From an uncultured Candidatus Nitrosopumilus sp. (GTDB taxonomy: Archaea > Thermoproteota > Nitrososphaeria > Nitrososphaerales > Nitrosopumilaceae): a DNA stretch of 64,000 nucleotides. The stretch covers positions 1,341,620 to 1,405,619 of the forward strand of contig OX638319.1 in NCBI GenBank assembly GCA_951812655.1, written 5' to 3'. Below the pieces are notes generated by a model. It did not search any database, was not told the origin of the DNA, and saw nothing but the letters and a program-made list of their open reading frames with translations. Shown here piece after piece: positions 1 through 64,000 of this stretch. Made by a program: the position numbers and the translations under genes. Each line of letters opens with the position of its first letter. Within the stretch, counting starts at the first letter, position 1.

Positions 1-174
1 AAATAAACCAAGTCTTCTTGATGGAACTATTCAAATGGTTTTTCGAATGCGGTCGTGCAGATACCAACCATATTTGAACTAGTTCTTCATATTCTAGGTT
101 CACATTCAAGATTTTCACATAACTCATGATTTTGATTACCGTATAGTTATCAAGGGCAGAAAAGAAGGATCAAC

Positions 175-507
175 ATGTCTGCATTGAGACCCCGAAGTAA
201 TTTGTATTACCTCCTTCCTGCATTTCTTTCCATAATAGGCGGACTGATTGCCATGATAATCTTGAGAAAAGCGGGACGTCATTATGACAAGAAAGGCAGG
301 AATTGCGTAATTCTCGGAATTATCAGTTCGGGATTTGCGATAGGCATGGACTACGTCAATGACACATTGGATGTTCCAGAAATTCAGGATTACGTAGATC
401 CTAATGGCATGTTAGACGCTCTTGGATGGTTTGGAGGCACAAGCATCTATGTTTTCCCACCGATTGTAATCACATACTGCATCATCACCAAGATTGTAAA
501 TCGCTGA
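175..507 (+). CDS. Small three-helix membrane protein, unknown function
   Basis: The 110-residue product has three hydrophobic stretches, roughly residues 10-30, 44-61 and 86-108, separated by a short basic loop (R31-R42) and an acidic loop (D60-D81). It has no signal-peptide cleavage pattern, so an integral membrane protein is the best description. I recognise no family. It stands alone on the plus strand, with no operon partner upstream in the window. The ATG start is the first in frame and the hydrophobicity pattern looks genuine. Confidence 0.6.
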   Translation: MSALRPRSNLYYLLPAFLSIIGGLIAMIILRKAGRHYDKKGRNCVILGIISSGFAIGMDYVNDTLDVPEIQDYVDPNGMLDALGWFGGTSIYVFPPIVITYCIITKIVNR

Positions 508-559
508 AACACTCAGCAGATATTACTCAAAACTTTTCTAGCATGTCTGTAAAATTCAT

Positions 560-754
560 TTGTTGAACTTCAATTGCATATTTCCTAACTGTACGTTCAA
601 ACAGAACAACATAATGGAAGAAGAATTTCTACAACACTTGAACGATGTTCATTATGACGAAATTCTAGATAGTTCAGAAAAAGAAAACATACCCGTCGAA
701 GCTGTCAGGATGATGTCAGTATCCAACTCAAAGGTATTCATTAACTCAAAATAG
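560..754 (+). CDS. Small C2H2 zinc-finger-like protein
   Basis: The product is 64 residues from a TTG start; the next codon is also TTG, so the start is uncertain by one codon. C6, C11, H26 and H31 give a C-x4-C-x14-H-x4-H arrangement resembling a single C2H2 finger, followed by an acidic segment. Single-finger proteins of this size are common in archaea and are usually assigned nucleic-acid or protein binding without proof. It lies 50 nt after the membrane protein and has no other same-strand neighbour. Confidence 0.55.
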   Translation: MLNFNCIFPNCTFKQNNIMEEEFLQHLNDVHYDEILDSSEKENIPVEAVRMMSVSNSKVFINSK

Positions 755-849
755 GTTGTACTGTGTTTTTGACTAGTCAAATTTTCAACAAATTGCAAAT
801 CCAAGGTGATTGTTTATTTTAAATTTATTTTCAAAAAACCCTTGGCTTG

Positions 850-2475
850 TCAGGATATCCTCATGAATCCTTCCTTTACAAGAAACTGCATTCCCTCTAT
901 GAAGGAACCATCGTCAATCTGACCATCTGCCCACCAGCCTGCGTTGCTCTTAACCCATGAAGGAATTTCCATACCAGGCTGTGACGTGGAGGCCTGTTCT
1001 GTTACGTCAATCCTCATGAATCCTTCCTTTACAAGAAACTGCATTCCCTCTATGAAGGAACCATCGTCAATCTGACCATCTGCCCACCAGCCTGCGTTGC
1101 TCTTAACCCATGAAGGAATGGCGACGTCAATCTTCACATCTTTCTCATTCATGGAGGATATTGAAAAAGATGAATCTGAGATCATGAAGGTTTCAAAGTT
1201 TCCAGAGTTCTGGCCGGTAAGAATTAATTTCATGTTAAATTTTCCGTCATCTGAAATCATAATGGATTCCTGTGCAATTCCATGGGCCGCCAAGACTCCA
1301 AGGTACGATTCGTTAGAACCTATGTTTGACCAAATCTCGTTTCCAGACTCATTAGTGATGCTGTAGGCAAATAAAATATCTTTCACAGGACTGTTACTCT
1401 GGTCAAAGAATGAAAACGTAAACGGAATTTCATGTCCTGAAGAAGACTTCGAGTCCCACATTACGGTGGCAGAGTAACCGTTGTCATATGCAAAATCAAG
1501 AATGTTAAATTCAATACGCTCACCAGAAAGCAATTCTATCGTGGAAACATTCTCAGAGTCATTTTGTCCAGATCTTTCTTCAATTAATCTAAATTCATCA
1601 TACGGGACGTTAATTCGGATGATGTATTCACCAGGAATGGATGCGTCGAGATCGTACAAGGTATCTTGAAGTTGAATTCCGTTTACCATTACATCAACAT
1701 CATATCCCTGTTTGAAATTTGAAAATTCTTCCTTTATCGAAATAACTTGCTTTACGTCAGAGTCGTGATGATTATCTGATTTCTCATCAAGAAGTATGTC
1801 GTATGTTATTTTCTTGGACGATTCGTTGAAACTGAAGTTTGAAATATCTCCATTATATGATTTTACAGATATTGGGATCTCTTGAGCGCTGGCATCCTTG
1901 ATTAGAAATATTTCATTTTGAGGAATGTGCAAAAAGGTTTCAAAAAGCAAGTCAGTGGTGGTCATTGTTCGGGGATTGGTAGCTCCTACGATGGAGACTT
2001 TGATATTGTATTGTCCACTTCTGTCAAAAACAGGACCCTGTATAGTAGGCAACGAATCTCCTCGGGCATAGTACGCCCCAGCTATAGCATGCTTTTCACC
2101 ATTATACTGCGTGCACTTCCACAGTTCTTTCTCCGGACATCCACTAGTTGGCTTTATCTTCACGTCTAGCTTGCCATCTTCGTCAAAGTAATACTCATTG
2201 GCAACAAGGGTTGACTCGTGGAAGATTTGAATCCTGTACGTGACGCTTTTTACGTTAACATTGGTCTCACTGTCAAAGAATCTGACTGACAGATTTGCAT
2301 TCTTGTCTTCCTCGTAGGCATAGTCTTCAGGAGACAGAATAGTGCTAATGGCTACCTGCATACCATCAAAATCAACTGGCGGGGCAATTGCTCCTGAATG
2401 ATGCTGTGCAAATGCAGGAGATACAGAAACAAGGAATAACGCAGATATTGCAAACAATCCCCACTTTGGAATCAT
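850..2475 (-). CDS. Large secreted protein with two C-terminal tryptophan-rich modules
   Basis: The 541-residue protein begins with a Sec-type signal peptide (about residues 1-23, ending ...SPAFAQ). The middle, about residues 25-450, looks like beta-rich extracellular domains with no catalytic motif I recognise. The C-terminus holds two near-identical modules (about 453-490 and 504-541), each starting I-P-S-W-V-K-S-N-A-G-W-W and ending near F-M-R-I. The same module occurs in PhnD (13650-14738) and in the secreted protein at 22995-24104. I infer a cell-surface protein in which the module serves attachment or partner binding. The ATG at 2473-2475 fits the signal peptide. Confidence 0.75.
   Translation of the reverse strand: MIPKWGLFAISALFLVSVSPAFAQHHSGAIAPPVDFDGMQVAISTILSPEDYAYEEDKNANLSVRFFDSETNVNVKSVTYRIQIFHESTLVANEYYFDEDGKLDVKIKPTSGCPEKELWKCTQYNGEKHAIAGAYYARGDSLPTIQGPVFDRSGQYNIKVSIVGATNPRTMTTTDLLFETFLHIPQNEIFLIKDASAQEIPISVKSYNGDISNFSFNESSKKITYDILLDEKSDNHHDSDVKQVISIKEEFSNFKQGYDVDVMVNGIQLQDTLYDLDASIPGEYIIRINVPYDEFRLIEERSGQNDSENVSTIELLSGERIEFNILDFAYDNGYSATVMWDSKSSSGHEIPFTFSFFDQSNSPVKDILFAYSITNESGNEIWSNIGSNESYLGVLAAHGIAQESIMISDDGKFNMKLILTGQNSGNFETFMISDSSFSISSMNEKDVKIDVAIPSWVKSNAGWWADGQIDDGSFIEGMQFLVKEGFMRIDVTEQASTSQPGMEIPSWVKSNAGWWADGQIDDGSFIEGMQFLVKEGFMRIS
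857..966. repeat. 110-bp direct repeat, copy 1 (C-terminal module)
   Basis: This stretch is identical, base for base as far as I can read, to 1010-1119 (offset 153 bp). It encodes the last tryptophan-rich module of the secreted protein. Identity at the DNA level indicates recent duplication or gene conversion. Confidence 0.9.
1010..1119. repeat. 110-bp direct repeat, copy 2 (C-terminal module)
   Basis: Partner of 857-966. It encodes the penultimate tryptophan-rich module of the same protein. The 43-bp spacer encodes a short Thr/Ser/Gln linker. Confidence 0.9.
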
Positions 2476-2608
2476 ATTTTGTATATTTTGATGATATTAA
2501 AAAATCATTGTAATTCTAGCCTGGAACACATACAGAATTGTGAATTTCATTTATCACCCAGAAATAAAGATAAACGGACGACAAATAGCTGGAAATTTGC
2601 AGAGGACG

Positions 2609-3031
2609 CTAAAGTCCAAGATTTTTTGCAAGTGATAGCACTTTCTCCGAAAACACTTTGGTTTTCATGCATTCTGTGATGAATCTCAAGATTTTGTCTT
2701 GTTTTTTGGTCTTATCAATTTGGTCTTCAGAGCATTTGGGAAAACTTGACAGGCATTCATCGGTAATTTTTTCAATCAAAACCATGCCCGTTGAAGTAAT
2801 TCTTCTAATCCACGGAAATGTTTGTGAACCATCATCATCAATTCCACCCCTTACAAAGTTATTGTCAATCAGATAAATTGCATTTGTCTTAATAGCATCA
2901 TTATCAATTTCACGCAGTTCGGGAATTACGTAAAAGTGCATTTCAGGATTGTCAGATTTTCCAAAACTCCTTTTACAGTATTCAAACAGGATCACTATTC
3001 TGATTCTCGCATTCATCTTGGCAACATCCAT
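2609..3031 (-). CDS. Hypothetical protein, about 140 aa
   Basis: A soluble 140-residue product with mixed alpha/beta character and two Cys residues in the C-terminal half. There is no membrane segment and no motif I recognise. It sits between the secreted repeat protein and another minus-strand orphan, with a 49-nt gap to the latter. The start used is the ATG at 3029-3031. Its length and coding character support a real gene; its function is unknown. Confidence 0.6.
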   Translation of the reverse strand: MDVAKMNARIRIVILFEYCKRSFGKSDNPEMHFYVIPELREIDNDAIKTNAIYLIDNNFVRGGIDDDGSQTFPWIRRITSTGMVLIEKITDECLSSFPKCSEDQIDKTKKQDKILRFITECMKTKVFSEKVLSLAKNLGL

Positions 3032-3080
3032 TTCGATCAGATATAGGTAAAAGGAATTTAGAACTTAAGCGTATTGTTGA

Positions 3081-3755
3081 TTATTTGAATAGATGTGGAT
3101 ATGTCTGAATCATGTTATCATAGTTTGAACCATCGAAATTCTTTACATAGTTTTTAGCAAATGCTAAAACAATGGCATTTATGCTTGCCAATTCACCCTG
3201 CAATTCTCCTACATTGTATGAGATAACCGTTCCGTCGATCTCCTCAAAAGTGAATTCTAAATTTTCATTGAGCCACCACAGATCATGTTCTAAAGCGTAG
3301 CTCACGTCAAGGTTAAAGAATTTTCTCAGGCCATCATAGTGAAACAATAGGCCGCCATCGGAATTTCTGAATTCTGCTAATTTTTTTACCATTTCAGAAA
3401 GTTTTGGGGGATTAGTGGTCATCTTTACTTTTGAAAGATCAATGCATCCCAGCAGATAAGACTTGAATATTTGGAAATAGCCAAACATGGCTTGTGCCAA
3501 AATAAGTGTCAAGTCGGTTAAAGTCATCCTATCAAAGCTTTCAAAACTTTTTTTGCTGTCAACATGCATACGCAGAAATGATATTTTACTCTCAATGGAT
3601 ACCTTTTGTGCATCTAGCCTGTCAACAATTTTTGGAAAATATTGATGGAAAAAGTCGGGGTTTTTGACAATTAGATTGTTATGAATAAGAATAGGAAAAA
3701 TTTCTCTTTCAAATTTAACAATGCCTGAATTCAAGATTTCATTATAATCTGTCAT
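3081..3755 (-). CDS. Hypothetical protein, 224 aa
   Basis: A soluble, mostly helical 224-residue protein with an aromatic-rich C-terminal third and no recognised domain. It may be co-transcribed with the 140-residue protein that follows it on the minus strand (49-nt gap). No catalytic signature is visible. Confidence 0.65.
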   Translation of the reverse strand: MTDYNEILNSGIVKFEREIFPILIHNNLIVKNPDFFHQYFPKIVDRLDAQKVSIESKISFLRMHVDSKKSFESFDRMTLTDLTLILAQAMFGYFQIFKSYLLGCIDLSKVKMTTNPPKLSEMVKKLAEFRNSDGGLLFHYDGLRKFFNLDVSYALEHDLWWLNENLEFTFEEIDGTVISYNVGELQGELASINAIVLAFAKNYVKNFDGSNYDNMIQTYPHLFK

Positions 3756-3980
3756 TTCAATTCATCCATTCTAGTCAAACCTACACAATTCTCGACATAT
3801 GACCACCAATGTTAAGTTATTTTTATTTGTGAAATATCTCCAATTTCAAGATCCTAATCACCGAAATTATGATTAGAGAAAATAATCATAAATAAGAATA
3901 CAGTGTAATTTGAAAACTACTCCGAGATTGCTTTTGGAAAATAATAGAAAAGTGAAAATGGGAAGATTTCCACTTTTTTC

Positions 3981-4106
3981 CTAGTTACGACATTTTTCAC
4001 ATAAAAGAATCAAAGAGATTCCTTTCGGATTGTTTATCGTGCTGTCTACTTCAGTTAAAGCAACTGATTCCTCCAATACCCAGCACCGTTCACATAATCC
4101 TATCAT
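3981..4106 (-). CDS. 41-aa zinc-ribbon-like protein
   Basis: The frame opens with ATG at 4104-4106 and gives 41 residues with C5/C8 and C36/C39, two C-x2-C knuckles at either end, the classic spacing of a minimal zinc ribbon. A TATA-like stretch (minus strand gcatttatca, centred near 4134) lies about 28 nt upstream of the start, as expected for a leaderless transcript. The partner is unknown. Short length keeps confidence moderate. Confidence 0.55.
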   Translation of the reverse strand: MIGLCERCWVLEESVALTEVDSTINNPKGISLILLCEKCRN

Positions 4107-4462
4107 GAACTACAGTATTACAAGAAAGATGATAAATGCCACTAAGCTTCGTTGATTAAAATGAAGCTTTGACGTATATATTCTTAAAATGTCCAGAATC
4201 AATAATCATTATAATCACAATGTTTAACTGATGACAAAAAATCAATCATTGCATATGAAATGATTGTTATTTTTCCTACCTTACAATCAATATTAGAAAA
4301 ATGGGGCAAATCTTCATGTAATTTGTTCTAAAATCAATCGATGAAAAAGATCATTGATTGGAATTCAGCCAGATGTTTCACCAATTCCAGCAAATGAGTC
4401 AGCTTATCTTTATCGCACAGAGCTTACCATCATTAATCAACAATAACAAGTAGTTTTTGATA
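4107..4462. other. AT-rich intergenic stretch without a supported gene
   Basis: About 350 bases between the tiny zinc-ribbon gene and the next plus-strand gene. I see no open frame with coding character, no tRNA fold and no long inverted repeat; it presumably carries the two divergent promoters. Confidence 0.5.
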
Positions 4463-4732
4463 ATGAGTAAATTCATTGCAAGAAAAGAGAGATTAGTGGA
4501 GGATTTCATCGACACAATCTCCAACCTTGATTCCAAATCTTGTGACGAAATAGAGAACAATCTTTACGAGATTATCAAGAAAACCAGAGGATTGATTTAC
4601 GCAGATCAGTATAGACAAAAAACAAGAGGCCAAACAGATGTGCACTTGCTGAATTTTACCACTTCACGCACAAATCTAGATATAAAAAATACAGGTACAG
4701 TGTTTGGCCCACTACAAGAGAAGATATACTGA
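4463..4732 (+). CDS. Hypothetical protein, 89 aa
   Basis: A charged, helical, soluble product. I take the ATG at 4463 rather than the TTG two codons earlier. The N-terminal half (to about residue 45) looks like one or two amphipathic helices and the C-terminal half is polar and probably flexible. No family is recognised. It precedes the FilR1-type regulator by 80 nt on the same strand. Confidence 0.55.
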   Translation: MSKFIARKERLVEDFIDTISNLDSKSCDEIENNLYEIIKKTRGLIYADQYRQKTRGQTDVHLLNFTTSRTNLDIKNTGTVFGPLQEKIY

Positions 4733-4812
4733 ATATTCTTAATCCTTTTTCTTTTTCATATTTTGAGAATGTATTGGTTCCAATGTAATAAATCAAGCAC
4801 CAGCCAAAAAAC

Positions 4813-5658
4813 TTGCAATACCACTTTTTATACAATGAGAAACATTCCTATGCATTGCAAACTTCTTTTGAGCATACATCGCAGGATTTTTTTGAGTTAT
4901 CAAGCCAGCAAAGACTCGAAATAATTTTCACACTAAATAAAAATATCAAAAAATTAACCGAGATTGCTAATGAACTAGACGTAACGCGGCAAGAAATTCA
5001 CAGAAATCTAGTTCGCTTGGAAAAAAATGGATTCGTATCCAAGGAGAAAGACGGATATTTTTCGCTTACACCATTTGCCAAAACAATATGTTCACAGATT
5101 CCTTCGATAAAATTTCTCTCGGAAAATCGAGGCTATTTTGAAACCCACGATTTTGGAGGTATTCCAAACAAATTCGTTATGAGAATTGGACAACTTTCAA
5201 ATGGGACAAATGTGTCGGGCGTCGTAAAAGTTCTGGAACAATGGAAAGACATCAAATTGAATGCTAAGAAATATTTTTGTGAAGTTCTTTCGGAAATTCC
5301 ATTGGATTCAATTTCCACCCTAGTTACACAAATTGAAGAAAATCCTAAACTAAAATGCCAATGTGTTCTATCAGAATCAGTGATTGCACCGAAAGGAAGA
5401 AAAATGCTATTGAAAGAACTAAACTTTGAAAAATTTGTTCAGAATGGAAGAATATCAAGAAGGATGTATAACGTACAGACAGTAGTTGTACTTAATGAAA
5501 AAGAAGCTTGTGTCTCATTTCCGGATCTAAATGGAAAATCGGACATTACACAAATGTTCTACAGCACAGATCCTGCGTTTAGAGAATGGTGTTTAGATTT
5601 TTTTAGGTATTGCTGGTATGAGAGTTCAACATTTTTTGAGCATAAAATTACGGATTAA
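4813..5658 (+). CDS. Winged-helix transcriptional regulator, FilR1/DUF1724 type
   Basis: The 281-residue protein has an N-terminal winged helix (about residues 30-88, with the recognition-helix-like stretch V-T-R-Q-E-I-H-R-N-L) that reads as a MarR/ArsR-like DNA-binding unit. A long C-terminal domain follows, resembling the ligand-sensing part of the archaeal FilR1 (DUF1724) regulators first described in methanogens. The start is TTG at 4813; an internal start is possible because the first 30 residues are weakly conserved in character. No adjacent operon suggests its target. Confidence 0.7.
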   Translation: MQYHFLYNEKHSYALQTSFEHTSQDFFELSSQQRLEIIFTLNKNIKKLTEIANELDVTRQEIHRNLVRLEKNGFVSKEKDGYFSLTPFAKTICSQIPSIKFLSENRGYFETHDFGGIPNKFVMRIGQLSNGTNVSGVVKVLEQWKDIKLNAKKYFCEVLSEIPLDSISTLVTQIEENPKLKCQCVLSESVIAPKGRKMLLKELNFEKFVQNGRISRRMYNVQTVVVLNEKEACVSFPDLNGKSDITQMFYSTDPAFREWCLDFFRYCWYESSTFFEHKITD

Positions 5659-6254
5659 ATTCTAAATGGGGATAAGACAACACACCCTTCAGGAATTCGC
5701 ACACATGACAAGTCTTAACATGCCATGAATTTATCGGCACTCTACGTCATTGAAGTCATAATCATTGCACAAACATATGAAGAATCATCAGAATTGCAAA
5801 TCAAAAAATTCTCAATAGCGAAAAGATAAAAAATTCAGCAATAGAAAAGAATGTTTCAAAGCAGGTGATTTAAAAAAACATGAATTATTTAGAATCACAG
5901 ACTAGAACTCTGAATTAATAAAATCCAGGATGATGATGGAGTGTTGGAAAATATGTGTTTATGGATTGGATCAAAAGCATGGAATTACATCAATAGACGT
6001 TTCTAAAAATCAAAAGAAAGTGTGATGGACATCAATAATTTTGGACGATGATTGATGAAGATTGAAATTATAATAAAGATGATGAATTAACACTTACATA
6101 AAAAATAACTAAATGAATAAAAGAGTATATAAAACAAGAGAAACCAGCGCTCCTAACAAAAGAAATCTCATAATCGTTGTAACGGCACGGGATTTTAACA
6201 AGTTTGAATGTTGCAGAATTTTCTTCGTAATATCCTACACATATTCATTAAATG
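5659..6254. other. Nearly 600-bp AT-rich gap
   Basis: I find no gene, tRNA or convincing repeat here. The open frame 6113-6307 on the plus strand has poor coding character and runs into the gene below, so I leave it out. Confidence 0.5.
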
Positions 6255-6650
6255 TTATTCGCCTACAAATTCTCCCCATTGGCGTCCAAGTTTATCAATT
6301 ACCCTAAATGCCAATCTATCTATGTTAATGTGAGGTTCAGTAATTATCATCACGACATGATCATATATCGGAAAGCTCATTATCACTACTCGTTCTCGTC
6401 TTGATGCAGAATATTTCACGTATCCTAGTTCAGAATCATTTTTTTTCCTTTTTGCGACTCTGGATGCAAGTTCTTTGCAAATGGATTGAAATTTATCTTC
6501 AGGAAGCTGGGGTGTTAATTCCTCACCATATCCACCGGCCAAGATATTTCCCAGTTCATCTAAAAGACCGGCAAATCGAATATCATGATCCTCAAGAATT
6601 TTTTTGCACTTAATTTCATAGTCATGTACATTTATCGTTTCCTTTACCAT
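6255..6650 (-). CDS. Thaumarchaeal conserved protein (DUF6659-like), copy 1
   Basis: The 131-residue protein is one of three paralogues in this window (others at 22554-22937 and 28563-28961). They share a helical N-terminus ending K-I-L-E, a short beta pair around G-x-L-x-x-G-G, a basic helix (A-S-R-V-A-K-R), then Y-x-A-S-R-R-E-R-V-V-I-M-S-F-P and a hydrophobic strand near the end. I believe this corresponds to the family named DUF6659, but the name is from memory. A TATA-like gttaaatact about 25 nt upstream supports the ATG at 6648-6650. Function is unknown; a small sensory fold is only a guess. Confidence 0.75.
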   Translation of the reverse strand: MVKETINVHDYEIKCKKILEDHDIRFAGLLDELGNILAGGYGEELTPQLPEDKFQSICKELASRVAKRKKNDSELGYVKYSASRRERVVIMSFPIYDHVVMIITEPHINIDRLAFRVIDKLGRQWGEFVGE

Positions 6651-6815
6651 CAAAATATTTGCTTAGGTTAGTATTTAACAATGTTTTATTTTTTTTCATT
6701 TGTTAAATTTGAATCAGAATTTTTCAAGATGTGACAAATGAAAAACATTCAAGTATTTTAAAAGTTCCTGAGTAGAAGGGGTCATCTTTTATTGTAGTTT
6801 GATAATAAAAATCAG

Positions 6816-7184
6816 ATGAAAATCCTCATAATTGACGACAATAATGACATTCTGCAGTTATTGGAGGTTTTGATGAGTTCTACAGGTCAAGATGTTGATG
6901 TGATAAGTAATGGAATACAAGGACTTGAAATGATTCAAAATAATGAATATGATTTAGTGTTATTAGACATCACCATGCCAGAATTCAGTGGCTTTTCAGT
7001 TGTGAGTAAGCTAGCAGAAGTCGAAAAATTGAAAAAAAATAAGATACTGTTTTTTACTGCGGCTTCAGTAGAAGATTCTGAATTAGATAAATGGTACAAA
7101 CTTGGAGTAAAGGGATGTTTGCGAAAACCAGTTGACCCGAATACCATATTTGAAAAAATTAACGAGGTTAGACACACAGCATGA
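6816..7184 (+). CDS. CheY-like response regulator
   Basis: The 122-residue protein is a complete single receiver domain: acidic pocket D7-D8, phosphoacceptor D51 within L-L-D-I-T-M-P, conserved T81 and K104 before P105. There is no output domain. Its stop overlaps the start of the cyclase-like gene (ATGA), which makes translational coupling very likely; phosphorylation may control that partner. No histidine kinase lies in this window, so the input must come from elsewhere. Confidence 0.93.
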   Translation: MKILIIDDNNDILQLLEVLMSSTGQDVDVISNGIQGLEMIQNNEYDLVLLDITMPEFSGFSVVSKLAEVEKLKKNKILFFTAASVEDSELDKWYKLGVKGCLRKPVDPNTIFEKINEVRHTA

Positions 7185-7840
7185 CCTCAAACATGGTCGA
7201 GGATAAATTTGCCAGTAGCAATGTACCTCAAGATCATCTCGAACGTGAAAATAAACAATCAGACATGTTGCAATTTTCAGGGAAAGCGCACTTTTGCACA
7301 GTTTCTGTCATTGATATCGTAAATTCGACAAAGACATCTGCCACTATCAGTCCATCAAAATTGGGGGATTTTTACTCAATTTTTCTTAATTCTGTGGCGG
7401 AGATCGTTAAAGAAAATGGAGGCATCGTTGTAAAAAACATAGGTGATTCACTGCTTTATTATTTTGCGGAACAAGACACGTCAAATAATTGCATTGCGGA
7501 TGCATTTAACTGTAATTTTCAGATCATTGATAAAAGAGACGAGATAAACAGACTACTTACAAAGAATGAACTTCCAAGTGTAAGCTATAGAATCAGCAGT
7601 GACTATGGGAAAGTCTTCGTTGCAATGTCTGCAATTTCATCAATTGATGACATATTTGGGCCCACAGTAAACATGTGTGCAAAAATTAACCATGTTGGAG
7701 ATTCAAATAGATTTTTCATAGGAAACGATCTCTTCATACATGCAAAATCAGTTCCAGGCTTCAAATTTGATGAAATTAGTGATGAACAATGTAATGTACT
7801 AAAGTACAACTATCCTGTATACTACGTAAAAAAATCTTAG
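7181..7840 (+). CDS. Class III adenylate/guanylate cyclase-like protein
   Basis: The 219-residue protein carries a cyclase homology domain (about 37-200). Metal-binding Asp D45 (V-I-D-I-V-N-S-T) and D89 (I-G-D-S) are present, and the later motif D-I-F-G-P-T-V-N-M-C-A-K-I-N includes the catalytic Asn N164. The position where active enzymes have the transition-state Arg, four residues after that Asn, is K168. It overlaps the response regulator by 4 nt and is probably its effector. It may make cAMP, or it may have lost activity and act as a nucleotide-binding domain. Confidence 0.85.
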   Translation: MTSNMVEDKFASSNVPQDHLERENKQSDMLQFSGKAHFCTVSVIDIVNSTKTSATISPSKLGDFYSIFLNSVAEIVKENGGIVVKNIGDSLLYYFAEQDTSNNCIADAFNCNFQIIDKRDEINRLLTKNELPSVSYRISSDYGKVFVAMSAISSIDDIFGPTVNMCAKINHVGDSNRFFIGNDLFIHAKSVPGFKFDEISDEQCNVLKYNYPVYYVKKS

Positions 7841-8000
7841 TCCATGTTTTGACATTTGAGTTTTTATCACACAAAATCATCAACAATAAGTTCAAAAAAA
7901 TGATCATGAAGTTATTGTTTAATTTAATACAAATCAATAATTTGAAAGAATACAATATCACAAACGATGTGTGCGAGACTCATTTTGCCTGTAGAGTGGG

Positions 8001-9311
8001 TTAAGGAGTTAGTCGGTCAACATCTCGTGGGTAAAATGTGGTATCTCTGATATTTTCTGTGCCAGTAAGCACCATGATCAACCTTTCAAGACCAATCCCA
8101 CAACCAGCATGAGGGGGAACTCCGTATTCAAAAGCTCCAAGATGGTATTCAAAGGAATCAGTCTTCATCCCTTTATTTTTCATTCTTTCAGAAAGCTCAT
8201 CACGTTTTTCAATTCTTGTACTTCCTGATGACAATTCCAGATCACCAAACATCAAATCAAAAGATTCCGATACTTTGGGGTTAGATTTACTGTCTTTAAC
8301 GTAAAATGGTTTTGGTGCCAATGGCCAGTCCGTAATGAAATAGAAACCTTCCAAGCCTATTTTTTTTAGATTTGAAGGATATAGATCGTCACCCCATTCG
8401 GTTTTTGCCCCCGCATTCTGCATCTTGTCGACTAGTTCATCGTAAGAGTGTCTTGGGATTTTTTCAGGAACCAGAAGCGACGGAAATTCAGCATCAGGAT
8501 TCTCTTTTTTATAATTATTTACAGATTGTACAGATACATGAATTATTTCTTCAATCCTATTCATCACATCATTGTAGTCTACAAATGCTTCTTCCAGATC
8601 AATGGATATTGCTTCGGCTAAATGCCGATTGGTCCTGGATGGCTCTGCCCTGAAAATAGGGGCAATTTCAAATACTTTTTCAAAACTCATGGTAAGCTGT
8701 TCTTTGTATAATTGAGGACTCTGAGCTAAAAATGCCTCTTTGTTGTAATAAAATATAGGGAATAGGGCAGCGCCTCCTTCAGTTGCTGTTGCGATCATTT
8801 TAGGAGTGTTCACTTCTACAAAGTTTTGACAGATAAAATAATCTCGAATGGAATTTAAAACTAAACTTCTAGCTTTGAACGTGTGTTGAAGAATGTTACG
8901 TCTAAGATCAATTGGCCTAACCTCTAACCGGGTATCAATATTTTTTACCGTTTTGGCAGTTGGCTCAAAAGGAGGGATTTTTTCAACATCTGAAAAAACC
9001 CTTAGCTCGGTGGGAATTATTTCAAATCCCATAGGCGCCTTTTCAGATGACTTCACATTACCGGTAATGGCTATGGACGAATGTGGTTTTAATGAAGATA
9101 TTTTTTCACGAATTTCGTCTGGACAATCACCCTTCTTTGCAACGATGGACATGTCACCATTTTTATCGCGAATTGTAGCAAAACTGATGTTTCCATGACC
9201 ACGTACTGTCAGTACCCAACCCATGACAGTTACAGTAATTCCGTTCATCGACGTATTGATTTCATCAGAATAGTGAGATCTACGCAAAGATCCCAGTTCA
9301 GTTTCGATCAT
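8001..9311 (-). CDS. aspS: Aspartyl-tRNA synthetase, archaeal type
   Basis: The 436-residue class II synthetase has an N-terminal OB fold (about 1-105) and a catalytic core with motif 2 (F-R-A-E-P-S-R-T-N-R-H) and motif 3 (G-C-G-I-G-L-E-R-L). The length matches archaeal and eukaryotic AspRS, not the longer bacterial form with its GAD insertion. Archaeal enzymes of this type are either specific for tRNA-Asp or also charge tRNA-Asn for later amidation; the sequence alone does not settle which. It is transcribed alone on the minus strand. Confidence 0.95.
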   Translation of the reverse strand: MIETELGSLRRSHYSDEINTSMNGITVTVMGWVLTVRGHGNISFATIRDKNGDMSIVAKKGDCPDEIREKISSLKPHSSIAITGNVKSSEKAPMGFEIIPTELRVFSDVEKIPPFEPTAKTVKNIDTRLEVRPIDLRRNILQHTFKARSLVLNSIRDYFICQNFVEVNTPKMIATATEGGAALFPIFYYNKEAFLAQSPQLYKEQLTMSFEKVFEIAPIFRAEPSRTNRHLAEAISIDLEEAFVDYNDVMNRIEEIIHVSVQSVNNYKKENPDAEFPSLLVPEKIPRHSYDELVDKMQNAGAKTEWGDDLYPSNLKKIGLEGFYFITDWPLAPKPFYVKDSKSNPKVSESFDLMFGDLELSSGSTRIEKRDELSERMKNKGMKTDSFEYHLGAFEYGVPPHAGCGIGLERLIMVLTGTENIRDTTFYPRDVDRLTP

Positions 9312-9421
9312 AATTTACTATATGAGATAATTCAGGTGTTATTATTTTTTCCATGACATAAGATATCCAAGATTAATTTTCATAATGCTTATAGCCTCGA
9401 AATATCAAACATGGAATTAAG

Positions 9422-9613
9422 ATGAATATACTGATGGGTCTCGTAATTGCAATGTTTGTCATCACTGGGGCGTATGTCGGATATCACGCATCACAGCAAC
9501 CAATAGAAGAGTCTGGAGGACACGATGTTGCAATGGAGTTGGAGCTGTTTAATGATGGATCAGTACTAGTACAAGCACTGCAAGATCATGAATTCAAAAA
9601 ATTGTCACTTTGA
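9422..9613 (+). CDS. Small single-span membrane protein
   Basis: A 63-residue protein with one hydrophobic helix at about residues 3-20, followed by a short acidic outer or cytoplasmic tail. A TATA-like gcttata about 30 nt upstream of the ATG and a matching upstream sequence at the next gene (both contain caaacatgg before the start) support a leaderless transcript. Function is unknown. Confidence 0.55.
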   Translation: MNILMGLVIAMFVITGAYVGYHASQQPIEESGGHDVAMELELFNDGSVLVQALQDHEFKKLSL

Positions 9614-9660
9614 CAGGCCAGTGGAATTATTATTAAATTGGCATATACAAACATGGCATT

Positions 9661-9879
9661 ATGACGCTTTCAGATAAAGAAAAAATGGTTGCAATTATTT
9701 CAAACGGAATTGCAGTTTTTTCACTCTTACAGGAAAGAGACAGCCTTCCAGAAAATACGACCATGTATGATTTTGTTTTGAAAATTGTTCCAGAAAACAT
9801 CAAATCGGAACTAAATATAGATCTTATAGATGAAGTATTTCAATATGTTTCATCAGCACATAATCCAAACCAGCAGTAG
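9661..9879 (+). CDS. Hypothetical soluble protein, 72 aa
   Basis: A helical, acidic, soluble product with no Cys and no recognised motif. It follows the small membrane protein by 47 nt and has its own TATA-like gcatata upstream, so it may be independently transcribed. Coding character is good, but I cannot assign a family. Confidence 0.55.
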   Translation: MTLSDKEKMVAIISNGIAVFSLLQERDSLPENTTMYDFVLKIVPENIKSELNIDLIDEVFQYVSSAHNPNQQ

Positions 9880-10100
9880 CATGTGTGAAGATCAATATTC
9901 AAAAATCCAGTTTTTGTTTTTAGATTATCACGAGATACCAAGTTTGATAAAAAAATGACGTGATTTTTTACATTTAGATTATTTAATTGGGGATTTTTCC
10001 AGATCTTGTGGCATCATCTATATTCAATGACGGCATGGAAAGTCAAGATCCTAGTGTTTATGTTCAACCATCTTCAACATTTCCACGCCATCAAGATAGC

Positions 10101-10241
10101 CTATCTAAACGAATTGGGATTGTCTACTCGAATGGTTAGTTTGGATTCTTTTACCTTACACCAAGTACCTTTTGCTAATCCCCACAGACCATCAACTGTA
10201 AGAGATAATTCTTTAGATTTTTTTGATTTCTTTGATTTCAT
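10101..10241 (-). CDS. 46-aa basic protein, hypothetical
   Basis: The product starts with a run of Lys/Ser repeats (K-S-K-K-S-K-K-S-K) and continues into a short Trp-containing segment (G-L-W-G-L-A-K-G-T-W-C-K-V) predicted as beta structure. A TATA-like element near 10262-10272 lies about 27 nt before the ATG at 10239-10241. Lys-rich tails of this sort occur in small nucleic-acid-binding proteins, but that is only inference. Confidence 0.45.
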   Translation of the reverse strand: MKSKKSKKSKELSLTVDGLWGLAKGTWCKVKESKLTIRVDNPNSFR

Positions 10242-10578
10242 ACTGACAATATTCAATTTTCCCTTAAAAAAGGCGCGTAGAACTTATCAATCATTCATTA
10301 TTGAATTTCTAAAGTTTTCATGTTGGTTTAGAAATAATTCAAGAAGAGGTCAGGATTCAGACAAATTTTTAAGCATGCATCTATTGTAGAAGAAAATTTT
10401 CAACGAGTATTTGTTACGTTGAAAATTTTGAAACCAAACATACTCATCAAAAACCAACATACTCATTAACTAACAAGGACACGATAACTCAAATCATCAA
10501 AATTCCCAATTGTAATGGGGTTAAAAAAACATCATAGAGTAATCTAAATAAATGAGCAAAAATTCGGTTGATTTTTTC
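10242..10578. other. AT-rich gap containing a hairpin
   Basis: There is no supported gene in these roughly 340 bases. The stretch holds a perfect 13-bp inverted repeat (listed separately) followed by two imperfect copies of a 15-nt sequence ending acatactcat. Confidence 0.5.
10393..10429. repeat. Perfect 13-bp inverted repeat, possible terminator or relic
   Basis: The arms aaaattttcaacg (10393-10405) and cgttgaaaatttt (10417-10429) are exact reverse complements around an 11-nt loop. The stem is AT-rich and lies between genes, so it could form a transcript hairpin or be the end of a degraded small element. Confidence 0.7.
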
Positions 10579-10728
10579 CTACGCGTTTGATTTTTTATGT
10601 ACCGAGATCGTTCTTCTTCGTATGCTTTTGCATGTAGGGCAGCTAAGAACAAGTTTTGAACTACTTGGCTTTTTAGCAAAAACTGTTCCACATTCCATAC
10701 ACACACGTAAATCCTCTATTTCCACCAT
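10579..10728 (-). CDS. 49-aa zinc-ribbon protein
   Basis: The frame starts with ATG at 10726-10728 and encodes C10-x2-C13 and C30-x2-C33, followed by a basic Arg/Lys tail (I-R-R-R-T). This is a compact zinc ribbon, the fold used by many archaeal transcription and ribosomal proteins. A TATA-like element (fwd atctaaataaac, 10748-10760) lies about 26 nt upstream, consistent with a leaderless start. Function is unknown. Confidence 0.65.
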   Translation of the reverse strand: MVEIEDLRVCMECGTVFAKKPSSSKLVLSCPTCKSIRRRTISVHKKSNA

Positions 10729-10967
10729 TGCAATAGATTCCAATCATATCTAAATAAACTATTTTTTTCATTCTTCATCATAAAACAGGATCACGTTGAG
10801 CAAACTCCAAAAGAGAACTACTTTTCAGTAATTTTAAATTTGAAGACCTAGAAAGGATTCAAATAAAAAGAAATACGCATCATGAACGATTTCATGAATT
10901 TGTTTTTAAGCACAGATACACGAAAAACATTTAGTTCATAAAGTGCACGGTATTATGAAAAAATATA

Positions 10968-11993
10968 ATGACAGCGATTGCAACACTGGGTTCACATTGT
11001 TCGTTGCAAGTTTTAAAAGGAGCAAGTGACGAGGGCCTAAAAACTATTTTAGTGTGTGAAAAAAAACGTGAAAAACTATATCGAAGATTTCCGTTCATTG
11101 ATGAACTTGTCATAGTAGAATCATTCAAAGAAATACTTGAACAAAAATGCCAATCAGCACTTGAACAAAACAACGCAGTTCTCATTCCTCACGGAACTTT
11201 AATTGCGCAAATGAGCTCAAAAGAAATTGAATCTATCAAAACACCCATTTTTGGAAATAAGTGGATTCTCAGATGGGAATCAGACAGGATGATGAAGGAA
11301 AAGCTTATGAAAGAAGCACATCTCCCGGTTCCAAAACCAGTGACGAATCCTAAAGATATTAGCAAACTGGTCATCGTTAAAAGACAAGGAGCAGCAGGAG
11401 GAAAGGGTTACTTTATGGCTGCCAATGAAGATGACTACAATACCAAAAGAAATCAGCTCATTTCGGAAGGAATACTTTCTGCTGATGAGACTCTGTACAT
11501 ACAGGAATACGCTGCAGGAGTACTGGCATATCTTCAATTCTTCTATTCGCCATTAACAAAAGAACTAGAATTCTTTGGAGTTGATCAGAGACACGAATCA
11601 GACATCGAAGGACTAGCAAGAATCCCATCAGAACAACAAATGAAATCAAAAAAGGTTCCTTCATTTAACGTGATTGGGAACAGTCCTCTAGTCCTGAGAG
11701 AATCATTGTTAGACGAAGTATACACGATGGGAGAGAATTTTGTTGAAGCAGCGAAGAGAATTGTGTCACCTGGGATGAATGGACCATTTTGTATCGAGGG
11801 AGTGTATGATGAAAATGCAAAATTTACCTCGTTTGAATTTTCTGCGAGAATTGTTGCAGGAACTAATATTTACATGGACGGTTCTCCGTACTATTCACTT
11901 TTGTTCAATGAGCAAATGAGCATGGGCAAAAGAATCGCCAGAGAGATAAAGATAGCCACAGATCGTGGAGAACTAGAAAAAATTACAACTTAG
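10968..11993 (+). CDS. purP: PurP-family formate-dependent IMP-cyclohydrolase-pathway ligase
   Basis: The 341-residue ATP-grasp protein resembles PurP, which makes FAICAR from AICAR, formate and ATP in archaeal purine synthesis. The N-terminal stretch with L-G-S-H-C-S-L-Q-V matches the substrate-loop region, K-R-Q-G-A-A-G-G-K-G-Y-F is the ATP-grasp glycine loop, and the C-terminus has F-E-F-S-A-R-I-V-A-G-T-N. The length is close to characterised PurP (about 340-360). Archaeal genomes often carry two PurP paralogues, one of uncertain activity, so substrate use is inferred. It is transcribed alone. Confidence 0.88.
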   Translation: MTAIATLGSHCSLQVLKGASDEGLKTILVCEKKREKLYRRFPFIDELVIVESFKEILEQKCQSALEQNNAVLIPHGTLIAQMSSKEIESIKTPIFGNKWILRWESDRMMKEKLMKEAHLPVPKPVTNPKDISKLVIVKRQGAAGGKGYFMAANEDDYNTKRNQLISEGILSADETLYIQEYAAGVLAYLQFFYSPLTKELEFFGVDQRHESDIEGLARIPSEQQMKSKKVPSFNVIGNSPLVLRESLLDEVYTMGENFVEAAKRIVSPGMNGPFCIEGVYDENAKFTSFEFSARIVAGTNIYMDGSPYYSLLFNEQMSMGKRIAREIKIATDRGELEKITT

Positions 11994-12032
11994 AATCAAC
12001 GTCATTCCCATTGCGGAATCATAATTGTAAAA

Positions 12033-12824
12033 CTAGTTTGATGAAATTTCCATCCCGTGTTGGGATTTGATGATGAACTTATCCCTAATCTTTACACTTG
12101 CCCAATCTATCACCAGAACTGTGATCAGAACAATCAGCATGAAGATGGCAGCCTTTCCATATTCAAAGAACTTGATGTAGTTTATGATGTAGAATCCTAT
12201 TCCACCTGCACCTACCAATCCTAGAATACTAGTCTGACGAACGTTATAGTCAAACATATACAGTATTTGACTGAGTAGATGCGATGCAGATTCTGGAATT
12301 ACCACATATCGAATCAGCTGAGATTTAGATACGCCTATAGAATCGACGGCATCCATAGGGTCAGAATCGATTGTCTCAATGGTCTCATACTGTAACTTTG
12401 CTATGAATCCAATCGTATACATGATAATTGCCAAAATACCTGCAAAAGAACCGGAACCAACCATAATCACAAACAAAAGCGCCCAAAGAATTGAAGGAAA
12501 CGTCCTCATTGCTGCAAGTAGGGCACGTATTGGTGCATAGACGAATTTACTGTTCAAATTTCTTGCAGCAAGCATGCTAAGAGGAAGGGAGATTGCAACA
12601 CCTACTGCTGTTCCGATAAATGCCATCTGAATTGTTTCAAACATTGCCCATAATGCAGTTGGAATATATTTTGGTTCGACTAAAATCACCTCTTCTAAAA
12701 TTATACCAAGGTTTGGCAGACCTTCAAAGAATTTCACAGGATCTGCGTCCATGTTATATGATGCAATTACAACCAAGGCCACAATTATCCCGATGACGAT
12801 GTTATTTTTTGGAGTCATCAGCAT
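12033..12824 (-). CDS. phnE: Phosphonate-type ABC transporter permease PhnE
   Basis: The permease has about six membrane spans and the conserved permease loop around S-I-G-V-S-K-S-Q-L-I-R-Y-V-V-I-P, where the ATPase docks. The open frame extends upstream to 12872, but I prefer the ATG at 12824 (263 residues) because it gives only a short overlap with the ATPase gene and begins just before the first hydrophobic span. It is the last gene of the minus-strand phnD-phnC-phnE set. Confidence 0.88.
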   Translation of the reverse strand: MLMTPKNNIVIGIIVALVVIASYNMDADPVKFFEGLPNLGIILEEVILVEPKYIPTALWAMFETIQMAFIGTAVGVAISLPLSMLAARNLNSKFVYAPIRALLAAMRTFPSILWALLFVIMVGSGSFAGILAIIMYTIGFIAKLQYETIETIDSDPMDAVDSIGVSKSQLIRYVVIPESASHLLSQILYMFDYNVRQTSILGLVGAGGIGFYIINYIKFFEYGKAAIFMLIVLITVLVIDWASVKIRDKFIIKSQHGMEISSN

Positions 12825-13632
12825 AAGTCTCCATAATTTCTTCGATATCCATATCTCCTGTTTGGAAATCAACTATGGTATCACCCTCCACCCCGATTTC
12901 AAGGACTTTTTCTCCTTCTTTGATAACTGCAACCCTATCTGCGTATTCTAAGGCTAATTGCATGTCGTGATGGACCATTATGGCAGTCAAATTCATTGTC
13001 TTTTGAGCATCTGCAATCAAGTTCATGATTTCACGAGCAGTGACATGATCCAACTCTGAAACAATTTCATCTGCCAATAGGATTGTTGGTTTTTGCATCA
13101 AGGCACGGGCAATAGCAACTCTTCTTTTTTCACCCCCACTTAGCATGTATGCTTTTCTAGACTCTTTGTTTCCAAGTCCTACAAGGTTTAAAATTCTTTT
13201 AGCCTCATCTAACTCTTCTTTGGGAAATTTTTTAAACAATGATGAAATTTTTCCAATTCGTGGAAGAGCACCAATCAGAATATTTTCCAAGACAGTGATG
13301 TTTTTTACCAATCCCAAATTTTGAGGAATGTATCCTATTGTATGCATCATCTTTTTGAATTTTTTGTCATTCATTTTGGGGGTCACGTAATCAATTTTGA
13401 TTGTACCATTACTTGGTATCATCATACCGTTCATTAACTTCAATAGCGTTGACTTGCCAGACCCAGATTGCCCAACAACAGCGTAGTTTGTGCCACGTTC
13501 AATCGACATGTTAATTCCCTTTAGTGCAAAACTCTTAGAATCATATGAAGTTGAAATGTTATTCATCTGAATGATTTTTTTTGTTGAGATTAATGAAAAA
13601 GAAGGATTTTTGTTCATCTGAATTTGTTTCAT
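12802..13632 (-). CDS. phnC: Phosphonate-type ABC transporter ATPase PhnC
   Basis: The 276-residue ATPase has Walker A G-Q-S-G-S-G-K-S-T, signature L-S-G-G-E-K-R-R, Walker B I-L-L-A-D-E and the switch His in M-V-H-H-D. PhnC proteins energise uptake of phosphonates, phosphite or related oxyanions, depending on the binding protein. The N-terminus is about 20 residues longer than usual, so an internal start (M23, within I-I-Q-M-N-N) is possible. It lies 17 nt after phnD and overlaps phnE. Confidence 0.9.
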   Translation of the reverse strand: MKQIQMNKNPSFSLISTKKIIQMNNISTSYDSKSFALKGINMSIERGTNYAVVGQSGSGKSTLLKLMNGMMIPSNGTIKIDYVTPKMNDKKFKKMMHTIGYIPQNLGLVKNITVLENILIGALPRIGKISSLFKKFPKEELDEAKRILNLVGLGNKESRKAYMLSGGEKRRVAIARALMQKPTILLADEIVSELDHVTAREIMNLIADAQKTMNLTAIMVHHDMQLALEYADRVAVIKEGEKVLEIGVEGDTIVDFQTGDMDIEEIMETYADDSKK

Positions 13633-13649
13633 TTCACGATTGCCAGTTT

Positions 13650-14738
13650 TTATTTGCTCTTGTTGTATTTATCAAGGATTAGGCTATCCAGTCCAGTCAA
13701 GGCATCAATGAATGTTCCGAACTCTCCAATGTGCATCGTAGTAGTGGTTGGAACCAATGCCTCAGCGCCATACAAATCGGTCAAAATTGAATTATGCTCA
13801 TCATAATTTAGTTTAATGAGAGCACTAACTAAGGAATCTTTTGTATTCTCTGACATGTCACCATTGACCATGAATACATGTGATGGAACCGGTCCAATGG
13901 TTGTGACAGGACGCAATTTTACTTGATCTTCTAATTCAAGATATTTTTCAGGTGCTATGTCCGATCCAAATGCCACATCGACGTTTCCATTTATGAGCAT
14001 TTCCAGGGCTGCCTTGTATCCACCTGTAAATACATGACTTTCAAAATTCTTGTCCAAAGCAGATTTTAGTGCCACTATGTCATCACCATGTATATCTATA
14101 TGGCCACCAGTTACCAAGGTTCCCATAGGTCTCACAAACCCAGAAGAACCAGTAATGCTGGTAAACGCAACCTTCTTGTCAATCGTATCTTCTAGTGAAT
14201 GTATCGAATCATTTTCAGCTAAAGTCCAAACAGTTGCCTGATAATTCACTTTACCAGCAACTAGTTCTGCCAACACAGCTTCTGCACCAGTTCTCTGATG
14301 AGTAATCCATGCAGGTCCAGTATCCATGAACGCCGCATCAATGTGGCCAAACCTCATCCCTTCTATGATTGTTTCATAGTTTGAAGGAACTACAATTTTC
14401 ACATCTACTCCAATTTCACTTTCAAGAAACGTTTCAAGAGCTTGTGCCTTTGAAGTAAGTTCGTCAGCCTTTTCAACAGGAATGAATCCAATGGTAATTG
14501 TGTCAACATCTACCGTATTTGATTCAGATGAAACAGAGATGATGTCATTTTCTATCAGGTATCTAATTCCATTTAGAAAAGTTTCGTCATCCAATGCACC
14601 GTCAGACCACCAACCTGCATTTGATTTAATCCAGTCTGGAATTAAACTTTCAGCTTGAGCAGTTTGAGTTAACGGCACAGACATCACACCAATCGCTGCA
14701 AATAATGCAATGAATGCAAAAATGGTTTGTCGTTTCAT
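13650..14738 (-). CDS. phnD: Phosphonate-type binding protein PhnD with N-terminal W-rich module
   Basis: The 362-residue protein has a signal peptide (about 1-29, ending A-Q-A), then a module at about 33-69 with I-P-D-W-I-K-S-N-A-G-W-W, then a full PhnD/PtxB-type periplasmic-binding domain (about 78-355, including F-M-D-T-G-P-A-W and S-I-T-G-S-S-G-F). The binding domain captures phosphonate or phosphite outside the cell for PhnC-PhnE. The extra module is shared with two other secreted proteins in the window; I infer that it holds the binder near the surface layer, since no lipobox Cys is visible. Confidence 0.9.
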   Translation of the reverse strand: MKRQTIFAFIALFAAIGVMSVPLTQTAQAESLIPDWIKSNAGWWSDGALDDETFLNGIRYLIENDIISVSSESNTVDVDTITIGFIPVEKADELTSKAQALETFLESEIGVDVKIVVPSNYETIIEGMRFGHIDAAFMDTGPAWITHQRTGAEAVLAELVAGKVNYQATVWTLAENDSIHSLEDTIDKKVAFTSITGSSGFVRPMGTLVTGGHIDIHGDDIVALKSALDKNFESHVFTGGYKAALEMLINGNVDVAFGSDIAPEKYLELEDQVKLRPVTTIGPVPSHVFMVNGDMSENTKDSLVSALIKLNYDEHNSILTDLYGAEALVPTTTTMHIGEFGTFIDALTGLDSLILDKYNKSK

Positions 14739-14859
14739 GTTTAACTAAAAAATTAGTGCAAGCTAAATTATTTAAATCAAGATTTGATTCTAGATTGTCA
14801 TTACAAAAACATGGAATGAGAAGGATACAAATATGTTGATCAGTATTTTTCTTAAATCT

Positions 14860-15207
14860 CTAGACAGATTTTGGATTTGACGTGTTAGAATACAAATTCA
14901 ATGTAGGTTCCAAATTATCCAAAGTTATCTCAACTTTTCCAATTCTACTTCTATAGATTTTGATTTTTTTACCTTCCGCGGATATAACATACTTGTCCAC
15001 TTCTGCTAATGCAAGACCTTCTAGAGTCGACAAGGTTTTGTAGACAGTTGAAAGTGATATTTTTAGATCATTTGAGATTTGGGTAGCTTCCTTAGACTGA
15101 TCTTTGATTGAAAACAAAACAGCCCTGGTACACACATTGCTAAGAGATTCAATGATTTTTTGAGTGATGTCAAACTCGGATAGTTGGATGATTGTAGGTT
15201 TTGTCAT
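14860..15207 (-). CDS. Winged-helix regulator, downstream member of a tandem pair
   Basis: The 115-residue protein has one winged helix (about residues 15-80), with recognition helix I-S-L-S-T-V-Y-K-T-L and a wing rich in Lys/Arg ending Y-R-S-R-I. It is clearly a paralogue of the gene 7 nt upstream (15215-15544), sharing D-I-T-Q-K-(V/I)-I-E and the Y-R-S-R-I signature. It lies between cbtA and phnD in one transcriptional direction, so it is a candidate regulator of metal uptake, the Phn transporter, or both. Confidence 0.78.
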   Translation of the reverse strand: MTKPTIIQLSEFDITQKIIESLSNVCTRAVLFSIKDQSKEATQISNDLKISLSTVYKTLSTLEGLALAEVDKYVISAEGKKIKIYRSRIGKVEITLDNLEPTLNLYSNTSNPKSV

Positions 15208-15214
15208 TTCTCAG

Positions 15215-15544
15215 TCAATTGTGTATTAGTGTAAGTGTTGGTTCTGGTTTTCTGATTGATATATCTGCCTTACTTATCCTGCTACGATAAACTTTGTATT
15301 TTCTGCCTTTGTCAGAAAGCATCCATTTTTCAACTTTGATCAATGTTAATTCTTCAAGATCTGCTAATTTCTTATATACAGAGCTTAGTGGAATTTTGAG
15401 TTTGTCTGATAGTTCAGCAGCGGTGTTTCCTTTCTTAATGATGGAAAACAAAATTGCTCTCGATTCGGCATCCGCAAGGGCCTCTATTACTTTTTGAGTA
15501 ATGTCGTATTTTTTTAGTTGTGGCAAAGTCAGTTTTTTTGACAT
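15215..15544 (-). CDS. Winged-helix regulator, upstream member of a tandem pair
   Basis: The open frame extends to 15580, but a TATA-like box (gtttaaatac on the minus strand, 15571-15578) sits inside that extension and about 30 nt before the ATG at 15542-15544, so I take the shorter, 109-residue form. The winged helix includes I-P-L-S-S-V-Y-K-K-L and the same Y-R-S-R-I wing as its paralogue 7 nt downstream. The pair reads as a local duplication. No Cys or His cluster suggests a direct metal sensor. Confidence 0.78.
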   Translation of the reverse strand: MSKKLTLPQLKKYDITQKVIEALADAESRAILFSIIKKGNTAAELSDKLKIPLSSVYKKLADLEELTLIKVEKWMLSDKGRKYKVYRSRISKADISIRKPEPTLTLIHN

Positions 15545-15569
15545 ACAGATATCAAAAATATCTTCCATG

Positions 15570-15579
15570 TATTTAAACA
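15570..15579 (-). promoter_or_regulatory. TATA-like box for the tandem regulators
   Basis: Minus-strand gtttaaatac, about 30 nt before the chosen ATG at 15544. It suggests that the regulators can be transcribed independently of the upstream cbt genes. Confidence 0.5.
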
Positions 15580-15614
15580 AGACTGAATTATTCTCATTCT
15601 AGAGAGTCAGAACA

Positions 15615-16007
15615 TTAGGAATAGGTCGCAGATTCTTTTTGATCCTCATAACGATGCCAAAGCAGACCCAAAATAATTCCAACAGATATCCAAAATGACG
15701 ATATTCCGAGTATGGACATGAGTCTGAATTCACTTACCAAAGACATTGGTGCAGTTACTTCATCGGGATTTTCAGGCATTACAACAAAAACAACGAAAAT
15801 AAAAATTCCATACCCCATCAACGCTATCAGTTTTTTTCTGTCTTTGAATTTTTTTGATATCTTGTAAAATGAAACTGCTCCAATTCCAGAAATTGCTATG
15901 AATGACAAATAGAGAACGGATCTGAGCATAACGGTTTCTTCTTCGCCTACAGTCGGAGGATTCGCAGGATATTTCAAGAAAGGGATTATAATAAGAGTGA
16001 ACCACAT
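15615..16007 (-). CDS. cbtA: CbtA cobalt transporter, C-terminal part (frameshifted)
   Basis: The frame encodes the second half of a CbtA-type membrane protein, with about four hydrophobic spans and the loop P-A-N-P-P-T-V-G-E-E-E-T-V that is typical of the family. It starts at an internal Met and overlaps the N-terminal half by 22 nt in another frame. Joining the frames near 16014-16024 gives a protein of about 235 residues, the normal CbtA length. CbtA is proposed to carry cobalt for B12 synthesis. Whether this fragment is translated by itself is unknown. Confidence 0.75.
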   Translation of the reverse strand: MWFTLIIIPFLKYPANPPTVGEEETVMLRSVLYLSFIAISGIGAVSFYKISKKFKDRKKLIALMGYGIFIFVVFVVMPENPDEVTAPMSLVSEFRLMSILGISSFWISVGIILGLLWHRYEDQKESATYS

Positions 16008-16342
16008 GATGCCTGAAACAAGAGGGATTTCTTCACATTGTTATTTCCAGGCAATGAATTTCTAGACAATGCAAACACAATTCCAAACAAAGAGCCCATG
16101 GAGATTCCCAAAATCACACCCGCCAAAACCTGACCGCTTTTTTGCCAATCTCTATATCCGTCATATTCGGCCCAAAACTGAGGAGTGTCTTCGACTTCTC
16201 CAGAGGCAAACAAATTTTGATTTTCTATTCCTATTGCCTGATCAAGATAGGGTTCCACAATTACAAAATTAACGACACCGTGAACCAAACCTGCAAATGC
16301 ACCAGAGAGTAGGACAATAATTATAAAAAGAAATGTTTTCAC
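15986..16342 (-). CDS. cbtA: CbtA cobalt transporter, N-terminal part (frameshifted)
   Basis: The 118-residue frame has the CbtA start: a first membrane span with G-A-F-A-G-L-V-H-G, then E-P-Y-L-D-Q-A-I, and a second span with G-V-I-L-G-I-S-M-G-S-L-F-G. Family members continue directly into the P-A-N-P-P-T region, which here lies in another frame (15615-16007). After about residue 103 the reading becomes out of character and stops. A one-base loss in the minus-strand stretch around c-t-c-t-t-g-t-t-t-c-a-g-g-c would explain it. Sequencing error, natural mutation and programmed shifting are all possible. Confidence 0.8.
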   Translation of the reverse strand: MKTFLFIIIVLLSGAFAGLVHGVVNFVIVEPYLDQAIGIENQNLFASGEVEDTPQFWAEYDGYRDWQKSGQVLAGVILGISMGSLFGIVFALSRNSLPGNNNVKKSLLFQASCGSLLL

Positions 16343-16354
16343 ATCAAAGAATTC

Positions 16355-16570
16355 CTAGTGACAGGGGAATCCAGCTGCGTGTCGCATATCATGAGTTAGT
16401 TCATGAATGTAAAGATCAGTGAATGCTTGCTCACCATAAACTAGGCTAAAGATATGACCTTGATCAAATCCCACTACAAACAATCCTGCTGCAAAGACTA
16501 TAGCTAAAGCGAGTATTGCTAGTTTAGATACACTAGTTTTTGAGACGGCAATTTGCCTTGTTTCAGACAT
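16355..16570 (-). CDS. cbtB: CbtB cobalt transporter subunit
   Basis: The product is 71 residues from the ATG at 16568-16570, with one membrane span (about 14-33) and the family's His-rich end H-E-L-T-H-D-M-R-H-A-A-G-F-P-C-H, a likely metal-binding tail. CbtB partners CbtA in predicted cobalt uptake and is often under B12 control in bacteria. The open frame runs to 16675, but a TATA-like box at 16591-16600 lies 26 nt before the chosen start. It is the first gene of the minus-strand run; cbtA follows after 12 nt. Confidence 0.9.
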   Translation of the reverse strand: MSETRQIAVSKTSVSKLAILALAIVFAAGLFVVGFDQGHIFSLVYGEQAFTDLYIHELTHDMRHAAGFPCH

Positions 16571-16590
16571 GATTAACGACATTCTCTGAA

Positions 16591-16600
16591 TATATTTAAG
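16591..16600 (-). promoter_or_regulatory. TATA-like box for cbtB
   Basis: Minus-strand cttaaatata centred about 26 nt before the cbtB ATG, consistent with a leaderless transcript. I see no cobalamin-riboswitch-like fold upstream. Confidence 0.55.
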
Positions 16601-17219
16601 CTCTTGGATATCTGAAAAATCCCTCTGAGAATTAAATTTTAACGACGAAAAGACAAAATTGGAAGATCTTGGCAAGAAAGAACTGAGATAAATTTTTCAA
16701 AAATCTCACTTTTATAAAAATTTGAGAAAAAAATCAACATCATGTTACTTGAAAACAAAGGTTTTTTGATAATTCTTAATTCAATAAATGATCTTTTTTT
16801 AATAAAATAACGATAAACTTGAATAAATTGAATGAGGTAAAAGAAATATAAAAAAAATAAATCATGAAAAAAATCCGAGCTATCAATCCAACGTTCTAAA
16901 AATTATTTTAGGGTTACTCCATACAATATTCAAAATTATGAAAGGGCATGAAATTCATAATTTTCCAAGACTGCCAATAAATCAGAGAAAAGATCTTCAA
17001 ATCCAGTTCAAAACATATTGATTTTTAGATCAACTTAGTTGAATTTGCAATGAGGTGGGTCATTCAAAAATGTGATGTCGGGAAAAATTCAACTTTGTAG
17101 AGGTACAAGATAACATTTAGAAATTTAAGGTGTTACTCAAACACACTTTGAAACAAGGAAATGGTTTTCTGTCCATAAGATTAAAGAAAGTATTTACTTG
17201 AAACAAATTTCATTTCAAC
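16601..17219. other. AT-rich gap of about 600 bp between divergent genes
   Basis: It separates the cbt run (minus) from the DsbA-like gene (plus). Several frames open only briefly and lack coding character. I see no tRNA, no riboswitch core and no clear repeat; it presumably contains both promoters. Confidence 0.5.
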
Positions 17220-17864
17220 ATGACACAGTTTTACTTACTTTCAATTCCAATAGTCATAGGCATTGTCGCAGGAATATTTTTGGCTTTTTATCCAGAATCT
17301 GAACAAGAAGCAAATCTTCTAACACATTCCAAATTGATTGAAGGCGGATCTCCGTTTATTGGAAAAGATGATGCAGCAATTACAATTTTAGAATGGGGAG
17401 ACTACCAGTGTACTTATTGCTATAAATTTCATCGAAACACTCTAGATACAATTAATGAGAATTTTATCAAAACAGGAAAAGTGAAGATGGTTTTCAAAGA
17501 TTATCCTTTAAACGGTCCGGACTCGGTTTTGGCAGCAGAAGCATCACATTGTGCACAGGATCAGGGAAAATACTGGGAGTATCATAACGAACTATACAGA
17601 AACTGGGGAGGCGAAAGAACAGGATGGATAACATATGAATCCTTGAACAAATTTGCAAATACTGTTAATTTGAACATGAGTGATTTCAACACCTGTTTAC
17701 AGGAGCACAAGTACAGGGAAAAAGTGATTTTGATGTACGAATTTGGAAAAGAGATCGGAATAGATGCAACACCTTCATTTTTGGTTTTTGATGATCAGAA
17801 AATTATCAAAATTAGAGGTAATCAACCGCTGGAAGTATTTCTTAAAACATTTGAGGAGATGTGA
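17220..17864 (+). CDS. Membrane-anchored DsbA-family thiol-disulfide oxidoreductase
   Basis: The 214-residue protein has an N-terminal hydrophobic anchor (about 3-24) and a thioredoxin fold with a DsbA-type helical insertion. The active site is C64-T-Y-C67 in W-G-D-Y-Q-C-T-Y-C, and the cis-Pro loop is A-T-P-S-F. Such proteins oxidise or isomerise disulfides on exported proteins, or act in electron transfer on the outer face of the membrane. The DsbA/DSBA-like group is strongly expanded in ammonia-oxidising archaea. It lies upstream of prf1 on the same strand, but a shared function is unlikely. Confidence 0.9.
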   Translation: MTQFYLLSIPIVIGIVAGIFLAFYPESEQEANLLTHSKLIEGGSPFIGKDDAAITILEWGDYQCTYCYKFHRNTLDTINENFIKTGKVKMVFKDYPLNGPDSVLAAEASHCAQDQGKYWEYHNELYRNWGGERTGWITYESLNKFANTVNLNMSDFNTCLQEHKYREKVILMYEFGKEIGIDATPSFLVFDDQKIIKIRGNQPLEVFLKTFEEM

Positions 17865-17926
17865 TTTGAAAAAGTTAGTCGATACAAAATCAAAATTAAT
17901 ATCCTTTGAAACTAGGGAAATTGCAG

Positions 17927-19207
17927 ATGGGTAAAATCACCATAGAGAAGCAAGATTCAGTAAAGCTCTATAAAATTCGAAAGACCCTCGAAGAACTTTC
18001 TAAGAAATCAGGTAGAGGTACAGAGCTGATTACGGTGTACATTCCCAAGGGAAAGCAGCTACATGAAATAATCAGTTCACTTCAACAAGAGCAGGGAACT
18101 GCGGACAATATCAAATCAGACCTTACCAGATCACATGTGGTCGACTCGCTAGGTAAAGTGGTTCAGAGACTAAAGTTATACAAAAAAACACCAGACAGAG
18201 GATTGGTGATGTTTTGTGGGGCACTTCCTCCCGAAGAGGGCGGACCATTAGGAAGTGAGGTGGTTACAGTATGGGAAGTAGATCCACCAAAAGATCTTAA
18301 CCAGTACCTTTACAGATGTGATGATCATTTTCACGTTGATATTTTAAAAGACATGCTAAAAGATGACAACCTCATAGGATTTTTAGCAATTGATGCCAAG
18401 GATGCGGGTTGGGGATTGCTGTATGGCGATAAAATTGAAGTCCTTTCCCAGACAGGTTCAGGAGTGGCCGGAAAACATAGGCAGGGAGGACAATCTGCAA
18501 AAAGATTCCAAAAGCTTCGAGAAATGGAATTGAGTTATTTCTATAACAGGGTTGCACAGACAACTAGAGAGTACTTTATAGACATTTATCCCGTCAAGGG
18601 ATTGATCATTTCTGGTCCGGGTCCCACCAAAGAAGATTTCATCAATGGTAACTATCTGGAATACAGGTTACAAAATAACATCATAAATACAATTGACGCT
18701 TCTTATTCAGGCGCGGAGGGAATCCGTGAGGCTTTTGCAAAATCTGCAGACATTTTGGGAAATTTCAGAATGGTAGAAGAGAAAAAACTCATGGAGGATC
18801 TGTTCAGAGAGATAAATGGAAATACAGGAAAAGGATCATACGGATTACAAGAAGTCATTGAATATCTCAAAAACAACGTTGTCAAGACTTTGATAATTAC
18901 AGACAATACCAACTTGATCAGAGTAGAAGGAGAATGCAAGAGATGCCAGCATATTCAAGAAGAAATTTTGGAGCGACCTCTAGTAATTCCGAAAAAAACA
19001 GAATACAAAAACAATCCATGTCCAGGATGTAAGGCCATGGAAGTAGATGTCAATGAGCAAGACATCGTGGATTACCTAGAGATTCTAGCTGCAAAGACTG
19101 GAACTCAGCTCGAGGTAATTTCTGGAAGTGCAGAGCATGGAAATATGCTTGCAAGTCTGGGAAAAATAGGAGCGATATTGAGATATAATCCAGGACACGC
19201 TAAATAA
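17927..19207 (+). CDS. prf1: Peptide chain release factor aRF1
   Basis: The archaeal class 1 release factor is 426 residues from the ATG at 17927; the frame could start at a TTG 7 codons earlier. Visible landmarks are N-I-K-S (61-64) and Y-x-x-C-x-x-x-F (Y-L-Y-R-C-D-D-H-F) for stop-codon reading, and G-G-Q (187-189) in the peptidyl-hydrolysis loop. The C-terminal domain has a C-x2-C ... C-x2-C pair in its mini-domain. It reads all three stop codons and works with aEF1A/aABCE1. It converges with the HIT gene, the ends overlapping by 8 nt. Confidence 0.97.
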   Translation: MGKITIEKQDSVKLYKIRKTLEELSKKSGRGTELITVYIPKGKQLHEIISSLQQEQGTADNIKSDLTRSHVVDSLGKVVQRLKLYKKTPDRGLVMFCGALPPEEGGPLGSEVVTVWEVDPPKDLNQYLYRCDDHFHVDILKDMLKDDNLIGFLAIDAKDAGWGLLYGDKIEVLSQTGSGVAGKHRQGGQSAKRFQKLREMELSYFYNRVAQTTREYFIDIYPVKGLIISGPGPTKEDFINGNYLEYRLQNNIINTIDASYSGAEGIREAFAKSADILGNFRMVEEKKLMEDLFREINGNTGKGSYGLQEVIEYLKNNVVKTLIITDNTNLIRVEGECKRCQHIQEEILERPLVIPKKTEYKNNPCPGCKAMEVDVNEQDIVDYLEILAAKTGTQLEVISGSAEHGNMLASLGKIGAILRYNPGHAK

Positions 19208-19607
19208 GCAGACTACGAACCTTTTCAGATAATTCCATCAATTCGGCATCACTTGAAATTTGACGTTTTGTCCAAACTGTTCCCTTGCTATTATATCGCG
19301 GAATAATGTGAATGTGTACATGCGGGACTATTTGCTTGGCGGCTCTTCCATTGTTCTGAGCAAGACTAAATGCGTCTGCTTCTGTAGAGGTTAGAATAGC
19401 ATTGGCGATTTTTGGAACTATTGAAAAGAGATGTCCCACGTCTTCAGCATCCATGTCAGTGATTCTTTCATGATGTTTTCTTGGAATTACCAGGCTGTGA
19501 CCAACATCAATAGGATATTTGTCTAAAAATGCCACATGTGACTCGTCATCATAGAGAATATGACCATCACGTTTGCCCTCTAGAATATCACAAAAAATAC
19601 AACTCAT
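19200..19607 (-). CDS. HIT-family nucleotide hydrolase or transferase
   Basis: The 135-residue protein begins C-I-F-C-D-I and ends its core with the histidine triad P-H-V-H-I-H-I-I-P-R-Y. That is the Hint-branch pattern, typically hydrolysing AMP-amidates or dinucleoside polyphosphates via a His-AMP intermediate. The N-terminal C-x2-C may bind zinc. It is a single gene on the minus strand, convergent with prf1. Confidence 0.93.
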   Translation of the reverse strand: MSCIFCDILEGKRDGHILYDDESHVAFLDKYPIDVGHSLVIPRKHHERITDMDAEDVGHLFSIVPKIANAILTSTEADAFSLAQNNGRAAKQIVPHVHIHIIPRYNSKGTVWTKRQISSDAELMELSEKVRSLLI

Positions 19608-19690
19608 AGCAAATGGATTCTGTTGATTTTATTTATTGTTTTGAACTTTAGTGATGAAATTTCATCTCATAAAATCAGAAAAGACAGTAA

Positions 19691-19720
19691 CATGCCAATC
19701 TGTAACATGTCAATCTGTAA
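19691..19720. repeat. 15-bp tandem duplication
   Basis: Two copies of catg(c/t)caatctgtaa stand head to tail with one mismatch in the gap before the anchored protein at 19823. It could be a duplicated operator half or simple slippage. Confidence 0.6.
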
Positions 19721-19822
19721 CACATTAAGTAATACTGAAACACGAAATCTACTTGGGTTTACTTTACTACGATAAATGTTGACGAATGGTTAATTAGGGC
19801 AAATTTCTGAGTCTGGATGTTC

Positions 19823-20419
19823 ATGGGCAGAAAAGAAAGGCAAAATCGTGAAGCAAAGCGTGAAAACTATGCCACAAAGCATTCAGCTGCAAAAAGAAAG
19901 CAGACTCTGATTGCCATCGGCGTGCTTTCTCTTATCGCAGTGATAGTAGGATATGCAGGATATCTGTTTATCAATATGACCGAAACTGCCCCAGGTGGAC
20001 CTGAAAATGCAGGTGCTTTGGGAAGTGAACACTCACATGCAGCTATTCTGGTGAAGATATTTGGAGACACGTTTGAATTTGCCAGTCCAGCTTTCCAGAT
20101 CAAGTCAAGCTGGATTCATTTTGAAGGAAATGATGGCAGTACAATACACAAACACGCCACAGGAGTCGATTTGGAATACCTATTTGACTCATTGTCAATA
20201 GGACTAGATGATCAGTGCTACATATTCCCTGACGGAAAATCCTTCTGTACTAATGAGGATTACACTCTGAAGTTCTTTATCAACAGAGAACAAGTGAGTG
20301 ATCTTAGAGACTATGAGATAATGGAAGATGACAGAATCCTAATTCAATTCGGTTCCGAAACAGATGAAGAGACTGAAGAACACCTACGTCAACTAGACAA
20401 CCAAGAATTAATAAAATAA
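19823..20419 (+). CDS. Membrane-anchored extracellular protein with a His/Cys-bearing domain
   Basis: The N-terminus is strongly basic (G-R-K-E-R-Q-N-R-E-A-K-R), followed by one membrane helix (about 28-50) and an outer domain of about 150 residues. That domain has H-S-H near the membrane, H-F-x9-H-K-H, and two Cys residues flanking F-P-D-G-K-S-F. Proteins with this layout are common and conserved in ammonia-oxidising archaea, but I know of no assigned function. ATG at 19817 or 19823 is possible. The paired Cys and His suggest metal or disulfide chemistry outside the cell. Confidence 0.7.
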   Translation: MGRKERQNREAKRENYATKHSAAKRKQTLIAIGVLSLIAVIVGYAGYLFINMTETAPGGPENAGALGSEHSHAAILVKIFGDTFEFASPAFQIKSSWIHFEGNDGSTIHKHATGVDLEYLFDSLSIGLDDQCYIFPDGKSFCTNEDYTLKFFINREQVSDLRDYEIMEDDRILIQFGSETDEETEEHLRQLDNQELIK

Positions 20420-20430
20420 CTTTCTATCAA

Positions 20431-20622
20431 CTAGTCTTTTGTTGTGAATTTAGCCTGCTTGTCAAAGAACATGTAAAATCCACACTTTACACATCTTAAG
20501 ACGGTAAGATCAGTGGTGAGAAATTCTTTATTCTCAAATCTCCCGCTTAGTTTTACATTTTCTCCGGCTATCTCAGCTTTATTGCTCTTACACACAGGAC
20601 ACTCTAATGCTTTTTCTTCCAT
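20431..20622 (-). CDS. 63-aa zinc-ribbon protein
   Basis: The start is the ATG at 20620-20622, not the upstream TTG. Two knuckles, C-P-V-C-K-S and C-V-K-C-G-F, are separated by about 36 residues of beta-rich sequence, forming a typical zinc ribbon. It converges with the membrane-anchored protein, 11 nt between stops. Function is unknown, but nucleic-acid or protein binding is the usual role. Confidence 0.75.
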   Translation of the reverse strand: MEEKALECPVCKSNKAEIAGENVKLSGRFENKEFLTTDLTVLRCVKCGFYMFFDKQAKFTTKD

Positions 20623-21080
20623 GAACAATTCCAAATATCTATGAATTTAAACTCAATGAAGACTTCATCATGTAAACCGTGTAAACAAATTGAAAATTAA
20701 AAAAATAGATATCAAATGAAAATTTCTACAATAATTTATCAATATATTCAATTTGACATCAACAAAAAAAGAAATCAGACGTAAGAAAAGAAGAACAATC
20801 ATGAATCATCATCCATTTGGAGGAAAATACCCACATGTGTATTTTGAAAGTTTGTATGATTACGCAAAAAAACCTAGATTTTAAAATTGACAGATGGAAT
20901 CAGACACATGGCTCCATCTTCACATGGGGTTGATGAAGTATTTAGAAGCAATTGAAATATTTACAAATGTGAAAAATTTAATCCAAAGAAAAAAGATAAT
21001 GTTTTATCTGATCAGGCAAAAAGGACAAATTTGACCGTCTAGAAGTACAGGACAAGGTACAAATGGATTTAGATTCATCA
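20623..21080. other. Gap of about 460 bp with only doubtful tiny frames
   Basis: The plus strand has open frames of 27 (20801-20884) and about 34 codons (from 20935), but neither has a clear promoter or motif. They may be the remains of a decayed gene. Nothing else stands out. Confidence 0.4.
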
Positions 21081-21566
21081 CTAGTCTTTTAGGTAAGTCA
21101 CACCAGAGACGTTTTCTGCATCCTTAATCTTCACTACCACAGTATCTCCTAATTTGTTGAATATTCGTTGACGTTTTTGATTGGTAAGTATTCCACCTAA
21201 AATTACGTCGATAGGAAGTAAAAATGATTTTCCAACTGAGCTTAGTAAAACACCTTTTAGATCAGCTTTGAATCCATCTATTCTAACCACTTTCAAATTA
21301 AGAATTTTTTTTCCAATTGTTTGACCAGTTTTATATTCTAAAAATACCCAATACAAAAAGAACAGAATGCTTGTAGGAATATACTGGGTGTTCTCCGCCC
21401 ATAAACCGGCCTCGTTTGTTTCGTAGTAAATTGTTCCAAACAATGCAAATATGATTAGTGTCGATACACTCGAAATTATTACAAAATCAATTAGCCATGC
21501 AAAAAATCGATCTGACCATTTAGCAAGAACGATCTTTGAACCTATTTCTGATTTGTCATCACTCAT
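21081..21566 (-). CDS. RDD-family membrane protein
   Basis: The 161-residue protein has the RDD pattern: R-F-F-A-W-L-I-D-F in the first span, a second span, then K-T-G-Q-T-I-G-K-K-I-L-N-L-K-V-V before the third. RDD proteins are three-helix membrane proteins of uncertain role; some act in ion or antibiotic tolerance. It stands divergent from the methyltransferase at 21661, about 95 nt away. Confidence 0.88.
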   Translation of the reverse strand: MSDDKSEIGSKIVLAKWSDRFFAWLIDFVIISSVSTLIIFALFGTIYYETNEAGLWAENTQYIPTSILFFLYWVFLEYKTGQTIGKKILNLKVVRIDGFKADLKGVLLSSVGKSFLLPIDVILGGILTNQKRQRIFNKLGDTVVVKIKDAENVSGVTYLKD

Positions 21567-21660
21567 GATGTAACGAGATATTCCAAATTAATAAAACATG
21601 TCAAATCCTGATGGCTTTAAAATTTATAGCCATCTACCACAATTAAGTGTAGAATAATTT

Positions 21661-22506
21661 TTGAACTCAATTAATCCTATCGAACTTTTTCTCTGGACAT
21701 TTAGAAGAAATGAAAAGGACGTAGTGAATCTGTACAACACACTCTCTCCGGTGATGCAGATTGCTACAGGGGGCTCTATGCTAAACTTTGGATTTTGGTC
21801 TTCAAAAAATGATAAACCCATTTTGGCACAGAACAACCTATGCATGATTTTTGCAGATATGGCAGAACTAAAATCAAGTAGACGCTCTGTCGATGTCGGA
21901 AGCGGGCTATCTGCCCCATCCAGATTGTGGAGAGAGAAATTTCCAGACATACAACTATACGACATAAACATCAACTTGAATCAGTTATCATTTTCTGGAA
22001 ACCAGAAAAATATTGAATTTGTAAATTCAACATCCACTAAGATGCCTTTTGCAGACAGTTCTGTTGATAGAGTATTGGCAATGGAATCTGCTCAACATTT
22101 CAAACCATTGAAAAATTTTATTACAGAGTCAAAAAGAATTTTGACAGATACAGGACTGCTTGTCATGGCGATTCCAGTCACTACAGAGGAGTCATCTCTA
22201 GGAAAACTGGATATTTTGAAATTCACATGGTCCTCAGAGCACTACAGCGTAGACTTTTTAAAGAAAACGATAAACATGAACGGTTTCTCAATTTCTGATG
22301 AAAAATTCATTGGTTCTAATGTTTATGAACCATTGACCGATTACTATATTGCAAATAGAGACAATTTAAAAAAACTGATCTTGAAAGAATATCCCCAGTA
22401 TGTTGAAAAAATCCTATTCAAATCACTTCAAAAAATGAAAAAGGCATCAAAAGAAAAAAGCATTGAATACATGCTGATAAAATGTCACAAGCATGAAGCT
22501 TCATGA
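21661..22506 (+). CDS. Class I SAM-dependent methyltransferase
   Basis: The 281-residue protein starts at TTG 21661. Motif I is V-D-V-G-S-G-L-S-A-P, followed by the acidic strand end Y-D-I-N-I-N and motif-II-like F-A-D-S-S-V-D-R-V-L-A-M-E-S-A-Q-H-F. The layout is that of UbiE/sterol-type small-molecule methyltransferases; the E-S-A-Q-H-F stretch is typical of that branch. The substrate is unknown; candidates include lipids or quinones. No neighbouring biosynthetic gene helps. Confidence 0.85.
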   Translation: MNSINPIELFLWTFRRNEKDVVNLYNTLSPVMQIATGGSMLNFGFWSSKNDKPILAQNNLCMIFADMAELKSSRRSVDVGSGLSAPSRLWREKFPDIQLYDININLNQLSFSGNQKNIEFVNSTSTKMPFADSSVDRVLAMESAQHFKPLKNFITESKRILTDTGLLVMAIPVTTEESSLGKLDILKFTWSSEHYSVDFLKKTINMNGFSISDEKFIGSNVYEPLTDYYIANRDNLKKLILKEYPQYVEKILFKSLQKMKKASKEKSIEYMLIKCHKHEAS

Positions 22507-22553
22507 TATTCTAGGCTAGGTTTTTATTTTATGACGCATAATCATTGTACATA

Positions 22554-22937
22554 ATGTCAGACAACGATAATTTATCTAGCGCATATGCAGAAAAGTGCTC
22601 CAAACTTTTAGAAGAGAACGAAATTCGTTTTTCCGGAATAGTTGACAAAGAAGGGAATCTGGTTGTCGGCGGTTTTAAAGAAGGACTTACTCCATACGAA
22701 GGTGATGAAACAAAACTACAGTCTTTTTTTGATTTTGTTTCTAAGGCATCAATTAGAAAAGAATTTGACGAGAGTTTGGGTCCGATAAATTATCTTGCTG
22801 CACGAAGAGATAAAGCGGTATTGGTTAGCTTTCCATTTCCAGTATCCCATATTTTATTACTAATTTCTGCAGAACCCACAGTAAATATCGAGAATTTGGC
22901 AAAAAAGGTTGTAGATATTTTCTCAGGCGTGAATTAA
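22554..22937 (+). CDS. Thaumarchaeal conserved protein (DUF6659-like), copy 2
   Basis: A paralogue of 6255-6650 and 28563-28961. It is 127 residues from the ATG at 22554; an in-frame TTG lies three codons upstream, but a TATA-like gtttttatttta about 28 nt before 22554 favours the ATG. Shared marks are E-N-E-I-R-F-S-G-I-V-D, a G-G-F-K-E-G-L-T-P loop, and Y-L-A-A-R-R-D-K-A-V-L-V-S-F-P. Function is unknown. Confidence 0.75.
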   Translation: MSDNDNLSSAYAEKCSKLLEENEIRFSGIVDKEGNLVVGGFKEGLTPYEGDETKLQSFFDFVSKASIRKEFDESLGPINYLAARRDKAVLVSFPFPVSHILLLISAEPTVNIENLAKKVVDIFSGVN

Positions 22938-22994
22938 GCAGATCAGAATATCTTTACAAATTCTTTAATTGTGGAAAAAAACCGACAATAAAAC

Positions 22995-24104
22995 ATGAAA
23001 TTCACCATTGCCTTAATTTTTCTGTTTCTGATTTTTCCAGTTAGCTACGTAATAGCTCACGGAGAAGTAAATGATTTTTCTACAGACAAGAAGATTTATC
23101 ACAAAAACGATCAACTCAACATATCTGGAAATGTTGAATTTGACTCAAATGTTCCATTTGTCACAATCCAGATATTCACCCCGGGAAAATCTGGCTTCGC
23201 AGATTTCAAAACATTTCCCATAGGTTCTGATGGAAAATTCTCTGCAGTGTTTCACGTGGGAGGTCCCACATGGACCGCGGAAGGAAATTATCCCATCAAA
23301 GTGACCTATAATGGAAACATCGAAAAGACAATCCAATACAAAGAATTTGCTGTTCAGAAAGAACAGGAGTCAGTCCCCGAGCCGGAAGTGCAGCAGGAGC
23401 CAGCCCCCGAGCCGGAAGTGCAGCAGGAGCCAGCCCCCGAGCCGGAAGTGCAGCAGGAGCCAGTCCCCGAGCCGGAAGTGCAGCAGGAGCCAGTCCCCGA
23501 GCCGGAAGTGCAGACCAGACAGGAATCTAACTTCATCACTTTAAAATTTAAAATTCCAAATTTCCCATCATTTGACAAACCTCCACAGTACTACATTGAC
23601 AGATACAACAACGAGCAAAGTTACAAAAAATGGTTTGACTCACAATTTCCAAATGACTCCATAGTTGAAGTTGTAGGATACAAAGCAACAAAGGTGGCAG
23701 ATTTCCCATCATTTGACAAACCTCCACAGTACTACATTGACAGATACAACAACGAGCAAAGTTACAAAAAATGGTTTGACTCACAATTTCCAAATGACTC
23801 CATCTACAATGTTTTGGGATACAAAAATCCAATAGCAGTTCCAGACTGGATTAGAAACAATGCCGAATGGTGGGCAATAGGAGAAATCAACGATTCCACA
23901 TTTGTGTCAGGAATAGAGTTTATGCTAGAAAATGACATAATCAGAATTTCAAGTATCTCACCATCTGGAAATGTTTCTGATGACGAAATTCCATCTTGGA
24001 TTAGAAACAATGCCCATTGGTGGTCACAAGATTTAATCTCAGAAGATGAATTCGTTAATTCTTTGAAGTTTCTAATCCAGAATAGAGTGATAACCGTCAA
24101 TTAA
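22995..24104 (+). CDS. Secreted repeat protein with Pro-Glu linker and W-rich modules
   Basis: The 369-residue protein has a signal peptide (about 1-22), a beta-sandwich domain (about 25-120) resembling archaeal surface macroglobulin/Ig-like folds, then a Pro/Glu/Gln linker of ten-residue units (about 126-173). Two identical tyrosine-rich repeats follow, beginning F-P-S-F-D-K-P-P-Q-Y-Y (about 190-223 and 237-270), and two W-rich modules close the chain (I-P-D-W-I-R-N-N-A-E-W-W and I-P-S-W-I-R-N-N-A-H-W-W). A rigid, surface-exposed stalk with terminal binding modules is the most reasonable reading. The length of the linker is probably variable between strains. Confidence 0.8.
   Translation: MKFTIALIFLFLIFPVSYVIAHGEVNDFSTDKKIYHKNDQLNISGNVEFDSNVPFVTIQIFTPGKSGFADFKTFPIGSDGKFSAVFHVGGPTWTAEGNYPIKVTYNGNIEKTIQYKEFAVQKEQESVPEPEVQQEPAPEPEVQQEPAPEPEVQQEPVPEPEVQQEPVPEPEVQTRQESNFITLKFKIPNFPSFDKPPQYYIDRYNNEQSYKKWFDSQFPNDSIVEVVGYKATKVADFPSFDKPPQYYIDRYNNEQSYKKWFDSQFPNDSIYNVLGYKNPIAVPDWIRNNAEWWAIGEINDSTFVSGIEFMLENDIIRISSISPSGNVSDDEIPSWIRNNAHWWSQDLISEDEFVNSLKFLIQNRVITVN
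23371..23513. repeat. 30-bp tandem repeat, nearly five units, in coding sequence
   Basis: The unit cagtccccga-gccggaagtg-cagcaggagc repeats at 23371, 23401, 23431, 23461 and (partly) 23491, with one variable base. It encodes the ten-residue Pro-Glu linker unit. It is much richer in GC than its surroundings. Near identity points to recent slippage. Confidence 0.95.
23560..23662. repeat. 103-bp direct repeat, copy 1
   Basis: Matches 23701-23803 exactly (offset 141 bp) as far as I can read. It encodes the first tyrosine-rich repeat. Confidence 0.9.
23701..23803. repeat. 103-bp direct repeat, copy 2
   Basis: Partner of 23560-23662; the intervening 38 bp encode a short linker with V-V-G-Y-K. Confidence 0.9.
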
Positions 24105-24155
24105 ATTTGTGCCGAAGAAATAGTTTTTATCCAGCATCATTAACTTCAAAACGAA

Positions 24156-24605
24156 ATGAAAGCTACATTTGGTGCAGGATGCTTTTGGCATGTTGAAGAT
24201 TTGCTTCAGAAAACCAAAGGGGTTAAATCCACAGCGGTGGGGTACATTGGAGGACAATTGCCAAATCCCACATATGAAGAAGTTTGCACAGACAAAACAG
24301 GTCATGCGGAAGCTGTACAAGTTGAATTTGATCCAAACGAAGTCACTTTCGATGAACTGTTGAATGTTTTTTGGGACAACCATAATCCTACAACACTAAA
24401 CCGTCAAGGACCAGATATTGGCAACCAGTATCGTTCAGCCATTTTTTACCACGATGAGGAACAGAGAATTCAGGCTGAAAAATCCAAGCAAGCACAGTCT
24501 AAAAAGCACAAAGATCAGATAGTAACTGAAATTACTCCGGCACCATCATTTTACAAGGCCGAAGAATACCATCAAAAGTATTTCAAAAAACACGGATTTT
24601 CTTAA
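24156..24605 (+). CDS. msrA: Peptide methionine-S-sulfoxide reductase MsrA
   Basis: The 149-residue protein has the catalytic motif G-C-F-W with nucleophile C9, then G-Y-I-G-G and the D-P-x-x-V-(T/S)-F-D-E-L-L-x-x-F-W-D-N-H block. It repairs oxidised methionine using thioredoxin-type reductants. It is slightly short at both ends compared with bacterial MsrA and lacks the usual second resolving-Cys tail, ending at K-K-H-G-F-S. It converges with the universal-stress gene with a 2-nt gap. Confidence 0.95.
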   Translation: MKATFGAGCFWHVEDLLQKTKGVKSTAVGYIGGQLPNPTYEEVCTDKTGHAEAVQVEFDPNEVTFDELLNVFWDNHNPTTLNRQGPDIGNQYRSAIFYHDEEQRIQAEKSKQAQSKKHKDQIVTEITPAPSFYKAEEYHQKYFKKHGFS

Positions 24606-24607
24606 AA

Positions 24608-25039
24608 CTACTTTACAATCACAACTGGGATCTTTGAAGCATGGATGACATAATTTGATATACTGCCAAAGATCATTTGTTTAGCGGAACTTCTTCCACG
24701 GGATCCTAGCACAATCATGTCAAATTTGTCTTTTCCGTGGGCTAATTTGATTATGTTATATCCCACATCACCCCTAATGATTTTTTCTTTGAAAACTATT
24801 CCGTTTTGGGCAGCTAAAACTTTGGCAGAGTCCATAATGTTTTTCACCTCTTTGTTATAGGACTCATCAACTGAGCCTACACCTCTGAATTCGGAACGTG
24901 GAGGAGCCTGAATGGAATAAACTCCCGTAATTATTGCCCCACATCCTCTAGCCAGAATAATAGCAGTTTCCAATCCACGATTGGAATTTTTAGAGCCGTC
25001 TAACGGCACCAATATTTTTGAAATTTTCTTTTTTAACAC
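24608..25039 (-). CDS. Universal stress protein, UspA family
   Basis: The 143-residue single-domain protein begins K-I-L-V-P-L-D-G-S-K-N-S and ends with G-S-R-G-R-S-S-A-K-Q-M-I-F-G-S-I-S-N-Y-V. That G-x2-G-x9-G-(S/T) pattern marks the ATP-binding branch of the family. The role is probably stress signalling or energy sensing; archaeal genomes carry several copies. It is transcribed alone. Confidence 0.92.
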   Translation of the reverse strand: MLKKKISKILVPLDGSKNSNRGLETAIILARGCGAIITGVYSIQAPPRSEFRGVGSVDESYNKEVKNIMDSAKVLAAQNGIVFKEKIIRGDVGYNIIKLAHGKDKFDMIVLGSRGRSSAKQMIFGSISNYVIHASKIPVVIVK

Positions 25040-25167
25040 ATTTTTAGATTAACTTGGACCCTAAAAAACATGCTTGTCATGAAATAAATCAAAAAAATCT
25101 ATGATTACAATTATTTTGGATCGTTAAATTAACTAAAACTTATCTAGTCAGTGTCATTGTTGCTAAA

Positions 25168-25962
25168 ATGGTGGAAGAGAAGTTTCTTCAAGTGGACGGT
25201 CATAAAATCAGGTATGTTGAGTCGGGTAACTCTGAAAATACACTCATATTAGTTCACGGTTTGGGTGCATCGTCTGAGAGATGGAATCACGTTATCCCAA
25301 TTTTGTCAAAATATTATCATGTAATAGTCCCAGACTTGATTGGTTTTGGACATAGTGACAAACCCACTACAGACTATACAATTGATTTCTTTGTAGACTT
25401 TCTTGATAAATTCATCACCATATTAGAAATTAAATTACCTAGCATTGTAGGGTCATCACTTGGGGGGCAAATTTCTGCAGAATACACATCAACACACATA
25501 GAAAAAATTAACAAACTGGTACTTGTGTCACCTTCTGGTATAATGAAACAATCCACTCCTGCACTTGATGCTTATATCATGGCAGCTATGTATCCAAATA
25601 AAATAAGTGCAAGAAAGGCATTTGAAATGATGGAAGGCTCTGGAGAACATGTTGATGAAGAAATTGTTTCAGGATTTATTCAGCGAATGCAAATGACAAA
25701 TGCAAAGCTATCTTTCATGTCCACAATTTTAGGATTAAAAAATTCAAAGCCTATTAAAACAAAGCTTGAGTCAATTTCATCACCAACCCTATTGATCTGG
25801 GGAACAAATGATCCTGTAATTCCAATCATCCATGCGAAAGGGTTTACCTCATCAATCCAGAATTGTACTTTCAATGAAATGAGTGAATGCGGTCACACCC
25901 CATATGTTCAGGAACCCAAAAAATTTGCTTCCATTGTATTGGAATTTCTCACACAACAATAG
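25168..25962 (+). CDS. Alpha/beta-fold hydrolase next to the PHA locus
   Basis: The 264-residue protein has the oxyanion loop H-G-L-G-A-S-S, nucleophile elbow G-S-S-L-G-G, an Asp in W-G-T-N-D-P-V-I-P and a late His in G-H-T-P-Y-V-Q-E-P. This is the esterase/C-C hydrolase pattern. It starts a plus-strand run with the AbrB-domain and phasin-like genes (34-nt gap), so a role in releasing or processing hydroxyalkanoates is plausible but unproven. Confidence 0.85.
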   Translation: MVEEKFLQVDGHKIRYVESGNSENTLILVHGLGASSERWNHVIPILSKYYHVIVPDLIGFGHSDKPTTDYTIDFFVDFLDKFITILEIKLPSIVGSSLGGQISAEYTSTHIEKINKLVLVSPSGIMKQSTPALDAYIMAAMYPNKISARKAFEMMEGSGEHVDEEIVSGFIQRMQMTNAKLSFMSTILGLKNSKPIKTKLESISSPTLLIWGTNDPVIPIIHAKGFTSSIQNCTFNEMSECGHTPYVQEPKKFASIVLEFLTQQ

Positions 25963-25996
25963 ATTCATTTAAATACATTAATTCCTATTAATACCT

Positions 25997-26422
25997 ATGA
26001 GTGGTAATCAAAACCTGTATGATCCATCTAAAATGTTCAAGTCATGGATACAAAAAAGCGGACAAGCCCAAGCTGAATTTATAAAAAATTTTGGTTCGTT
26101 AATGAATCATCAATCAAATCAAACATTCAACCCATTGGAAACACTAAAAGGAATTTCTGAAAGCACAAAACAAACTCAATCCAGCATGATGAACAACATG
26201 TCCAACATTCAAAGTCAGAGTATGGATACCATGTTCAACATAGGTCAGATGCTTCCATCATTCATGCATTGGGGAGCATACAAAACAACCATTAGTAGTA
26301 ATGGAAGAATTTCAATTCCAGAAGCTGAACGAAATGCCCTTGGTTTAGGAGAGGGAGATTTGGTGCAAGTGGTAATCTTACCTATTGGAAAAAAATCAAA
26401 AACTAAGGAGACGAAAAAATGA
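25997..26422 (+). CDS. Phasin-like protein with C-terminal AbrB/SpoVT domain
   Basis: In the 141-residue protein the N-terminal two thirds are helical and rich in Gln/Asn/Met, like granule-associated phasins. The last 45 residues form an AbrB-type swapped-hairpin DNA-binding domain (T-T-I-S-S-N-G-R-I-S-I-P-E-A-E-R ... L-G-E-G-D-L-V-Q-V). Haloarchaeal PHA loci have an AbrB-domain regulator, PhaR, beside a phasin. This gene resembles both roles in one chain. It overlaps the next gene by 4 nt. Confidence 0.75.
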   Translation: MSGNQNLYDPSKMFKSWIQKSGQAQAEFIKNFGSLMNHQSNQTFNPLETLKGISESTKQTQSSMMNNMSNIQSQSMDTMFNIGQMLPSFMHWGAYKTTISSNGRISIPEAERNALGLGEGDLVQVVILPIGKKSKTKETKK

Positions 26423-26817
26423 ATAAAAAAGAAACCATGTACAATAATTCAGAAAACATATTTTCTGCATGTCAAGAGTGTGTAGACACATTGATCAACG
26501 GAATAAAACGAATGGTACCTCACTATCACCAATCAATCACAAATGTGCAACAAGAATGCCTTCGTGCATATGAAAATATGTTTGATTCATCAATTGCATT
26601 ACAAAAGGATTGTATCGAAAAAACAGGGATTTCAACTAACATTCCCGAAACAACATCAAAAATAATTCGTTACAGTGCTAATGAATTTGCCAAAGCTTCC
26701 TCAATTCACAATCAGATGGTGTTAGCAACAATAGATACAGCACAACAAAACATCAAAATTTTTAATGACAGTATGGAGTCGTTTGTCAAAATGAGTAAGA
26801 ACTTTTTACGATCCTGA
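26419..26817 (+). CDS. Phasin-like helical protein
   Basis: The 132-residue protein is nearly all helix, with spaced aromatic residues and no motif of catalysis. Size, composition and position 65 nt from the end of the convergent phaC gene make a granule-coat (phasin) role likely. Its ATG overlaps the stop of the AbrB-domain gene (ATGA), so the two are translationally coupled. Three Cys residues in the first half are unusual for a phasin. Confidence 0.6.
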   Translation: MNKKETMYNNSENIFSACQECVDTLINGIKRMVPHYHQSITNVQQECLRAYENMFDSSIALQKDCIEKTGISTNIPETTSKIIRYSANEFAKASSIHNQMVLATIDTAQQNIKIFNDSMESFVKMSKNFLRS

Positions 26818-26882
26818 ATTATACGTGTACATAATAAAGAGTTACAGTTAGGGGGAAAATTTATTCTTACTTCCTTTTCTTT

Positions 26883-27947
26883 TTATGATCTTTCAGACAA
26901 CCAAGTCCCAAGCTCTGGCAATACCTTCTTTTGTGACAAAGAACTTGCAATCATACCAACGTGTCCAGTCGGATACATCCTCAAGGTTTTGTCGTCACTT
27001 CCAATCCCATAATGAAGAGGCATGCTACACTCAGGGGAAACCAAATGATCACCTACGGCAATTTGAGTGAATGTGGGCATGTCAATTTTTTTTAAATCCA
27101 CTCGCTCACCTCCCACATACATCTTATTTTGAACAAGCAGGTTCTTTTGGTAGATGTCTTTAATCCACTGCTTGAACAATTCGCCCGGGATTGGAGGCGT
27201 ATCACCTAACCATTTTTCCACCCTCAGAAAATTGTCAACAAATTTTTTGTTGTCAATGTTTTTAAAAAATCGTATATATTTCTCGATTCCCTGTTCAAAA
27301 GGCTTGAGAACTGAAAAGCAGTAATACATGAATTCGGGAGGCATGTTTCCAATCGTATCCACCATTTTGTCAACATCCATATGTTTTGCAAGATTGCTAA
27401 TCACGGTGGTGTCACGCCAACCATCAATCACGGGTGCTGTCGCAACATAATTTTTCACACTTTCAGGATGCAGTGCAGCATACGTGGTTGCGATAGTTGC
27501 ACCTGTGCAATAACCCTGCAGTGAGATCTTTTCAACTGATGATTCATCTTTGATATGTTCTACGGCAGAATCAAGATACCCATTAACGTAATCATCAAAA
27601 TCTAGATACTTGTCCATGCTAGTGGGCGTTCCCCAATCCAACATGTACACATCAAATCCCTGTGAAAGAAGATTTCTTACCCAACTCTTCTCGGGTTGAA
27701 GATCCAAAATGTGATATCGGTTGATTAATGCATACGATATCAACAACGGTGTTTTATGTTGTTTTTCGGTGAGTGGAACATAGTGAATCAACCTTGTTTT
27801 GTCAATTTCCAATACGGTGTCATGAGGAGTTACCTCCAAGCTAATTTCATCTGGTGCAGAGACAAGCTTCGGTGCGTCAATTACATTTCTGCTAAATTTT
27901 AAAATCTCCTCCATAATTTTTGGATCCACACTAGACTCGCTATGCAT
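26883..27947 (-). CDS. phaC: Class III polyhydroxyalkanoate synthase catalytic subunit
   Basis: The 354-residue length is that of class III PhaC. The lipase-like box G-Y-C-T-G-A places the nucleophile at C147, with D300 (A-V-G-D-H) and H329 (T-G-H-V-G). The positions are within two residues of those of the Allochromatium vinosum enzyme. It polymerises (R)-3-hydroxyacyl-CoA, normally 3-hydroxybutyryl-CoA, into storage granules together with PhaE. It overlaps phaE by 8 nt, with phaE upstream. Substrate could come from the hydroxybutyrate part of the carbon-fixation cycle. Confidence 0.95.
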   Translation of the reverse strand: MHSESSVDPKIMEEILKFSRNVIDAPKLVSAPDEISLEVTPHDTVLEIDKTRLIHYVPLTEKQHKTPLLISYALINRYHILDLQPEKSWVRNLLSQGFDVYMLDWGTPTSMDKYLDFDDYVNGYLDSAVEHIKDESSVEKISLQGYCTGATIATTYAALHPESVKNYVATAPVIDGWRDTTVISNLAKHMDVDKMVDTIGNMPPEFMYYCFSVLKPFEQGIEKYIRFFKNIDNKKFVDNFLRVEKWLGDTPPIPGELFKQWIKDIYQKNLLVQNKMYVGGERVDLKKIDMPTFTQIAVGDHLVSPECSMPLHYGIGSDDKTLRMYPTGHVGMIASSLSQKKVLPELGTWLSERS

Positions 27948-28515
27948 TATTTCTTGCCTCCTTTTTCTTTAGCTCCAATTCCAACTTGCCAATTCTTTTT
28001 TTCAAGGAATGAAGTTCCTTGTACACCTCATCAATCTCTTCCTTACTTGGAAGGTTGACCGATTGCAAAACTACGTTCGTTATATTGTTCCAATGCTTTG
28101 TTAGTTCAAGTTCTTTGGACACCAGTTTTCCATAATTCTCACCGAATTTTTTAGAATCAAACAGTTCCGTAAAATCATTATCAAATATGTCTATCCAAAT
28201 ACGTTTGAAGGAGTCAATTTGTTCAACATCATGTGGCACTTCGGGAGCCTTCAGATTAACCTTCTTTTGAGCATCCTTCCATGCATCTGAAAGCTGCCTG
28301 TAATACTCTGTCAAATATTCGTTGAAGCCCATTAGATCTTCATTTATCTCAATTAATTCAGTTGTGACTTTTTTTGAATTGGATGTAAATGCCCTCATTG
28401 GTCCTGTAGAGGCAAGGGCCTGGGGTTTACTAGACATCAAATGCATGATGTCAGTCCAAAACAAGGACAGATGCTTGTAATAGTCACCAGTGTTTTTTGA
28501 AGAATCAGACTGCAC
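27940..28515 (-). CDS. phaE: Class III PHA synthase partner subunit PhaE
   Basis: The 191-residue protein is helical, with W/Y-rich central helices and a C-terminal coiled coil beginning P-S-K-E-E-I-D-E-V-Y-K-E-L, which matches the V-P-x-R-x-E-V-D motif of PhaE proteins. PhaE activates PhaC and fixes the synthase on the granule. It is shorter than bacterial PhaE (about 350) and close to the haloarchaeal form (about 180). It precedes phaC in the same operon. Confidence 0.9.
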   Translation of the reverse strand: MQSDSSKNTGDYYKHLSLFWTDIMHLMSSKPQALASTGPMRAFTSNSKKVTTELIEINEDLMGFNEYLTEYYRQLSDAWKDAQKKVNLKAPEVPHDVEQIDSFKRIWIDIFDNDFTELFDSKKFGENYGKLVSKELELTKHWNNITNVVLQSVNLPSKEEIDEVYKELHSLKKRIGKLELELKKKEARNNA

Positions 28516-28562
28516 AGATATTGATTATCACAGATCGCAATAAATAGTTCGATTGCACATGT

Positions 28563-28961
28563 ATGACATTGGAAGACGTTGAAAAACTAGAAAAAATATG
28601 CCAAAAAATCATTAAATTAGATCCTAAAATGCGTTCTGCCAGACACATCAACAGCAGAGGCCACTTAACTGCGGGAGGAATGAAAGATGGGATGTTTTCA
28701 CTAGAGGATCAAAAACATGACGAAATGATGTTCATGGAACTATCTTTGAGAGTCAGAATGAGGCACGAATTTGATTCAGAGTTTGGAGAAGTTCATTTCT
28801 CAATGTCATATAGAGACAAGGTGATCATAATGAGTTTTCCACTCAATGAGGATTCGGTATTATTGCTGTCATGTGAAAAGGACATAGATTTTGGGAAAAT
28901 TGCATTCAAGGTTCTGAAGATCGTCGAACCGCTTAAGAAATCACCTTCAAAGACTTTTTAA
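28563..28961 (+). CDS. Thaumarchaeal conserved protein (DUF6659-like), copy 3
   Basis: The 132-residue third paralogue of 6255-6650 and 22554-22937. It keeps the N-terminal helix, H-I-N-S-R-G-H-L-T-A-G-G-M-K-D-G-M loop, basic helix and Y-R-D-K-V-I-I-M-S-F-P strand. A TATA-like aataaatag about 24 nt before the ATG supports a leaderless start. It is divergent from phaE (47-nt gap), so it may share regulation with the PHA genes. Confidence 0.75.
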   Translation: MTLEDVEKLEKICQKIIKLDPKMRSARHINSRGHLTAGGMKDGMFSLEDQKHDEMMFMELSLRVRMRHEFDSEFGEVHFSMSYRDKVIIMSFPLNEDSVLLLSCEKDIDFGKIAFKVLKIVEPLKKSPSKTF

Positions 28962-28989
28962 GCATAACAACTTAATTCTCCCACTTCAT

Positions 28990-29409
28990 ATGATGTTTAA
29001 TAAATTGTCACAATATGTTGATTGGTCTGAAATCGATGAGATGGTGAACACATTATCAAACATTATTTCAAAATCATCTAGAACATTTACTAACATCACA
29101 ACAATTAGCAGGGGAGGATTGATACCATCACGTCTGCTGGCGGACCGTTTGGGGATATCAACCATCCTGGTTGATCAAAAAGCGATATCGTCAAAAACAC
29201 TTTTCGTGGATGATATTTTCGATTCAGGTAAGACATTTAAGGAAATTTTGTCAAAAGTTGACAATCCCTCCAATTTGGTTTTTGCAACTTTATTTGCAAG
29301 ATGTGGAAAAACATATCCACCGCAATTGACATATGCTCGAGAAACAGAGGACAACACATATGTTGTTTTTCCGTGGGACATTATAGAATTTCAAAAGGAT
29401 GTCAAATAA
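28990..29409 (+). CDS. Phosphoribosyltransferase-like protein
   Basis: The 139-residue protein has the PRPP loop L-F-V-D-D-I-F-D-S-G-K-T-F and an N-terminal I-S-R-G-G-L-I-P-S-R-L segment, both typical of type I phosphoribosyltransferases. The length is that of a minimal xanthine/hypoxanthine-type enzyme; the hood region that would show the base is too short to read. A purine-salvage role is probable. It follows copy 3 of the conserved family by 28 nt. Confidence 0.88.
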   Translation: MMFNKLSQYVDWSEIDEMVNTLSNIISKSSRTFTNITTISRGGLIPSRLLADRLGISTILVDQKAISSKTLFVDDIFDSGKTFKEILSKVDNPSNLVFATLFARCGKTYPPQLTYARETEDNTYVVFPWDIIEFQKDVK

Positions 29410-29610
29410 AACCCAGGGTTCACACTCAAACAAATTGCTAAGAAACTTTCAGCAAGTAAAGTATTGGAAATAGTTTTGTGTCAAAACTATAGAACGTCAA
29501 AAACAAATAGTTAATTTTGCATATCGATGTTTTGTGATTTGAATAAACGTCTTTAACTAAAAACAAACAGAGAATTCAAGCAATTTTAAAGACAAAATGG
29601 ACTAATTCCA

Positions 29611-30522
29611 TCATTCATTTAGCATCTTTCTCAATCCAGCACAACGATTTCGAATCGTCACTTCAGTAACACCTGACGCGATAGAGATATCTTTTTGTGA
29701 TTTTACCTCTCCTGTGCTTATGCATGCAAGGTAGAGTGCAGCAGCAGCTATTCCCATAGGATCTTTTCCTGCAACAATTCCATCATTTTTAGCCTGAGTC
29801 AGAATTTTAATTGCCTTACGTTTACTTTTTTCGCTCAATTCTGCAATGCTGGCAATTCTAGAAACGCCCTTTACTGGATCAACTACGGGCATTTTTAATT
29901 CCAATTCTCTATAAATTAACCTGTAACAGCGAGCAACGTCTTTTCTTCGGATGTTGATTCCTTTTGCAATGTCATCCAAAGTCCTAGGAGTTTCAGTATT
30001 CCTGCATGATGCATAAAGACAAGCTGCAACTAATCCCTGAATTGAACGACCACGAACCAATTTTTTTTCCAATGATTTTCTGTAAATGTATGCGGCCTTC
30101 TCAACCACCGCATCAGTTAACGCTAGTTTGTCCTTTAGTTTTCCCATCTCATTGAGGGCTTGTCTCAAATTTCTATCAGCAGAAGAATGTGCCTGACTTC
30201 GACTGTCCCATGTTCTAAGCCGTTCAATGGAACTTTTGACACCTGCAGACAACGGCTTTCCAGTTGCATCTTTGTTTGCAGCGCCAATTACTGTTGACAA
30301 GCCGCGATCATGCATTGTCAATGATGTGCCGGCACCAGTTCTAGCCTTGTTTCCCTCATCATTTGAGAACGAGCGCCATTCAGCTCCAGTATCCACAATT
30401 TTATCTGTGATTACCAAACCACATTTACTGCAAAATAACTCACCCGTATTTTGATCAGTCACCATTTTGCGATCTCCACAGGATGGGCACTTTGGACTGG
30501 ACATCATGGAGTTTTTAAGCAT
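29611..30522 (-). CDS. tfb: Transcription initiation factor TFIIB, copy 1
   Basis: The 303-residue TFB has a zinc ribbon (C-P-S-C-G-D ... C-S-K-C-G), the B-reader segment W-R-S-F-S-N-D-E-G-N-K-A-R-T-G-A-G, and two cyclin folds. The second fold ends in a recognition helix with E-V-T-I-R-N-R-C-A-G-L. It bridges TBP-DNA and RNA polymerase. The B-reader is one residue shorter in the loop than in the second TFB of this window (51557-52477). Multiple TFBs in these archaea probably direct different promoters. Confidence 0.97.
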   Translation of the reverse strand: MLKNSMMSSPKCPSCGDRKMVTDQNTGELFCSKCGLVITDKIVDTGAEWRSFSNDEGNKARTGAGTSLTMHDRGLSTVIGAANKDATGKPLSAGVKSSIERLRTWDSRSQAHSSADRNLRQALNEMGKLKDKLALTDAVVEKAAYIYRKSLEKKLVRGRSIQGLVAACLYASCRNTETPRTLDDIAKGINIRRKDVARCYRLIYRELELKMPVVDPVKGVSRIASIAELSEKSKRKAIKILTQAKNDGIVAGKDPMGIAAAALYLACISTGEVKSQKDISIASGVTEVTIRNRCAGLRKMLNE

Positions 30523-31046
30523 AATAACGAAGATTTGTACGATAGCTTATTATCCATTTTACACAATCTCTGCAGGTTAATTGTGTGTAGGTTAAGCTAA
30601 TACTAATTCTAGATTGTTAGAATTTCAAATACATGAAAATATTTTGAAAACGAATGTATGAAATAGCGTATTTGGAGAATCCTCACACGCCATCATATCT
30701 AGAAACAATTCTGACTATGTGAGAAAATAGTTTTTGTTTTAGAGTATTGAGGATAAAGATGAGAATGTGTTTTCAAAATGAAGCAAAATTTGACAAATAC
30801 AGAGTTGTTCAAAAACATGATTTTACTAATGTTAGAATAGCGAATGAAATGCTTTTAACATTGCAAACAATCAGTGATGAACAAGATTGAACATGTATGG
30901 AAAAAAATGAAATTTAAATTGTAACACATACTTTCAAGTAATTTACTCCAAAGACACATTCAGAATTCATGAATCAGGCAGTGACACAAATGTTCAGTGT
31001 AAGTTTTAGTAAATACTTAATTTATCAAAAATTAGATATATTAGTA
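30523..31046. other. Gap of about 520 bp with one candidate small gene
   Basis: Upstream of the tfb gene on the minus strand. Apart from the candidate 43-residue frame at 30759-30890 I see no gene, RNA fold or repeat. The promoter of tfb must lie near 30540-30560. Confidence 0.45.
30759..30890 (+). CDS. Candidate 43-aa protein
   Basis: An open frame from ATG 30759 encodes a hydrophilic chain with an amphipathic stretch I-A-N-E-M-L-L-T-L-Q-T-I. No clear TATA-like box stands at the right distance and there is no motif, so this is only a candidate. Confidence 0.3.
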   Translation: MRMCFQNEAKFDKYRVVQKHDFTNVRIANEMLLTLQTISDEQD

Positions 31047-31382
31047 ATGTCAAATATGAGTACGGGGAAAACAGCATATGAGTTGAGGGGGAAAATTGAA
31101 AAAATTGAAATCGAGTTAAGTGAATTAAACAAAAATCCACCCAACATACAAGAAGTAATTTCTTCTACAAACACACTTCGTTTAAACGAACAGCTTTCAA
31201 AAATCAACAATAAACAAAATGAGTTGATATCCGCTCATGCCCAGTATTCTTCAGTGATGGAAAAATTACTTACAGCCGTCTTCGAAATACAAATGGATCT
31301 TAAAGATATTTTAAAAGAGCAATCTACATTGATTTCAAGCCAAGCCAAGAAAAAACCAAAGGCCAAATCCAAAACTAAATGA
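31047..31382 (+). CDS. Coiled-coil protein, 111 aa
   Basis: I use the ATG at 31047, not 31969-type upstream extension to 30969, because a TATA-like box (aatttatc, near 31018-31026) precedes it by about 26 nt. The product is a charged helix with heptad-like leucines (L-R-G-K-I-E-K-I-E-I-E-L-S-E-L), a short proline break and a second helix, ending in a Lys/Pro-rich tail. No enzyme motif is seen; it resembles small structural or chaperone-like proteins. It converges with the biotin ligase, two nt apart. Confidence 0.6.
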   Translation: MSNMSTGKTAYELRGKIEKIEIELSELNKNPPNIQEVISSTNTLRLNEQLSKINNKQNELISAHAQYSSVMEKLLTAVFEIQMDLKDILKEQSTLISSQAKKKPKAKSKTK

Positions 31383-31384
31383 GA

Positions 31385-32401
31385 TCATTTTGACAAATGA
31401 ACGATATCCCCTGCAAGGACTCTACGATGTTTTTTATTTTCCAGTACAACAAGTGCCCCATCTTCTTCAATTTTGATTGCCATACCCATAATCTTTCCAC
31501 TGTCAGTACGAAGTTCCACATTTTTTCCAATTGTAGAGGATCTTTTTGTCCATTCTTTAACAACCTCTTTGGAGTGTTTTTTCACAAGAGATTCGTATAT
31601 CTTTTCCAATTCAACTAAAAACGTCTTAACCAGTTGGACAGACTTGATGTTTGTTTTTTGTTGATTCAGTGAAGTAACTCCATAAAAATTAGGGGTTTGT
31701 TTGAGAGATTTTTCAATTTGTTTTGCATCGACATTAAAATTGATTCCAACTCCCAACACCAGATTTTCAATTTGGTTTGATTCCAATGATGCATCAACCA
31801 ACATTCCTGCCACTTTTTTTCCTTCAATTGTCAAATCATTTGGCCATTTTAATTCAGGTGTTATCGAAAATAGTTTTTCTATTGCAATTGACAAAGCCAG
31901 AGACGAAGCAATAGGAAACAGCGTCATCATCGAAATGTCAAAACGAGGCTGCAAGATTACGGATATCCAAATGCCTCCTTTTGGAGAGACCCATTTTCTT
32001 CCATCTCTACCTTTACCACCTGTCTGCATTGAGGCCACAACAACTGAACCATTGTTTTTTGGATCATTAGCCATTTTTAGCGCCTGATTTTGGGTAGAAT
32101 CCAGCATATCAAAATAATATGCCTGCTGGCCGATGAACTTTGTTTTTAGATTTGCTGTGATTTCCCAGGGCAATAAAAGATCAGAATTTGAGATTAACTT
32201 GTATCCCAGTTTCTGTTTTGACTCAATTTTGTACCCCAATTCTTTTATTTTTTTGATATGTTTCCATATTGCAACTCTACTAATTCTCAAAACATCACTC
32301 AAGTCTTGTCCAGATAGATATTCAGTATCATGAGTTTGTAAGAATGTGAGAACTTTTACTAATCCAGGGTTGTCAAATGAGTTGTAAGATGGATTGGTCA
32401 A
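31385..32401 (-). CDS. birA: Biotin-protein ligase with N-terminal DNA-binding domain
   Basis: The 338-residue protein has a winged helix (about 15-75, with S-R-V-A-I-W-K-H-I-K-K-I) and a catalytic domain with G-R-D-G-R-K-W-V-S-P-K-G-G-I-W and W-P-N-D-L, followed by an SH3-like C-terminal domain. It attaches biotin to carrier proteins; in this lineage the main target should be the biotin-dependent acetyl/propionyl-CoA carboxylase of the HP/HB cycle. The winged helix suggests that it also represses genes. The start is TTG at 32399-32401. Confidence 0.93.
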   Translation of the reverse strand: MTNPSYNSFDNPGLVKVLTFLQTHDTEYLSGQDLSDVLRISRVAIWKHIKKIKELGYKIESKQKLGYKLISNSDLLLPWEITANLKTKFIGQQAYYFDMLDSTQNQALKMANDPKNNGSVVVASMQTGGKGRDGRKWVSPKGGIWISVILQPRFDISMMTLFPIASSLALSIAIEKLFSITPELKWPNDLTIEGKKVAGMLVDASLESNQIENLVLGVGINFNVDAKQIEKSLKQTPNFYGVTSLNQQKTNIKSVQLVKTFLVELEKIYESLVKKHSKEVVKEWTKRSSTIGKNVELRTDSGKIMGMAIKIEEDGALVVLENKKHRRVLAGDIVHLSK

Positions 32402-32693
32402 TTTTTAATCGGTTTTGAATTGATTAATTAGTTACTTATTGATTGTCATTATTCATCCATGTTGGGGGGCAATAAAAAACCATTACAGAATTACTAGACG
32501 GCATCATTACAATTGTCAAAAAATAGGATTCATGAAACAATACAGAACAAACCAATAATGTGAAAATGTTATGTACATTAAAATATTCATCACAGTATGC
32601 ACAGAGGAGAATTAAGATAATCGCAGGGATTGTAAAGTTTGCATCTCTAAAAGTATTTCTGTATTCAGGACTCTTGATAATATAGAATTCATA

Positions 32694-33587
32694 ATGTATG
32701 TAACAAAAATTTCAATATTACTTTCAGTGTTAATGGTTTTATCATCATTAGGAACATATGAGATCAATGCTGAGGCTGGATGTGAACAAAGAGACAAGGA
32801 CTATAATTTTGCAGAAAAACTTCTGGATGATGACTCCAGAGATAAACAAACTAGGCTATACGAAGCCCTATCAATTTACGAAAAACTAAACAGGTGTTTT
32901 GGAGACGATTTCCCAAATGCCATTGGAGGCATTGCATCAGTTCATCACAGATTGGAAAATACAGACTTGGCACTAGAATACTATAGTCATGGCATCAGCG
33001 TTGATCCTGACAACCCCTACTTTCGTGCAGATTTGGGACTCCTGTATCATGGTCTAGGAGATATCAAAAAAGCAGAAGAAGAATTTTCCATCGCACTAAC
33101 ATTGAATCCTCACCACTATAATGCTCTTAACGGATTGGCAGATTTACTCAACTCCAAAGGACAATTTAGCCAGGCTCTGAAATTTAGAAATGCAGCATTA
33201 CTATCTGATGACAAACAGATTGACGCAGTCATCGGAAAGGGAAATGATTTTCAGGGATTGGGAAAATTTGATATGGCAATTATCAATTATCTTCAGGCAT
33301 TGAATATGAAACAAGATAACAGTAATGCACTAGTAGGACTAGGAAACGTTTATTTCGAAATGAATCAGTTTGGACTATCCATATGGCATTATGATCAAGC
33401 ATTAATTGCCAACGAGAATCACAAAAATGCAATCAAAGGCAAATTTGGCATATTTCACTGTGTAGAAAATTATGAAAAAGCAGAAGAATTAAAAATAAAA
33501 TTAGAAAAACTGTCGGTTCATACTACATCTTTATTGAAAATAAAATGCCCTAATCATCAGAATAATTTAGCGAACAAATCGATGTGA
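32694..33587 (+). CDS. Exported TPR-repeat protein
   Basis: The 297-residue protein has an N-terminal signal or anchor helix (about 1-25) and at least five tetratricopeptide repeats, for example A-L-E-Y-Y-S-H-G-I-S-V-D-P-D-N-P and A-E-E-E-F-S-I-A-L-T-L-N-P-H-H. TPRs make protein-protein scaffolds; the outward location suggests a role in surface assembly or complex stability. Two Cys residues near the start of the mature chain could pair. It is transcribed alone. Confidence 0.82.
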   Translation: MYVTKISILLSVLMVLSSLGTYEINAEAGCEQRDKDYNFAEKLLDDDSRDKQTRLYEALSIYEKLNRCFGDDFPNAIGGIASVHHRLENTDLALEYYSHGISVDPDNPYFRADLGLLYHGLGDIKKAEEEFSIALTLNPHHYNALNGLADLLNSKGQFSQALKFRNAALLSDDKQIDAVIGKGNDFQGLGKFDMAIINYLQALNMKQDNSNALVGLGNVYFEMNQFGLSIWHYDQALIANENHKNAIKGKFGIFHCVENYEKAEELKIKLEKLSVHTTSLLKIKCPNHQNNLANKSM

Positions 33588-33686
33588 TTCAAAAAAATTA
33601 AATATTATTTTTTTTTGAATTCATAACAAAGATGGAAATTATAATAATTAATTGTCACATTTTTGATCTACAAAAATATTGTTGTT

Positions 33687-34148
33687 TTATGAAGAGTTTT
33701 CAAGAACGTGATTTTTGATTAGTTTTATTCCATTTGAAGTCAAATGAAATCTCTCCTCTTCACCCATCATCACGTATTCAATCATGGGAGAATCACAGTT
33801 TTTCAGTAAATTTAATTCCAAATTAATGTCTTCAACAGAATCATCGATAAAATGCATAATTTCTTCCAGAGTAAAATCAGCAATCTGAATTAAATTTAAT
33901 AGGTTATGACGTGGGTTATCAGACCATAGCAAATCCAAGGATTTTTTGTTGATTCTATAATGAACGCCATAGTCCTGTATGGATTCCATCTCAACAAAAT
34001 CATGATCTTTTAAAAAAAGCAATCTCAATCTGAACTTGTCATTAAAAGTTAATCGATCATTGTTGCTAACTATCTCAGATTTTGTTAAATTCCTAGAGAG
34101 AGATTTTAATGTCCAAAGTATTTCCAAATCAGTTTTGTTTAACAACAT
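33687..34148 (-). CDS. Probable winged-helix regulator, 153 aa
   Basis: A TATA-like box about 25 nt upstream favours the ATG at 34146-34148 (M-L-L-N-K-T-D-L) rather than the longer frame to 34184. The N-terminal half reads as a winged helix (L-E-I-L-W-T-L-K-S-L-S-R ... L-T-K-S-E-I-V-S ... F-L-K-D-H-D-F-V-E). The C-terminal part resembles a second such unit ending H-L-T-S-N-G-I-K-L-I. Target and ligand are unknown. Confidence 0.6.
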   Translation of the reverse strand: MLLNKTDLEILWTLKSLSRNLTKSEIVSNNDRLTFNDKFRLRLLFLKDHDFVEMESIQDYGVHYRINKKSLDLLWSDNPRHNLLNLIQIADFTLEEIMHFIDDSVEDINLELNLLKNCDSPMIEYVMMGEEERFHLTSNGIKLIKNHVLENSS

Positions 34149-34276
34149 GATTCTAGTGTATTTCCGAATAAATATGGATCTCAAATATGTTAAAATTTAC
34201 ATATTTAATTAAAAATTAACATAGAAATTCTATTGATGGCGATTCAAAAATAATAAAAAAATAAAAAAAATTGTGC

Positions 34277-34912
34277 TTATCTGTAGCTATCAGACCAGGT
34301 CTGGGTGTCTCTCAGATCCATACTGCTTTGGGTGCTTGCGACATTGCCAGCAGAGACCACAGAGTCAAACAGAGGGTTGACTGGGGCATAGCCGTTGCAT
34401 TCAAACTCAAACTCGTCTACTGTCGCAAATCCCTTGCTTGTGAACCATGGTTCCTCCTTGTCTGTCAACGTATCTACCTTGTAGTCTATGATGCTGCAGT
34501 CGGTGTACTCGAACGTCCTGAAGGCAGTGCCATCCTTTTGCAGGCGGACAGTCACGTCAAACTGACCGTAGTCGTGCTGGACATTGGTGACTCCCCTCAC
34601 AAACGTCATGTCTGCTGCCTCGTAGAGGTACATGCGGTCATAGTCGACTGCTCCCGTAAGCTTGAATACTGCAGAGTCGTTGATCCTGTCGAATCCGGAA
34701 ACCTGCTCGTAGATCTGGAAGCCGTCAGATATTTCGACTGCATCACGGAACGTAAATTCGGTATGGACTTCAACGTCGTTTGCCCTCGGATACTGCTTCT
34801 CGTCATTTTCCTCAGCTGAGATCTGCTGCTGAGATGTTGCGATGCCAAACATGGCATTCAACGAGACGGTGAACAGTGACGCGACGGCAAAAGTCTTCCT
34901 TGTCGTAGTCAT
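34277..34912 (-). CDS. GC-rich secreted protein, unknown function
   Basis: The 211-residue protein has a signal peptide (about 1-27) and a beta-rich mature chain with two Cys residues (C138, C172 approximately) able to pair. No family is recognised. Its base composition is very different from the neighbours: in 34501-34560 I count 34 G or C of 60, while flanking genes look near one third. Preferred codons are C/G-ending throughout. Strong codon optimisation for high expression or recent acquisition would both explain this. The mirror frame 34271-34819 on the plus strand is a shadow. Confidence 0.8.
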   Translation of the reverse strand: MTTTRKTFAVASLFTVSLNAMFGIATSQQQISAEENDEKQYPRANDVEVHTEFTFRDAVEISDGFQIYEQVSGFDRINDSAVFKLTGAVDYDRMYLYEAADMTFVRGVTNVQHDYGQFDVTVRLQKDGTAFRTFEYTDCSIIDYKVDTLTDKEEPWFTSKGFATVDEFEFECNGYAPVNPLFDSVVSAGNVASTQSSMDLRDTQTWSDSYR

Positions 34913-35047
34913 ATATTTTAGACAAAATTAACTAAGGATGTTAAATCACAGAACATTTCATGCATCTACAACAATTAATTAGAACAAATTCATGTTCCAA
35001 TAATTAAGAACGTGGTTATTCATCATAAAAATATTTTACAGTTAAAC

Positions 35048-35569
35048 CTAGAATCCAATATCAAAATCAAATCCCCCATCATCCATTGCTCCGTCATCCA
35101 TTGCTCCGTCATCCATTGCTCCGTCTCCGGTATCTGGGATGTTTTCTGAGGAAACGTAATCAGACATTGGAATTGCCATCATGCTAAACATCATGGAAAA
35201 CATCATCATGTCCATGACCCCGAAAAACATCATGGTGGGTAGAATTGATTTGTTGCTGTCCATTTCTTCTTTTAGCTTCTCTTTATCTCCAGATTTGTAT
35301 AATACGGACATTTGATTCCATTTTTCTTGCAATTCATGAACTCTTTCATCAACTTCTTTCGAACCTTTTTCGGTAGCAGTTATTTCGACTTTCGTTCCAA
35401 ACCAGCCTTTCTTCTGCTCTGTACGAATCAATCCCCTACGTTCTAACTGTTCAAGAATTGAATTCAGTTCATCAGCATCAACTTCAGTCATCTTTTGAAT
35501 TTTATCAAATTTCTTTATCCCATGCTTAATTGCGCCAAGAACGATTATGTCTTTAGGTTCAGATTCCAT
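35048..35569 (-). CDS. Winged-helix protein with Met-rich hydrophobic segment and DDGAM repeats
   Basis: The start is ATG at 35567-35569 (173 residues). Residues 1-65 form a winged helix (F-D-K-I-Q-K-M-T-E-V-D-A-D-E-L-N-S-I-L). A charged helix follows, then a Met/Phe-rich hydrophobic span (M-M-F-F-G-V-M-D-M-M-M-F-S-M-M-F-S-M-M) and an acidic tail with three M-D-D-G-A units. Membrane-tethered regulators are known in archaea, and Met-rich segments can bind copper. Either idea is inference. Confidence 0.7.
   Translation of the reverse strand: MESEPKDIIVLGAIKHGIKKFDKIQKMTEVDADELNSILEQLERRGLIRTEQKKGWFGTKVEITATEKGSKEVDERVHELQEKWNQMSVLYKSGDKEKLKEEMDSNKSILPTMMFFGVMDMMMFSMMFSMMAIPMSDYVSSENIPDTGDGAMDDGAMDDGAMDDGGFDFDIGF
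35080..35124. repeat. 15-bp tandem repeat, three units
   Basis: catccattgctccgt repeated exactly three times; encodes the M-D-D-G-A units at the C-terminus of the preceding gene. Confidence 0.92.
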
Positions 35570-35654
35570 GATTAGTTGCAATTATTACAACTAAAATATT
35601 CTTTGATCAAGTACGGAAATTAAAAATTATATTCTATACTGGCTGAGGAACGTC

Positions 35655-36065
35655 ATGGAAGACGATCCTACATCAGATAAAGAAATTCGTGAAGTTCTTT
35701 CTTTAAGCAAAGTCGCAGTAGTAGGTATGTCAAAAAACCCTTCTAAGGCCGCTCATTACGTGCCCAGATATCTTACTGAACAAGGATATGACATTACCCC
35801 TGTAAATCCAAATTCAGAAGAAATTCTAGGTAAAAGATCTTATGATTCCGTTTCAGAAATAACAGAAAATGTGGATGTTGTGAATATTTTCAGGCCATCA
35901 GATCAGGTTTTGCCAGTTGTTCAAGAAGCTATTAAGATCAAACCAAAGGTGATTTGGCTACAAGAAGGAATTCATAATTTAGAAGCTGAGGAACTGGCAA
36001 AAAAAGAAGGAATCAGGGTGATTTTCAACAGATGCATGCTAGCGGAGCATCAGAGACTGTCATGA
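35655..36065 (+). CDS. CoA-binding domain protein (YccU-like)
   Basis: The 136-residue single Rossmann domain has the family pattern V-A-V-V-G-M-S-K-N-P-S-K-A-A-H-Y-V-P, P-V-N-P-N, D-V-V-N-I-F-R-P-S and I-W-L-Q-E-G-I. These proteins resemble the CoA-binding part of succinyl-CoA synthetase alpha; free-standing ones have no firm role. Its stop overlaps the start of the next gene (ATGA). Confidence 0.9.
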   Translation: MEDDPTSDKEIREVLSLSKVAVVGMSKNPSKAAHYVPRYLTEQGYDITPVNPNSEEILGKRSYDSVSEITENVDVVNIFRPSDQVLPVVQEAIKIKPKVIWLQEGIHNLEAEELAKKEGIRVIFNRCMLAEHQRLS

Positions 36066-36430
36066 TGGAAAATTTTGAGGATTTTTATCACGACATTCTT
36101 GAATTGGCAAAAAAATATGAACAAAAAAACATCCCCCTAAAAATAGAAAAAGATCTTGAAAACAACGTAATCAAAATATTTGGAGAGAACATCACCCCGA
36201 TATCCAGGGCACAAAATGGACTTAATGACGTAACTGAACTGGCATATACTACTGCAGAACATCATCCATTTTGGAACTTGGTATACAGCAGCTCAGAAAT
36301 CACGAACAGTGTTTTAGAAAAATGGAAGGGAACACTGTCTGAAGAAGATTTTTCAGACATAGAATGGTCGATAAAAGAGATCAAACAAACACTAGAAAAA
36401 ATCAAAATGATGAAATCTTTTACTCCATAA
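36062..36430 (+). CDS. Hypothetical protein coupled to the CoA-binding protein
   Basis: I take the ATG at 36062 overlapping the upstream stop, giving 122 residues, although the frame opens at 36032. The product is soluble and helical, with H-H-P-F-W-N near the middle and acidic C-terminal helices. I recognise no family. Translational coupling suggests a shared process with the CoA-binding protein. Confidence 0.6.
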   Translation: MMENFEDFYHDILELAKKYEQKNIPLKIEKDLENNVIKIFGENITPISRAQNGLNDVTELAYTTAEHHPFWNLVYSSSEITNSVLEKWKGTLSEEDFSDIEWSIKEIKQTLEKIKMMKSFTP

Positions 36431-36683
36431 CCATATACGTCCTAAAAACATCAGGGTTTAATTTCTACATACATTTAGAAAAAAATCCAGAATCAATTAA
36501 TGAATCTAAAACATTATGCGAAGAAAAATAGTAATTTTCGATATAACGTAGTAGATACATTGACAAATTTTCATTCATCTTGTTAAGAGACTTTTCACAA
36601 GTATTCAAAAATCCAATTGAACATGCAGAAACGTTGTAAATTATTAATCAATCAAGTATTAGAGAGAGCATAAGATATATCCA

Positions 36684-37610
36684 TCACTGACTCATTTTCA
36701 TGAAAGAATTTTCTGGAACCTGCAAACTAACAAACTTTTCAGATTGGATGATTTTGGACAGAATTTCTATCCCATCTACAGTGCGTATACTGGGTTTGCT
36801 AAAATACGAATTTGCGTCCACTGCAAAAACCCGATCATTTTTGACAGCATTTAACAAATTCCACTTTTTATCTTGTTTCAAGGTTTTTTCATATTCAGAC
36901 ACAGTTCGATCGACATTGAATCCACATGGCATGAATATTATTATCTCAGGATCCGATTCAGATATTTCATCCATAGTTAGTCGTCGAGAATGATCTCCTG
37001 TATTGCTAATCAAGTTCACACCTCCGGCAATTTGTATCATTTCTGGCACCCAATGACCCGCAGTAAAAAATGGCTCAATCCACTCTATTGCAAGTACTTT
37101 AGGAGGTTTAGCGTTTTTACAATCGCTTACAAATTCGATCCTTTTTTCTAGCGAACCCACTATTTGATTTGCCTTAGAATCCATGTTCAAAATTTTGCCC
37201 AATTTTTTTACAGAATAAAGAATTTCATTCATGTTATGAGGATCCATAGAATGCAGTAGAGGTTTATTTTGAAGGATCTTGACGGCCTTGTTTACCTGAT
37301 TTGTATATGCAGCACATACTTCACAAGTCTCTTGGGAAATGATAAGATCAGGTTTAGCGTTTTTTAAATTATCCTCATTTAAAATGAAAATATCCCTGCC
37401 TTCTTTTAGTAACTGACATGTCACTTTATCAATATCCTTGCTTGACAGATGTTCAGAATCAATTACCGAAGTGATTACCTGTGGTTTTGAAATTGCATCG
37501 TCTGGATATTTGCATTCATGTGTGACTCCGTACAGGAAATCCTGCACTCCAAATTCATAGAGTAGTTCCGTAGCACTGGGTAAAAATGAAACGATTCGGT
37601 TAATTCTCAT
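36684..37610 (-). CDS. BtuF-like cobalamin/corrinoid-binding protein without signal peptide
   Basis: The 308-residue protein has the type III periplasmic-binding fold: I-V-S-F-L-P-S-A-T-E-L-L-Y at the start, D-L-I-I-S-Q-E, a linker helix and a second lobe with E-W-I-E-P-F-F-T-A-G-H-W-V-P-E-M. BtuF-type proteins bind B12 for ABC import. Here the fold starts at residue 5, so no export signal is visible and no BtuC/BtuD neighbour is present. A cytoplasmic corrinoid-handling role or a wrongly placed start are both possible. Confidence 0.82.
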   Translation of the reverse strand: MRINRIVSFLPSATELLYEFGVQDFLYGVTHECKYPDDAISKPQVITSVIDSEHLSSKDIDKVTCQLLKEGRDIFILNEDNLKNAKPDLIISQETCEVCAAYTNQVNKAVKILQNKPLLHSMDPHNMNEILYSVKKLGKILNMDSKANQIVGSLEKRIEFVSDCKNAKPPKVLAIEWIEPFFTAGHWVPEMIQIAGGVNLISNTGDHSRRLTMDEISESDPEIIIFMPCGFNVDRTVSEYEKTLKQDKKWNLLNAVKNDRVFAVDANSYFSKPSIRTVDGIEILSKIIQSEKFVSLQVPENSFMKMSQ

Positions 37611-37699
37611 GCCAGTAGTTCAAAACGATCTCTTAAACATCATGCGTCGATCAAACAAAAAAATTCAGAATTAGACAAGTTAATACGCATATTTCAGGC

Positions 37700-38866
37700 A
37701 TGTATCATATGTCAGGAGACTCTCAGGACATAAGACGTGCCATCTTGAGTAAATGGCACGAAACGCTTTCAAACCACGGCAATCTGTTTTCCTCAGATTC
37801 TATTAGCGGAACAAGCCCACCATCAGTATTCGTAGGTTCTTACAATTATCCTAAAGTTTTTGTCGGTCCCATGGTCCCACCAATGCACGGTGACACCAGC
37901 TTACTCGACAGCCCTGAGAAATGGAAAGGAAAGACGCTGGAAGACATTGTCAATTTTAGGCTGAATTTGATAAGAGGAATTCAGAAAATTCCAATAGGAC
38001 AAACAGAAGGACGTTATATCGAAAACCTGCAGGAAATTGCGATGTCATCAAAACCCACAGATTTGGATTTGACGTTTAGAAAATCTCCATCAGCGAACAT
38101 ATCTTTGGATGGTGAAAGTGCTCCGTTTGGACCCATAGGGGAAATAAAATCAGCAAAATTTTCCGGCACGTCTTCATCAAAACCAATTGAGAAAACATTC
38201 TATGACAAAGATTTGAAAGCTCAAGATGCGGTTTTGAATCTGTACAATTCGGGCATAGACATTTCAAAAATTCAGAAATGTTTTAGCATAGGAATGCTGG
38301 GTAAAAATAGAAAGCTTGTCCCAACAAAGTGGAGCATAACTGCAACAGATGACATAATTTGCAACTATCTAACTGAAGAAATTCTAAATTACAGCCTAAT
38401 AGATTCATGCAAGGTGTTCTTTTATGCACATCTAGGAAATATTTTCACAGTGGTGTTATTTCCACATAGGTGGATATACGAGATGGTGGAAGCTTGGTAT
38501 TCAAACGGAATTTTGGGATTTGGTTCTGATTCGGAGGATGCAAGAGGGATTAACCATCCACCAGCCATAGCAGGAGCATATTTTGCAGCAAAACTAGGAG
38601 TTTTGGAATACATGTCTAAGAAAAAAATCCAGGCAGGAGTGGTGATTTTACGTGAAATACGTCCTGAATATGCCATCCCAGTAGGAGTATGGCAGGTGCG
38701 CGAGGGAATTCGTGAGGCAATGAAACAGAATCCGGAAATTTCTGATGATTTTGATTCTGCATTGCTACTTGCATCAAGCAAAATGAGCATTAGCAAATTT
38801 GAATGGCTTTCGCATGGGAAAATTATGGGACTGATGAGACAGAAAACACTCTCCGATTTCTTCTAG
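37700..38866 (+). CDS. nreA: NreA-like DNA repair protein with PCNA-binding tail
   Basis: The 388-residue protein resembles archaeal Nre proteins: F-V-G-S-Y-N-Y-P-K-V-F-V-G-P-M-V-P-P and D-I-V-N-F-R-L-N-L-I-R-G near the N-terminus. The last eight residues, Q-K-T-L-S-D-F-F, are a textbook PIP box for binding the PCNA clamp. Nre proteins were tied to mitomycin-damage tolerance in Haloferax. The zinc knuckle found at the start of some members is absent. Start at 37700 or the ATG three codons later. Confidence 0.9.
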   Translation: MYHMSGDSQDIRRAILSKWHETLSNHGNLFSSDSISGTSPPSVFVGSYNYPKVFVGPMVPPMHGDTSLLDSPEKWKGKTLEDIVNFRLNLIRGIQKIPIGQTEGRYIENLQEIAMSSKPTDLDLTFRKSPSANISLDGESAPFGPIGEIKSAKFSGTSSSKPIEKTFYDKDLKAQDAVLNLYNSGIDISKIQKCFSIGMLGKNRKLVPTKWSITATDDIICNYLTEEILNYSLIDSCKVFFYAHLGNIFTVVLFPHRWIYEMVEAWYSNGILGFGSDSEDARGINHPPAIAGAYFAAKLGVLEYMSKKKIQAGVVILREIRPEYAIPVGVWQVREGIREAMKQNPEISDDFDSALLLASSKMSISKFEWLSHGKIMGLMRQKTLSDFF

Positions 38867-38916
38867 ATTGAAGATAAGAGCGAATAAATTCTAGATTCAG
38901 ACAAAAAATACATCTA

Positions 38917-39672
38917 ATGAGTAGTGAACCTGAAGGAGTGAATTTTTCAAACTATGGGATATACGAGGTTGTAGAGAATCTAGAGATTTATCTTCCAAAT
39001 ACAACAGTTAGGATTGAGAAAATTGGCGAAAAAGCATTTTCTTATTTTAGAAAAGATTCGGAAGGCAAAGTTGTTGAAAAAATGATTCCCACAAATTCCC
39101 ATACGCTTAAAATAGAATTGGCTCCCATCAGACCTCTCAATCATCCGGCTAGGCGAACAGGCTATGTGTTTCTCAAATTCGATAAGGAGATATATCTAAG
39201 TCAAAATTCGGCGGCAAGCATTTTCGTTCACTGTCCGATCGAAATCGGAGTATTTGTCATCCATGAATCACACAGAGAGTCTTTGGATTGGATAACATGC
39301 AACCCCATCAATTCAAGATTTGGGCTGTATGGCCCTCCTGACAGCGGAACATTGTGTAAATACGCCGAAGTGACATTGGCAACAAATTTTTCGGATTCCA
39401 TTCCTTATGTGGAAGGCGTAATGAAGATCATCATAGAGAACAACCTCACAACAGGTCAAACTGTCAGCAAGGTGATTTTTCCCATTACCGATAACTCTTT
39501 GTATTACGAAGGTCCAAAATCCATCCTAGACGGAATTAAGGTAACTTTGAAAAAACGCGCCGTTGTAAACATTGCAGATGTCCAAACGGACTCACTAGAT
39601 ACGGATTGGACAAAATCACCAACATGGGAAACAAGTACGACCAATACTACAATGGAGATGGGATTAGAATAA
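38917..39672 (+). CDS. DUF432 protein paired with MscS
   Basis: The 251-residue soluble protein reads as the archaeal DUF432 family, with beta-rich sequence, G-Y-V-F-L-K-F-D-K-E-I-Y, an I-G-V-F-V-I-H-E-S segment and R-F-G-L-Y-G-P-P-D-S-G. It ends one base into the MscS gene (TAATG), so the two are translationally coupled. Together with the pairing, the family's known frequent link to mechanosensitive channels suggests a regulatory or accessory role. No membrane span is visible. Confidence 0.82.
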   Translation: MSSEPEGVNFSNYGIYEVVENLEIYLPNTTVRIEKIGEKAFSYFRKDSEGKVVEKMIPTNSHTLKIELAPIRPLNHPARRTGYVFLKFDKEIYLSQNSAASIFVHCPIEIGVFVIHESHRESLDWITCNPINSRFGLYGPPDSGTLCKYAEVTLATNFSDSIPYVEGVMKIIIENNLTTGQTVSKVIFPITDNSLYYEGPKSILDGIKVTLKKRAVVNIADVQTDSLDTDWTKSPTWETSTTNTTMEMGLE

Positions 39673-40496
39673 TGGTACTTGAGTTCTTGCAGAGTCTTTC
39701 AGACACGGAGATTGTTGGGGGATTAACGCTACTCTCCCTGCTGATTGGAGGAATAATTATGGCTGCAGGAATCATCATTGCGAAGATTGCAAAGATGGTG
39801 TTTTTCAAATATTATGCACCCACACTACCTCAAGATACTGCAAAGAACTTTGGGAAATTAATTTATTTTGGAATCATAGTCATAGCGTTTTTGACTTTTA
39901 CATCTAGTCAAGGATTGGATTTTTCCGGACTGCTAGTCGCGGGTGGAATTTTTGCAGTGGTCATAGGATTTGCCACGCAGTCGGTTGTCTCGAATCTCAT
40001 TTCAGGAATATTCCTCATGGTCGAAAAGCCTGCAAAGCAGGGAGACACAATCCAGATTCCAGACATGGGTATTTCAGGGACACTGTTAGACATAGGAACA
40101 TTCTCCAGCAAAGTAAGAAAGTTTGACGGGACAGTCATAAGAATTCCAAATGAGAAATTCTTCACATCAAACATCAGATCATTAACGGTATCGACAGTCA
40201 GGAGAGCAGAGGCGATGGTAGGCATCGCATACAAGGATGACATTGACGATGCCATCTCAGCTATTAAATACGAAATAAGCATCACGATGCCGTTTGTACT
40301 GAGGATTCCAGAACCAGAATTTCGAGTGGAAGAACTAGGAGATTCTAGCGTGAACATTCAGGTGCTAGTATGGCACCCTAGGGATGACTGGAGTCAGGCA
40401 CAGCCCATTTTGCTGATTACGATCAAACGTGCGTTAGACAAGGCAGGAATTGAAATACCATTCCCACAAAGAGTAATTCGGGAATCTAAGGACTGA
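39672..40496 (+). CDS. mscS: Small-conductance mechanosensitive channel, MscS family
   Basis: The ATG at 39672 overlaps the preceding stop and gives 274 residues; the frame could extend to TTG 39606. Three membrane spans are followed by the pore-lining TM3 (G-G-I-F-A-V-V-I-G-F-A-T-Q-S-V-V-S-N), the beta domain with G-D-T-I and G-T-V-I-R-I-P-N, and a C-terminal cage (E-I-P-F-P-Q-R). The channel opens under membrane tension and protects from osmotic downshock. Confidence 0.93.
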   Translation: MVLEFLQSLSDTEIVGGLTLLSLLIGGIIMAAGIIIAKIAKMVFFKYYAPTLPQDTAKNFGKLIYFGIIVIAFLTFTSSQGLDFSGLLVAGGIFAVVIGFATQSVVSNLISGIFLMVEKPAKQGDTIQIPDMGISGTLLDIGTFSSKVRKFDGTVIRIPNEKFFTSNIRSLTVSTVRRAEAMVGIAYKDDIDDAISAIKYEISITMPFVLRIPEPEFRVEELGDSSVNIQVLVWHPRDDWSQAQPILLITIKRALDKAGIEIPFPQRVIRESKD

Positions 40497-40779
40497 CTTT
40501 TGGAGAGTCCTTAATTTTCTTTTTGTCATTTCGTTTCTTCTTTATCAGACTAAACATGATCATGCCGACATTGATGATTGAGATTATTTCAATTAGATCC
40601 ACACCATACAAGAACCAATCAATCACAGGATGAACTCTTGACACAAACCCAGCTTCCAACATGAAATCTGCATTCCACACCATGTGAGGAACTTGGATGA
40701 ATTGTATAATTGCGATTAGTATGATGCTGCCCAGTATTTTATTCTCATACCACTGCCAAAACTTGTTCCATGCATTCAT
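40486..40779 (-). CDS. Small membrane protein, 97 aa
   Basis: Two or three hydrophobic segments (about 12-30, 48-58 and 60-82) and a very basic C-terminal tail rich in Lys/Arg. It converges with mscS, the ends overlapping by 11 nt. Function is unknown. Confidence 0.6.
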   Translation of the reverse strand: MNAWNKFWQWYENKILGSIILIAIIQFIQVPHMVWNADFMLEAGFVSRVHPVIDWFLYGVDLIEIISIINVGMIMFSLIKKKRNDKKKIKDSPKVSP

Positions 40780-40897
40780 GCACTGCTTATGTTTCCAATT
40801 CTATTAAACACTGTGAAAATTAGATTCGACTAATTAGATTTGCCTAATTTTTTTGGGCATGAAAGCAGTTAGTTAAAACTAACTAGACAAGAGAATT

Positions 40898-42286
40898 TTA
40901 TTTTTCAGCTTTTATGATTTCTTTTTTCATCCAGATGGTTCTACCCACATGATCAATCAGGTCCACATTCATTTCATTTAGCATGTCACGAATTTTATCT
41001 GCATCCTCAAACTTCTTTTCTTTTCTAAATTGTTTTCTGCTCTCAATTAATTTTTCAATCTCTTGTTTTTTTGTTTCAGTCATATCTGGAATGATCAGTC
41101 CTAAAATTTTCATCATCCTTTGCAGCTCTGTTCTTATTAATTGTGAATTTTCTTTTCCGAGATGTTCTTCTGCTACAAGCTTGTTTGTTTCTTTGACCAA
41201 TTGATAAAACGCAGATAATGCAAGGTGTGTATTCATATCATCCTCCAATGATTTGTCAAAATCAACCCCCAGTGTTTTGATCATTGATTGTACATCTTCG
41301 TTGTTTTCACCGCACGCATGCATCAGTTCATAGTGGCATGTCTCAATTTGCCTCCATTTTGCAAGGTTTTCTTCAAGAAGATCTTCAGAATAATCTATTG
41401 CCTTGGAATAATGACCAGATAGACAAAATAGCCTAATGATGTTTGACCCCCAATTCTCCAAAACATGCTTAATTGATTTCACGTTTCCAACAGATTTTGA
41501 CATTTTTTCTCCGTTTATCGTGACCATTCCCACATGCATCCAAGTTTTAGCAAATTGTGCGCACGTGTAGGATTCAGATTGGGCAATTTCATTTTCATGG
41601 TGAGGGAAAATAAGATCTCTGCCACCCCCATGAATGTCAAAATTCTCTCCAAGATACTTTACACTCATTGCAGAGCACTCAATGTGCCATCCAGGTCTTC
41701 CTTTGCCCCACGGACTGTCCCACGCAGGTTCATTGTCTGAAAACTTCCATAGGGCAAAATCCAACGGATCTCTTTTTTGCTCATCCACTTGGATTCTGGA
41801 ACCAGATTGAAGATCATCAATTTTCTTTTTTGACAGTTTTCCATATTTTGAGAATTTTGATACTGAAAAGTAAACTCCGTTTTTAGAAGGATATGCAAAA
41901 TTTTCTTCAACTAATTTCCCTATAAATTGAATAATGTCATCAATGTGCTCTGTTGCTTTTGGATAATGTGTTGCACGTTTTACATTTAATTCGTCAAAGT
42001 CATTAAAATAATTCTCAATGTATTTTGTACTGATTTGCTCTGCTGAGACATTCTCTTTGTTTGCACGATTAATTATTTTATCATCAACATCGGTAAAATT
42101 CTGCACCATTTCTACGCAGATATTCTTTTCCTCCAAGTATTTTCTTAGTACATCAAAAACTATTATCGTTCGAGCATGACCAATGTGAGATTCGTCATAC
42201 ACCGTAACACCACACAAGTATATCTTGACGTTTTTTGAAACATCCAATTCGTGTAATGAGTTAGACAAGGTATCCTGCAGGTTCAT
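40898..42286 (-). CDS. cysS: Cysteinyl-tRNA synthetase
   Basis: The 462-residue class I enzyme shows the zinc-site start Y-L-C-G-V-T-V-Y, the H-I-G-H-A-R-T motif, [10 protein letters not shown] with zinc ligands, and E-K-M-S-K-S-V-G-N. The length is normal. It overlaps the end of nadE by 4 nt (ATGA), so nadE and cysS are translated as a pair. Confidence 0.97.
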
Positions 42287-43083
42287 TGTTGTTCTTCCAT
42301 GGGTTTTTTTGACAATAGTCTTTTATGTTCACTGCTGATTTTAAGTCGTTCAATTTTTTCAATCGTTGATCTCTCTATGTGAGTTGTTTTTTCAGTTTCT
42401 ACAACAGTCAGTTTTTTATCAAATAGGCAGTACAAAACAGGATCAATCTGCTCATATGAGATTCCCAGTTCTTTTTCCGCTTCGTGATCTTTCCACAAAT
42501 GTGGACTGCTCTTTTTTGAAATGACATTTTGCGGAACCCCCAAATATTTTGCTATTCCCCGTACCTGAAGCTTGTATAGAGATACTATGGGAGTGATGTC
42601 AGATGCGCCATCCCCAAACTTGGTAAAATAGCCAATCAGATGCTCGCTTTTATCGCTAGAACCCAAAACTAGATAGTTTTTGGAATTTGCATGATAATAC
42701 AAAATATTGGTTCTGATCCTTGCACGTAAATTCCCATCCGCTTTGTCATCGGATTCCAGATACTTGCCATATTCTCTAACGATAGAATTGATGTCAATTA
42801 CTTTGTGTTCGATTCCCGTGTCTACAATCATTTTTAGTGCATCATCGATTTCGGATTTAGGAGTGATTTCAGAATCAGGCATAATCAATGCAAGAGTTTT
42901 ATCTTTTAGATTACGCTTACAGATGTAAGCTAAAACTGCAGAATCTATGCCTCCACTCAACCCCAGAATGACGCCGTCGGAATTGGTTTTTTCTATTTGA
43001 CTAGACAGGAAATTTTCAATTTTTGCGGTAATCGCTGAATAATCTAGATTTGTGATTTCATTTATGATATCCACGGCCAACAA
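42283..43083 (-). CDS. nadE: Ammonia-dependent NAD+ synthetase
   Basis: The 266-residue protein has the N-type ATP pyrophosphatase loop G-L-S-G-G-I-D-S-A and G-S-S-D-K-S-E-H-L-I-G-Y-F-T-K-F-G-D-G. There is no glutaminase domain, so free ammonia should be the nitrogen source, which suits an ammonia-oxidising cell. It is the first gene of the nadE-cysS pair. The Pro-H-L-W motif is intact (S-P-H-L-W). Confidence 0.95.
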   Translation of the reverse strand: MLAVDIINEITNLDYSAITAKIENFLSSQIEKTNSDGVILGLSGGIDSAVLAYICKRNLKDKTLALIMPDSEITPKSEIDDALKMIVDTGIEHKVIDINSIVREYGKYLESDDKADGNLRARIRTNILYYHANSKNYLVLGSSDKSEHLIGYFTKFGDGASDITPIVSLYKLQVRGIAKYLGVPQNVISKKSSPHLWKDHEAEKELGISYEQIDPVLYCLFDKKLTVVETEKTTHIERSTIEKIERLKISSEHKRLLSKKPMEEQQ

Positions 43084-43275
43084 GTAATTTTCAAATTATC
43101 TGTGAATAAAGCTTGTGCCAATCACATCTCAAATAACTTCTTTAAGAACAATATCAATTCATTAGGATAATAATGACCCAGTTTGATTGAATGCATTAAT
43201 CATTTGTAAAAAATTGTGTCTTAACATGTAGCATCAAGTATTTGACAAGGAATTTGTAGATTTTTTGAAAAATGA

Positions 43276-43578
43276 TCAAATGTCTATGTAGATACCATCG
43301 TCTCTAGCTTGAACTTGATATGTCTCTAGCTTTACATCTTTTAGATAGTCTACAAGTTCTCCTGTCTTTATGTTATAATGCCAAAAGTGTAATGGGCATT
43401 CCACAATATCTCCCTCCAATTTTCCAGGAGCAATTGATCCATCCTGATGAACACAAAGATCATCCATTGCATGATAGCCATCCTGATTGAAAACTGCGAC
43501 TTGCTTTCCATCTATTTTGAAAGCCTTTCCTTTTCCTTCTGCAACTTCACCTTTATCTGCAATTCTCTTCCAGGTCAC
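43276..43578 (-). CDS. Rieske [2Fe-2S] ferredoxin
   Basis: The 100-residue single-domain protein has both cluster motifs, C-V-H-Q-D and C-P-L-H-F-W-H-Y. The layout is like small dioxygenase-type or NirD-type Rieske ferredoxins; no partner oxygenase or reductase is nearby. It has no signal peptide, so it acts in the cytoplasm as an electron carrier. The ATG is at 43576-43578. Confidence 0.93.
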   Translation of the reverse strand: MTWKRIADKGEVAEGKGKAFKIDGKQVAVFNQDGYHAMDDLCVHQDGSIAPGKLEGDIVECPLHFWHYNIKTGELVDYLKDVKLETYQVQARDDGIYIDI

Positions 43579-43647
43579 AATTGTACCAACATTCTTGTCA
43601 TTTATTTACATTCGCATGATAGGACTTTATAGTCTAATTCGCACATA

Positions 43648-44895
43648 ATGTCATTGAGCAAAGTCAAATCCAGTCCAAAATTAATCAAGGAAGGAAAGCT
43701 GTCCTACGAATGGGCAAGATCTCACATGCAAATATTAGACAATACAATTAATCGCTTTAAAAAATCCAAACCACTCAAAGGCATCACACTTGGCTTTTGC
43801 CTACACATCACAAAAGAAACATCTGTTTTGCTTATGGGTGCCAAAGAATTAGGTGCCACCGTTGCTTGTTGCGGTGGAAATCCACTTACAACACAAGACG
43901 ACATCGCGTCATTTCTGGCATCTGAAGGAATTCACGTGTATTCATGGCATGGTCAGTCGGTAAAAGACTATGATTGGTGTATTGATCAGGTGCTGAAACA
44001 TAAACCCATCATTTTGACTGATGATGGAGCTGACATGAACATAAAAGCACATTTCGATAAGAGATTCAAAGACATGGAAATTCTAGGCGCTACTGAAGAA
44101 ACCACAGCGGGCGTTACCAGAATCAGAGCAGTTGAAAATCAAGGCAAACTTCGATACCCCGTAATTCTAGTTAATGAGGCACAAACAAAGCACATGTTTG
44201 ATAATAGATACGGAACTGGACAGAGTTCCATAGATGGCTATTTACGTGCAATGAACCTTCTCATGGCCTCAAAACGAGTTGTTGTCGTAGGATACGGATG
44301 GGTTGGACGCGGAGTCGCTGCAAGATTTCATGGAATGGGTTCAAAAGTCATCGTCACAGAAGTGGATCCCGTTAAAGGTCTCGAAGCACATATGGATGGA
44401 TTTGAGGTGATGCCAATGTCGCAAGCAGCAAAGGTAGGAGACATGTTTGTCACTTGCACTGGAATGACCAGTGTGATTAGAAAAGAACACATCATGAAAA
44501 TGAAGAATGGGGCAATCATGGGAAATGTTGGTCACTTTGATGTAGAGATAGACAGTAAATTTTTACTCAAATCATCAAAATCAGTCAAAGAGGTAAGACC
44601 AAATCTTGATGAGTGCACTTTGAAGAATGGAAAAATTGTTTATCTTATCGGCCAAGGGCGTCTTGCAAATCTTGTTGCAGCAGAAGGCCATCCCCCAGAA
44701 GTCATGGCCCAGTCTTTTTCAAATCAAATTCTGTCGGTTCTGCACATTCTAAAAAACCACAGCAAAATGGAAAATAAAATAATTGACGTACCTGAAGAAA
44801 TCGACAGACAGGTCGCTGTTGATGCATTGAACGCAATGAATGTCAAGATAGACAAGCTTACTTCTGAGCAAGTAAAATATGCCAACAACTGGTAA
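43648..44895 (+). CDS. ahcY: S-adenosylhomocysteine hydrolase
   Basis: The 415-residue NAD-dependent enzyme has the family blocks G-C-C-G-G-N-P-L-T-T-Q-D-D, D-D-G-A-D-M, E-E-T-T-A-G-V-T-R and the NAD loop G-Y-G-W-V-G-R-G. The C-terminus ends ...Q-V-K-Y-A-N-N-W. It removes the methylation by-product SAH, giving homocysteine and adenosine. It lies 36 nt before metG on the same strand; both genes serve methionine metabolism in the broad sense. Confidence 0.96.
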   Translation: MSLSKVKSSPKLIKEGKLSYEWARSHMQILDNTINRFKKSKPLKGITLGFCLHITKETSVLLMGAKELGATVACCGGNPLTTQDDIASFLASEGIHVYSWHGQSVKDYDWCIDQVLKHKPIILTDDGADMNIKAHFDKRFKDMEILGATEETTAGVTRIRAVENQGKLRYPVILVNEAQTKHMFDNRYGTGQSSIDGYLRAMNLLMASKRVVVVGYGWVGRGVAARFHGMGSKVIVTEVDPVKGLEAHMDGFEVMPMSQAAKVGDMFVTCTGMTSVIRKEHIMKMKNGAIMGNVGHFDVEIDSKFLLKSSKSVKEVRPNLDECTLKNGKIVYLIGQGRLANLVAAEGHPPEVMAQSFSNQILSVLHILKNHSKMENKIIDVPEEIDRQVAVDALNAMNVKIDKLTSEQVKYANNW

Positions 44896-44931
44896 ACTTC
44901 ATAAGAACATCCTACACTTTAAGAGCATCTG

Positions 44932-46587
44932 ATGAACAATAAAGCAATCATTACCAGCGCGCTCCCATATGCAAACGGTGAAATCCACTTAGGCCATGTC
45001 GCATCAACGTATCTTCCAGCAGATGTAACAACGAGATTTTTAAAACTAAATGGAGTAGAGGCGTACTATGTCTGCGCATCGGATGATTTTGGCACTCCCA
45101 TCCTGATTCAGTCAGAAAAAGAGGGAAAAACCCCTTCAGAGTATGTTGCGCACTGGAACAAAAGAGACTATGATGATTTCACTGCGTTCAACATCAAGTT
45201 TGATTTCTTCTACAAAACCAGTTCCCCCGAAAACATTGCGTTTGTTCAGGATGTGTTCAAGAAGCTTAACGATTCAGGACACATCTATCAAAAGGAGATC
45301 ATCCAGTTCTATTGCAAAAACGATAACAAATTCCTGCCTGACAGATATGTCAAAGGCGTCTGCCCATATTGCATGGCAGAAGATCAGTATTCAGATCTTT
45401 GCGAGAAATGCGGACGTGTCCCTGAAGAGATTACTGATCCCAAATGCTCATTGTGCGGACAGCCTCCCACCAAGGAAAAAACAAACCATTACTTTTACAG
45501 ACTGACGACTTTTGGCAACGACTTGTCAAAATGGCTAGACGGAAACGAACATCTTCAAAAAGATGTGAAAAAATACGTTCAGAATTGGATCACGTCAGGA
45601 TTGATTGACTGGGACATAACAAGAGACATACCTTGGGGCGTACCGGTACCGCTAGAAGGTGCAGAGGGAAAAGTGTTCTACGGGTGGTTTGACAACCATT
45701 TGGCATACATTTCAACTGCCATGAAGTTTTTAGACGACAAAGGAATTAACGGCAAAGAGTTTTGGAACTCGGCGGACATTTACCATTTTATTGGAAAGGA
45801 CATTGTGTATCACCACTACCTGTTTCTGACTTCAATGAGACTAGGACTTCAAAATGAATACAAACTGCCAGATTTTATTCCAACTAGAGGTCACTTAACA
45901 CTTCAGGGAAAGAAAATATCAAAAAGTCGAAATTGGTACATAGGACTAAAACAATTCTTAGAATATTATCCTGCTGACTATCTGAGATTCTATCTTGTGT
46001 CAATAAACCCGTACTCTCAAGACGATTTGAATTTTGACTGGGATGATTTTACGACGAGAATTAATTCAGAACTAATAGGAAATCTTGGGAATTTCATTAA
46101 TCGTGCATTGGGATTTACCAAAAAAACATTTGAAGGGATAGTTCCGGAAACGGAAAAATTTGATGAAAAAGATTCAGAGGCAGAAAAAAGAATCAATTGT
46201 CTTGCAACAGATGTGGGCTCACTAATGGAACAAAACCACCTAGACAGAGCCTTGAAAAAAATCATGGAGTTTTCATCACACTTTAACCAATATTTCCAAC
46301 ACAAGGAGCCATGGAAAAAAGGTCCCGGAACAGCAAACTGTGTATTTCTGTCTGTCAATGCAACCAGAAGCCTGGCAATAGCAATGTTCCCATTCATGCC
46401 AGAATCATCGGAAGAAATTTGGAAACAGTTGGGACTTGAAGAAACAGTAGAAAACAACTCATGGAAAGACATGTCTGAGATGAAAATACATCCAGGACAC
46501 ATACTAGGAGAATCAGCCCCACTGTTTGTGAAAGTAGAGAAAACAGATATTGAAAAACATAAAACAGGTTTGGGACCTGCAGAATGA
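44932..46587 (+). CDS. metG: Methionyl-tRNA synthetase
   Basis: The 551-residue class I enzyme has the H-L-G-H variant of HIGH, a zinc knuckle domain with four C-x2-C pairs (C-P-Y-C, C-E-K-C, C-S-L-C and neighbours), and K-I-S-K-S-R-N-W as the KMSKS loop. The C-terminal EMAP/tRNA-binding domain of longer forms is absent, so tRNA binding relies on the anticodon helix bundle. It overlaps the open frame of the next gene. Confidence 0.95.
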   Translation: MNNKAIITSALPYANGEIHLGHVASTYLPADVTTRFLKLNGVEAYYVCASDDFGTPILIQSEKEGKTPSEYVAHWNKRDYDDFTAFNIKFDFFYKTSSPENIAFVQDVFKKLNDSGHIYQKEIIQFYCKNDNKFLPDRYVKGVCPYCMAEDQYSDLCEKCGRVPEEITDPKCSLCGQPPTKEKTNHYFYRLTTFGNDLSKWLDGNEHLQKDVKKYVQNWITSGLIDWDITRDIPWGVPVPLEGAEGKVFYGWFDNHLAYISTAMKFLDDKGINGKEFWNSADIYHFIGKDIVYHHYLFLTSMRLGLQNEYKLPDFIPTRGHLTLQGKKISKSRNWYIGLKQFLEYYPADYLRFYLVSINPYSQDDLNFDWDDFTTRINSELIGNLGNFINRALGFTKKTFEGIVPETEKFDEKDSEAEKRINCLATDVGSLMEQNHLDRALKKIMEFSSHFNQYFQHKEPWKKGPGTANCVFLSVNATRSLAIAMFPFMPESSEEIWKQLGLEETVENNSWKDMSEMKIHPGHILGESAPLFVKVEKTDIEKHKTGLGPAE

Positions 46588-46588
46588 A

Positions 46589-47341
46589 TTGGACTCAGTT
46601 GCACGAATTTCCACCAGAGGTTACTATAATCTGTTAAATGGGAACACATTGAAAAACAACTCTTACTATACTTATCCAAAAAAAGATTTCAAGGAATTGA
46701 TTGGCTCAAAAGAGTTTACAATTATGATTCATGGGCTAAGAAACGACAATGCGGGAGCTGTTGCAAAAGTGGTTCTTGCAAAAAAAAGATTACGCAGATT
46801 AGGATACACTCATCCTGTAGTAGGCTACAGTTATGATTCAAACACCACGGGGGCCCACTTGAAGAAATACGCCAAACGTGCGCTAACGACAGGTCAAAGA
46901 ATTGCAAAGAAAAACGGATGGAATCTCGGAAAATTCATCGAGGACTTCAAGGCAAACAGTCCCAAAACCAAGATCAGACTAATGGGACATTCATTGGGTT
47001 CACAGGTAATACTGAGCACATTAGAACACCTTTCAAAAAAGAAAGAAAATGAGGGAATTGTTGAAAGTGTGTATTTTTTCGGAGCTTCAATAACAGAAGA
47101 TGTTCCATCATCAAAAAAATACGGCAAAATTCTTCAAACAGTAGTAAACACAAAAATCGTCAATCATTATGCACCAAAAGATGAAGTTCTCAATTGGGCA
47201 AATAATGAAAAATACGTAAAGGGTCCACTAGGGCTGAATGGCTCAATTGGGAAACCAGTAAAGAAATATCGGCAAAAACGGGTCAATCCAAAAAACCACA
47301 GATTTGCAAGTTATTCAGAGGTTTTGAATTCATTTCCATAA
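46589..47341 (+). CDS. Alpha/beta-fold hydrolase-like protein (DUF726/lipase-like)
   Basis: The frame is open from TTG 46550, inside metG; a TTG at 46589 just after the metG stop is my preferred but uncertain start. The protein has a G-H-S-L-G-S nucleophile elbow and an early M-I-H-G-L-R-N oxyanion-like segment, then N-H-Y-A-P-K-D and a final N-H-R-F His. The pattern resembles DUF726/DUF676 esterases. A Lys-rich composition and no export signal are visible. Substrate is unknown. Confidence 0.72.
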   Translation: MDSVARISTRGYYNLLNGNTLKNNSYYTYPKKDFKELIGSKEFTIMIHGLRNDNAGAVAKVVLAKKRLRRLGYTHPVVGYSYDSNTTGAHLKKYAKRALTTGQRIAKKNGWNLGKFIEDFKANSPKTKIRLMGHSLGSQVILSTLEHLSKKKENEGIVESVYFFGASITEDVPSSKKYGKILQTVVNTKIVNHYAPKDEVLNWANNEKYVKGPLGLNGSIGKPVKKYRQKRVNPKNHRFASYSEVLNSFP

Positions 47342-47415
47342 TGTCCCCAAACTCATTCAGTTTCGAGATTTGAATAATTCAAAACTTCATAAGTTCGATT
47401 TTTGGTTCAAAACCT

Positions 47416-48336
47416 GTGGTTCAATCAATTAATTTTGTAGTTTTGGGAAAGCAAGACGTAGCAGCAGAGTTTGGCAAGAAAGGCACGGAAACGGATCTCA
47501 CACTTTATGACCGAAAAGAATCCGACGTGATTAAAACATGGGTGGTGCCAAGTGGATTTCCAGACAAAATACAGCCACTGCTTCAGGCAATCAATCTTGC
47601 AGAGTATGCCATACTTTACGTAGACAAATTAGACAAATTTGCAGGAGAGCAAATTATCGCACTGGATTTAATGAAAAAAGTAAAAGGAATTTTGTCGCAT
47701 ACTTTTGACGTTGACGAGACAAAGCTAAACGCGATGATCAAGGGAACAGTTGTAGAAAATTATGTCAAAGTTGATCATGACAAAATCAAAGAGGAAATGA
47801 ACAAATTTGAGCCCATCACAAATGATGAACCATCAGAGATGGTAATAGATCATTGTTTTGATGTCAAGGGAGTAGGAACTGTAATCCTGGGCAAGGTGAC
47901 AAGTGGGAAAGTAAAACAATACGACAACCTGAAACTCAGTCCCGCAGGAATTGATGTCCTGATAAAATCAATTCAGATGCACGACGATCCAGTAAACGAA
48001 TCCATTTGTCCCGCAAGAGTGGGGTTGGCGGTAAAGGGCGTCAAACCCGACGATGTAGGACGCGGGGATGTGATTTCTGCAGAGGGAGCCGTTGATGTAA
48101 AAAATGAGATCGAGCTAAACTTCCAAAAAAATCCATTTTACAAAAACGACATCACAGAAAATCAGGGATGTTTGGTAAACATAGGATTGCAGATTAAAGC
48201 AGCTAAGTTTTCGTCAATTTCCCCTCTCAAACTCACGTTTGAAAAGCCGATTGTGTCTAAAAAAGGCCAAATTGCAATAGTGTTAAAACCAGAATCCACA
48301 ACAATCAGAATACTTGGAAGCGGAGAAATACAGTAA
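47416..48336 (+). CDS. EF-1A/SelB-like protein with degenerate GTPase domain
   Basis: The 306-residue protein keeps the EF-Tu-like domain 2 and 3 architecture (V-I-L-G-K-V-T-S-G-K-V-K, G-L-A-V-K-G-V-K-P-D-D-V-G-R-G-D-V, C-terminal beta barrel). The N-terminal 110 residues take the place of the G domain but lack the P-loop Lys, D-x-x-G and N-K-x-D motifs. It starts at GTG 47416. Thaumarchaea and other archaea carry such shortened paralogues, and their role is unclear; binding tRNA or ribosome without GTP hydrolysis is possible. Confidence 0.8.
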   Translation: MVQSINFVVLGKQDVAAEFGKKGTETDLTLYDRKESDVIKTWVVPSGFPDKIQPLLQAINLAEYAILYVDKLDKFAGEQIIALDLMKKVKGILSHTFDVDETKLNAMIKGTVVENYVKVDHDKIKEEMNKFEPITNDEPSEMVIDHCFDVKGVGTVILGKVTSGKVKQYDNLKLSPAGIDVLIKSIQMHDDPVNESICPARVGLAVKGVKPDDVGRGDVISAEGAVDVKNEIELNFQKNPFYKNDITENQGCLVNIGLQIKAAKFSSISPLKLTFEKPIVSKKGQIAIVLKPESTTIRILGSGEIQ

Positions 48337-48374
48337 AACCACTTTATATATTCAAGAATCTTCGTTGAATGCTT

Positions 48375-48494
48375 ATGGAACCCATACGTGCGTGTCCGAT
48401 TTGTCCAAAATGTGGCTCCAAAAGATTTACCAGGTTGCCCGGAAAGAAGGTCACAGTAAAATGCCGTTTATGTGATGAGATAATAGAAATTTAA
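48375..48494 (+). CDS. 39-aa zinc-ribbon protein
   Basis: From the ATG at 48375 (another lies two codons upstream) the chain has C-P-I-C-P-K-C-G and C-R-L-C-D, three plus two Cys residues, with a basic hairpin between them. A TATA-like ctttatata about 28 nt before 48375 supports this start. The pattern is like the zinc-ribbon MJ0042/archaeal transcription-associated knuckles. It follows the EF-1A-like gene by 38 nt. Confidence 0.68.
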   Translation: MEPIRACPICPKCGSKRFTRLPGKKVTVKCRLCDEIIEI

Positions 48495-48539
48495 ATTTTA
48501 AAATAATTTGTAAAAAATCATCCCTTTTCTGCTTTCAAT

Positions 48540-48869
48540 TCACCATAGATTTTTTCGAATAATTTTTTTTAATCCCTCGTCAGTTATCTCCGAAGACACC
48601 TTATTTCCATCAACTTCAACACTCATGTTTTGAAATTTTTTGATTGTCAAAAATAACAATTGGGATATGCCATAAATTACTCGAGGCTTTTCCATCAATC
48701 CAAGTAGAAAGGCAGCATCCACAGTTACAGAAGATGCATTCAAATTGCTTTCCAAGATCTCACAGGATAGACTTTCTGCCCTACGCTTGAGAGGCACGGG
48801 CAAGTTGGTTTCAAGATATTTGACTAACTGACGTTCTTCATCAGAATCACATAAGAAATTCATCGGCAT
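48540..48869 (-). CDS. Hypothetical protein, 109 aa
   Basis: A TATA-like aaaaaaatac about 25 nt upstream favours the ATG at 48867-48869 (M-P-M-N-F-L). The helical N-terminal half has an E-R-Q-L-V-K-Y-L segment; the rest alternates short strands and helices. No motif or family is recognised. Confidence 0.55.
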   Translation of the reverse strand: MPMNFLCDSDEERQLVKYLETNLPVPLKRRAESLSCEILESNLNASSVTVDAAFLLGLMEKPRVIYGISQLLFLTIKKFQNMSVEVDGNKVSSEITDEGLKKIIRKNLW

Positions 48870-49061
48870 GATTATCAAACGTTCAGTATTTTTTTCAAAC
48901 AACAATTTTTTTCACATTGTCGCAAATAATAGCTATCTTAATTTCTGAATAGATTGTTCAATAGTTAAATGATCATAATACAACAGATACACATTCCTAA
49001 AGTGATGCAAATTGATTTACAGTTATATTGATTAATAAGAAAAGGTTATCAAGATTGTATT

Positions 49062-49328
49062 TTGAATGAGGTCATGGAAGATAACGAAAAGATCATAGCA
49101 AGCCAATTACTAGAAATTAAAAACAATCTTGAAAACAGAGACATTGCAAAAGTGTACCAACTATGTGACGAATTAAAAATGAACGTCAAGAAATACAGTA
49201 TAAACAAAGCTATCACTCCAAGAATCAATACCATTGCAGACATTGCTCAGCCATCGACATCAAACCTGACTCTAAATGATCGTATTCGAGAAATTGATGA
49301 TATAATAGATATTCTAAATTCCGCATAG
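49062..49328 (+). CDS. Hypothetical helical protein, 88 aa
   Basis: TTG at 49062 or ATG at 49074 can start the chain; a TATA-like gattaataag 29 nt before 49062 slightly favours the former. The product is charged and mostly helical, with a Pro/Thr/Ser break near the middle and no known motif. Confidence 0.5.
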   Translation: MNEVMEDNEKIIASQLLEIKNNLENRDIAKVYQLCDELKMNVKKYSINKAITPRINTIADIAQPSTSNLTLNDRIREIDDIIDILNSA

Positions 49329-49402
49329 CGGCAAACTCAAAATTTTGTAGTCAATCAATCAATTAAAACGATTTTCAGGTAAAACAAAATACCGATAAAT
49401 CA

Positions 49403-49516
49403 TCAAGAAAAAACATCAATCTCCACTCCAGATAGTTTTTCATACGTCTCCACATCACAATAATGTACGTGTAAAAATACAGTGAGGGCAGATTCAAAAA
49501 ATGTATTTGCGCACAC
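49403..49516 (-). CDS. Candidate 37-aa protein (GTG start)
   Basis: A short frame in the gap before ilvC. From GTG at 49514-49516 it reads like genuine protein: M-C-A-N-T-F-F-E-S-A-L-T-V-F-L-H, then H-Y-C-D-V-E-T-Y-E-K-L. AT-rich TATA-like stretches lie 19-29 nt upstream. The two Cys and two His could bind metal. Short length makes this uncertain. Confidence 0.4.
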   Translation of the reverse strand: MCANTFFESALTVFLHVHYCDVETYEKLSGVEIDVFS

Positions 49517-49617
49517 TGCATCATTCTAGTTTTTAAAATTATTTTTTATTGCGATAATTTTGAATACTTCATACTTTCTAATCCATAGTTAATATTTGCA
49601 ATATTCTTCTCGATATC

Positions 49618-50616
49618 ATGGCAAAAACATGGAAAGATAACGATATCAGTCTTGATCCAATTAAAGATCAAACAGTAGCTGTTATTGGTTACGGAATCCA
49701 AGGTGACGCTCAGGCAAACAACATGAAAGACTCAGGTCTAAATGTGATAATTGGTCTTAAAGAAGGCGGCAATAGCTGGAAAAAGGCAGAAGCTGACGGT
49801 CACAAGGTAATGTCAGTTACAGACGCAACAAAACAAGCTGACATTATTCACATATTGATTCCAGACATGATTCAGGGTCAAGTATACAAAGACGATATCG
49901 GACCAAATCTTTCAGAAGGAAAAGCATTGTCATTTTCTCATGCAGCTGCAATCTATTGGAAATGGATTGAAGCCCCAAACAACGTAGATTTAATCATGGT
50001 TGCTCCAAAGGGGCCAGGATCCAAAGTCAGAGAGACATATCTTGAAAACTTTGGAACTCCATCAATTGTTGCAGTGGAACAAGACTTTACAGGAAAAGCT
50101 TGGGACAGAACCTTAGGAATTGCAAAAGCAATAGGAAGTGCAAGAGCGGGACTAATCAAAACTGCATTCAAAGAAGAAGTGGAAACAGATTGGTTCGGCG
50201 AACAAGCAGACCTTTGCGGCGGTGCAGCTTCCATGGTTACAAATGCATTTGAGACTCTAGTTGAAGCAGGATATCAGCCGGAAATTGCATACTTTGAAGT
50301 TTTGCATGAGCTAAAACTCATCGTAGATTTGATTCAAAGATACGGCATCAACGGAATGTGGAGACGTGTTAGCGAAACCGCCAGATACGGTGGACTTACG
50401 AGAGGTCCAATGGTTATGGATTCTGCAAGCAAGGAAAACATGAAAAAAGTCCTCACCATGATTCAAGACGGCACATTCAACAAAGAGTGGATTTCTGAAT
50501 ACCAGACGAAAGGCAAAGAATCCTTTGACAAGTACATGAAAGAGTATGACGCACACCAAATTGAAAAAGTTGGAAAAGAAATGCGTAAAATGATGTGGCC
50601 TGATTCCACAGAATAA
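49618..50616 (+). CDS. ilvC: Ketol-acid reductoisomerase
   Basis: The 332-residue class I enzyme has the NAD(P)-binding start G-Y-G-I-Q-G-D-A-Q-A, the D-Q-A-D-L-C-G-G metal region (here E-Q-A-D-L-C-G-G) and the E-x-x-x-E-L-K-L-I-V-D-L segment. It converts acetolactate or acetohydroxybutyrate to the dihydroxy acid for valine, leucine and isoleucine. No other ilv gene is nearby. The L-K-E-G-G stretch after the first beta-alpha-beta suggests NADPH preference cannot be read with certainty. Confidence 0.96.
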   Translation: MAKTWKDNDISLDPIKDQTVAVIGYGIQGDAQANNMKDSGLNVIIGLKEGGNSWKKAEADGHKVMSVTDATKQADIIHILIPDMIQGQVYKDDIGPNLSEGKALSFSHAAAIYWKWIEAPNNVDLIMVAPKGPGSKVRETYLENFGTPSIVAVEQDFTGKAWDRTLGIAKAIGSARAGLIKTAFKEEVETDWFGEQADLCGGAASMVTNAFETLVEAGYQPEIAYFEVLHELKLIVDLIQRYGINGMWRRVSETARYGGLTRGPMVMDSASKENMKKVLTMIQDGTFNKEWISEYQTKGKESFDKYMKEYDAHQIEKVGKEMRKMMWPDSTE

Positions 50617-50626
50617 TTCTTTTTTC

Positions 50627-51073
50627 TTATATTTTTCTTAACTTAGAAACGCCAGTTGTGATGTGATCAATTATTGTTGGCAATGGCGTACCGGGTCCAA
50701 ATACGTGATCCACCCCAGATTTTACCAAATCATCATGATCAACTTCTGGAATTACGCCTCCCCCCACAATCAAAACATCTTGGATTCCTTTCTTCTTCAA
50801 CGTCTTGACAACTCTTGGGAACAAGGTTCCATGAGCACCGTTAAGCAAGCTCATTGCCACTGCATCAACATCTTCATCTTCGGCAATTTGTGCAACTCTG
50901 TCAGGAGTTGCGAAAAGTCCCGAATAGATAACCTCCATTCCTGCATCTCTAAACGCTCTACAAAGTACAAGAGCCCCACGATCATGACCGTCAAGACCCA
51001 ATTTTGCTACCAATATTTTGATACTTCGAGATGCAGTTTTTTGCTTCATGTCTATAGTTGTATTGGAGGACAT
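50627..51073 (-). CDS. Methylmalonyl-CoA mutase, B12-binding small subunit
   Basis: The 148-residue protein is a free-standing cobalamin-binding domain with the base-off motif L-G-L-D-G-H-D-R-G (D-x-H-x-x-G), S-L-L-N-G-A-H and G-G-G-V-I-P. It is the partner of the catalytic subunit at 57335-58936; the two are about 6 kb apart. In ammonia-oxidising archaea the mutase turns methylmalonyl-CoA into succinyl-CoA in the HP/HB cycle. It converges with ilvC, 10 nt apart. Confidence 0.95.
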   Translation of the reverse strand: MSSNTTIDMKQKTASRSIKILVAKLGLDGHDRGALVLCRAFRDAGMEVIYSGLFATPDRVAQIAEDEDVDAVAMSLLNGAHGTLFPRVVKTLKKKGIQDVLIVGGGVIPEVDHDDLVKSGVDHVFGPGTPLPTIIDHITTGVSKLRKI

Positions 51074-51130
51074 TTTAAAAGCTTTATTTGGTTTATAACT
51101 TTGGATCTCTGCAAATATATTGATTTAATC

Positions 51131-51409
51131 ATGTATACGTCACAAGATATGACTGAGGACGTATGTGATTTCTGCAAGGGAGTTACTTCACCATCTTATG
51201 TTTGCGTTTATTGCAACGGTACGGGAGAATGGAATCAGGCAGCCCAAGCATATGTGAAAAATCACATCTGTCAATGCATTGTACTGGACAGGAAATTTTG
51301 TCCAGTTTGCAACAAACCATGTCATCATGACACCACATTAAATCCCAAACAAACGATCGATCCAGGGTACGGAGGAACCTCGACGCCGGAAATTACAGTT
51401 GTGACATAA
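51131..51409 (+). CDS. Cys-rich small protein with DnaJ-like zinc knuckle
   Basis: The chain of 92 residues (ATG 51131, or 86 from ATG 51149, for which a TATA-like box lies at a better distance) has C-D-F-C, C-V-Y-C-N-G-T-G-E-W (the C-x2-C-x-G-x-G knuckle of DnaJ Cys-rich domains), C-Q-C and C-P-V-C-N-K-P-C. It should bind two zinc ions. It is divergent from the mutase small subunit. A chaperone-adaptor or thiol-relay role is possible. Confidence 0.7.
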   Translation: MYTSQDMTEDVCDFCKGVTSPSYVCVYCNGTGEWNQAAQAYVKNHICQCIVLDRKFCPVCNKPCHHDTTLNPKQTIDPGYGGTSTPEITVVT

Positions 51410-51556
51410 CGCGTTAAAAATTTCAATCCCTTCTCTTTGATACTCACACTTCTTATACCTGAGAATTGTTCCTAAGTCATGTATCAAGATAAACTAGACA
51501 TTTACTTTTTTTCCAGGACAAACTCGGCGAACAGGATTACACGTTGAGGACATAGC

Positions 51557-52477
51557 ATGGCAAATCTAAACAAAAATTCCAGTCCAGCATGTGCACGTTG
51601 CGGAAAAAATTCCATTCTTACTGATGAAGTAACAGGTGAGAATTTTTGTGGCAAGTGTGGATATGTGATTACTGAAAAATCTCAAGAGTCAGGTCCGGAA
51701 TGGAGATCATTCCAAAAAGATGGCGGGGCAGACCCAGCAAGGACGGGCGCCCCATCATCATTAATGATTCACGACATGGGTTTATCAACAGTGATCAATC
51801 CTCTAAACAAAGACGCATCAGGGAAACCGCTTTCCACATCTATGAAAAGCACCATTGAACGGCTTAGGACTTGGGACAGCAGAAGCCAGGTCCACGCACC
51901 AGTTGACAGAAATCTCCGACAAGCATTAAGTGATCTGAATAAATTAAAAGACAAAGTATCAATTCCCGCCAATGTTCTTGAGAAAGCTGCTTACATTTAC
52001 AGAAAAGCGTTGGAAAAGAAACTAGTCAGAGGAAGATCAATATCTGCAATGATTGCAGCTTCACTGTATGCAGCATGTAGAGATACAGAGACCCCCAGAA
52101 CATTGAAGGATGTTGCAGATGCTGCAAATGTTAAACGTAAAGATATCGCAAGATGTTACAGGTTGTTGCATCACGAGCTTGAATTGAAAATGCCAGTTGT
52201 TGATTCGATTCAATGTATTGCAAGAATTTCAAGCAAGCTAGAGATATCGGAGAAAACCAAAAGATATGCAGTTAAAGTGCTCAAAGAAGCACAGGAACGT
52301 AAGGAATCAGCGGGCAAGGATCCCATGGGCCTTGCAGCAACAGCGCTTTACCTATCGTGTGTTAAAAACGGAGTATCAATAACTCAAAGAGACCTTGCAG
52401 AAGCTGCCGGAGTAACAGAGGTTACAATTAGAAATAGGTACAAAGGACTAAAGGCAGATCAGTCCCTAAATTCCTAA
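51557..52477 (+). CDS. tfb: Transcription initiation factor TFIIB, copy 2
   Basis: The 306-residue TFB has the same zinc ribbon (C-A-R-C-G-K ... C-G-K-C-G), B-reader and two cyclin folds as 29611-30522, ending in E-V-T-I-R-N-R-Y-K-G-L. The B-reader loop differs (W-R-S-F-Q-K-D-G-G-A-D-P-A-R-T-G), which may alter start-site choice or promoter preference. The two copies are close paralogues 21 kb apart on opposite strands. Confidence 0.97.
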   Translation: MANLNKNSSPACARCGKNSILTDEVTGENFCGKCGYVITEKSQESGPEWRSFQKDGGADPARTGAPSSLMIHDMGLSTVINPLNKDASGKPLSTSMKSTIERLRTWDSRSQVHAPVDRNLRQALSDLNKLKDKVSIPANVLEKAAYIYRKALEKKLVRGRSISAMIAASLYAACRDTETPRTLKDVADAANVKRKDIARCYRLLHHELELKMPVVDSIQCIARISSKLEISEKTKRYAVKVLKEAQERKESAGKDPMGLAATALYLSCVKNGVSITQRDLAEAAGVTEVTIRNRYKGLKADQSLNS

Positions 52478-52504
52478 TCAGCATTTTAGATTTAAAAACT
52501 ATTT

Positions 52505-53077
52505 TTAGTAATCGTGTTCGCTAAAGTCACTGCCCAGCCCTATTGTGGCAATTACAGTTGATTCGGTAGTGTGACATTTCATTTTTGAGTCAGGTAGAAA
52601 TTCCTTGAATACTTCTTGCAACAGCTGTTCAGTGAAAATTGACCAATTACGTCCCAACTCGTGCTGAATTATAAAATGATGCATCTCGCCTTCAATTCTG
52701 TGATCAGACTTCATTCCAGATGCTCGCATATAATCCTCCAGAGTCTCAATGCATCTTTTCAAATCATATCTACCCTTGATGAACAACACGGAATCCTTGA
52801 TCACAGGTTTTATCACATTGATTATTTCGTTAATCTCAATGGCAGTCATTTCGATTCCCAACACATCCAGAATTTTTTTTGGAACAGGAATCATCCCGAT
52901 TTTGTTTGCAAATCGGTCCCATTCCACATATTTCTCCAAAACCTGTTTCGCCATCACATTATGAGATATATTACGAATCATTGCCTCATTTTCAATTTCC
53001 TCAATTAACTTTACGGGTAAACGATACGTTACGCTGCGTGTTTTTTCTTTTTTTGGTGAATGGACTTGATGTTTCAC
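52505..53077 (-). CDS. Ribbon-helix-helix-type protein, 190 aa
   Basis: The N-terminus, residues 12-50, reads as a ribbon-helix-helix DNA-binding domain (T-R-S-V-T-Y-R-L-P-V-K-L-I-E-E-I-E-N-E-A), preceded by a basic tail. The C-terminal 130 residues are helical, with I-I-Q-H-E-L-G-R-N-W-S at about 145, and may bind a ligand or dimerise. It converges with the second tfb gene, 27 nt between stops. The target is unknown. Confidence 0.75.
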   Translation of the reverse strand: MKHQVHSPKKEKTRSVTYRLPVKLIEEIENEAMIRNISHNVMAKQVLEKYVEWDRFANKIGMIPVPKKILDVLGIEMTAIEINEIINVIKPVIKDSVLFIKGRYDLKRCIETLEDYMRASGMKSDHRIEGEMHHFIIQHELGRNWSIFTEQLLQEVFKEFLPDSKMKCHTTESTVIATIGLGSDFSEHDY

Positions 53078-53245
53078 TATACTGAAATGGAATTGTGCAT
53101 TCTTAAATGTTGGATTTTAGAGGGATCATGACATCCAAAAAATAATTCTCAGAGATGATAATCGGGAATATTTTTAAAATCAGATGAGACTTATGGGATT
53201 TTGAGGGAATCGGAGTGCAGAACAGAATAAGCATTTATTTGAAAA

Positions 53246-53407
53246 ATGAGGCAACAATGTAAAAAATGTGGAAAACCAATCAAAGATCAATGCATCACAC
53301 ATTGCTCAGATGAGTGCCTCTTAGATTTTGTAAAAAACAGTATTTCAGTAAAAGAAAATGAAAGTGACGCCAGATATTGGAGTGAGAAATCAGAACCATG
53401 GATCTAG
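53246..53407 (+). CDS. 53-aa zinc-binding-type protein
   Basis: ATG at 53246 opens a chain with C5-x2-C8, C16, C20 and C24 (C-K-K-C-G-K-P-I and C-I-T-H-C-S-D-E-C) and an acidic, Trp-containing tail (Y-W-S-E-K-S-E-P-W). The pattern resembles the short zinc-ribbon/FYVE-like knuckles near archaeal proteases and ribosomal genes. It precedes the aminopeptidase by 55 nt and may be co-transcribed. Confidence 0.6.
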   Translation: MRQQCKKCGKPIKDQCITHCSDECLLDFVKNSISVKENESDARYWSEKSEPWI

Positions 53408-53462
53408 TCAAGTTTTTCTACAATAGAAAATCTACTTAAAGTGTAACAAAATTATTTTAGAC

Positions 53463-55967
53463 ATGGATGACGTAATTCCCATAAATTATCAGCTGTCCTT
53501 TGAGCCTGATCTTAAAAAATTCGTATTTTTTGGTACGAGTTCAATTTCCATCCAATGCAAAAAACCCACGAGAATCATCACCATGAATTGTGCCGAACTA
53601 AAGATAACATCATGTAAAGTTGAAACTGAAGGGAAAACAGTAGAATCAGATCCTAAAATATTTGAGAATAAAGAAGAGTTGCAAATCAGACTGGGTAAAA
53701 AGATAAAGGGTAATGCAAAAATCAACCTAGAGTTTCAGGGAATTTTAAACGATAGACTGCTAGGATTTTATCGCAGTCAATACAGGCAAAACGGAAAAAC
53801 AAAATATCTTGCCACCACTCAATTTGAGGCAGCTGATGCCAGACGGGCATTTCCCTGCTGGGATGAGCCTGAGGCAAAAGCGACATTTGACATTTCAATA
53901 ATTGCAGAAAACCAGTTTACGGCAATTTCAAACATGCCGATTAGTTCAAAGAAAAAAACAGGCAAGAAAACAATCTACCGTTTCATGAAAACGCCAGTTG
54001 TTTCAACGTATTTGATTTATCTAGGAGTGGGAGAATTCGAATATCTAACAAGCAAGATCAACAAAACTCAAGTCAGAGTAGTCACCACCAAGGGAAACAA
54101 GGTAAAGGGAAAATTTTCCATGGCATTGGCAAAGAAGCTTCTCACATCTTATGAAAAATATTTCGGAATAAAATATCCGTTACCCAAGCTGGATCTCATA
54201 GCAGTTCCGGACTTTGCAGCTGGAGCTATGGAGAATTGGGGAGCTATAACTTTCAGAGAAACCATCCTGCTATATGATCCCAAAACATCATCGACCAGAA
54301 CAAAGCAGTTCATTGCAGAAGTCATCTCACACGAAATTGCACACATGTGGTTTGGCAACTTGGTCACCATGAAGTGGTGGAATGATCTGTGGTTGAACGA
54401 AAGCTTTGCAACTTTCATGGCAACTAAATTCGTAGACAAGTTCTATCCAGAATGGGATTTGTGGAATCAGTTCGTAGAGGATGCCATGAATGTGGCAATG
54501 GGTCTGGATTCACTTAAAACAACCCATCCTATAGATGTCAAAGTAAATTCCCCAGCAGAGATCAGAGAGATTTTCGATGCGATTTCTTACGATAAAGGAG
54601 GATGCGTGTTGCGAATGCTGGAACACTATGTTGGAGAACCAAACTTTCAGAAGGGACTAAAAAAATATCTTTCAGAATTCAAATACAAGAATGCAAAAGG
54701 GCAAGACCTGTGGGATGCAATCGGAAAGGCGTCCAAAATGCCCGTGACATCCATGATTAACACATGGCTAAAGCAACCAGGTTTCCCTCTAGTTGATGTC
54801 AGTCAAGATGGAAGCAATTTGAAATTCAAACAAAAGAGATACCTGCTGGAACCTGACAAGAAATCAAGCAAGGGATTATGGTCGATTCCACTTTCCATCG
54901 GACTGGAATCTGAGATCAGCAAGAAACTATTTTCAAAGAAAACGATGTCTGTAAAATTACCTAAAAACGCCATAGGGTTTGTTGCAAATTACGGGCGCAA
55001 GGGATTCTACCGCGTAAAATACGACGAGGGAATCCTACTGGATTTGAAAATGCTAGTTGATGAAAAACGCATCCCCGCCATTGACCGCTGGGCAGTGCAA
55101 AACGACTTGTTTGCACTATGCGTGTCAGGAGATGAGCAGGTAAGAAACTATCTTGATTTTTCTGACGCGTACTTTAACGAAGACAGCTACCTTGCATCTG
55201 TCAACGTCGCACATAATTTGGCATCCCTGTATTTTCGCGCGTTTAACGAGCCGTTTGCCGAAGAGATTCGAGGGTATGTTCTGAATTACTTCAGAAAGAT
55301 CCTGTCCAATTTGGGATGGGAACCTAAAAAAACGGACAGGCATACTGACGTACTATTACGAACGTTTACAATTTCTGTGCTGGGCAAAATGGATGACGAT
55401 GATGTGACTGAAGAGGCCCTTAGACGCTATAACATATTCCTAAAATCGCCAAGTTCCCTCTCACCCGATTTGATAGAAACGATTTGTTCTATTGCGGCAT
55501 GGAACGGAGATGAGAATACCCATGCCAAACTAATCAAGATGTACAAAAATGCCAAAACCACAGAAGAGAAACTTCGCTTCTTGGGAGCCATGTGCGGATT
55601 CCAGAACAAAAAACTTCTTCGTAAATCTCTTGACTTTTCACAAACATCGGATGTTCGTTCTCAGAACATGCAGCTTCCAATCATGAAGGTCGCAGGTAAT
55701 CCGTATGGAGACCAGGTCTTGTGGCCATGGCTAAAGAAAAATTGGAAAAAGATTAACAAAAAGGTGGGTCATGGCAATCCTCTGTTCAACAGGATTGTTG
55801 CAAGCATCACTGCAGTTGCAGATGATTCCATGGAAAAAGAAATCAAGGCATTCTTCAAAAACAATCCAACCCCAGGAACCGAAAGAACTCAAGCCCAGAC
55901 ATTGGAAAGAATTAGAATAAACTCCAAATTCCTCAGATGCATGAGAAAAGAATTCAGAGATGGCTAA
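53463..55967 (+). CDS. M1-family aminopeptidase (tricorn-factor type)
   Basis: The 834-residue protein has the N-terminal beta saddle, the substrate-anchoring G-A-M-E-N-W-G, zinc site H-E-I-A-H-x18-E (H-E-I-A-H-M-W-F-G-N ... W-L-N-E-S) and a long C-terminal helical ERAP1-like domain. Close relatives are the tricorn-interacting factors F2/F3 of Thermoplasma and eukaryotic puromycin-sensitive aminopeptidases. It trims peptides released by the proteasome in the cytoplasm. It overlaps the next gene by 8 nt. Confidence 0.95.
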   Translation: MDDVIPINYQLSFEPDLKKFVFFGTSSISIQCKKPTRIITMNCAELKITSCKVETEGKTVESDPKIFENKEELQIRLGKKIKGNAKINLEFQGILNDRLLGFYRSQYRQNGKTKYLATTQFEAADARRAFPCWDEPEAKATFDISIIAENQFTAISNMPISSKKKTGKKTIYRFMKTPVVSTYLIYLGVGEFEYLTSKINKTQVRVVTTKGNKVKGKFSMALAKKLLTSYEKYFGIKYPLPKLDLIAVPDFAAGAMENWGAITFRETILLYDPKTSSTRTKQFIAEVISHEIAHMWFGNLVTMKWWNDLWLNESFATFMATKFVDKFYPEWDLWNQFVEDAMNVAMGLDSLKTTHPIDVKVNSPAEIREIFDAISYDKGGCVLRMLEHYVGEPNFQKGLKKYLSEFKYKNAKGQDLWDAIGKASKMPVTSMINTWLKQPGFPLVDVSQDGSNLKFKQKRYLLEPDKKSSKGLWSIPLSIGLESEISKKLFSKKTMSVKLPKNAIGFVANYGRKGFYRVKYDEGILLDLKMLVDEKRIPAIDRWAVQNDLFALCVSGDEQVRNYLDFSDAYFNEDSYLASVNVAHNLASLYFRAFNEPFAEEIRGYVLNYFRKILSNLGWEPKKTDRHTDVLLRTFTISVLGKMDDDDVTEEALRRYNIFLKSPSSLSPDLIETICSIAAWNGDENTHAKLIKMYKNAKTTEEKLRFLGAMCGFQNKKLLRKSLDFSQTSDVRSQNMQLPIMKVAGNPYGDQVLWPWLKKNWKKINKKVGHGNPLFNRIVASITAVADDSMEKEIKAFFKNNPTPGTERTQAQTLERIRINSKFLRCMRKEFRDG

Positions 55968-56367
55968 AAAATTAGGACCCCCCATATTCCTAGGGGTTTT
56001 CACAGTACTGGCGCTGATTTTCTTGACGGGAGGCGGAAATGATGACAAAGATGAGATGCGTCAAGCTCTACAAGTAGAGGCAGTCTACTATGATTCAGGA
56101 CACGTAGAGATATCGTATCTGGATAGTTTGGGCCAAACAGATCAAGCAGTATTGGAAATTCTTGGAATGGATGACTCGTTTCAAAAAACATTTCAGGGAT
56201 CAGAATTCATCGAGATTGTCCCATTTCCAAATGTGCCAAAGTACGGATGGGCAATACACCCCATAGTGATAGAAGTGGATCATGAAGAATTCGGACATGT
56301 TCAGCTAAAGACCGAGATACATGCAGTCGGAGAACCGATCCCCAACACCATCTATGCAAAACCATAG
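55960..56367 (+). CDS. Membrane-anchored hypothetical protein, 135 aa
   Basis: The protein has one membrane helix (about 7-22) followed by a beta-rich domain of about 105 residues facing outward (V-E-A-V-Y-Y-D-S-G-H-V-E-I-S-Y-L and F-G-H-V-Q-L-K-T-E-I-H). There is no Cys. Its ATG lies inside the end of the aminopeptidase gene, so the two are probably translated together. Function is unknown. Confidence 0.65.
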   Translation: MAKKLGPPIFLGVFTVLALIFLTGGGNDDKDEMRQALQVEAVYYDSGHVEISYLDSLGQTDQAVLEILGMDDSFQKTFQGSEFIEIVPFPNVPKYGWAIHPIVIEVDHEEFGHVQLKTEIHAVGEPIPNTIYAKP

Positions 56368-56412
56368 ATCAACAAACAAGATTTTATTGTACTTCTCAAA
56401 CCATACTGTAAG

Positions 56413-57330
56413 TTGGAATTGCTTGCAGATCTAAAGAAAGGCAAAAGGGGAGTCATAGCAAAAGCAATCAGCATCGTAGAAAACGATCAGGGGGAAACAA
56501 AGAAACTCCTAAAGAAAATTTTCAAGGAAACGGGCAACGCCATGATCATCGGGATCACGGGTCCCGCAGGAGCTGGAAAGAGTTCCCTGATCAACAAGAC
56601 AGCAATTGAATTAAAAAAACTGGGTCTAAAGCCAGCAGTATTGGCAATTGACCCAACCAGTCACCTAACAGGAGGCGCAATTTTAGGCGACAGAGTCAGA
56701 ATGTCGGAATCTACGGATTCTGGAACATATATTCGAAGCATTGCGTCAAGAGGCGCATCAGGGGCGGTATCTCGTTCACTTAGAAACAGCATCAGGGTTT
56801 TAGAATATGCAGGATTTAATCCAATCATCATAGAAAGTGTAGGCGCAGGGCAAACAGAGGTGGAAATTTCAAACATTGCAGACATTACAGTAGTAGTTTT
56901 CAATCCAAACACGGGAGACAGCATTCAGACAATCAAATCTGGATTAACTGAGATAGGAGACATTTACCTGGTTAACAAAAGTGATCTTCCTGGAACAAAT
57001 CAGCTTTTCGATGCCGTACGTGATTTCATCGGAGATTCTGAACGAAACCCAAAGATTCTGAAAACATCAGTAAAAAAGAATTCAGGCATCAAGGCGTTTG
57101 CAAAGGCCCTAAAAGACATGATGTCAGCAAAGAAGAAAATTCAGAAAGAAAAACTTCTAGAAAGACTCGAAGTGGAGCTAAAAGATATTGTTTTAAATAA
57201 CATTAAAGAAAAGATGGATGATATGTTAGATTCCGATAAAACATTTTCAAAGTATCTTAAAAAATTACAATCAAAAAGTATAGATCCATTCCAAGCTGGA
57301 GACAAAATTACCAAATCATTATTGAAGTGA
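56413..57330 (+). CDS. meaB: Methylmalonyl-CoA mutase GTPase chaperone MeaB
   Basis: The 305-residue G3E-family GTPase has Walker A G-I-T-G-P-A-G-A-G-K-S-S-L, A-I-D-P-T-S, switch residues E-S-V-G-A-G-Q-T-E and base motif N-K-S-D. MeaB loads and protects the B12 cofactor of the mutase. Its stop is 4 nt before the mutase gene, an operon as in bacteria. The start is TTG at 56413. Confidence 0.95.
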   Translation: MELLADLKKGKRGVIAKAISIVENDQGETKKLLKKIFKETGNAMIIGITGPAGAGKSSLINKTAIELKKLGLKPAVLAIDPTSHLTGGAILGDRVRMSESTDSGTYIRSIASRGASGAVSRSLRNSIRVLEYAGFNPIIIESVGAGQTEVEISNIADITVVVFNPNTGDSIQTIKSGLTEIGDIYLVNKSDLPGTNQLFDAVRDFIGDSERNPKILKTSVKKNSGIKAFAKALKDMMSAKKKIQKEKLLERLEVELKDIVLNNIKEKMDDMLDSDKTFSKYLKKLQSKSIDPFQAGDKITKSLLK

Positions 57331-57334
57331 TCAA

Positions 57335-58936
57335 ATGGCTGCCAAGAAATCTACAAAAATAAAGACACCAGAAAAGAAAATCTATACAGACTCCACATAT
57401 CCAGTTAAGAGGATTTATCAGAAATCATCCAAAAAGAGAGCCAAGGAAGATGCTGGAAAGTATCCTTTTACCAGAGGAATTCACCCAGGGATGTTCCGTG
57501 AAAGATTCTGGACCATGAGACAGTATTCCGGATTCGGAGATGCCAAGCTCACCAACGAGAGATTCAAATTCATGCTCGAAAAGGGACAGACAGGCCTCAG
57601 CATGGCCTTTGATTTGCCCACCCAGATAGGATATGATTCCGATTCTCCACAGGCTGAAGGAGAAGTTGGAAAAGTAGGGGTTTCCATCACGTCAATCAAG
57701 GACATGATGACTGCATTTGACGGAATTCCATTGGGCAAGGTAAGCTCATCAATGACAATTAATTCCTCGGCATCAACGTTGCTTGCATACTATATCGCAG
57801 TAGGGGAATCGCAAGGATTCAAGAGCCAAGAGCTTCGCGGAACCACACAAAATGACATCCTAAAGGAATACATTGCTAGAAACACCTACATCTACCCCCC
57901 ACAACCATCGATGCGACTCATCGGAGACATGATAGAATTCTGTGCAGAAAAGGTTCCATCATGGTATCCTGTTTCAATTTCAGGATATCACATGAGAGAA
58001 GCTGGATGCACGGCAACACAGGAAGTTGCGTTTACCTTAGCCAATGCAATTGCATACATCCAGACTTGCATTGACAAAGGATTGAAAATAGATGACTTTG
58101 CGCCACGTCTTTCCTTCTTCTTTTGCTGCACCATAGAATTCTTTGAGGAAGTTGCAAAGTTCAGAGTTGCAAGAAAGGTGTATGCAAAAATTCTCAAAGA
58201 CATGTTTCATGCAAAGAATCCACGTTCACTTCAGCTGAAATTCCATACTCAGACCAGCGGAGAGTCTCTTACCGCACAGCAACCAAACAACAACATAGTC
58301 CGCGTTGCCATTCAGACAATGGCAGCAGTTGCAGGAGGAACGCAGTCCCTACATACCAACTCCAGAGACGAAGCACTCGCGCTCCCAACTCAGGAATCAG
58401 CAAAAATCGCACTCAGAACCCAGCAGATTGTGGCCCATGAAAGTGGCATTACAAAGACGGCAGATCCTCTTGCAGGATCATACTATCTTGAGGAACTGTG
58501 CGACCAGATTGAGGCAGACGTGTGGAAATATCTAAAAAAGATTCAGAAGATGGGCGGTTCCGTAAAGGCAATAGAGAAGGGATTCTTCCAGTCGGAAATA
58601 AGGGCCAATGCATATCGTCTCAAAAAAGAAACAGACGAAGCTGAGAGAGTCATCGTAGGCGTAAACAAGTATTCCGAAGAGGAGGAGCAACCAGAACTTC
58701 TCAGAATAGATGGCAGAATAGAAGTCCAGCAGAAAAAGGCACTCAAGAAACTTAGAGCAGGCAGAGACGCCAAGAAATGGGAAGACGCACTGTCAGCTAT
58801 GAAGAGTGCAGCAGATACCGAAGAGAACTTGATGCCATACATTGTCACCGCAGCCAAGGCCCTCGCTACAACGGGAGAAATCAGCAACACGTTCAGAGAA
58901 GTGTTTGGCGAATATCGTCCAAAAGAAGTGTTTTAG
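57335..58936 (+). CDS. Methylmalonyl-CoA mutase, catalytic large subunit
   Basis: The 533-residue TIM-barrel subunit shows the active-site stretch F-T-R-G-I-H-P-x-M-F, R-Q-Y-S-G-F-G-D-A, F-D-L-P-T-Q-I-G-Y-D-S-D and R-L-I-G-D-M-I-E-F-C. The B12 domain is missing at the C-terminus; the small subunit at 50627-51073 supplies it. With MeaB it rearranges (R)-methylmalonyl-CoA to succinyl-CoA, a step that links the hydroxypropionate and hydroxybutyrate halves of the HP/HB cycle. The N-terminal Lys-rich tail is a little long. Confidence 0.97.
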   Translation: MAAKKSTKIKTPEKKIYTDSTYPVKRIYQKSSKKRAKEDAGKYPFTRGIHPGMFRERFWTMRQYSGFGDAKLTNERFKFMLEKGQTGLSMAFDLPTQIGYDSDSPQAEGEVGKVGVSITSIKDMMTAFDGIPLGKVSSSMTINSSASTLLAYYIAVGESQGFKSQELRGTTQNDILKEYIARNTYIYPPQPSMRLIGDMIEFCAEKVPSWYPVSISGYHMREAGCTATQEVAFTLANAIAYIQTCIDKGLKIDDFAPRLSFFFCCTIEFFEEVAKFRVARKVYAKILKDMFHAKNPRSLQLKFHTQTSGESLTAQQPNNNIVRVAIQTMAAVAGGTQSLHTNSRDEALALPTQESAKIALRTQQIVAHESGITKTADPLAGSYYLEELCDQIEADVWKYLKKIQKMGGSVKAIEKGFFQSEIRANAYRLKKETDEAERVIVGVNKYSEEEEQPELLRIDGRIEVQQKKALKKLRAGRDAKKWEDALSAMKSAADTEENLMPYIVTAAKALATTGEISNTFREVFGEYRPKEVF

Positions 58937-59095
58937 ATAGAAACCTTTCTGTCATTTAGTTTTAATTGGATAACAGCATTTGTGTATCACATTTCAGATT
59001 TGTTCAGTTCAATACATTGAAAACAGCCTAGAGGTAAACAACATCAGGAAAATTATTTCAGTGAGTTAGAGAAATTATGAAACCATGCTTTGATG

Positions 59096-59233
59096 TCATT
59101 TCTCTTGCAACAGTGCAAGCTTCATCTCTATGTTAAGTTGATTCAATTGTATGACGATGTCAGTTATCCTGTCATAGTCAGACATGCATTTTGCAGGCTT
59201 TGACTTTTTTTCACATACCAGTTCCTGAATCAT
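59096..59233 (-). CDS. 45-aa hypothetical protein
   Basis: A frame from ATG at 59231-59233 gives a helical chain with two Cys (C7 and C16) and a C-terminal amphipathic helix (I-V-I-Q-L-N-Q-L-N-I-E-M-K-L). A TATA-like element (minus strand ggttaaatac near 59255-59262) sits about 26 nt upstream. The neighbourhood gives no hint of function. Short but with good promoter support. Confidence 0.5.
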   Translation of the reverse strand: MIQELVCEKKSKPAKCMSDYDRITDIVIQLNQLNIEMKLALLQEK

Positions 59234-59368
59234 GATCTTATGTTGAAAAATTTGTATTTAACCTTGAGAATGTTTCGAAAAGAACTATCCGTTATGTTGT
59301 CCACATGATCTTTCAGTCTAGCGTTATGATTCACAAACGGTTATAGGAATACGTGAAAACAGTTCCAT

Positions 59369-59719
59369 ATGCCAGCAGATGGAAAGATTAGCCTTGCATG
59401 GCAAATAATCATGGTCATTCTAATTCCAATTGCCGGAATATGGGCATTTTACAGGATAAAGAGATTACAAAAAGCGTTTTTGTATATTATATTGCCACAG
59501 ACGGCAATCACTGCCCTAGTGTTTGCATCAGTGTTTGCAACAATGCCAGACGACGAATCAATTGACTCCTTGCAGTCTTTTGACGAACCAGGAAAGGAGA
59601 TAGAGCCAATAGTATTTGCAATTACAATGGCATCGTCAGCTTTGGGACTCGGCATTACAGCATTGTCGATATATTTGATCATCAAGTGGTCAGAGGAATG
59701 GAACAGGCGATTTGAATAG
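59369..59719 (+). CDS. Membrane protein, 116 aa
   Basis: Three membrane spans (about 8-25, 35-57 and 80-105) separated by a basic loop (R-I-K-R-L-Q-K) and an acidic loop (D-D-E-S-I-D-S-L-Q-S-F-D-E). It is not recognised as a family; layout and size resemble the protein at 175-507, without clear sequence similarity. Confidence 0.65.
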   Translation: MPADGKISLAWQIIMVILIPIAGIWAFYRIKRLQKAFLYIILPQTAITALVFASVFATMPDDESIDSLQSFDEPGKEIEPIVFAITMASSALGLGITALSIYLIIKWSEEWNRRFE

Positions 59720-59790
59720 AAAAAAACAGAGCAAAACAAGAATGTCTGCAAGAAAATACTGAATAGTGATTGATTCGGACTTGAAATGTA

Positions 59791-60528
59791 TTGATCAAAA
59801 TTAGCAAGGATGATGACATCACTTTTCTTAACGCGTCAGTGACGGACTTTGCGGATTCTCTGGGCTATTGTGAATACAAAATACCGTTGTCGATGAAGGG
59901 AATAAGGCCCAAACCTACCCAGTCACTCATTTTGGGCACTAAAGCACATCGTGCAGAGGAAAAATACGAGAAAGAGCACGTGGAATTTGAACCGATCTCC
60001 GAAGAACAAATAGATGACAAAGAGGAGGATGTCGAATTTGCACGGGAAAACATCTATTCGACGCTGATGATGCCTTTTGAGTTTCCTGCAAATAACGTAC
60101 TTCTCACGCTTTCAGGCAGGATTGACAAAATCCTGCGAGTAGACGAGACGCTAGTAGTGCAAGACGACAAGTTTGCAGGCAGGCCCCAGACATATGACAA
60201 CAAAACCCAGCCATATCCCAGTCAACTACTCCAAGTTTTGGCATATCTGAATTCAAGCTATTCGTCCAAAAGGAAGCCAAGAGCGGAGGATTTTTTTGAA
60301 ATGCCCCACTCTCAAAAGCAATGGCAGATTAGAATTTGCGACAGGAAAACAAGGGAGACATACAAGGTGTTCTCAGACTATCAGGACGCATTCTCCCTAC
60401 ATTACCTGCACGTCTCACTGCAAAAATTCACGACGATATCTCTGGGAATGAGCAAGCCAGAACACCACAATAGCCACCAGAAATGCAACGCATGCAATCT
60501 CAAGTCATTTTGTGAGCACATGATTTAG
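59791..60528 (+). CDS. Cas4/RecB-like PD-(D/E)XK nuclease
   Basis: The 245-residue protein has a Cys early (G-Y-C-E-Y-K), T-K-A-H-R-A-E-E as the His-containing motif I, S-G-R-I-D-K-I with the metal Asp, Q-D-D-K-F as the (D/E)-x-K strand, a Q-L-L-Q-V-L-A-Y helix and a closing C-N-A-C-N-L-K-S-F-C. One early plus three late Cys form the 4Fe-4S staple of Cas4/AddB-type nucleases. No cas genes or CRISPR array are nearby, so a DNA-repair role is more likely than adaptation. The start is TTG 59791. Confidence 0.85.
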   Translation: MIKISKDDDITFLNASVTDFADSLGYCEYKIPLSMKGIRPKPTQSLILGTKAHRAEEKYEKEHVEFEPISEEQIDDKEEDVEFARENIYSTLMMPFEFPANNVLLTLSGRIDKILRVDETLVVQDDKFAGRPQTYDNKTQPYPSQLLQVLAYLNSSYSSKRKPRAEDFFEMPHSQKQWQIRICDRKTRETYKVFSDYQDAFSLHYLHVSLQKFTTISLGMSKPEHHNSHQKCNACNLKSFCEHMI

Positions 60529-60589
60529 TAAAATTACTTTAACGCAAAACGGATTTATCTGGACAATCAAACTGCAAGGTTTTCCACAG

Positions 60590-60922
60590 ATGCCAATACA
60601 GAAGCAAAGCAGTTTCAAATCAACACAGTTACAGAATAGAGCAAGAAGAGTATTCAAATACAATAAACGCGCATGCAATGACATAATGAGATACAGAGTA
60701 TTTCAAAACGAGCAATTTCTGGGAGCATTTGCGGATAAGCCTGCATTTCATGATGCATACATGGGAGAAAATCCAAATTCCCCAACCAAAGGAGACAAAA
60801 TAGTTCTGGATGAGGAAACGTACATTGTGAAATGGTACACAGAACATGATTCCGAATCATTTACTGAAAGCGAATCCCATCAGAAAGACAACGACTGGTT
60901 TGCGGACATCATTGTAAAATAG
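60590..60922 (+). CDS. Hypothetical protein, 110 aa
   Basis: A soluble protein with a basic N-terminal third (R-A-R-R-V-F-K-Y-N-K-R-A) and a beta-rich centre (Y-R-V-F-Q-N-E-Q-F-L-G-A-F) ending in an acidic stretch. No known motif is seen. It follows the Cas4-like gene by 61 nt on the same strand. Confidence 0.6.
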   Translation: MPIQKQSSFKSTQLQNRARRVFKYNKRACNDIMRYRVFQNEQFLGAFADKPAFHDAYMGENPNSPTKGDKIVLDEETYIVKWYTEHDSESFTESESHQKDNDWFADIIVK

Positions 60923-61208
60923 AACACATGCAGGCAACGTTTCCAGATGTAAAAGTTCAGAAACAGTAAGCGCGCATGCAAATTTTCAGATAAAAAACAC
61001 AGAAGAACAGCATTCCAACACACTGGCGCGATCTAGCAGATCACTTTGATATGCAAAATCGAGATTTTCATGCCAAGTGAATTTCAAAGCACGTGTATGC
61101 ACCATACTAACAATTTGTCACCAAAATCATCAAAAACAGAACAGATGGAAAAACAGTAGCTAAAAAATCAAACATGTGAGAAACAAAAATCAGAACTATG
61201 TTCTTGTC

Positions 61209-61334
61209 TTACTGTTTTGCAGTGTATGGTATGTTGTCATGATGTCCCTTTCCACGAATAGCAAAACACACTACTGCCAACGCAATTGCCACGCCTGCAG
61301 CAGCACCAAAGGCTGCCATACTAGCTTCTGCCAT
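61209..61334 (-). CDS. 41-aa single-span membrane protein
   Basis: From the ATG at 61332-61334 the chain has an Ala-rich membrane helix (A-A-F-G-A-A-A-G-V-A-I-A-L-A-V-V) and a short tail with R-G-K-G-H-H. A strong TATA-like box (61354-61366) is 26 nt upstream. G/C-ending codons in an AT-rich region hint at high expression. Tiny membrane proteins like this often are accessory subunits of larger complexes. Confidence 0.68.
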   Translation of the reverse strand: MAEASMAAFGAAAGVAIALAVVCFAIRGKGHHDNIPYTAKQ

Positions 61335-61353
61335 ATTTTTCGCAAATTTTAGG

Positions 61354-61366
61354 AAATATTTAATAT
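61354..61366 (-). promoter_or_regulatory. Strong TATA-like box for the 41-aa membrane protein
   Basis: Minus-strand aaatattaaatat at the canonical distance from the ATG; flanked by a near-palindrome ggaaa...tttcc, which could also be an operator. Confidence 0.6.
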
Positions 61367-61451
61367 TTTCCTATCAGGACTTGCATATAATTCAAAATAA
61401 AAAGCATGAAAATTAAAACGCTTAAAACATACAACGAATTATGCAATTTTG

Positions 61452-61847
61452 ATGAAAATTGATCATGTCGCAATCGCAGTAAACGATGTGGAAGAAGCAT
61501 CCAAAATTTACAAGGAAGCCCTAGGTGCAGACAGCATAGAGTTTGAAACAGTTGAATCCGAAGGTGTCAAGGTTGCAATTATTCATTTGGAAAACGGCAG
61601 AGTGGAGCTGATGCAGCCCACAAATGACAACAGTCCCATCAAAAAGTTTCTGGATAAAAAAGGCGAGGGACTTCATCACATGGCATTAGATACAGACAAC
61701 ATAGAAGGCGAAGTGGAGAGAATGGAAGGATGCGGAATACAGTTTCTAGGAAAAATCAGGCCAGGATCTGCAGGAACCAAGGTAACTTTCATTCACCCCA
61801 AGTCATTGCACGGGGTCTTGGCAGAATTGTGCTCACATCCAAACTGA
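61452..61847 (+). CDS. mce: Methylmalonyl-CoA epimerase
   Basis: The product is 131 residues from the ATG at 61452 (a TTG precedes it). The glyoxalase-type fold has metal-ligand stretches I-D-H-V-A-I-A-V, E-L-M-Q-P and G-L-H-H-M-A-L, and ends G-V-L-A-E-L-C. It interconverts (S)- and (R)-methylmalonyl-CoA between propionyl-CoA carboxylase and the mutase in the HP/HB cycle. It lies 2.5 kb after the mutase large subunit. Confidence 0.96.
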   Translation: MKIDHVAIAVNDVEEASKIYKEALGADSIEFETVESEGVKVAIIHLENGRVELMQPTNDNSPIKKFLDKKGEGLHHMALDTDNIEGEVERMEGCGIQFLGKIRPGSAGTKVTFIHPKSLHGVLAELCSHPN

Positions 61848-62005
61848 AACCCCAACCCACTTCTCAAAAACAGAATCAATCAGAGTCGATACGTCTACTC
61901 GCATCCATGAAAAAATGGTTTCAAAAAGTATGGCAACCCAGTTTTTGCCCATGGGATTAGTTACTGTTTTGACAGATTCACCATACAACAGATATTGCCT
62001 GTCTG

Positions 62006-62341
62006 TCACAGGTATTCAGTCAGAATAAGGATTCCAACGATTGCAAGGCCAACTGAAAACCAGAAATTTCTTTTCCTGAAGATTGAAGTTTTAGGCCTTA
62101 TTTTCCTATCCTTGCTGGTCAGGATGTTTTGAAAACAGTAAAGACAGAGAATATGTTCTTCATATTTTTTTGCACCCCCATTTTTAGATACCAGTTTTTT
62201 GCACTGAAAGCATTTTTCATTGTACGGTTTTTCAATTATGGCAATACAGCTACTGCATAAATTCATGTTACAATCATGCTCTTTGTAATGAGTTATTTTT
62301 TCCACGTCACTTTCAGATTTATCGCATCTCTCACAATTCAT
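62006..62341 (-). CDS. Cys-rich zinc-binding protein with C-terminal membrane anchor
   Basis: I take ATG at 62339-62341 (M-N-C-E-R-C) because a TATA-like aaataaataaat overlaps the earlier Met codon. The 111-residue chain has four C-x2-C knuckles or equivalents (C-E-R-C, C-S-S-C, C-F-Q-C, C-L-Y-C) and a C-terminal membrane helix (about 90-109). It may fold as a LIM/RING-like double zinc domain on the membrane. Function is unknown. Confidence 0.65.
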   Translation of the reverse strand: MNCERCDKSESDVEKITHYKEHDCNMNLCSSCIAIIEKPYNEKCFQCKKLVSKNGGAKKYEEHILCLYCFQNILTSKDRKIRPKTSIFRKRNFWFSVGLAIVGILILTEYL

Positions 62342-62492
62342 ATTCTCTATGCTCGAGGAATGCATTTATTTATTTTCGGACTTTTTTTTATTTGTGCGAT
62401 CATTGCAGACAGCTTATTTTAAAATAAATATTGACGAACAGCTAATTCGCTCCAAACCTAATCTAAAAATACCCTATTTCCCAACCAAATAC

Positions 62493-62591
62493 ATGAAGAC
62501 CATGTGTAAATGCGGTTGTGAAACTCCTCTTACTGACTATGAGTATAGGAAATGGAGCGGATACAAACGAGGTCACGAACCCTTACCGTGA
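62493..62591 (+). CDS. 32-aa Cys-rich mini protein
   Basis: The ATG at 62493 is preceded at about 25 nt by a TATA-like tctaaaaata. The chain has C-K-C-G-C (three Cys), E-Y-R-K-W-S-G-Y-K and a final G-H. Its start pattern resembles zinc knuckles in phage-borne HNH-type proteins. Being so short, it may also be a fragment. Confidence 0.45.
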   Translation: MKTMCKCGCETPLTDYEYRKWSGYKRGHEPLP

Positions 62592-62755
62592 TTAGTTTCG
62601 CCATAAATCGGGACTTGTTAATTTTAAAAACATGCTCAAGGAGTCAACCGGACATAACATTTTGAAAAAACCTAAGGAGCAAAGGTGCATACGTCATCAG
62701 AGACATCCATCAGATCGTCATCGGAAAAATACCAGTGGTGCAGTATTGCTCACAA

Positions 62756-63238
62756 TTACTTGTCAACGACAACGTGAGCAAATTTTGAAGAGGATGACGT
62801 CAGAAATTTTCTCAATTCCACATTCTGCTCGTCAAGGGGAGTATTTTCCCAAATTTTAAACTGGTTAAATTTTGCAAGATGGTAAAAAAGATCCTTGTCC
62901 TCGTCACTAAATTCATCATGTCCTTTTTTGTTGATTTTTCCGCGTCTACGCAATACACCTTGGCTTCCTTGAGATTCTTCTTGATATTCAATGATGATTT
63001 TGTTCTTAAAATCAATCAAATCGGGTACAAACTGACGAAACCCCTTCTTCCTGTAATCATCAGCCTGTTCTTCAGTTAGCGAGGGGACTTTTTTCCAAGT
63101 CCCAAACTCATCAATCACAATTCTGGTCTTGCCTTCCTTCGTGTCAGTGTCAACGACAAAATTGTAATGGTTTTTCTCATCAAATTCTTCTATCTGCTGC
63201 TTTATGAAAAACAGCTTTTCAAGATCTTGAGTGCCCAA
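62756..63238 (-). CDS. Possible PD-(D/E)XK-like protein
   Basis: The 160-residue soluble protein has R-Q-F-V-P-D-L-I-D-F-K-N-K-I-I-I-E-Y-Q-E-E, a spacing that resembles the P-D ... (D/E)-x-(K/Q) strand pair of Vsr/DUF559 nucleases. Around it are a helix-rich C-terminus and a beta pair near residue 35. The assignment is inference from one motif. It lies 72 nt downstream of the HTH-CBS regulator on the same strand. Confidence 0.6.
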   Translation of the reverse strand: MGTQDLEKLFFIKQQIEEFDEKNHYNFVVDTDTKEGKTRIVIDEFGTWKKVPSLTEEQADDYRKKGFRQFVPDLIDFKNKIIIEYQEESQGSQGVLRRRGKINKKGHDEFSDEDKDLFYHLAKFNQFKIWENTPLDEQNVELRKFLTSSSSKFAHVVVDK

Positions 63239-63309
63239 GAATTAATTAACAAACCAGGGTATTTGACCAGAAGGTTATCACACAATAAAGATTTGATCTC
63301 CAGAAGGGA

Positions 63310-63867
63310 TCATTCCATCATCTTCAAAGTGTCTGAAGCAGTAATTATCCCCATTATCTTGGATTTTTTTGAGACCAAGATGCATTTGGAATATCTGATT
63401 AACGGGACCAACACGTTTGCCGGGGTATCCCAATCCACAATAGGGGGAACAGGTTCCATGGTATCCTCCAACTTGGACTTTTTTAATTCGGTCTCACCAA
63501 GATCTGCCAGATGCTTTACGATGCCATCCTCAGAGACCATTCCGACCACATCAGAATCGTCAAAAACTGGAATTTGACTTATAGAAGACTGGTGCATTTT
63601 TTTAATTGCGTCATGAAGTGTGTTTGCAGGCCTTAGCTTTACGATTTCAGTGCTACAGAAGTCTCCAGCGGTGTGCGAAGAAGACTCGCCTTCCAGCTTT
63701 GTAAGATTCTCGAAGATCTTCTTGGCCGTCTCGTAACTGGGCTGACTCCTTCCAGATTCAATTTGGTTTATCATTGACGTACTCACCCCAGTCATGCTTG
63801 CGAGTTTTTTTTGAGTGATTCCGATTTTTAATCGGATTTGTTTGATAGAGTCTATTCTCGGCAGCAA
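63310..63867 (-). CDS. HTH-XRE regulator with CBS domain pair
   Basis: The 185-residue protein has an XRE-type helix-turn-helix (about 7-58; K-K-L-A-S-M-T-G-V-S-T-S-M-I-N-Q-I-E-S-G-R-S) and two CBS motifs (S-I-S-Q-I-P-V-F-D-D-S-D-V-V-G and C-I-L-V-S-K-K-S-K-I-M-G-I-I-T). CBS pairs usually sense adenine nucleotides. A TATA-like tttaaaaa (63891-63898) 26 nt before the TTG at 63867 fits a leaderless start. Targets are unknown. Confidence 0.9.
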   Translation of the reverse strand: MLPRIDSIKQIRLKIGITQKKLASMTGVSTSMINQIESGRSQPSYETAKKIFENLTKLEGESSSHTAGDFCSTEIVKLRPANTLHDAIKKMHQSSISQIPVFDDSDVVGMVSEDGIVKHLADLGETELKKSKLEDTMEPVPPIVDWDTPANVLVPLIRYSKCILVSKKSKIMGIITASDTLKMME

Positions 63868-63890
63868 GACGCATTCCTACAATTCCCATG

Positions 63891-63898
63891 TTTAAAAA
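63891..63898 (-). promoter_or_regulatory. TATA-like box for the HTH-CBS regulator
   Basis: Minus-strand tttttaaa placed about 26 nt before the TTG start at 63865-63867. Confidence 0.5.
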
Positions 63899-64000
63899 AT
63901 TTGTTTTCAGGCAGATTGGAGTATCCACAATGTTTACAAAAACTTGTTTTTGGTTTCGATGTTCGTCGCATAGATTCAGAGAATTTCGCAGCAGAGAATC

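Follow-up and report, generated by a model that had tools for sequence, protein, structure and literature searches.

What is the function of a tryptophan-rich segment that stands between the signal peptide and the binding domain of an archaeal substrate-binding protein? The question is raised by an open reading frame of an uncultured Candidatus Nitrosopumilus, located in a window of 64,000 nucleotides (the whole stretch of DNA that was analyzed). Ammonia oxidizers of the Nitrosopumilaceae type are among the most abundant archaea of the ocean, where they live on nanomolar nutrients. The segment is a distinct domain that recurs on proteins with export signals and is exchanged for other anchors. 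It probably serves as a non-covalent tag that docks and retains exported proteins of Nitrosopumilaceae.

The extra module described in a preliminary description of this DNA is indeed found between signal peptide and binding domain, in an ORF of exactly the extent given there (Table 1). The translation reads MKRQTIFAFIALFAAIGVMSVPLTQTAQAES-LIPDWIKSNAGWWSDGALDDETFLNGIRYLIENDIISV-..., and residues 83-332 then match the Phosphonate-bd fold of Pfam (E 1.1e-41). The protein matches PF12974 with 143 bits (cut-off 27) and TIGR01098 with 127.1 bits (cut-off 112.05) but misses the cut-off of the PhnD equivalog TIGR03431 (95.9 bits versus 261.1). Its best PDB match and closest solved relative is PtxB, a binder of phosphite and methylphosphonate, and the closest solved relatives altogether bind phosphite, methylphosphonate, or arsenic oxyanions. 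The name PhnD given earlier is therefore a loose label. The whole binding fold is like that of PtxB/PhnD proteins (PF12974, TIGR01098), from which the protein differs by its additional N-terminal module. Its N-terminus contains no cysteine and no lipobox, as had been noted before. The archaeal TATA-like box TTTAAATAA is conserved in orthologs both with and without the module and sits 30-38 nt before the ATG, which places the start codon upstream of the module and not, as had been considered, downstream of it.

Table 1. Coordinates of the binding-protein gene, its parts, its neighbors, and the other module copies in the window
Feature	Position	Strand	Basis
PhnE-type permease, start codon uncertain	12033..12872	-	TIGR01097 above cut-off
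PhnC-type ATPase, downstream of binding-protein ORF, same direction	12802..13632	-	best NCBIfam match TIGR02315, 206 bits, below the 266-bit equivalog cut-off
PhnD/PtxB-type substrate-binding protein ORF, 362 aa	13650..14738	-	Phosphonate-bd E 1.1e-41; TIGR01098 above cut-off
Predicted cleavable signal peptide, residues 1-30 (...TQTAQA/ES, cut at the slash), without lipobox	14649..14738	-	sequence; AxA followed by E/Q/D in 69/74 module-bearing orthologs
W-rich hairpin module, residues 33-69	14532..14642	-	profile matches; residues conserved in 45 orthologs
Predicted module helix 1, residues 35-45	14604..14636	-	AlphaFold2 model, pLDDT about 78-85 over module
Predicted module helix 2, residues 51-63	14550..14588	-	AlphaFold2 model
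Predicted linker from module to binding fold, residues 70-79, low confidence at 71-73	14502..14531	-	AlphaFold2 model
Binding fold, residues 83-332	13743..14492	-	Pfam Phosphonate-bd; PDB matches (PtxB)
TATA-like box TTTAAATAA, 30-38 nt upstream of ATG	14768..14776	-	sequence; conserved in orthologs
Module copy 1, exported protein 850-2475	1006..1122	-	profile search
Module copy 2, exported protein 850-2475	853..969	-	profile search
Module copy 1, exported protein 22995-24104	23835..23954	+	profile search
Module copy 2, exported protein 22995-24104	23985..24101	+	profile search

The module comprises 37 residues, IPDWIKSNAGWWSDGALDDETFLNGIRYLIENDIISV, and follows the consensus IPxWIKxNAxWWAdGxIDDxxFvxGIxxLIxxgII, in which P34, W36, K38, W44, F54, L61, and I67 are invariant or near-invariant among 45 orthologs. 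Its recurrence is far above chance: a leave-one-out profile built from the other module copies scores the binding protein with 65.9 bits, while the best of 5000 shuffles of the module residues reaches 12.1. In AlphaFold2 models based on the 45 orthologs, the module takes on two helices (pLDDT about 78-85) after a disordered signal peptide and is separated from the binding fold by a low-confidence linker. It is thus predicted to form an independent hairpin of two helices, tethered by a flexible linker, and the conservation pattern would fit a folded hairpin whose core positions are apolar and whose second helix is capped. Neither Pfam, searched with 30 single copies, nor NCBIfam, searched with 17 tandem pairs, gave a match (in NCBIfam, none above chance). 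A search of the PDB by sequence and by fold returned nothing above chance, the viral fold library and the phage and plasmid collections contained no match, and PHROGs gave weak, scattered matches only. A description of the module was not found in the literature searched, a body of work that leaves out most subscription journals. The DGxIDD stretch resembles half of an EF-hand loop, which requires aspartate at positions 1 and 3; an EF-hand is ruled out, as the residue at position 1 varies and a tryptophan occupies position 3. A SHOCT-like helical hairpin finds no support in any Pfam match.

A profile search of the 1.67-Mb source genome identified 39 module copies in 22 ORFs. Within the window, the binding protein shares the module with two other exported proteins (850-2475 and 22995-24104), and 19 more carriers lie elsewhere in the genome. 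A single copy is present in PhnD, PstS, a cupredoxin, and two others; further carriers include a DsbA-like thioredoxin, a matrixin-type protease, a nuclease-like protein with an Excalibur motif, and a CARDB protein, and many have no Pfam domain. About 20 of the 22 carry a recognizable signal peptide (judged by eye), which makes the module a feature of exported proteins. The earlier phrase "shared with surface proteins" is borne out in this sense, and the mostly cytoplasmic occurrence that had been named as incompatible with it is not observed, since nearly all carriers are exported. The two exceptions are L022, in which a signal peptide is encoded immediately upstream in another frame, and L023, which has none. 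The position of the module varies, being N-terminal in PhnD and the cupredoxin, C-terminal in PstS, and internal in the DsbA-like protein. The copy number is one or two, and a metagenomic PhnD has two. Such freedom of position and number is as for a docking tag.

Several individual loci deserve mention. The nuclease-like ORF at L022:5434-6561 bears hairpins and has its likely signal peptide out of frame upstream, which indicates a frameshift, a pseudogene, or a sequence error. Two adjacent genes at L020:4705-7071 encode tandem hairpins that are nearly identical as well as C-terminal domains that resemble each other, and probably result from a recent duplication. On the viral collection entry IMGVR_UViG_3300006340_000718, PhnC and other ABC genes adjoin the gene of a PhnD-type protein that has a tandem pair of hairpins (L206:4917-6146), and phage-like genes for structural proteins are found on the other half of the contig. 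This is probably a chimeric assembly; the contig may also represent a virus carrying a surface-docked binding protein. A cupredoxin-like protein that ends in two hairpins is encoded at L205:1-783 (IMGVR_UViG_3300022670_001029).

The frequent duplication of the module opens a different explanation, in which hairpins bind each other, so that exported carriers form a network or complexes and the single-hairpin PhnD and PstS dock on tandem-hairpin proteins. The tandem pair is present at nearly constant spacing in 17 of the 22 carriers, and near-identical tandem copies occur within single proteins. The AlphaFold2 model of a tandem pair consists of four helices and suggests a defined packing of both copies (pTM 0.70 for 93 residues), and the aromatic residues might be conserved for contact with a partner as much as for the core. 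However, for a model of this small size pTM is weak evidence, and one-copy carriers are evolutionarily stable in PhnD, PstS, and the cupredoxin. Pairing between hairpins is considered unlikely.

Retention at the cell surface is suggested by what replaces the module where it is missing. None of the module carriers of the source genome has a C-terminal or internal transmembrane (TM) helix, compared with about 10 of the 33 module-less proteins whose N-terminus is hydrophobic; TM helices and cleavage sites were assigned by simple hydropathy and motif rules throughout. Among PhnD orthologs (130 ORFs, 102 of them distinct), the module state changes 12 times on the best tree, which was calculated from the binding fold alone, and at least nine times on well-supported branches. 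A cleavage site of the AxA type, followed by E, Q, or D after a hydrophobic stretch, is present in 69 of the 74 scorable module-bearing proteins and in 0 of the 25 module-less ones; one regex match among the latter (IPAD) was discounted because it does not represent a cleavage site. Seven to nine of nine phylogenetically independent pairs point in the same direction and none in the opposite one (sign test, median p 0.004). The module-less proteins mostly start with a typical uncleaved membrane anchor, for example MSNGKIAGIAIGTLAIGIAIGFFIPTD, while two from very small genomes (L072 and L073) could be cleavable. In one genus, the N-terminal anchor of the module-less PhnD is common to a distant PhnD paralog (NKFYAIIPIILVVGIGIGYG versus NKFYVLIPIILIAGIGIGYG; score 124, shuffle maximum 44).

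Module and cleavage site could be lost together through one deletion, which would correlate both traits mechanically in PhnD. This explanation fails for the paralog-like anchor and for PstS. Of 56 PstS homologs, 29 end in one module, and among the remaining 27 the C-terminus is a TM helix (8), a PEFG-CTERM signal plus TM helix (6), a tail rich in lysine (6), or none of these (7, most of which adjoin a PEFG-bearing copy). The module and a TM helix were not found together on any of the 56 proteins. As only three to five of the switches are independent, PstS is too small a set for a test of its own. The exchange is also not universal: module-less relatives of the cupredoxin possess a signal peptide and a different N-terminal domain instead of a TM helix, and module-less short S-layer paralogs of two genera have gained no TM helix either. 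The DsbA-like proteins are a possible further pair in which one fold has two retention styles, as the protein at 17220-17864 of the window has an N-terminal TM helix and is apparently related to the hairpin-bearing one in L021.

The exchange with TM helices would also be expected if the hairpin were itself a peripheral membrane anchor, lying with its tryptophans and its amphipathic second helix (hydrophobic moment 0.54) in the outer face of the membrane. The module is acidic, however, with a mean net charge of -3.0 and -5 in the copy of the binding protein. In addition, the spacing of most of its conserved apolar residues is that expected of a small folded core, and modeling yields the hairpin fold with good confidence in the absence of a membrane, which leaves direct membrane binding rather improbable. 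A contact with the transporter or another specific enzyme partner, in place of retention, is suggested by the presence of the module on an ABC-transporter binding protein. It is hard to reconcile with the same hairpin on proteins that have no transporter (matrixin protease, nuclease, cupredoxin, DsbA-like protein, S-layer paralog) and with binding-protein orthologs in many genomes that lack the hairpin, and has little probability. A neutral spacer, spread by duplication and recombination, would account for the very high copy number and the near-identical tandem copies but is highly improbable given how strongly positions P, W, W, F, I, and L are conserved in deep orthologs and given the repeated exchange with functional anchors.

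Most likely, the hairpin retains exported proteins on the cell surface, because it is repeatedly swapped with membrane anchors and recurs on exported proteins. In the proposed sequence of events, the signal peptide of the binding protein would be cut off, after which the hairpin would dock on a fixed partner at the cell surface. The short flexible linker would leave the binding fold free to deliver its ligand to the PhnE/PhnC transporter encoded alongside. In hairpin-less orthologs, the same fold would be kept near the membrane by the uncleaved N-terminal helix.

Candidates for the partner are the S-layer, another hairpin, a glycan, and a membrane protein. An S-layer or S-layer-associated protein is a first guess that should be regarded as doubtful. 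The module is present in 58/58 sampled Nitrosopumilaceae genomes with 4 to 44 copies each, in 1/143 genomes of other families of the order (a single copy), and in 0/127 genomes of other families in the phylum sample; the named ortholog records belong to Nitrosopumilus and other Nitrosopumilaceae. S-layer proteins of the NmSLP type follow the same family-level distribution (56/58 genomes of the family, 0/143 other genomes of the order), which is weak evidence for a link, as both distributions represent a single lineage. A 1066-residue paralog of the Nitrosopumilus maritimus S-layer protein (PDB 8c8k, E 5.8e-103; PMC11153153) ends in two modules in the source genome, but the module is absent from the main S-layer protein of the genome (open frame of 1748 aa) and from 8c8k itself. 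Docking at the surface, as proposed in the preliminary description, is supported as far as a membrane-anchor role is concerned, through the ortholog comparison, and its choice of the S-layer as partner is plausible only. The short S-layer paralog (about 1070 aa, for example at L015:5029-8229) occurs in most of the family and carries two terminal hairpins in several genera and none in two. In the published S-layer of the NmSLP type, the pores measure about 5 Å and the side that faces the cell is very acidic (PMC11153153). With such pores, the lattice itself may already confine proteins. The acidic side suggests a specific rather than an electrostatic contact for the acidic hairpin, and it fits the lysine-rich tail as an alternative device on PstS.

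Known retention devices share some of these properties. In archaeal substrate-binding proteins, a lipobox or N-terminal TM anchor keeps the binder near the transporter, and the module-less orthologs use such a TM helix. In contrast, no lipid or TM anchor is left on the module-bearing protein once the signal peptide is cut as predicted. PEFG-CTERM and PEP-CTERM-like archaeal sorting signals, which take the place of the hairpin on the same PstS protein of other genera, combine a motif with a TM helix and a basic end, whereas the hairpin lacks a TM helix and may stand at the N-terminus or within the protein. SLH domains are short and repeated, often in tandem, and hold unrelated exported proteins at the envelope from either end. 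The hairpin resembles SLH (PF00395) and other bacterial non-covalent docking domains of S-layer or wall in its short, often tandem repeats on unrelated exported proteins, and presumably also in holding them at the envelope. It differs in its 37 residues and two helices, in the lack of a Pfam match to SLH or another family, and in being confined to essentially one archaeal family. The module thus appears to work like SLH-type docking domains without being a member of any family tested.

These results bear on how nutrient-binding proteins stay at their transporter in a cell without an outer membrane. Pfam and NCBIfam hold no model that covers the hairpin, which marks the retained exoproteome of the whole family and points to candidate partners. 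Nearly identical binding proteins that carry either the module or a TM helix constitute a natural experiment, through which the function is directly testable. As a tentative wider proposal, the exoproteome of Nitrosopumilaceae could be organized through this one uncatalogued hairpin, with binding and redox proteins, proteases, nucleases, and an S-layer paralog docked on a common S-layer site or on each other by a code unrelated to SLH, LysM, or sortase.
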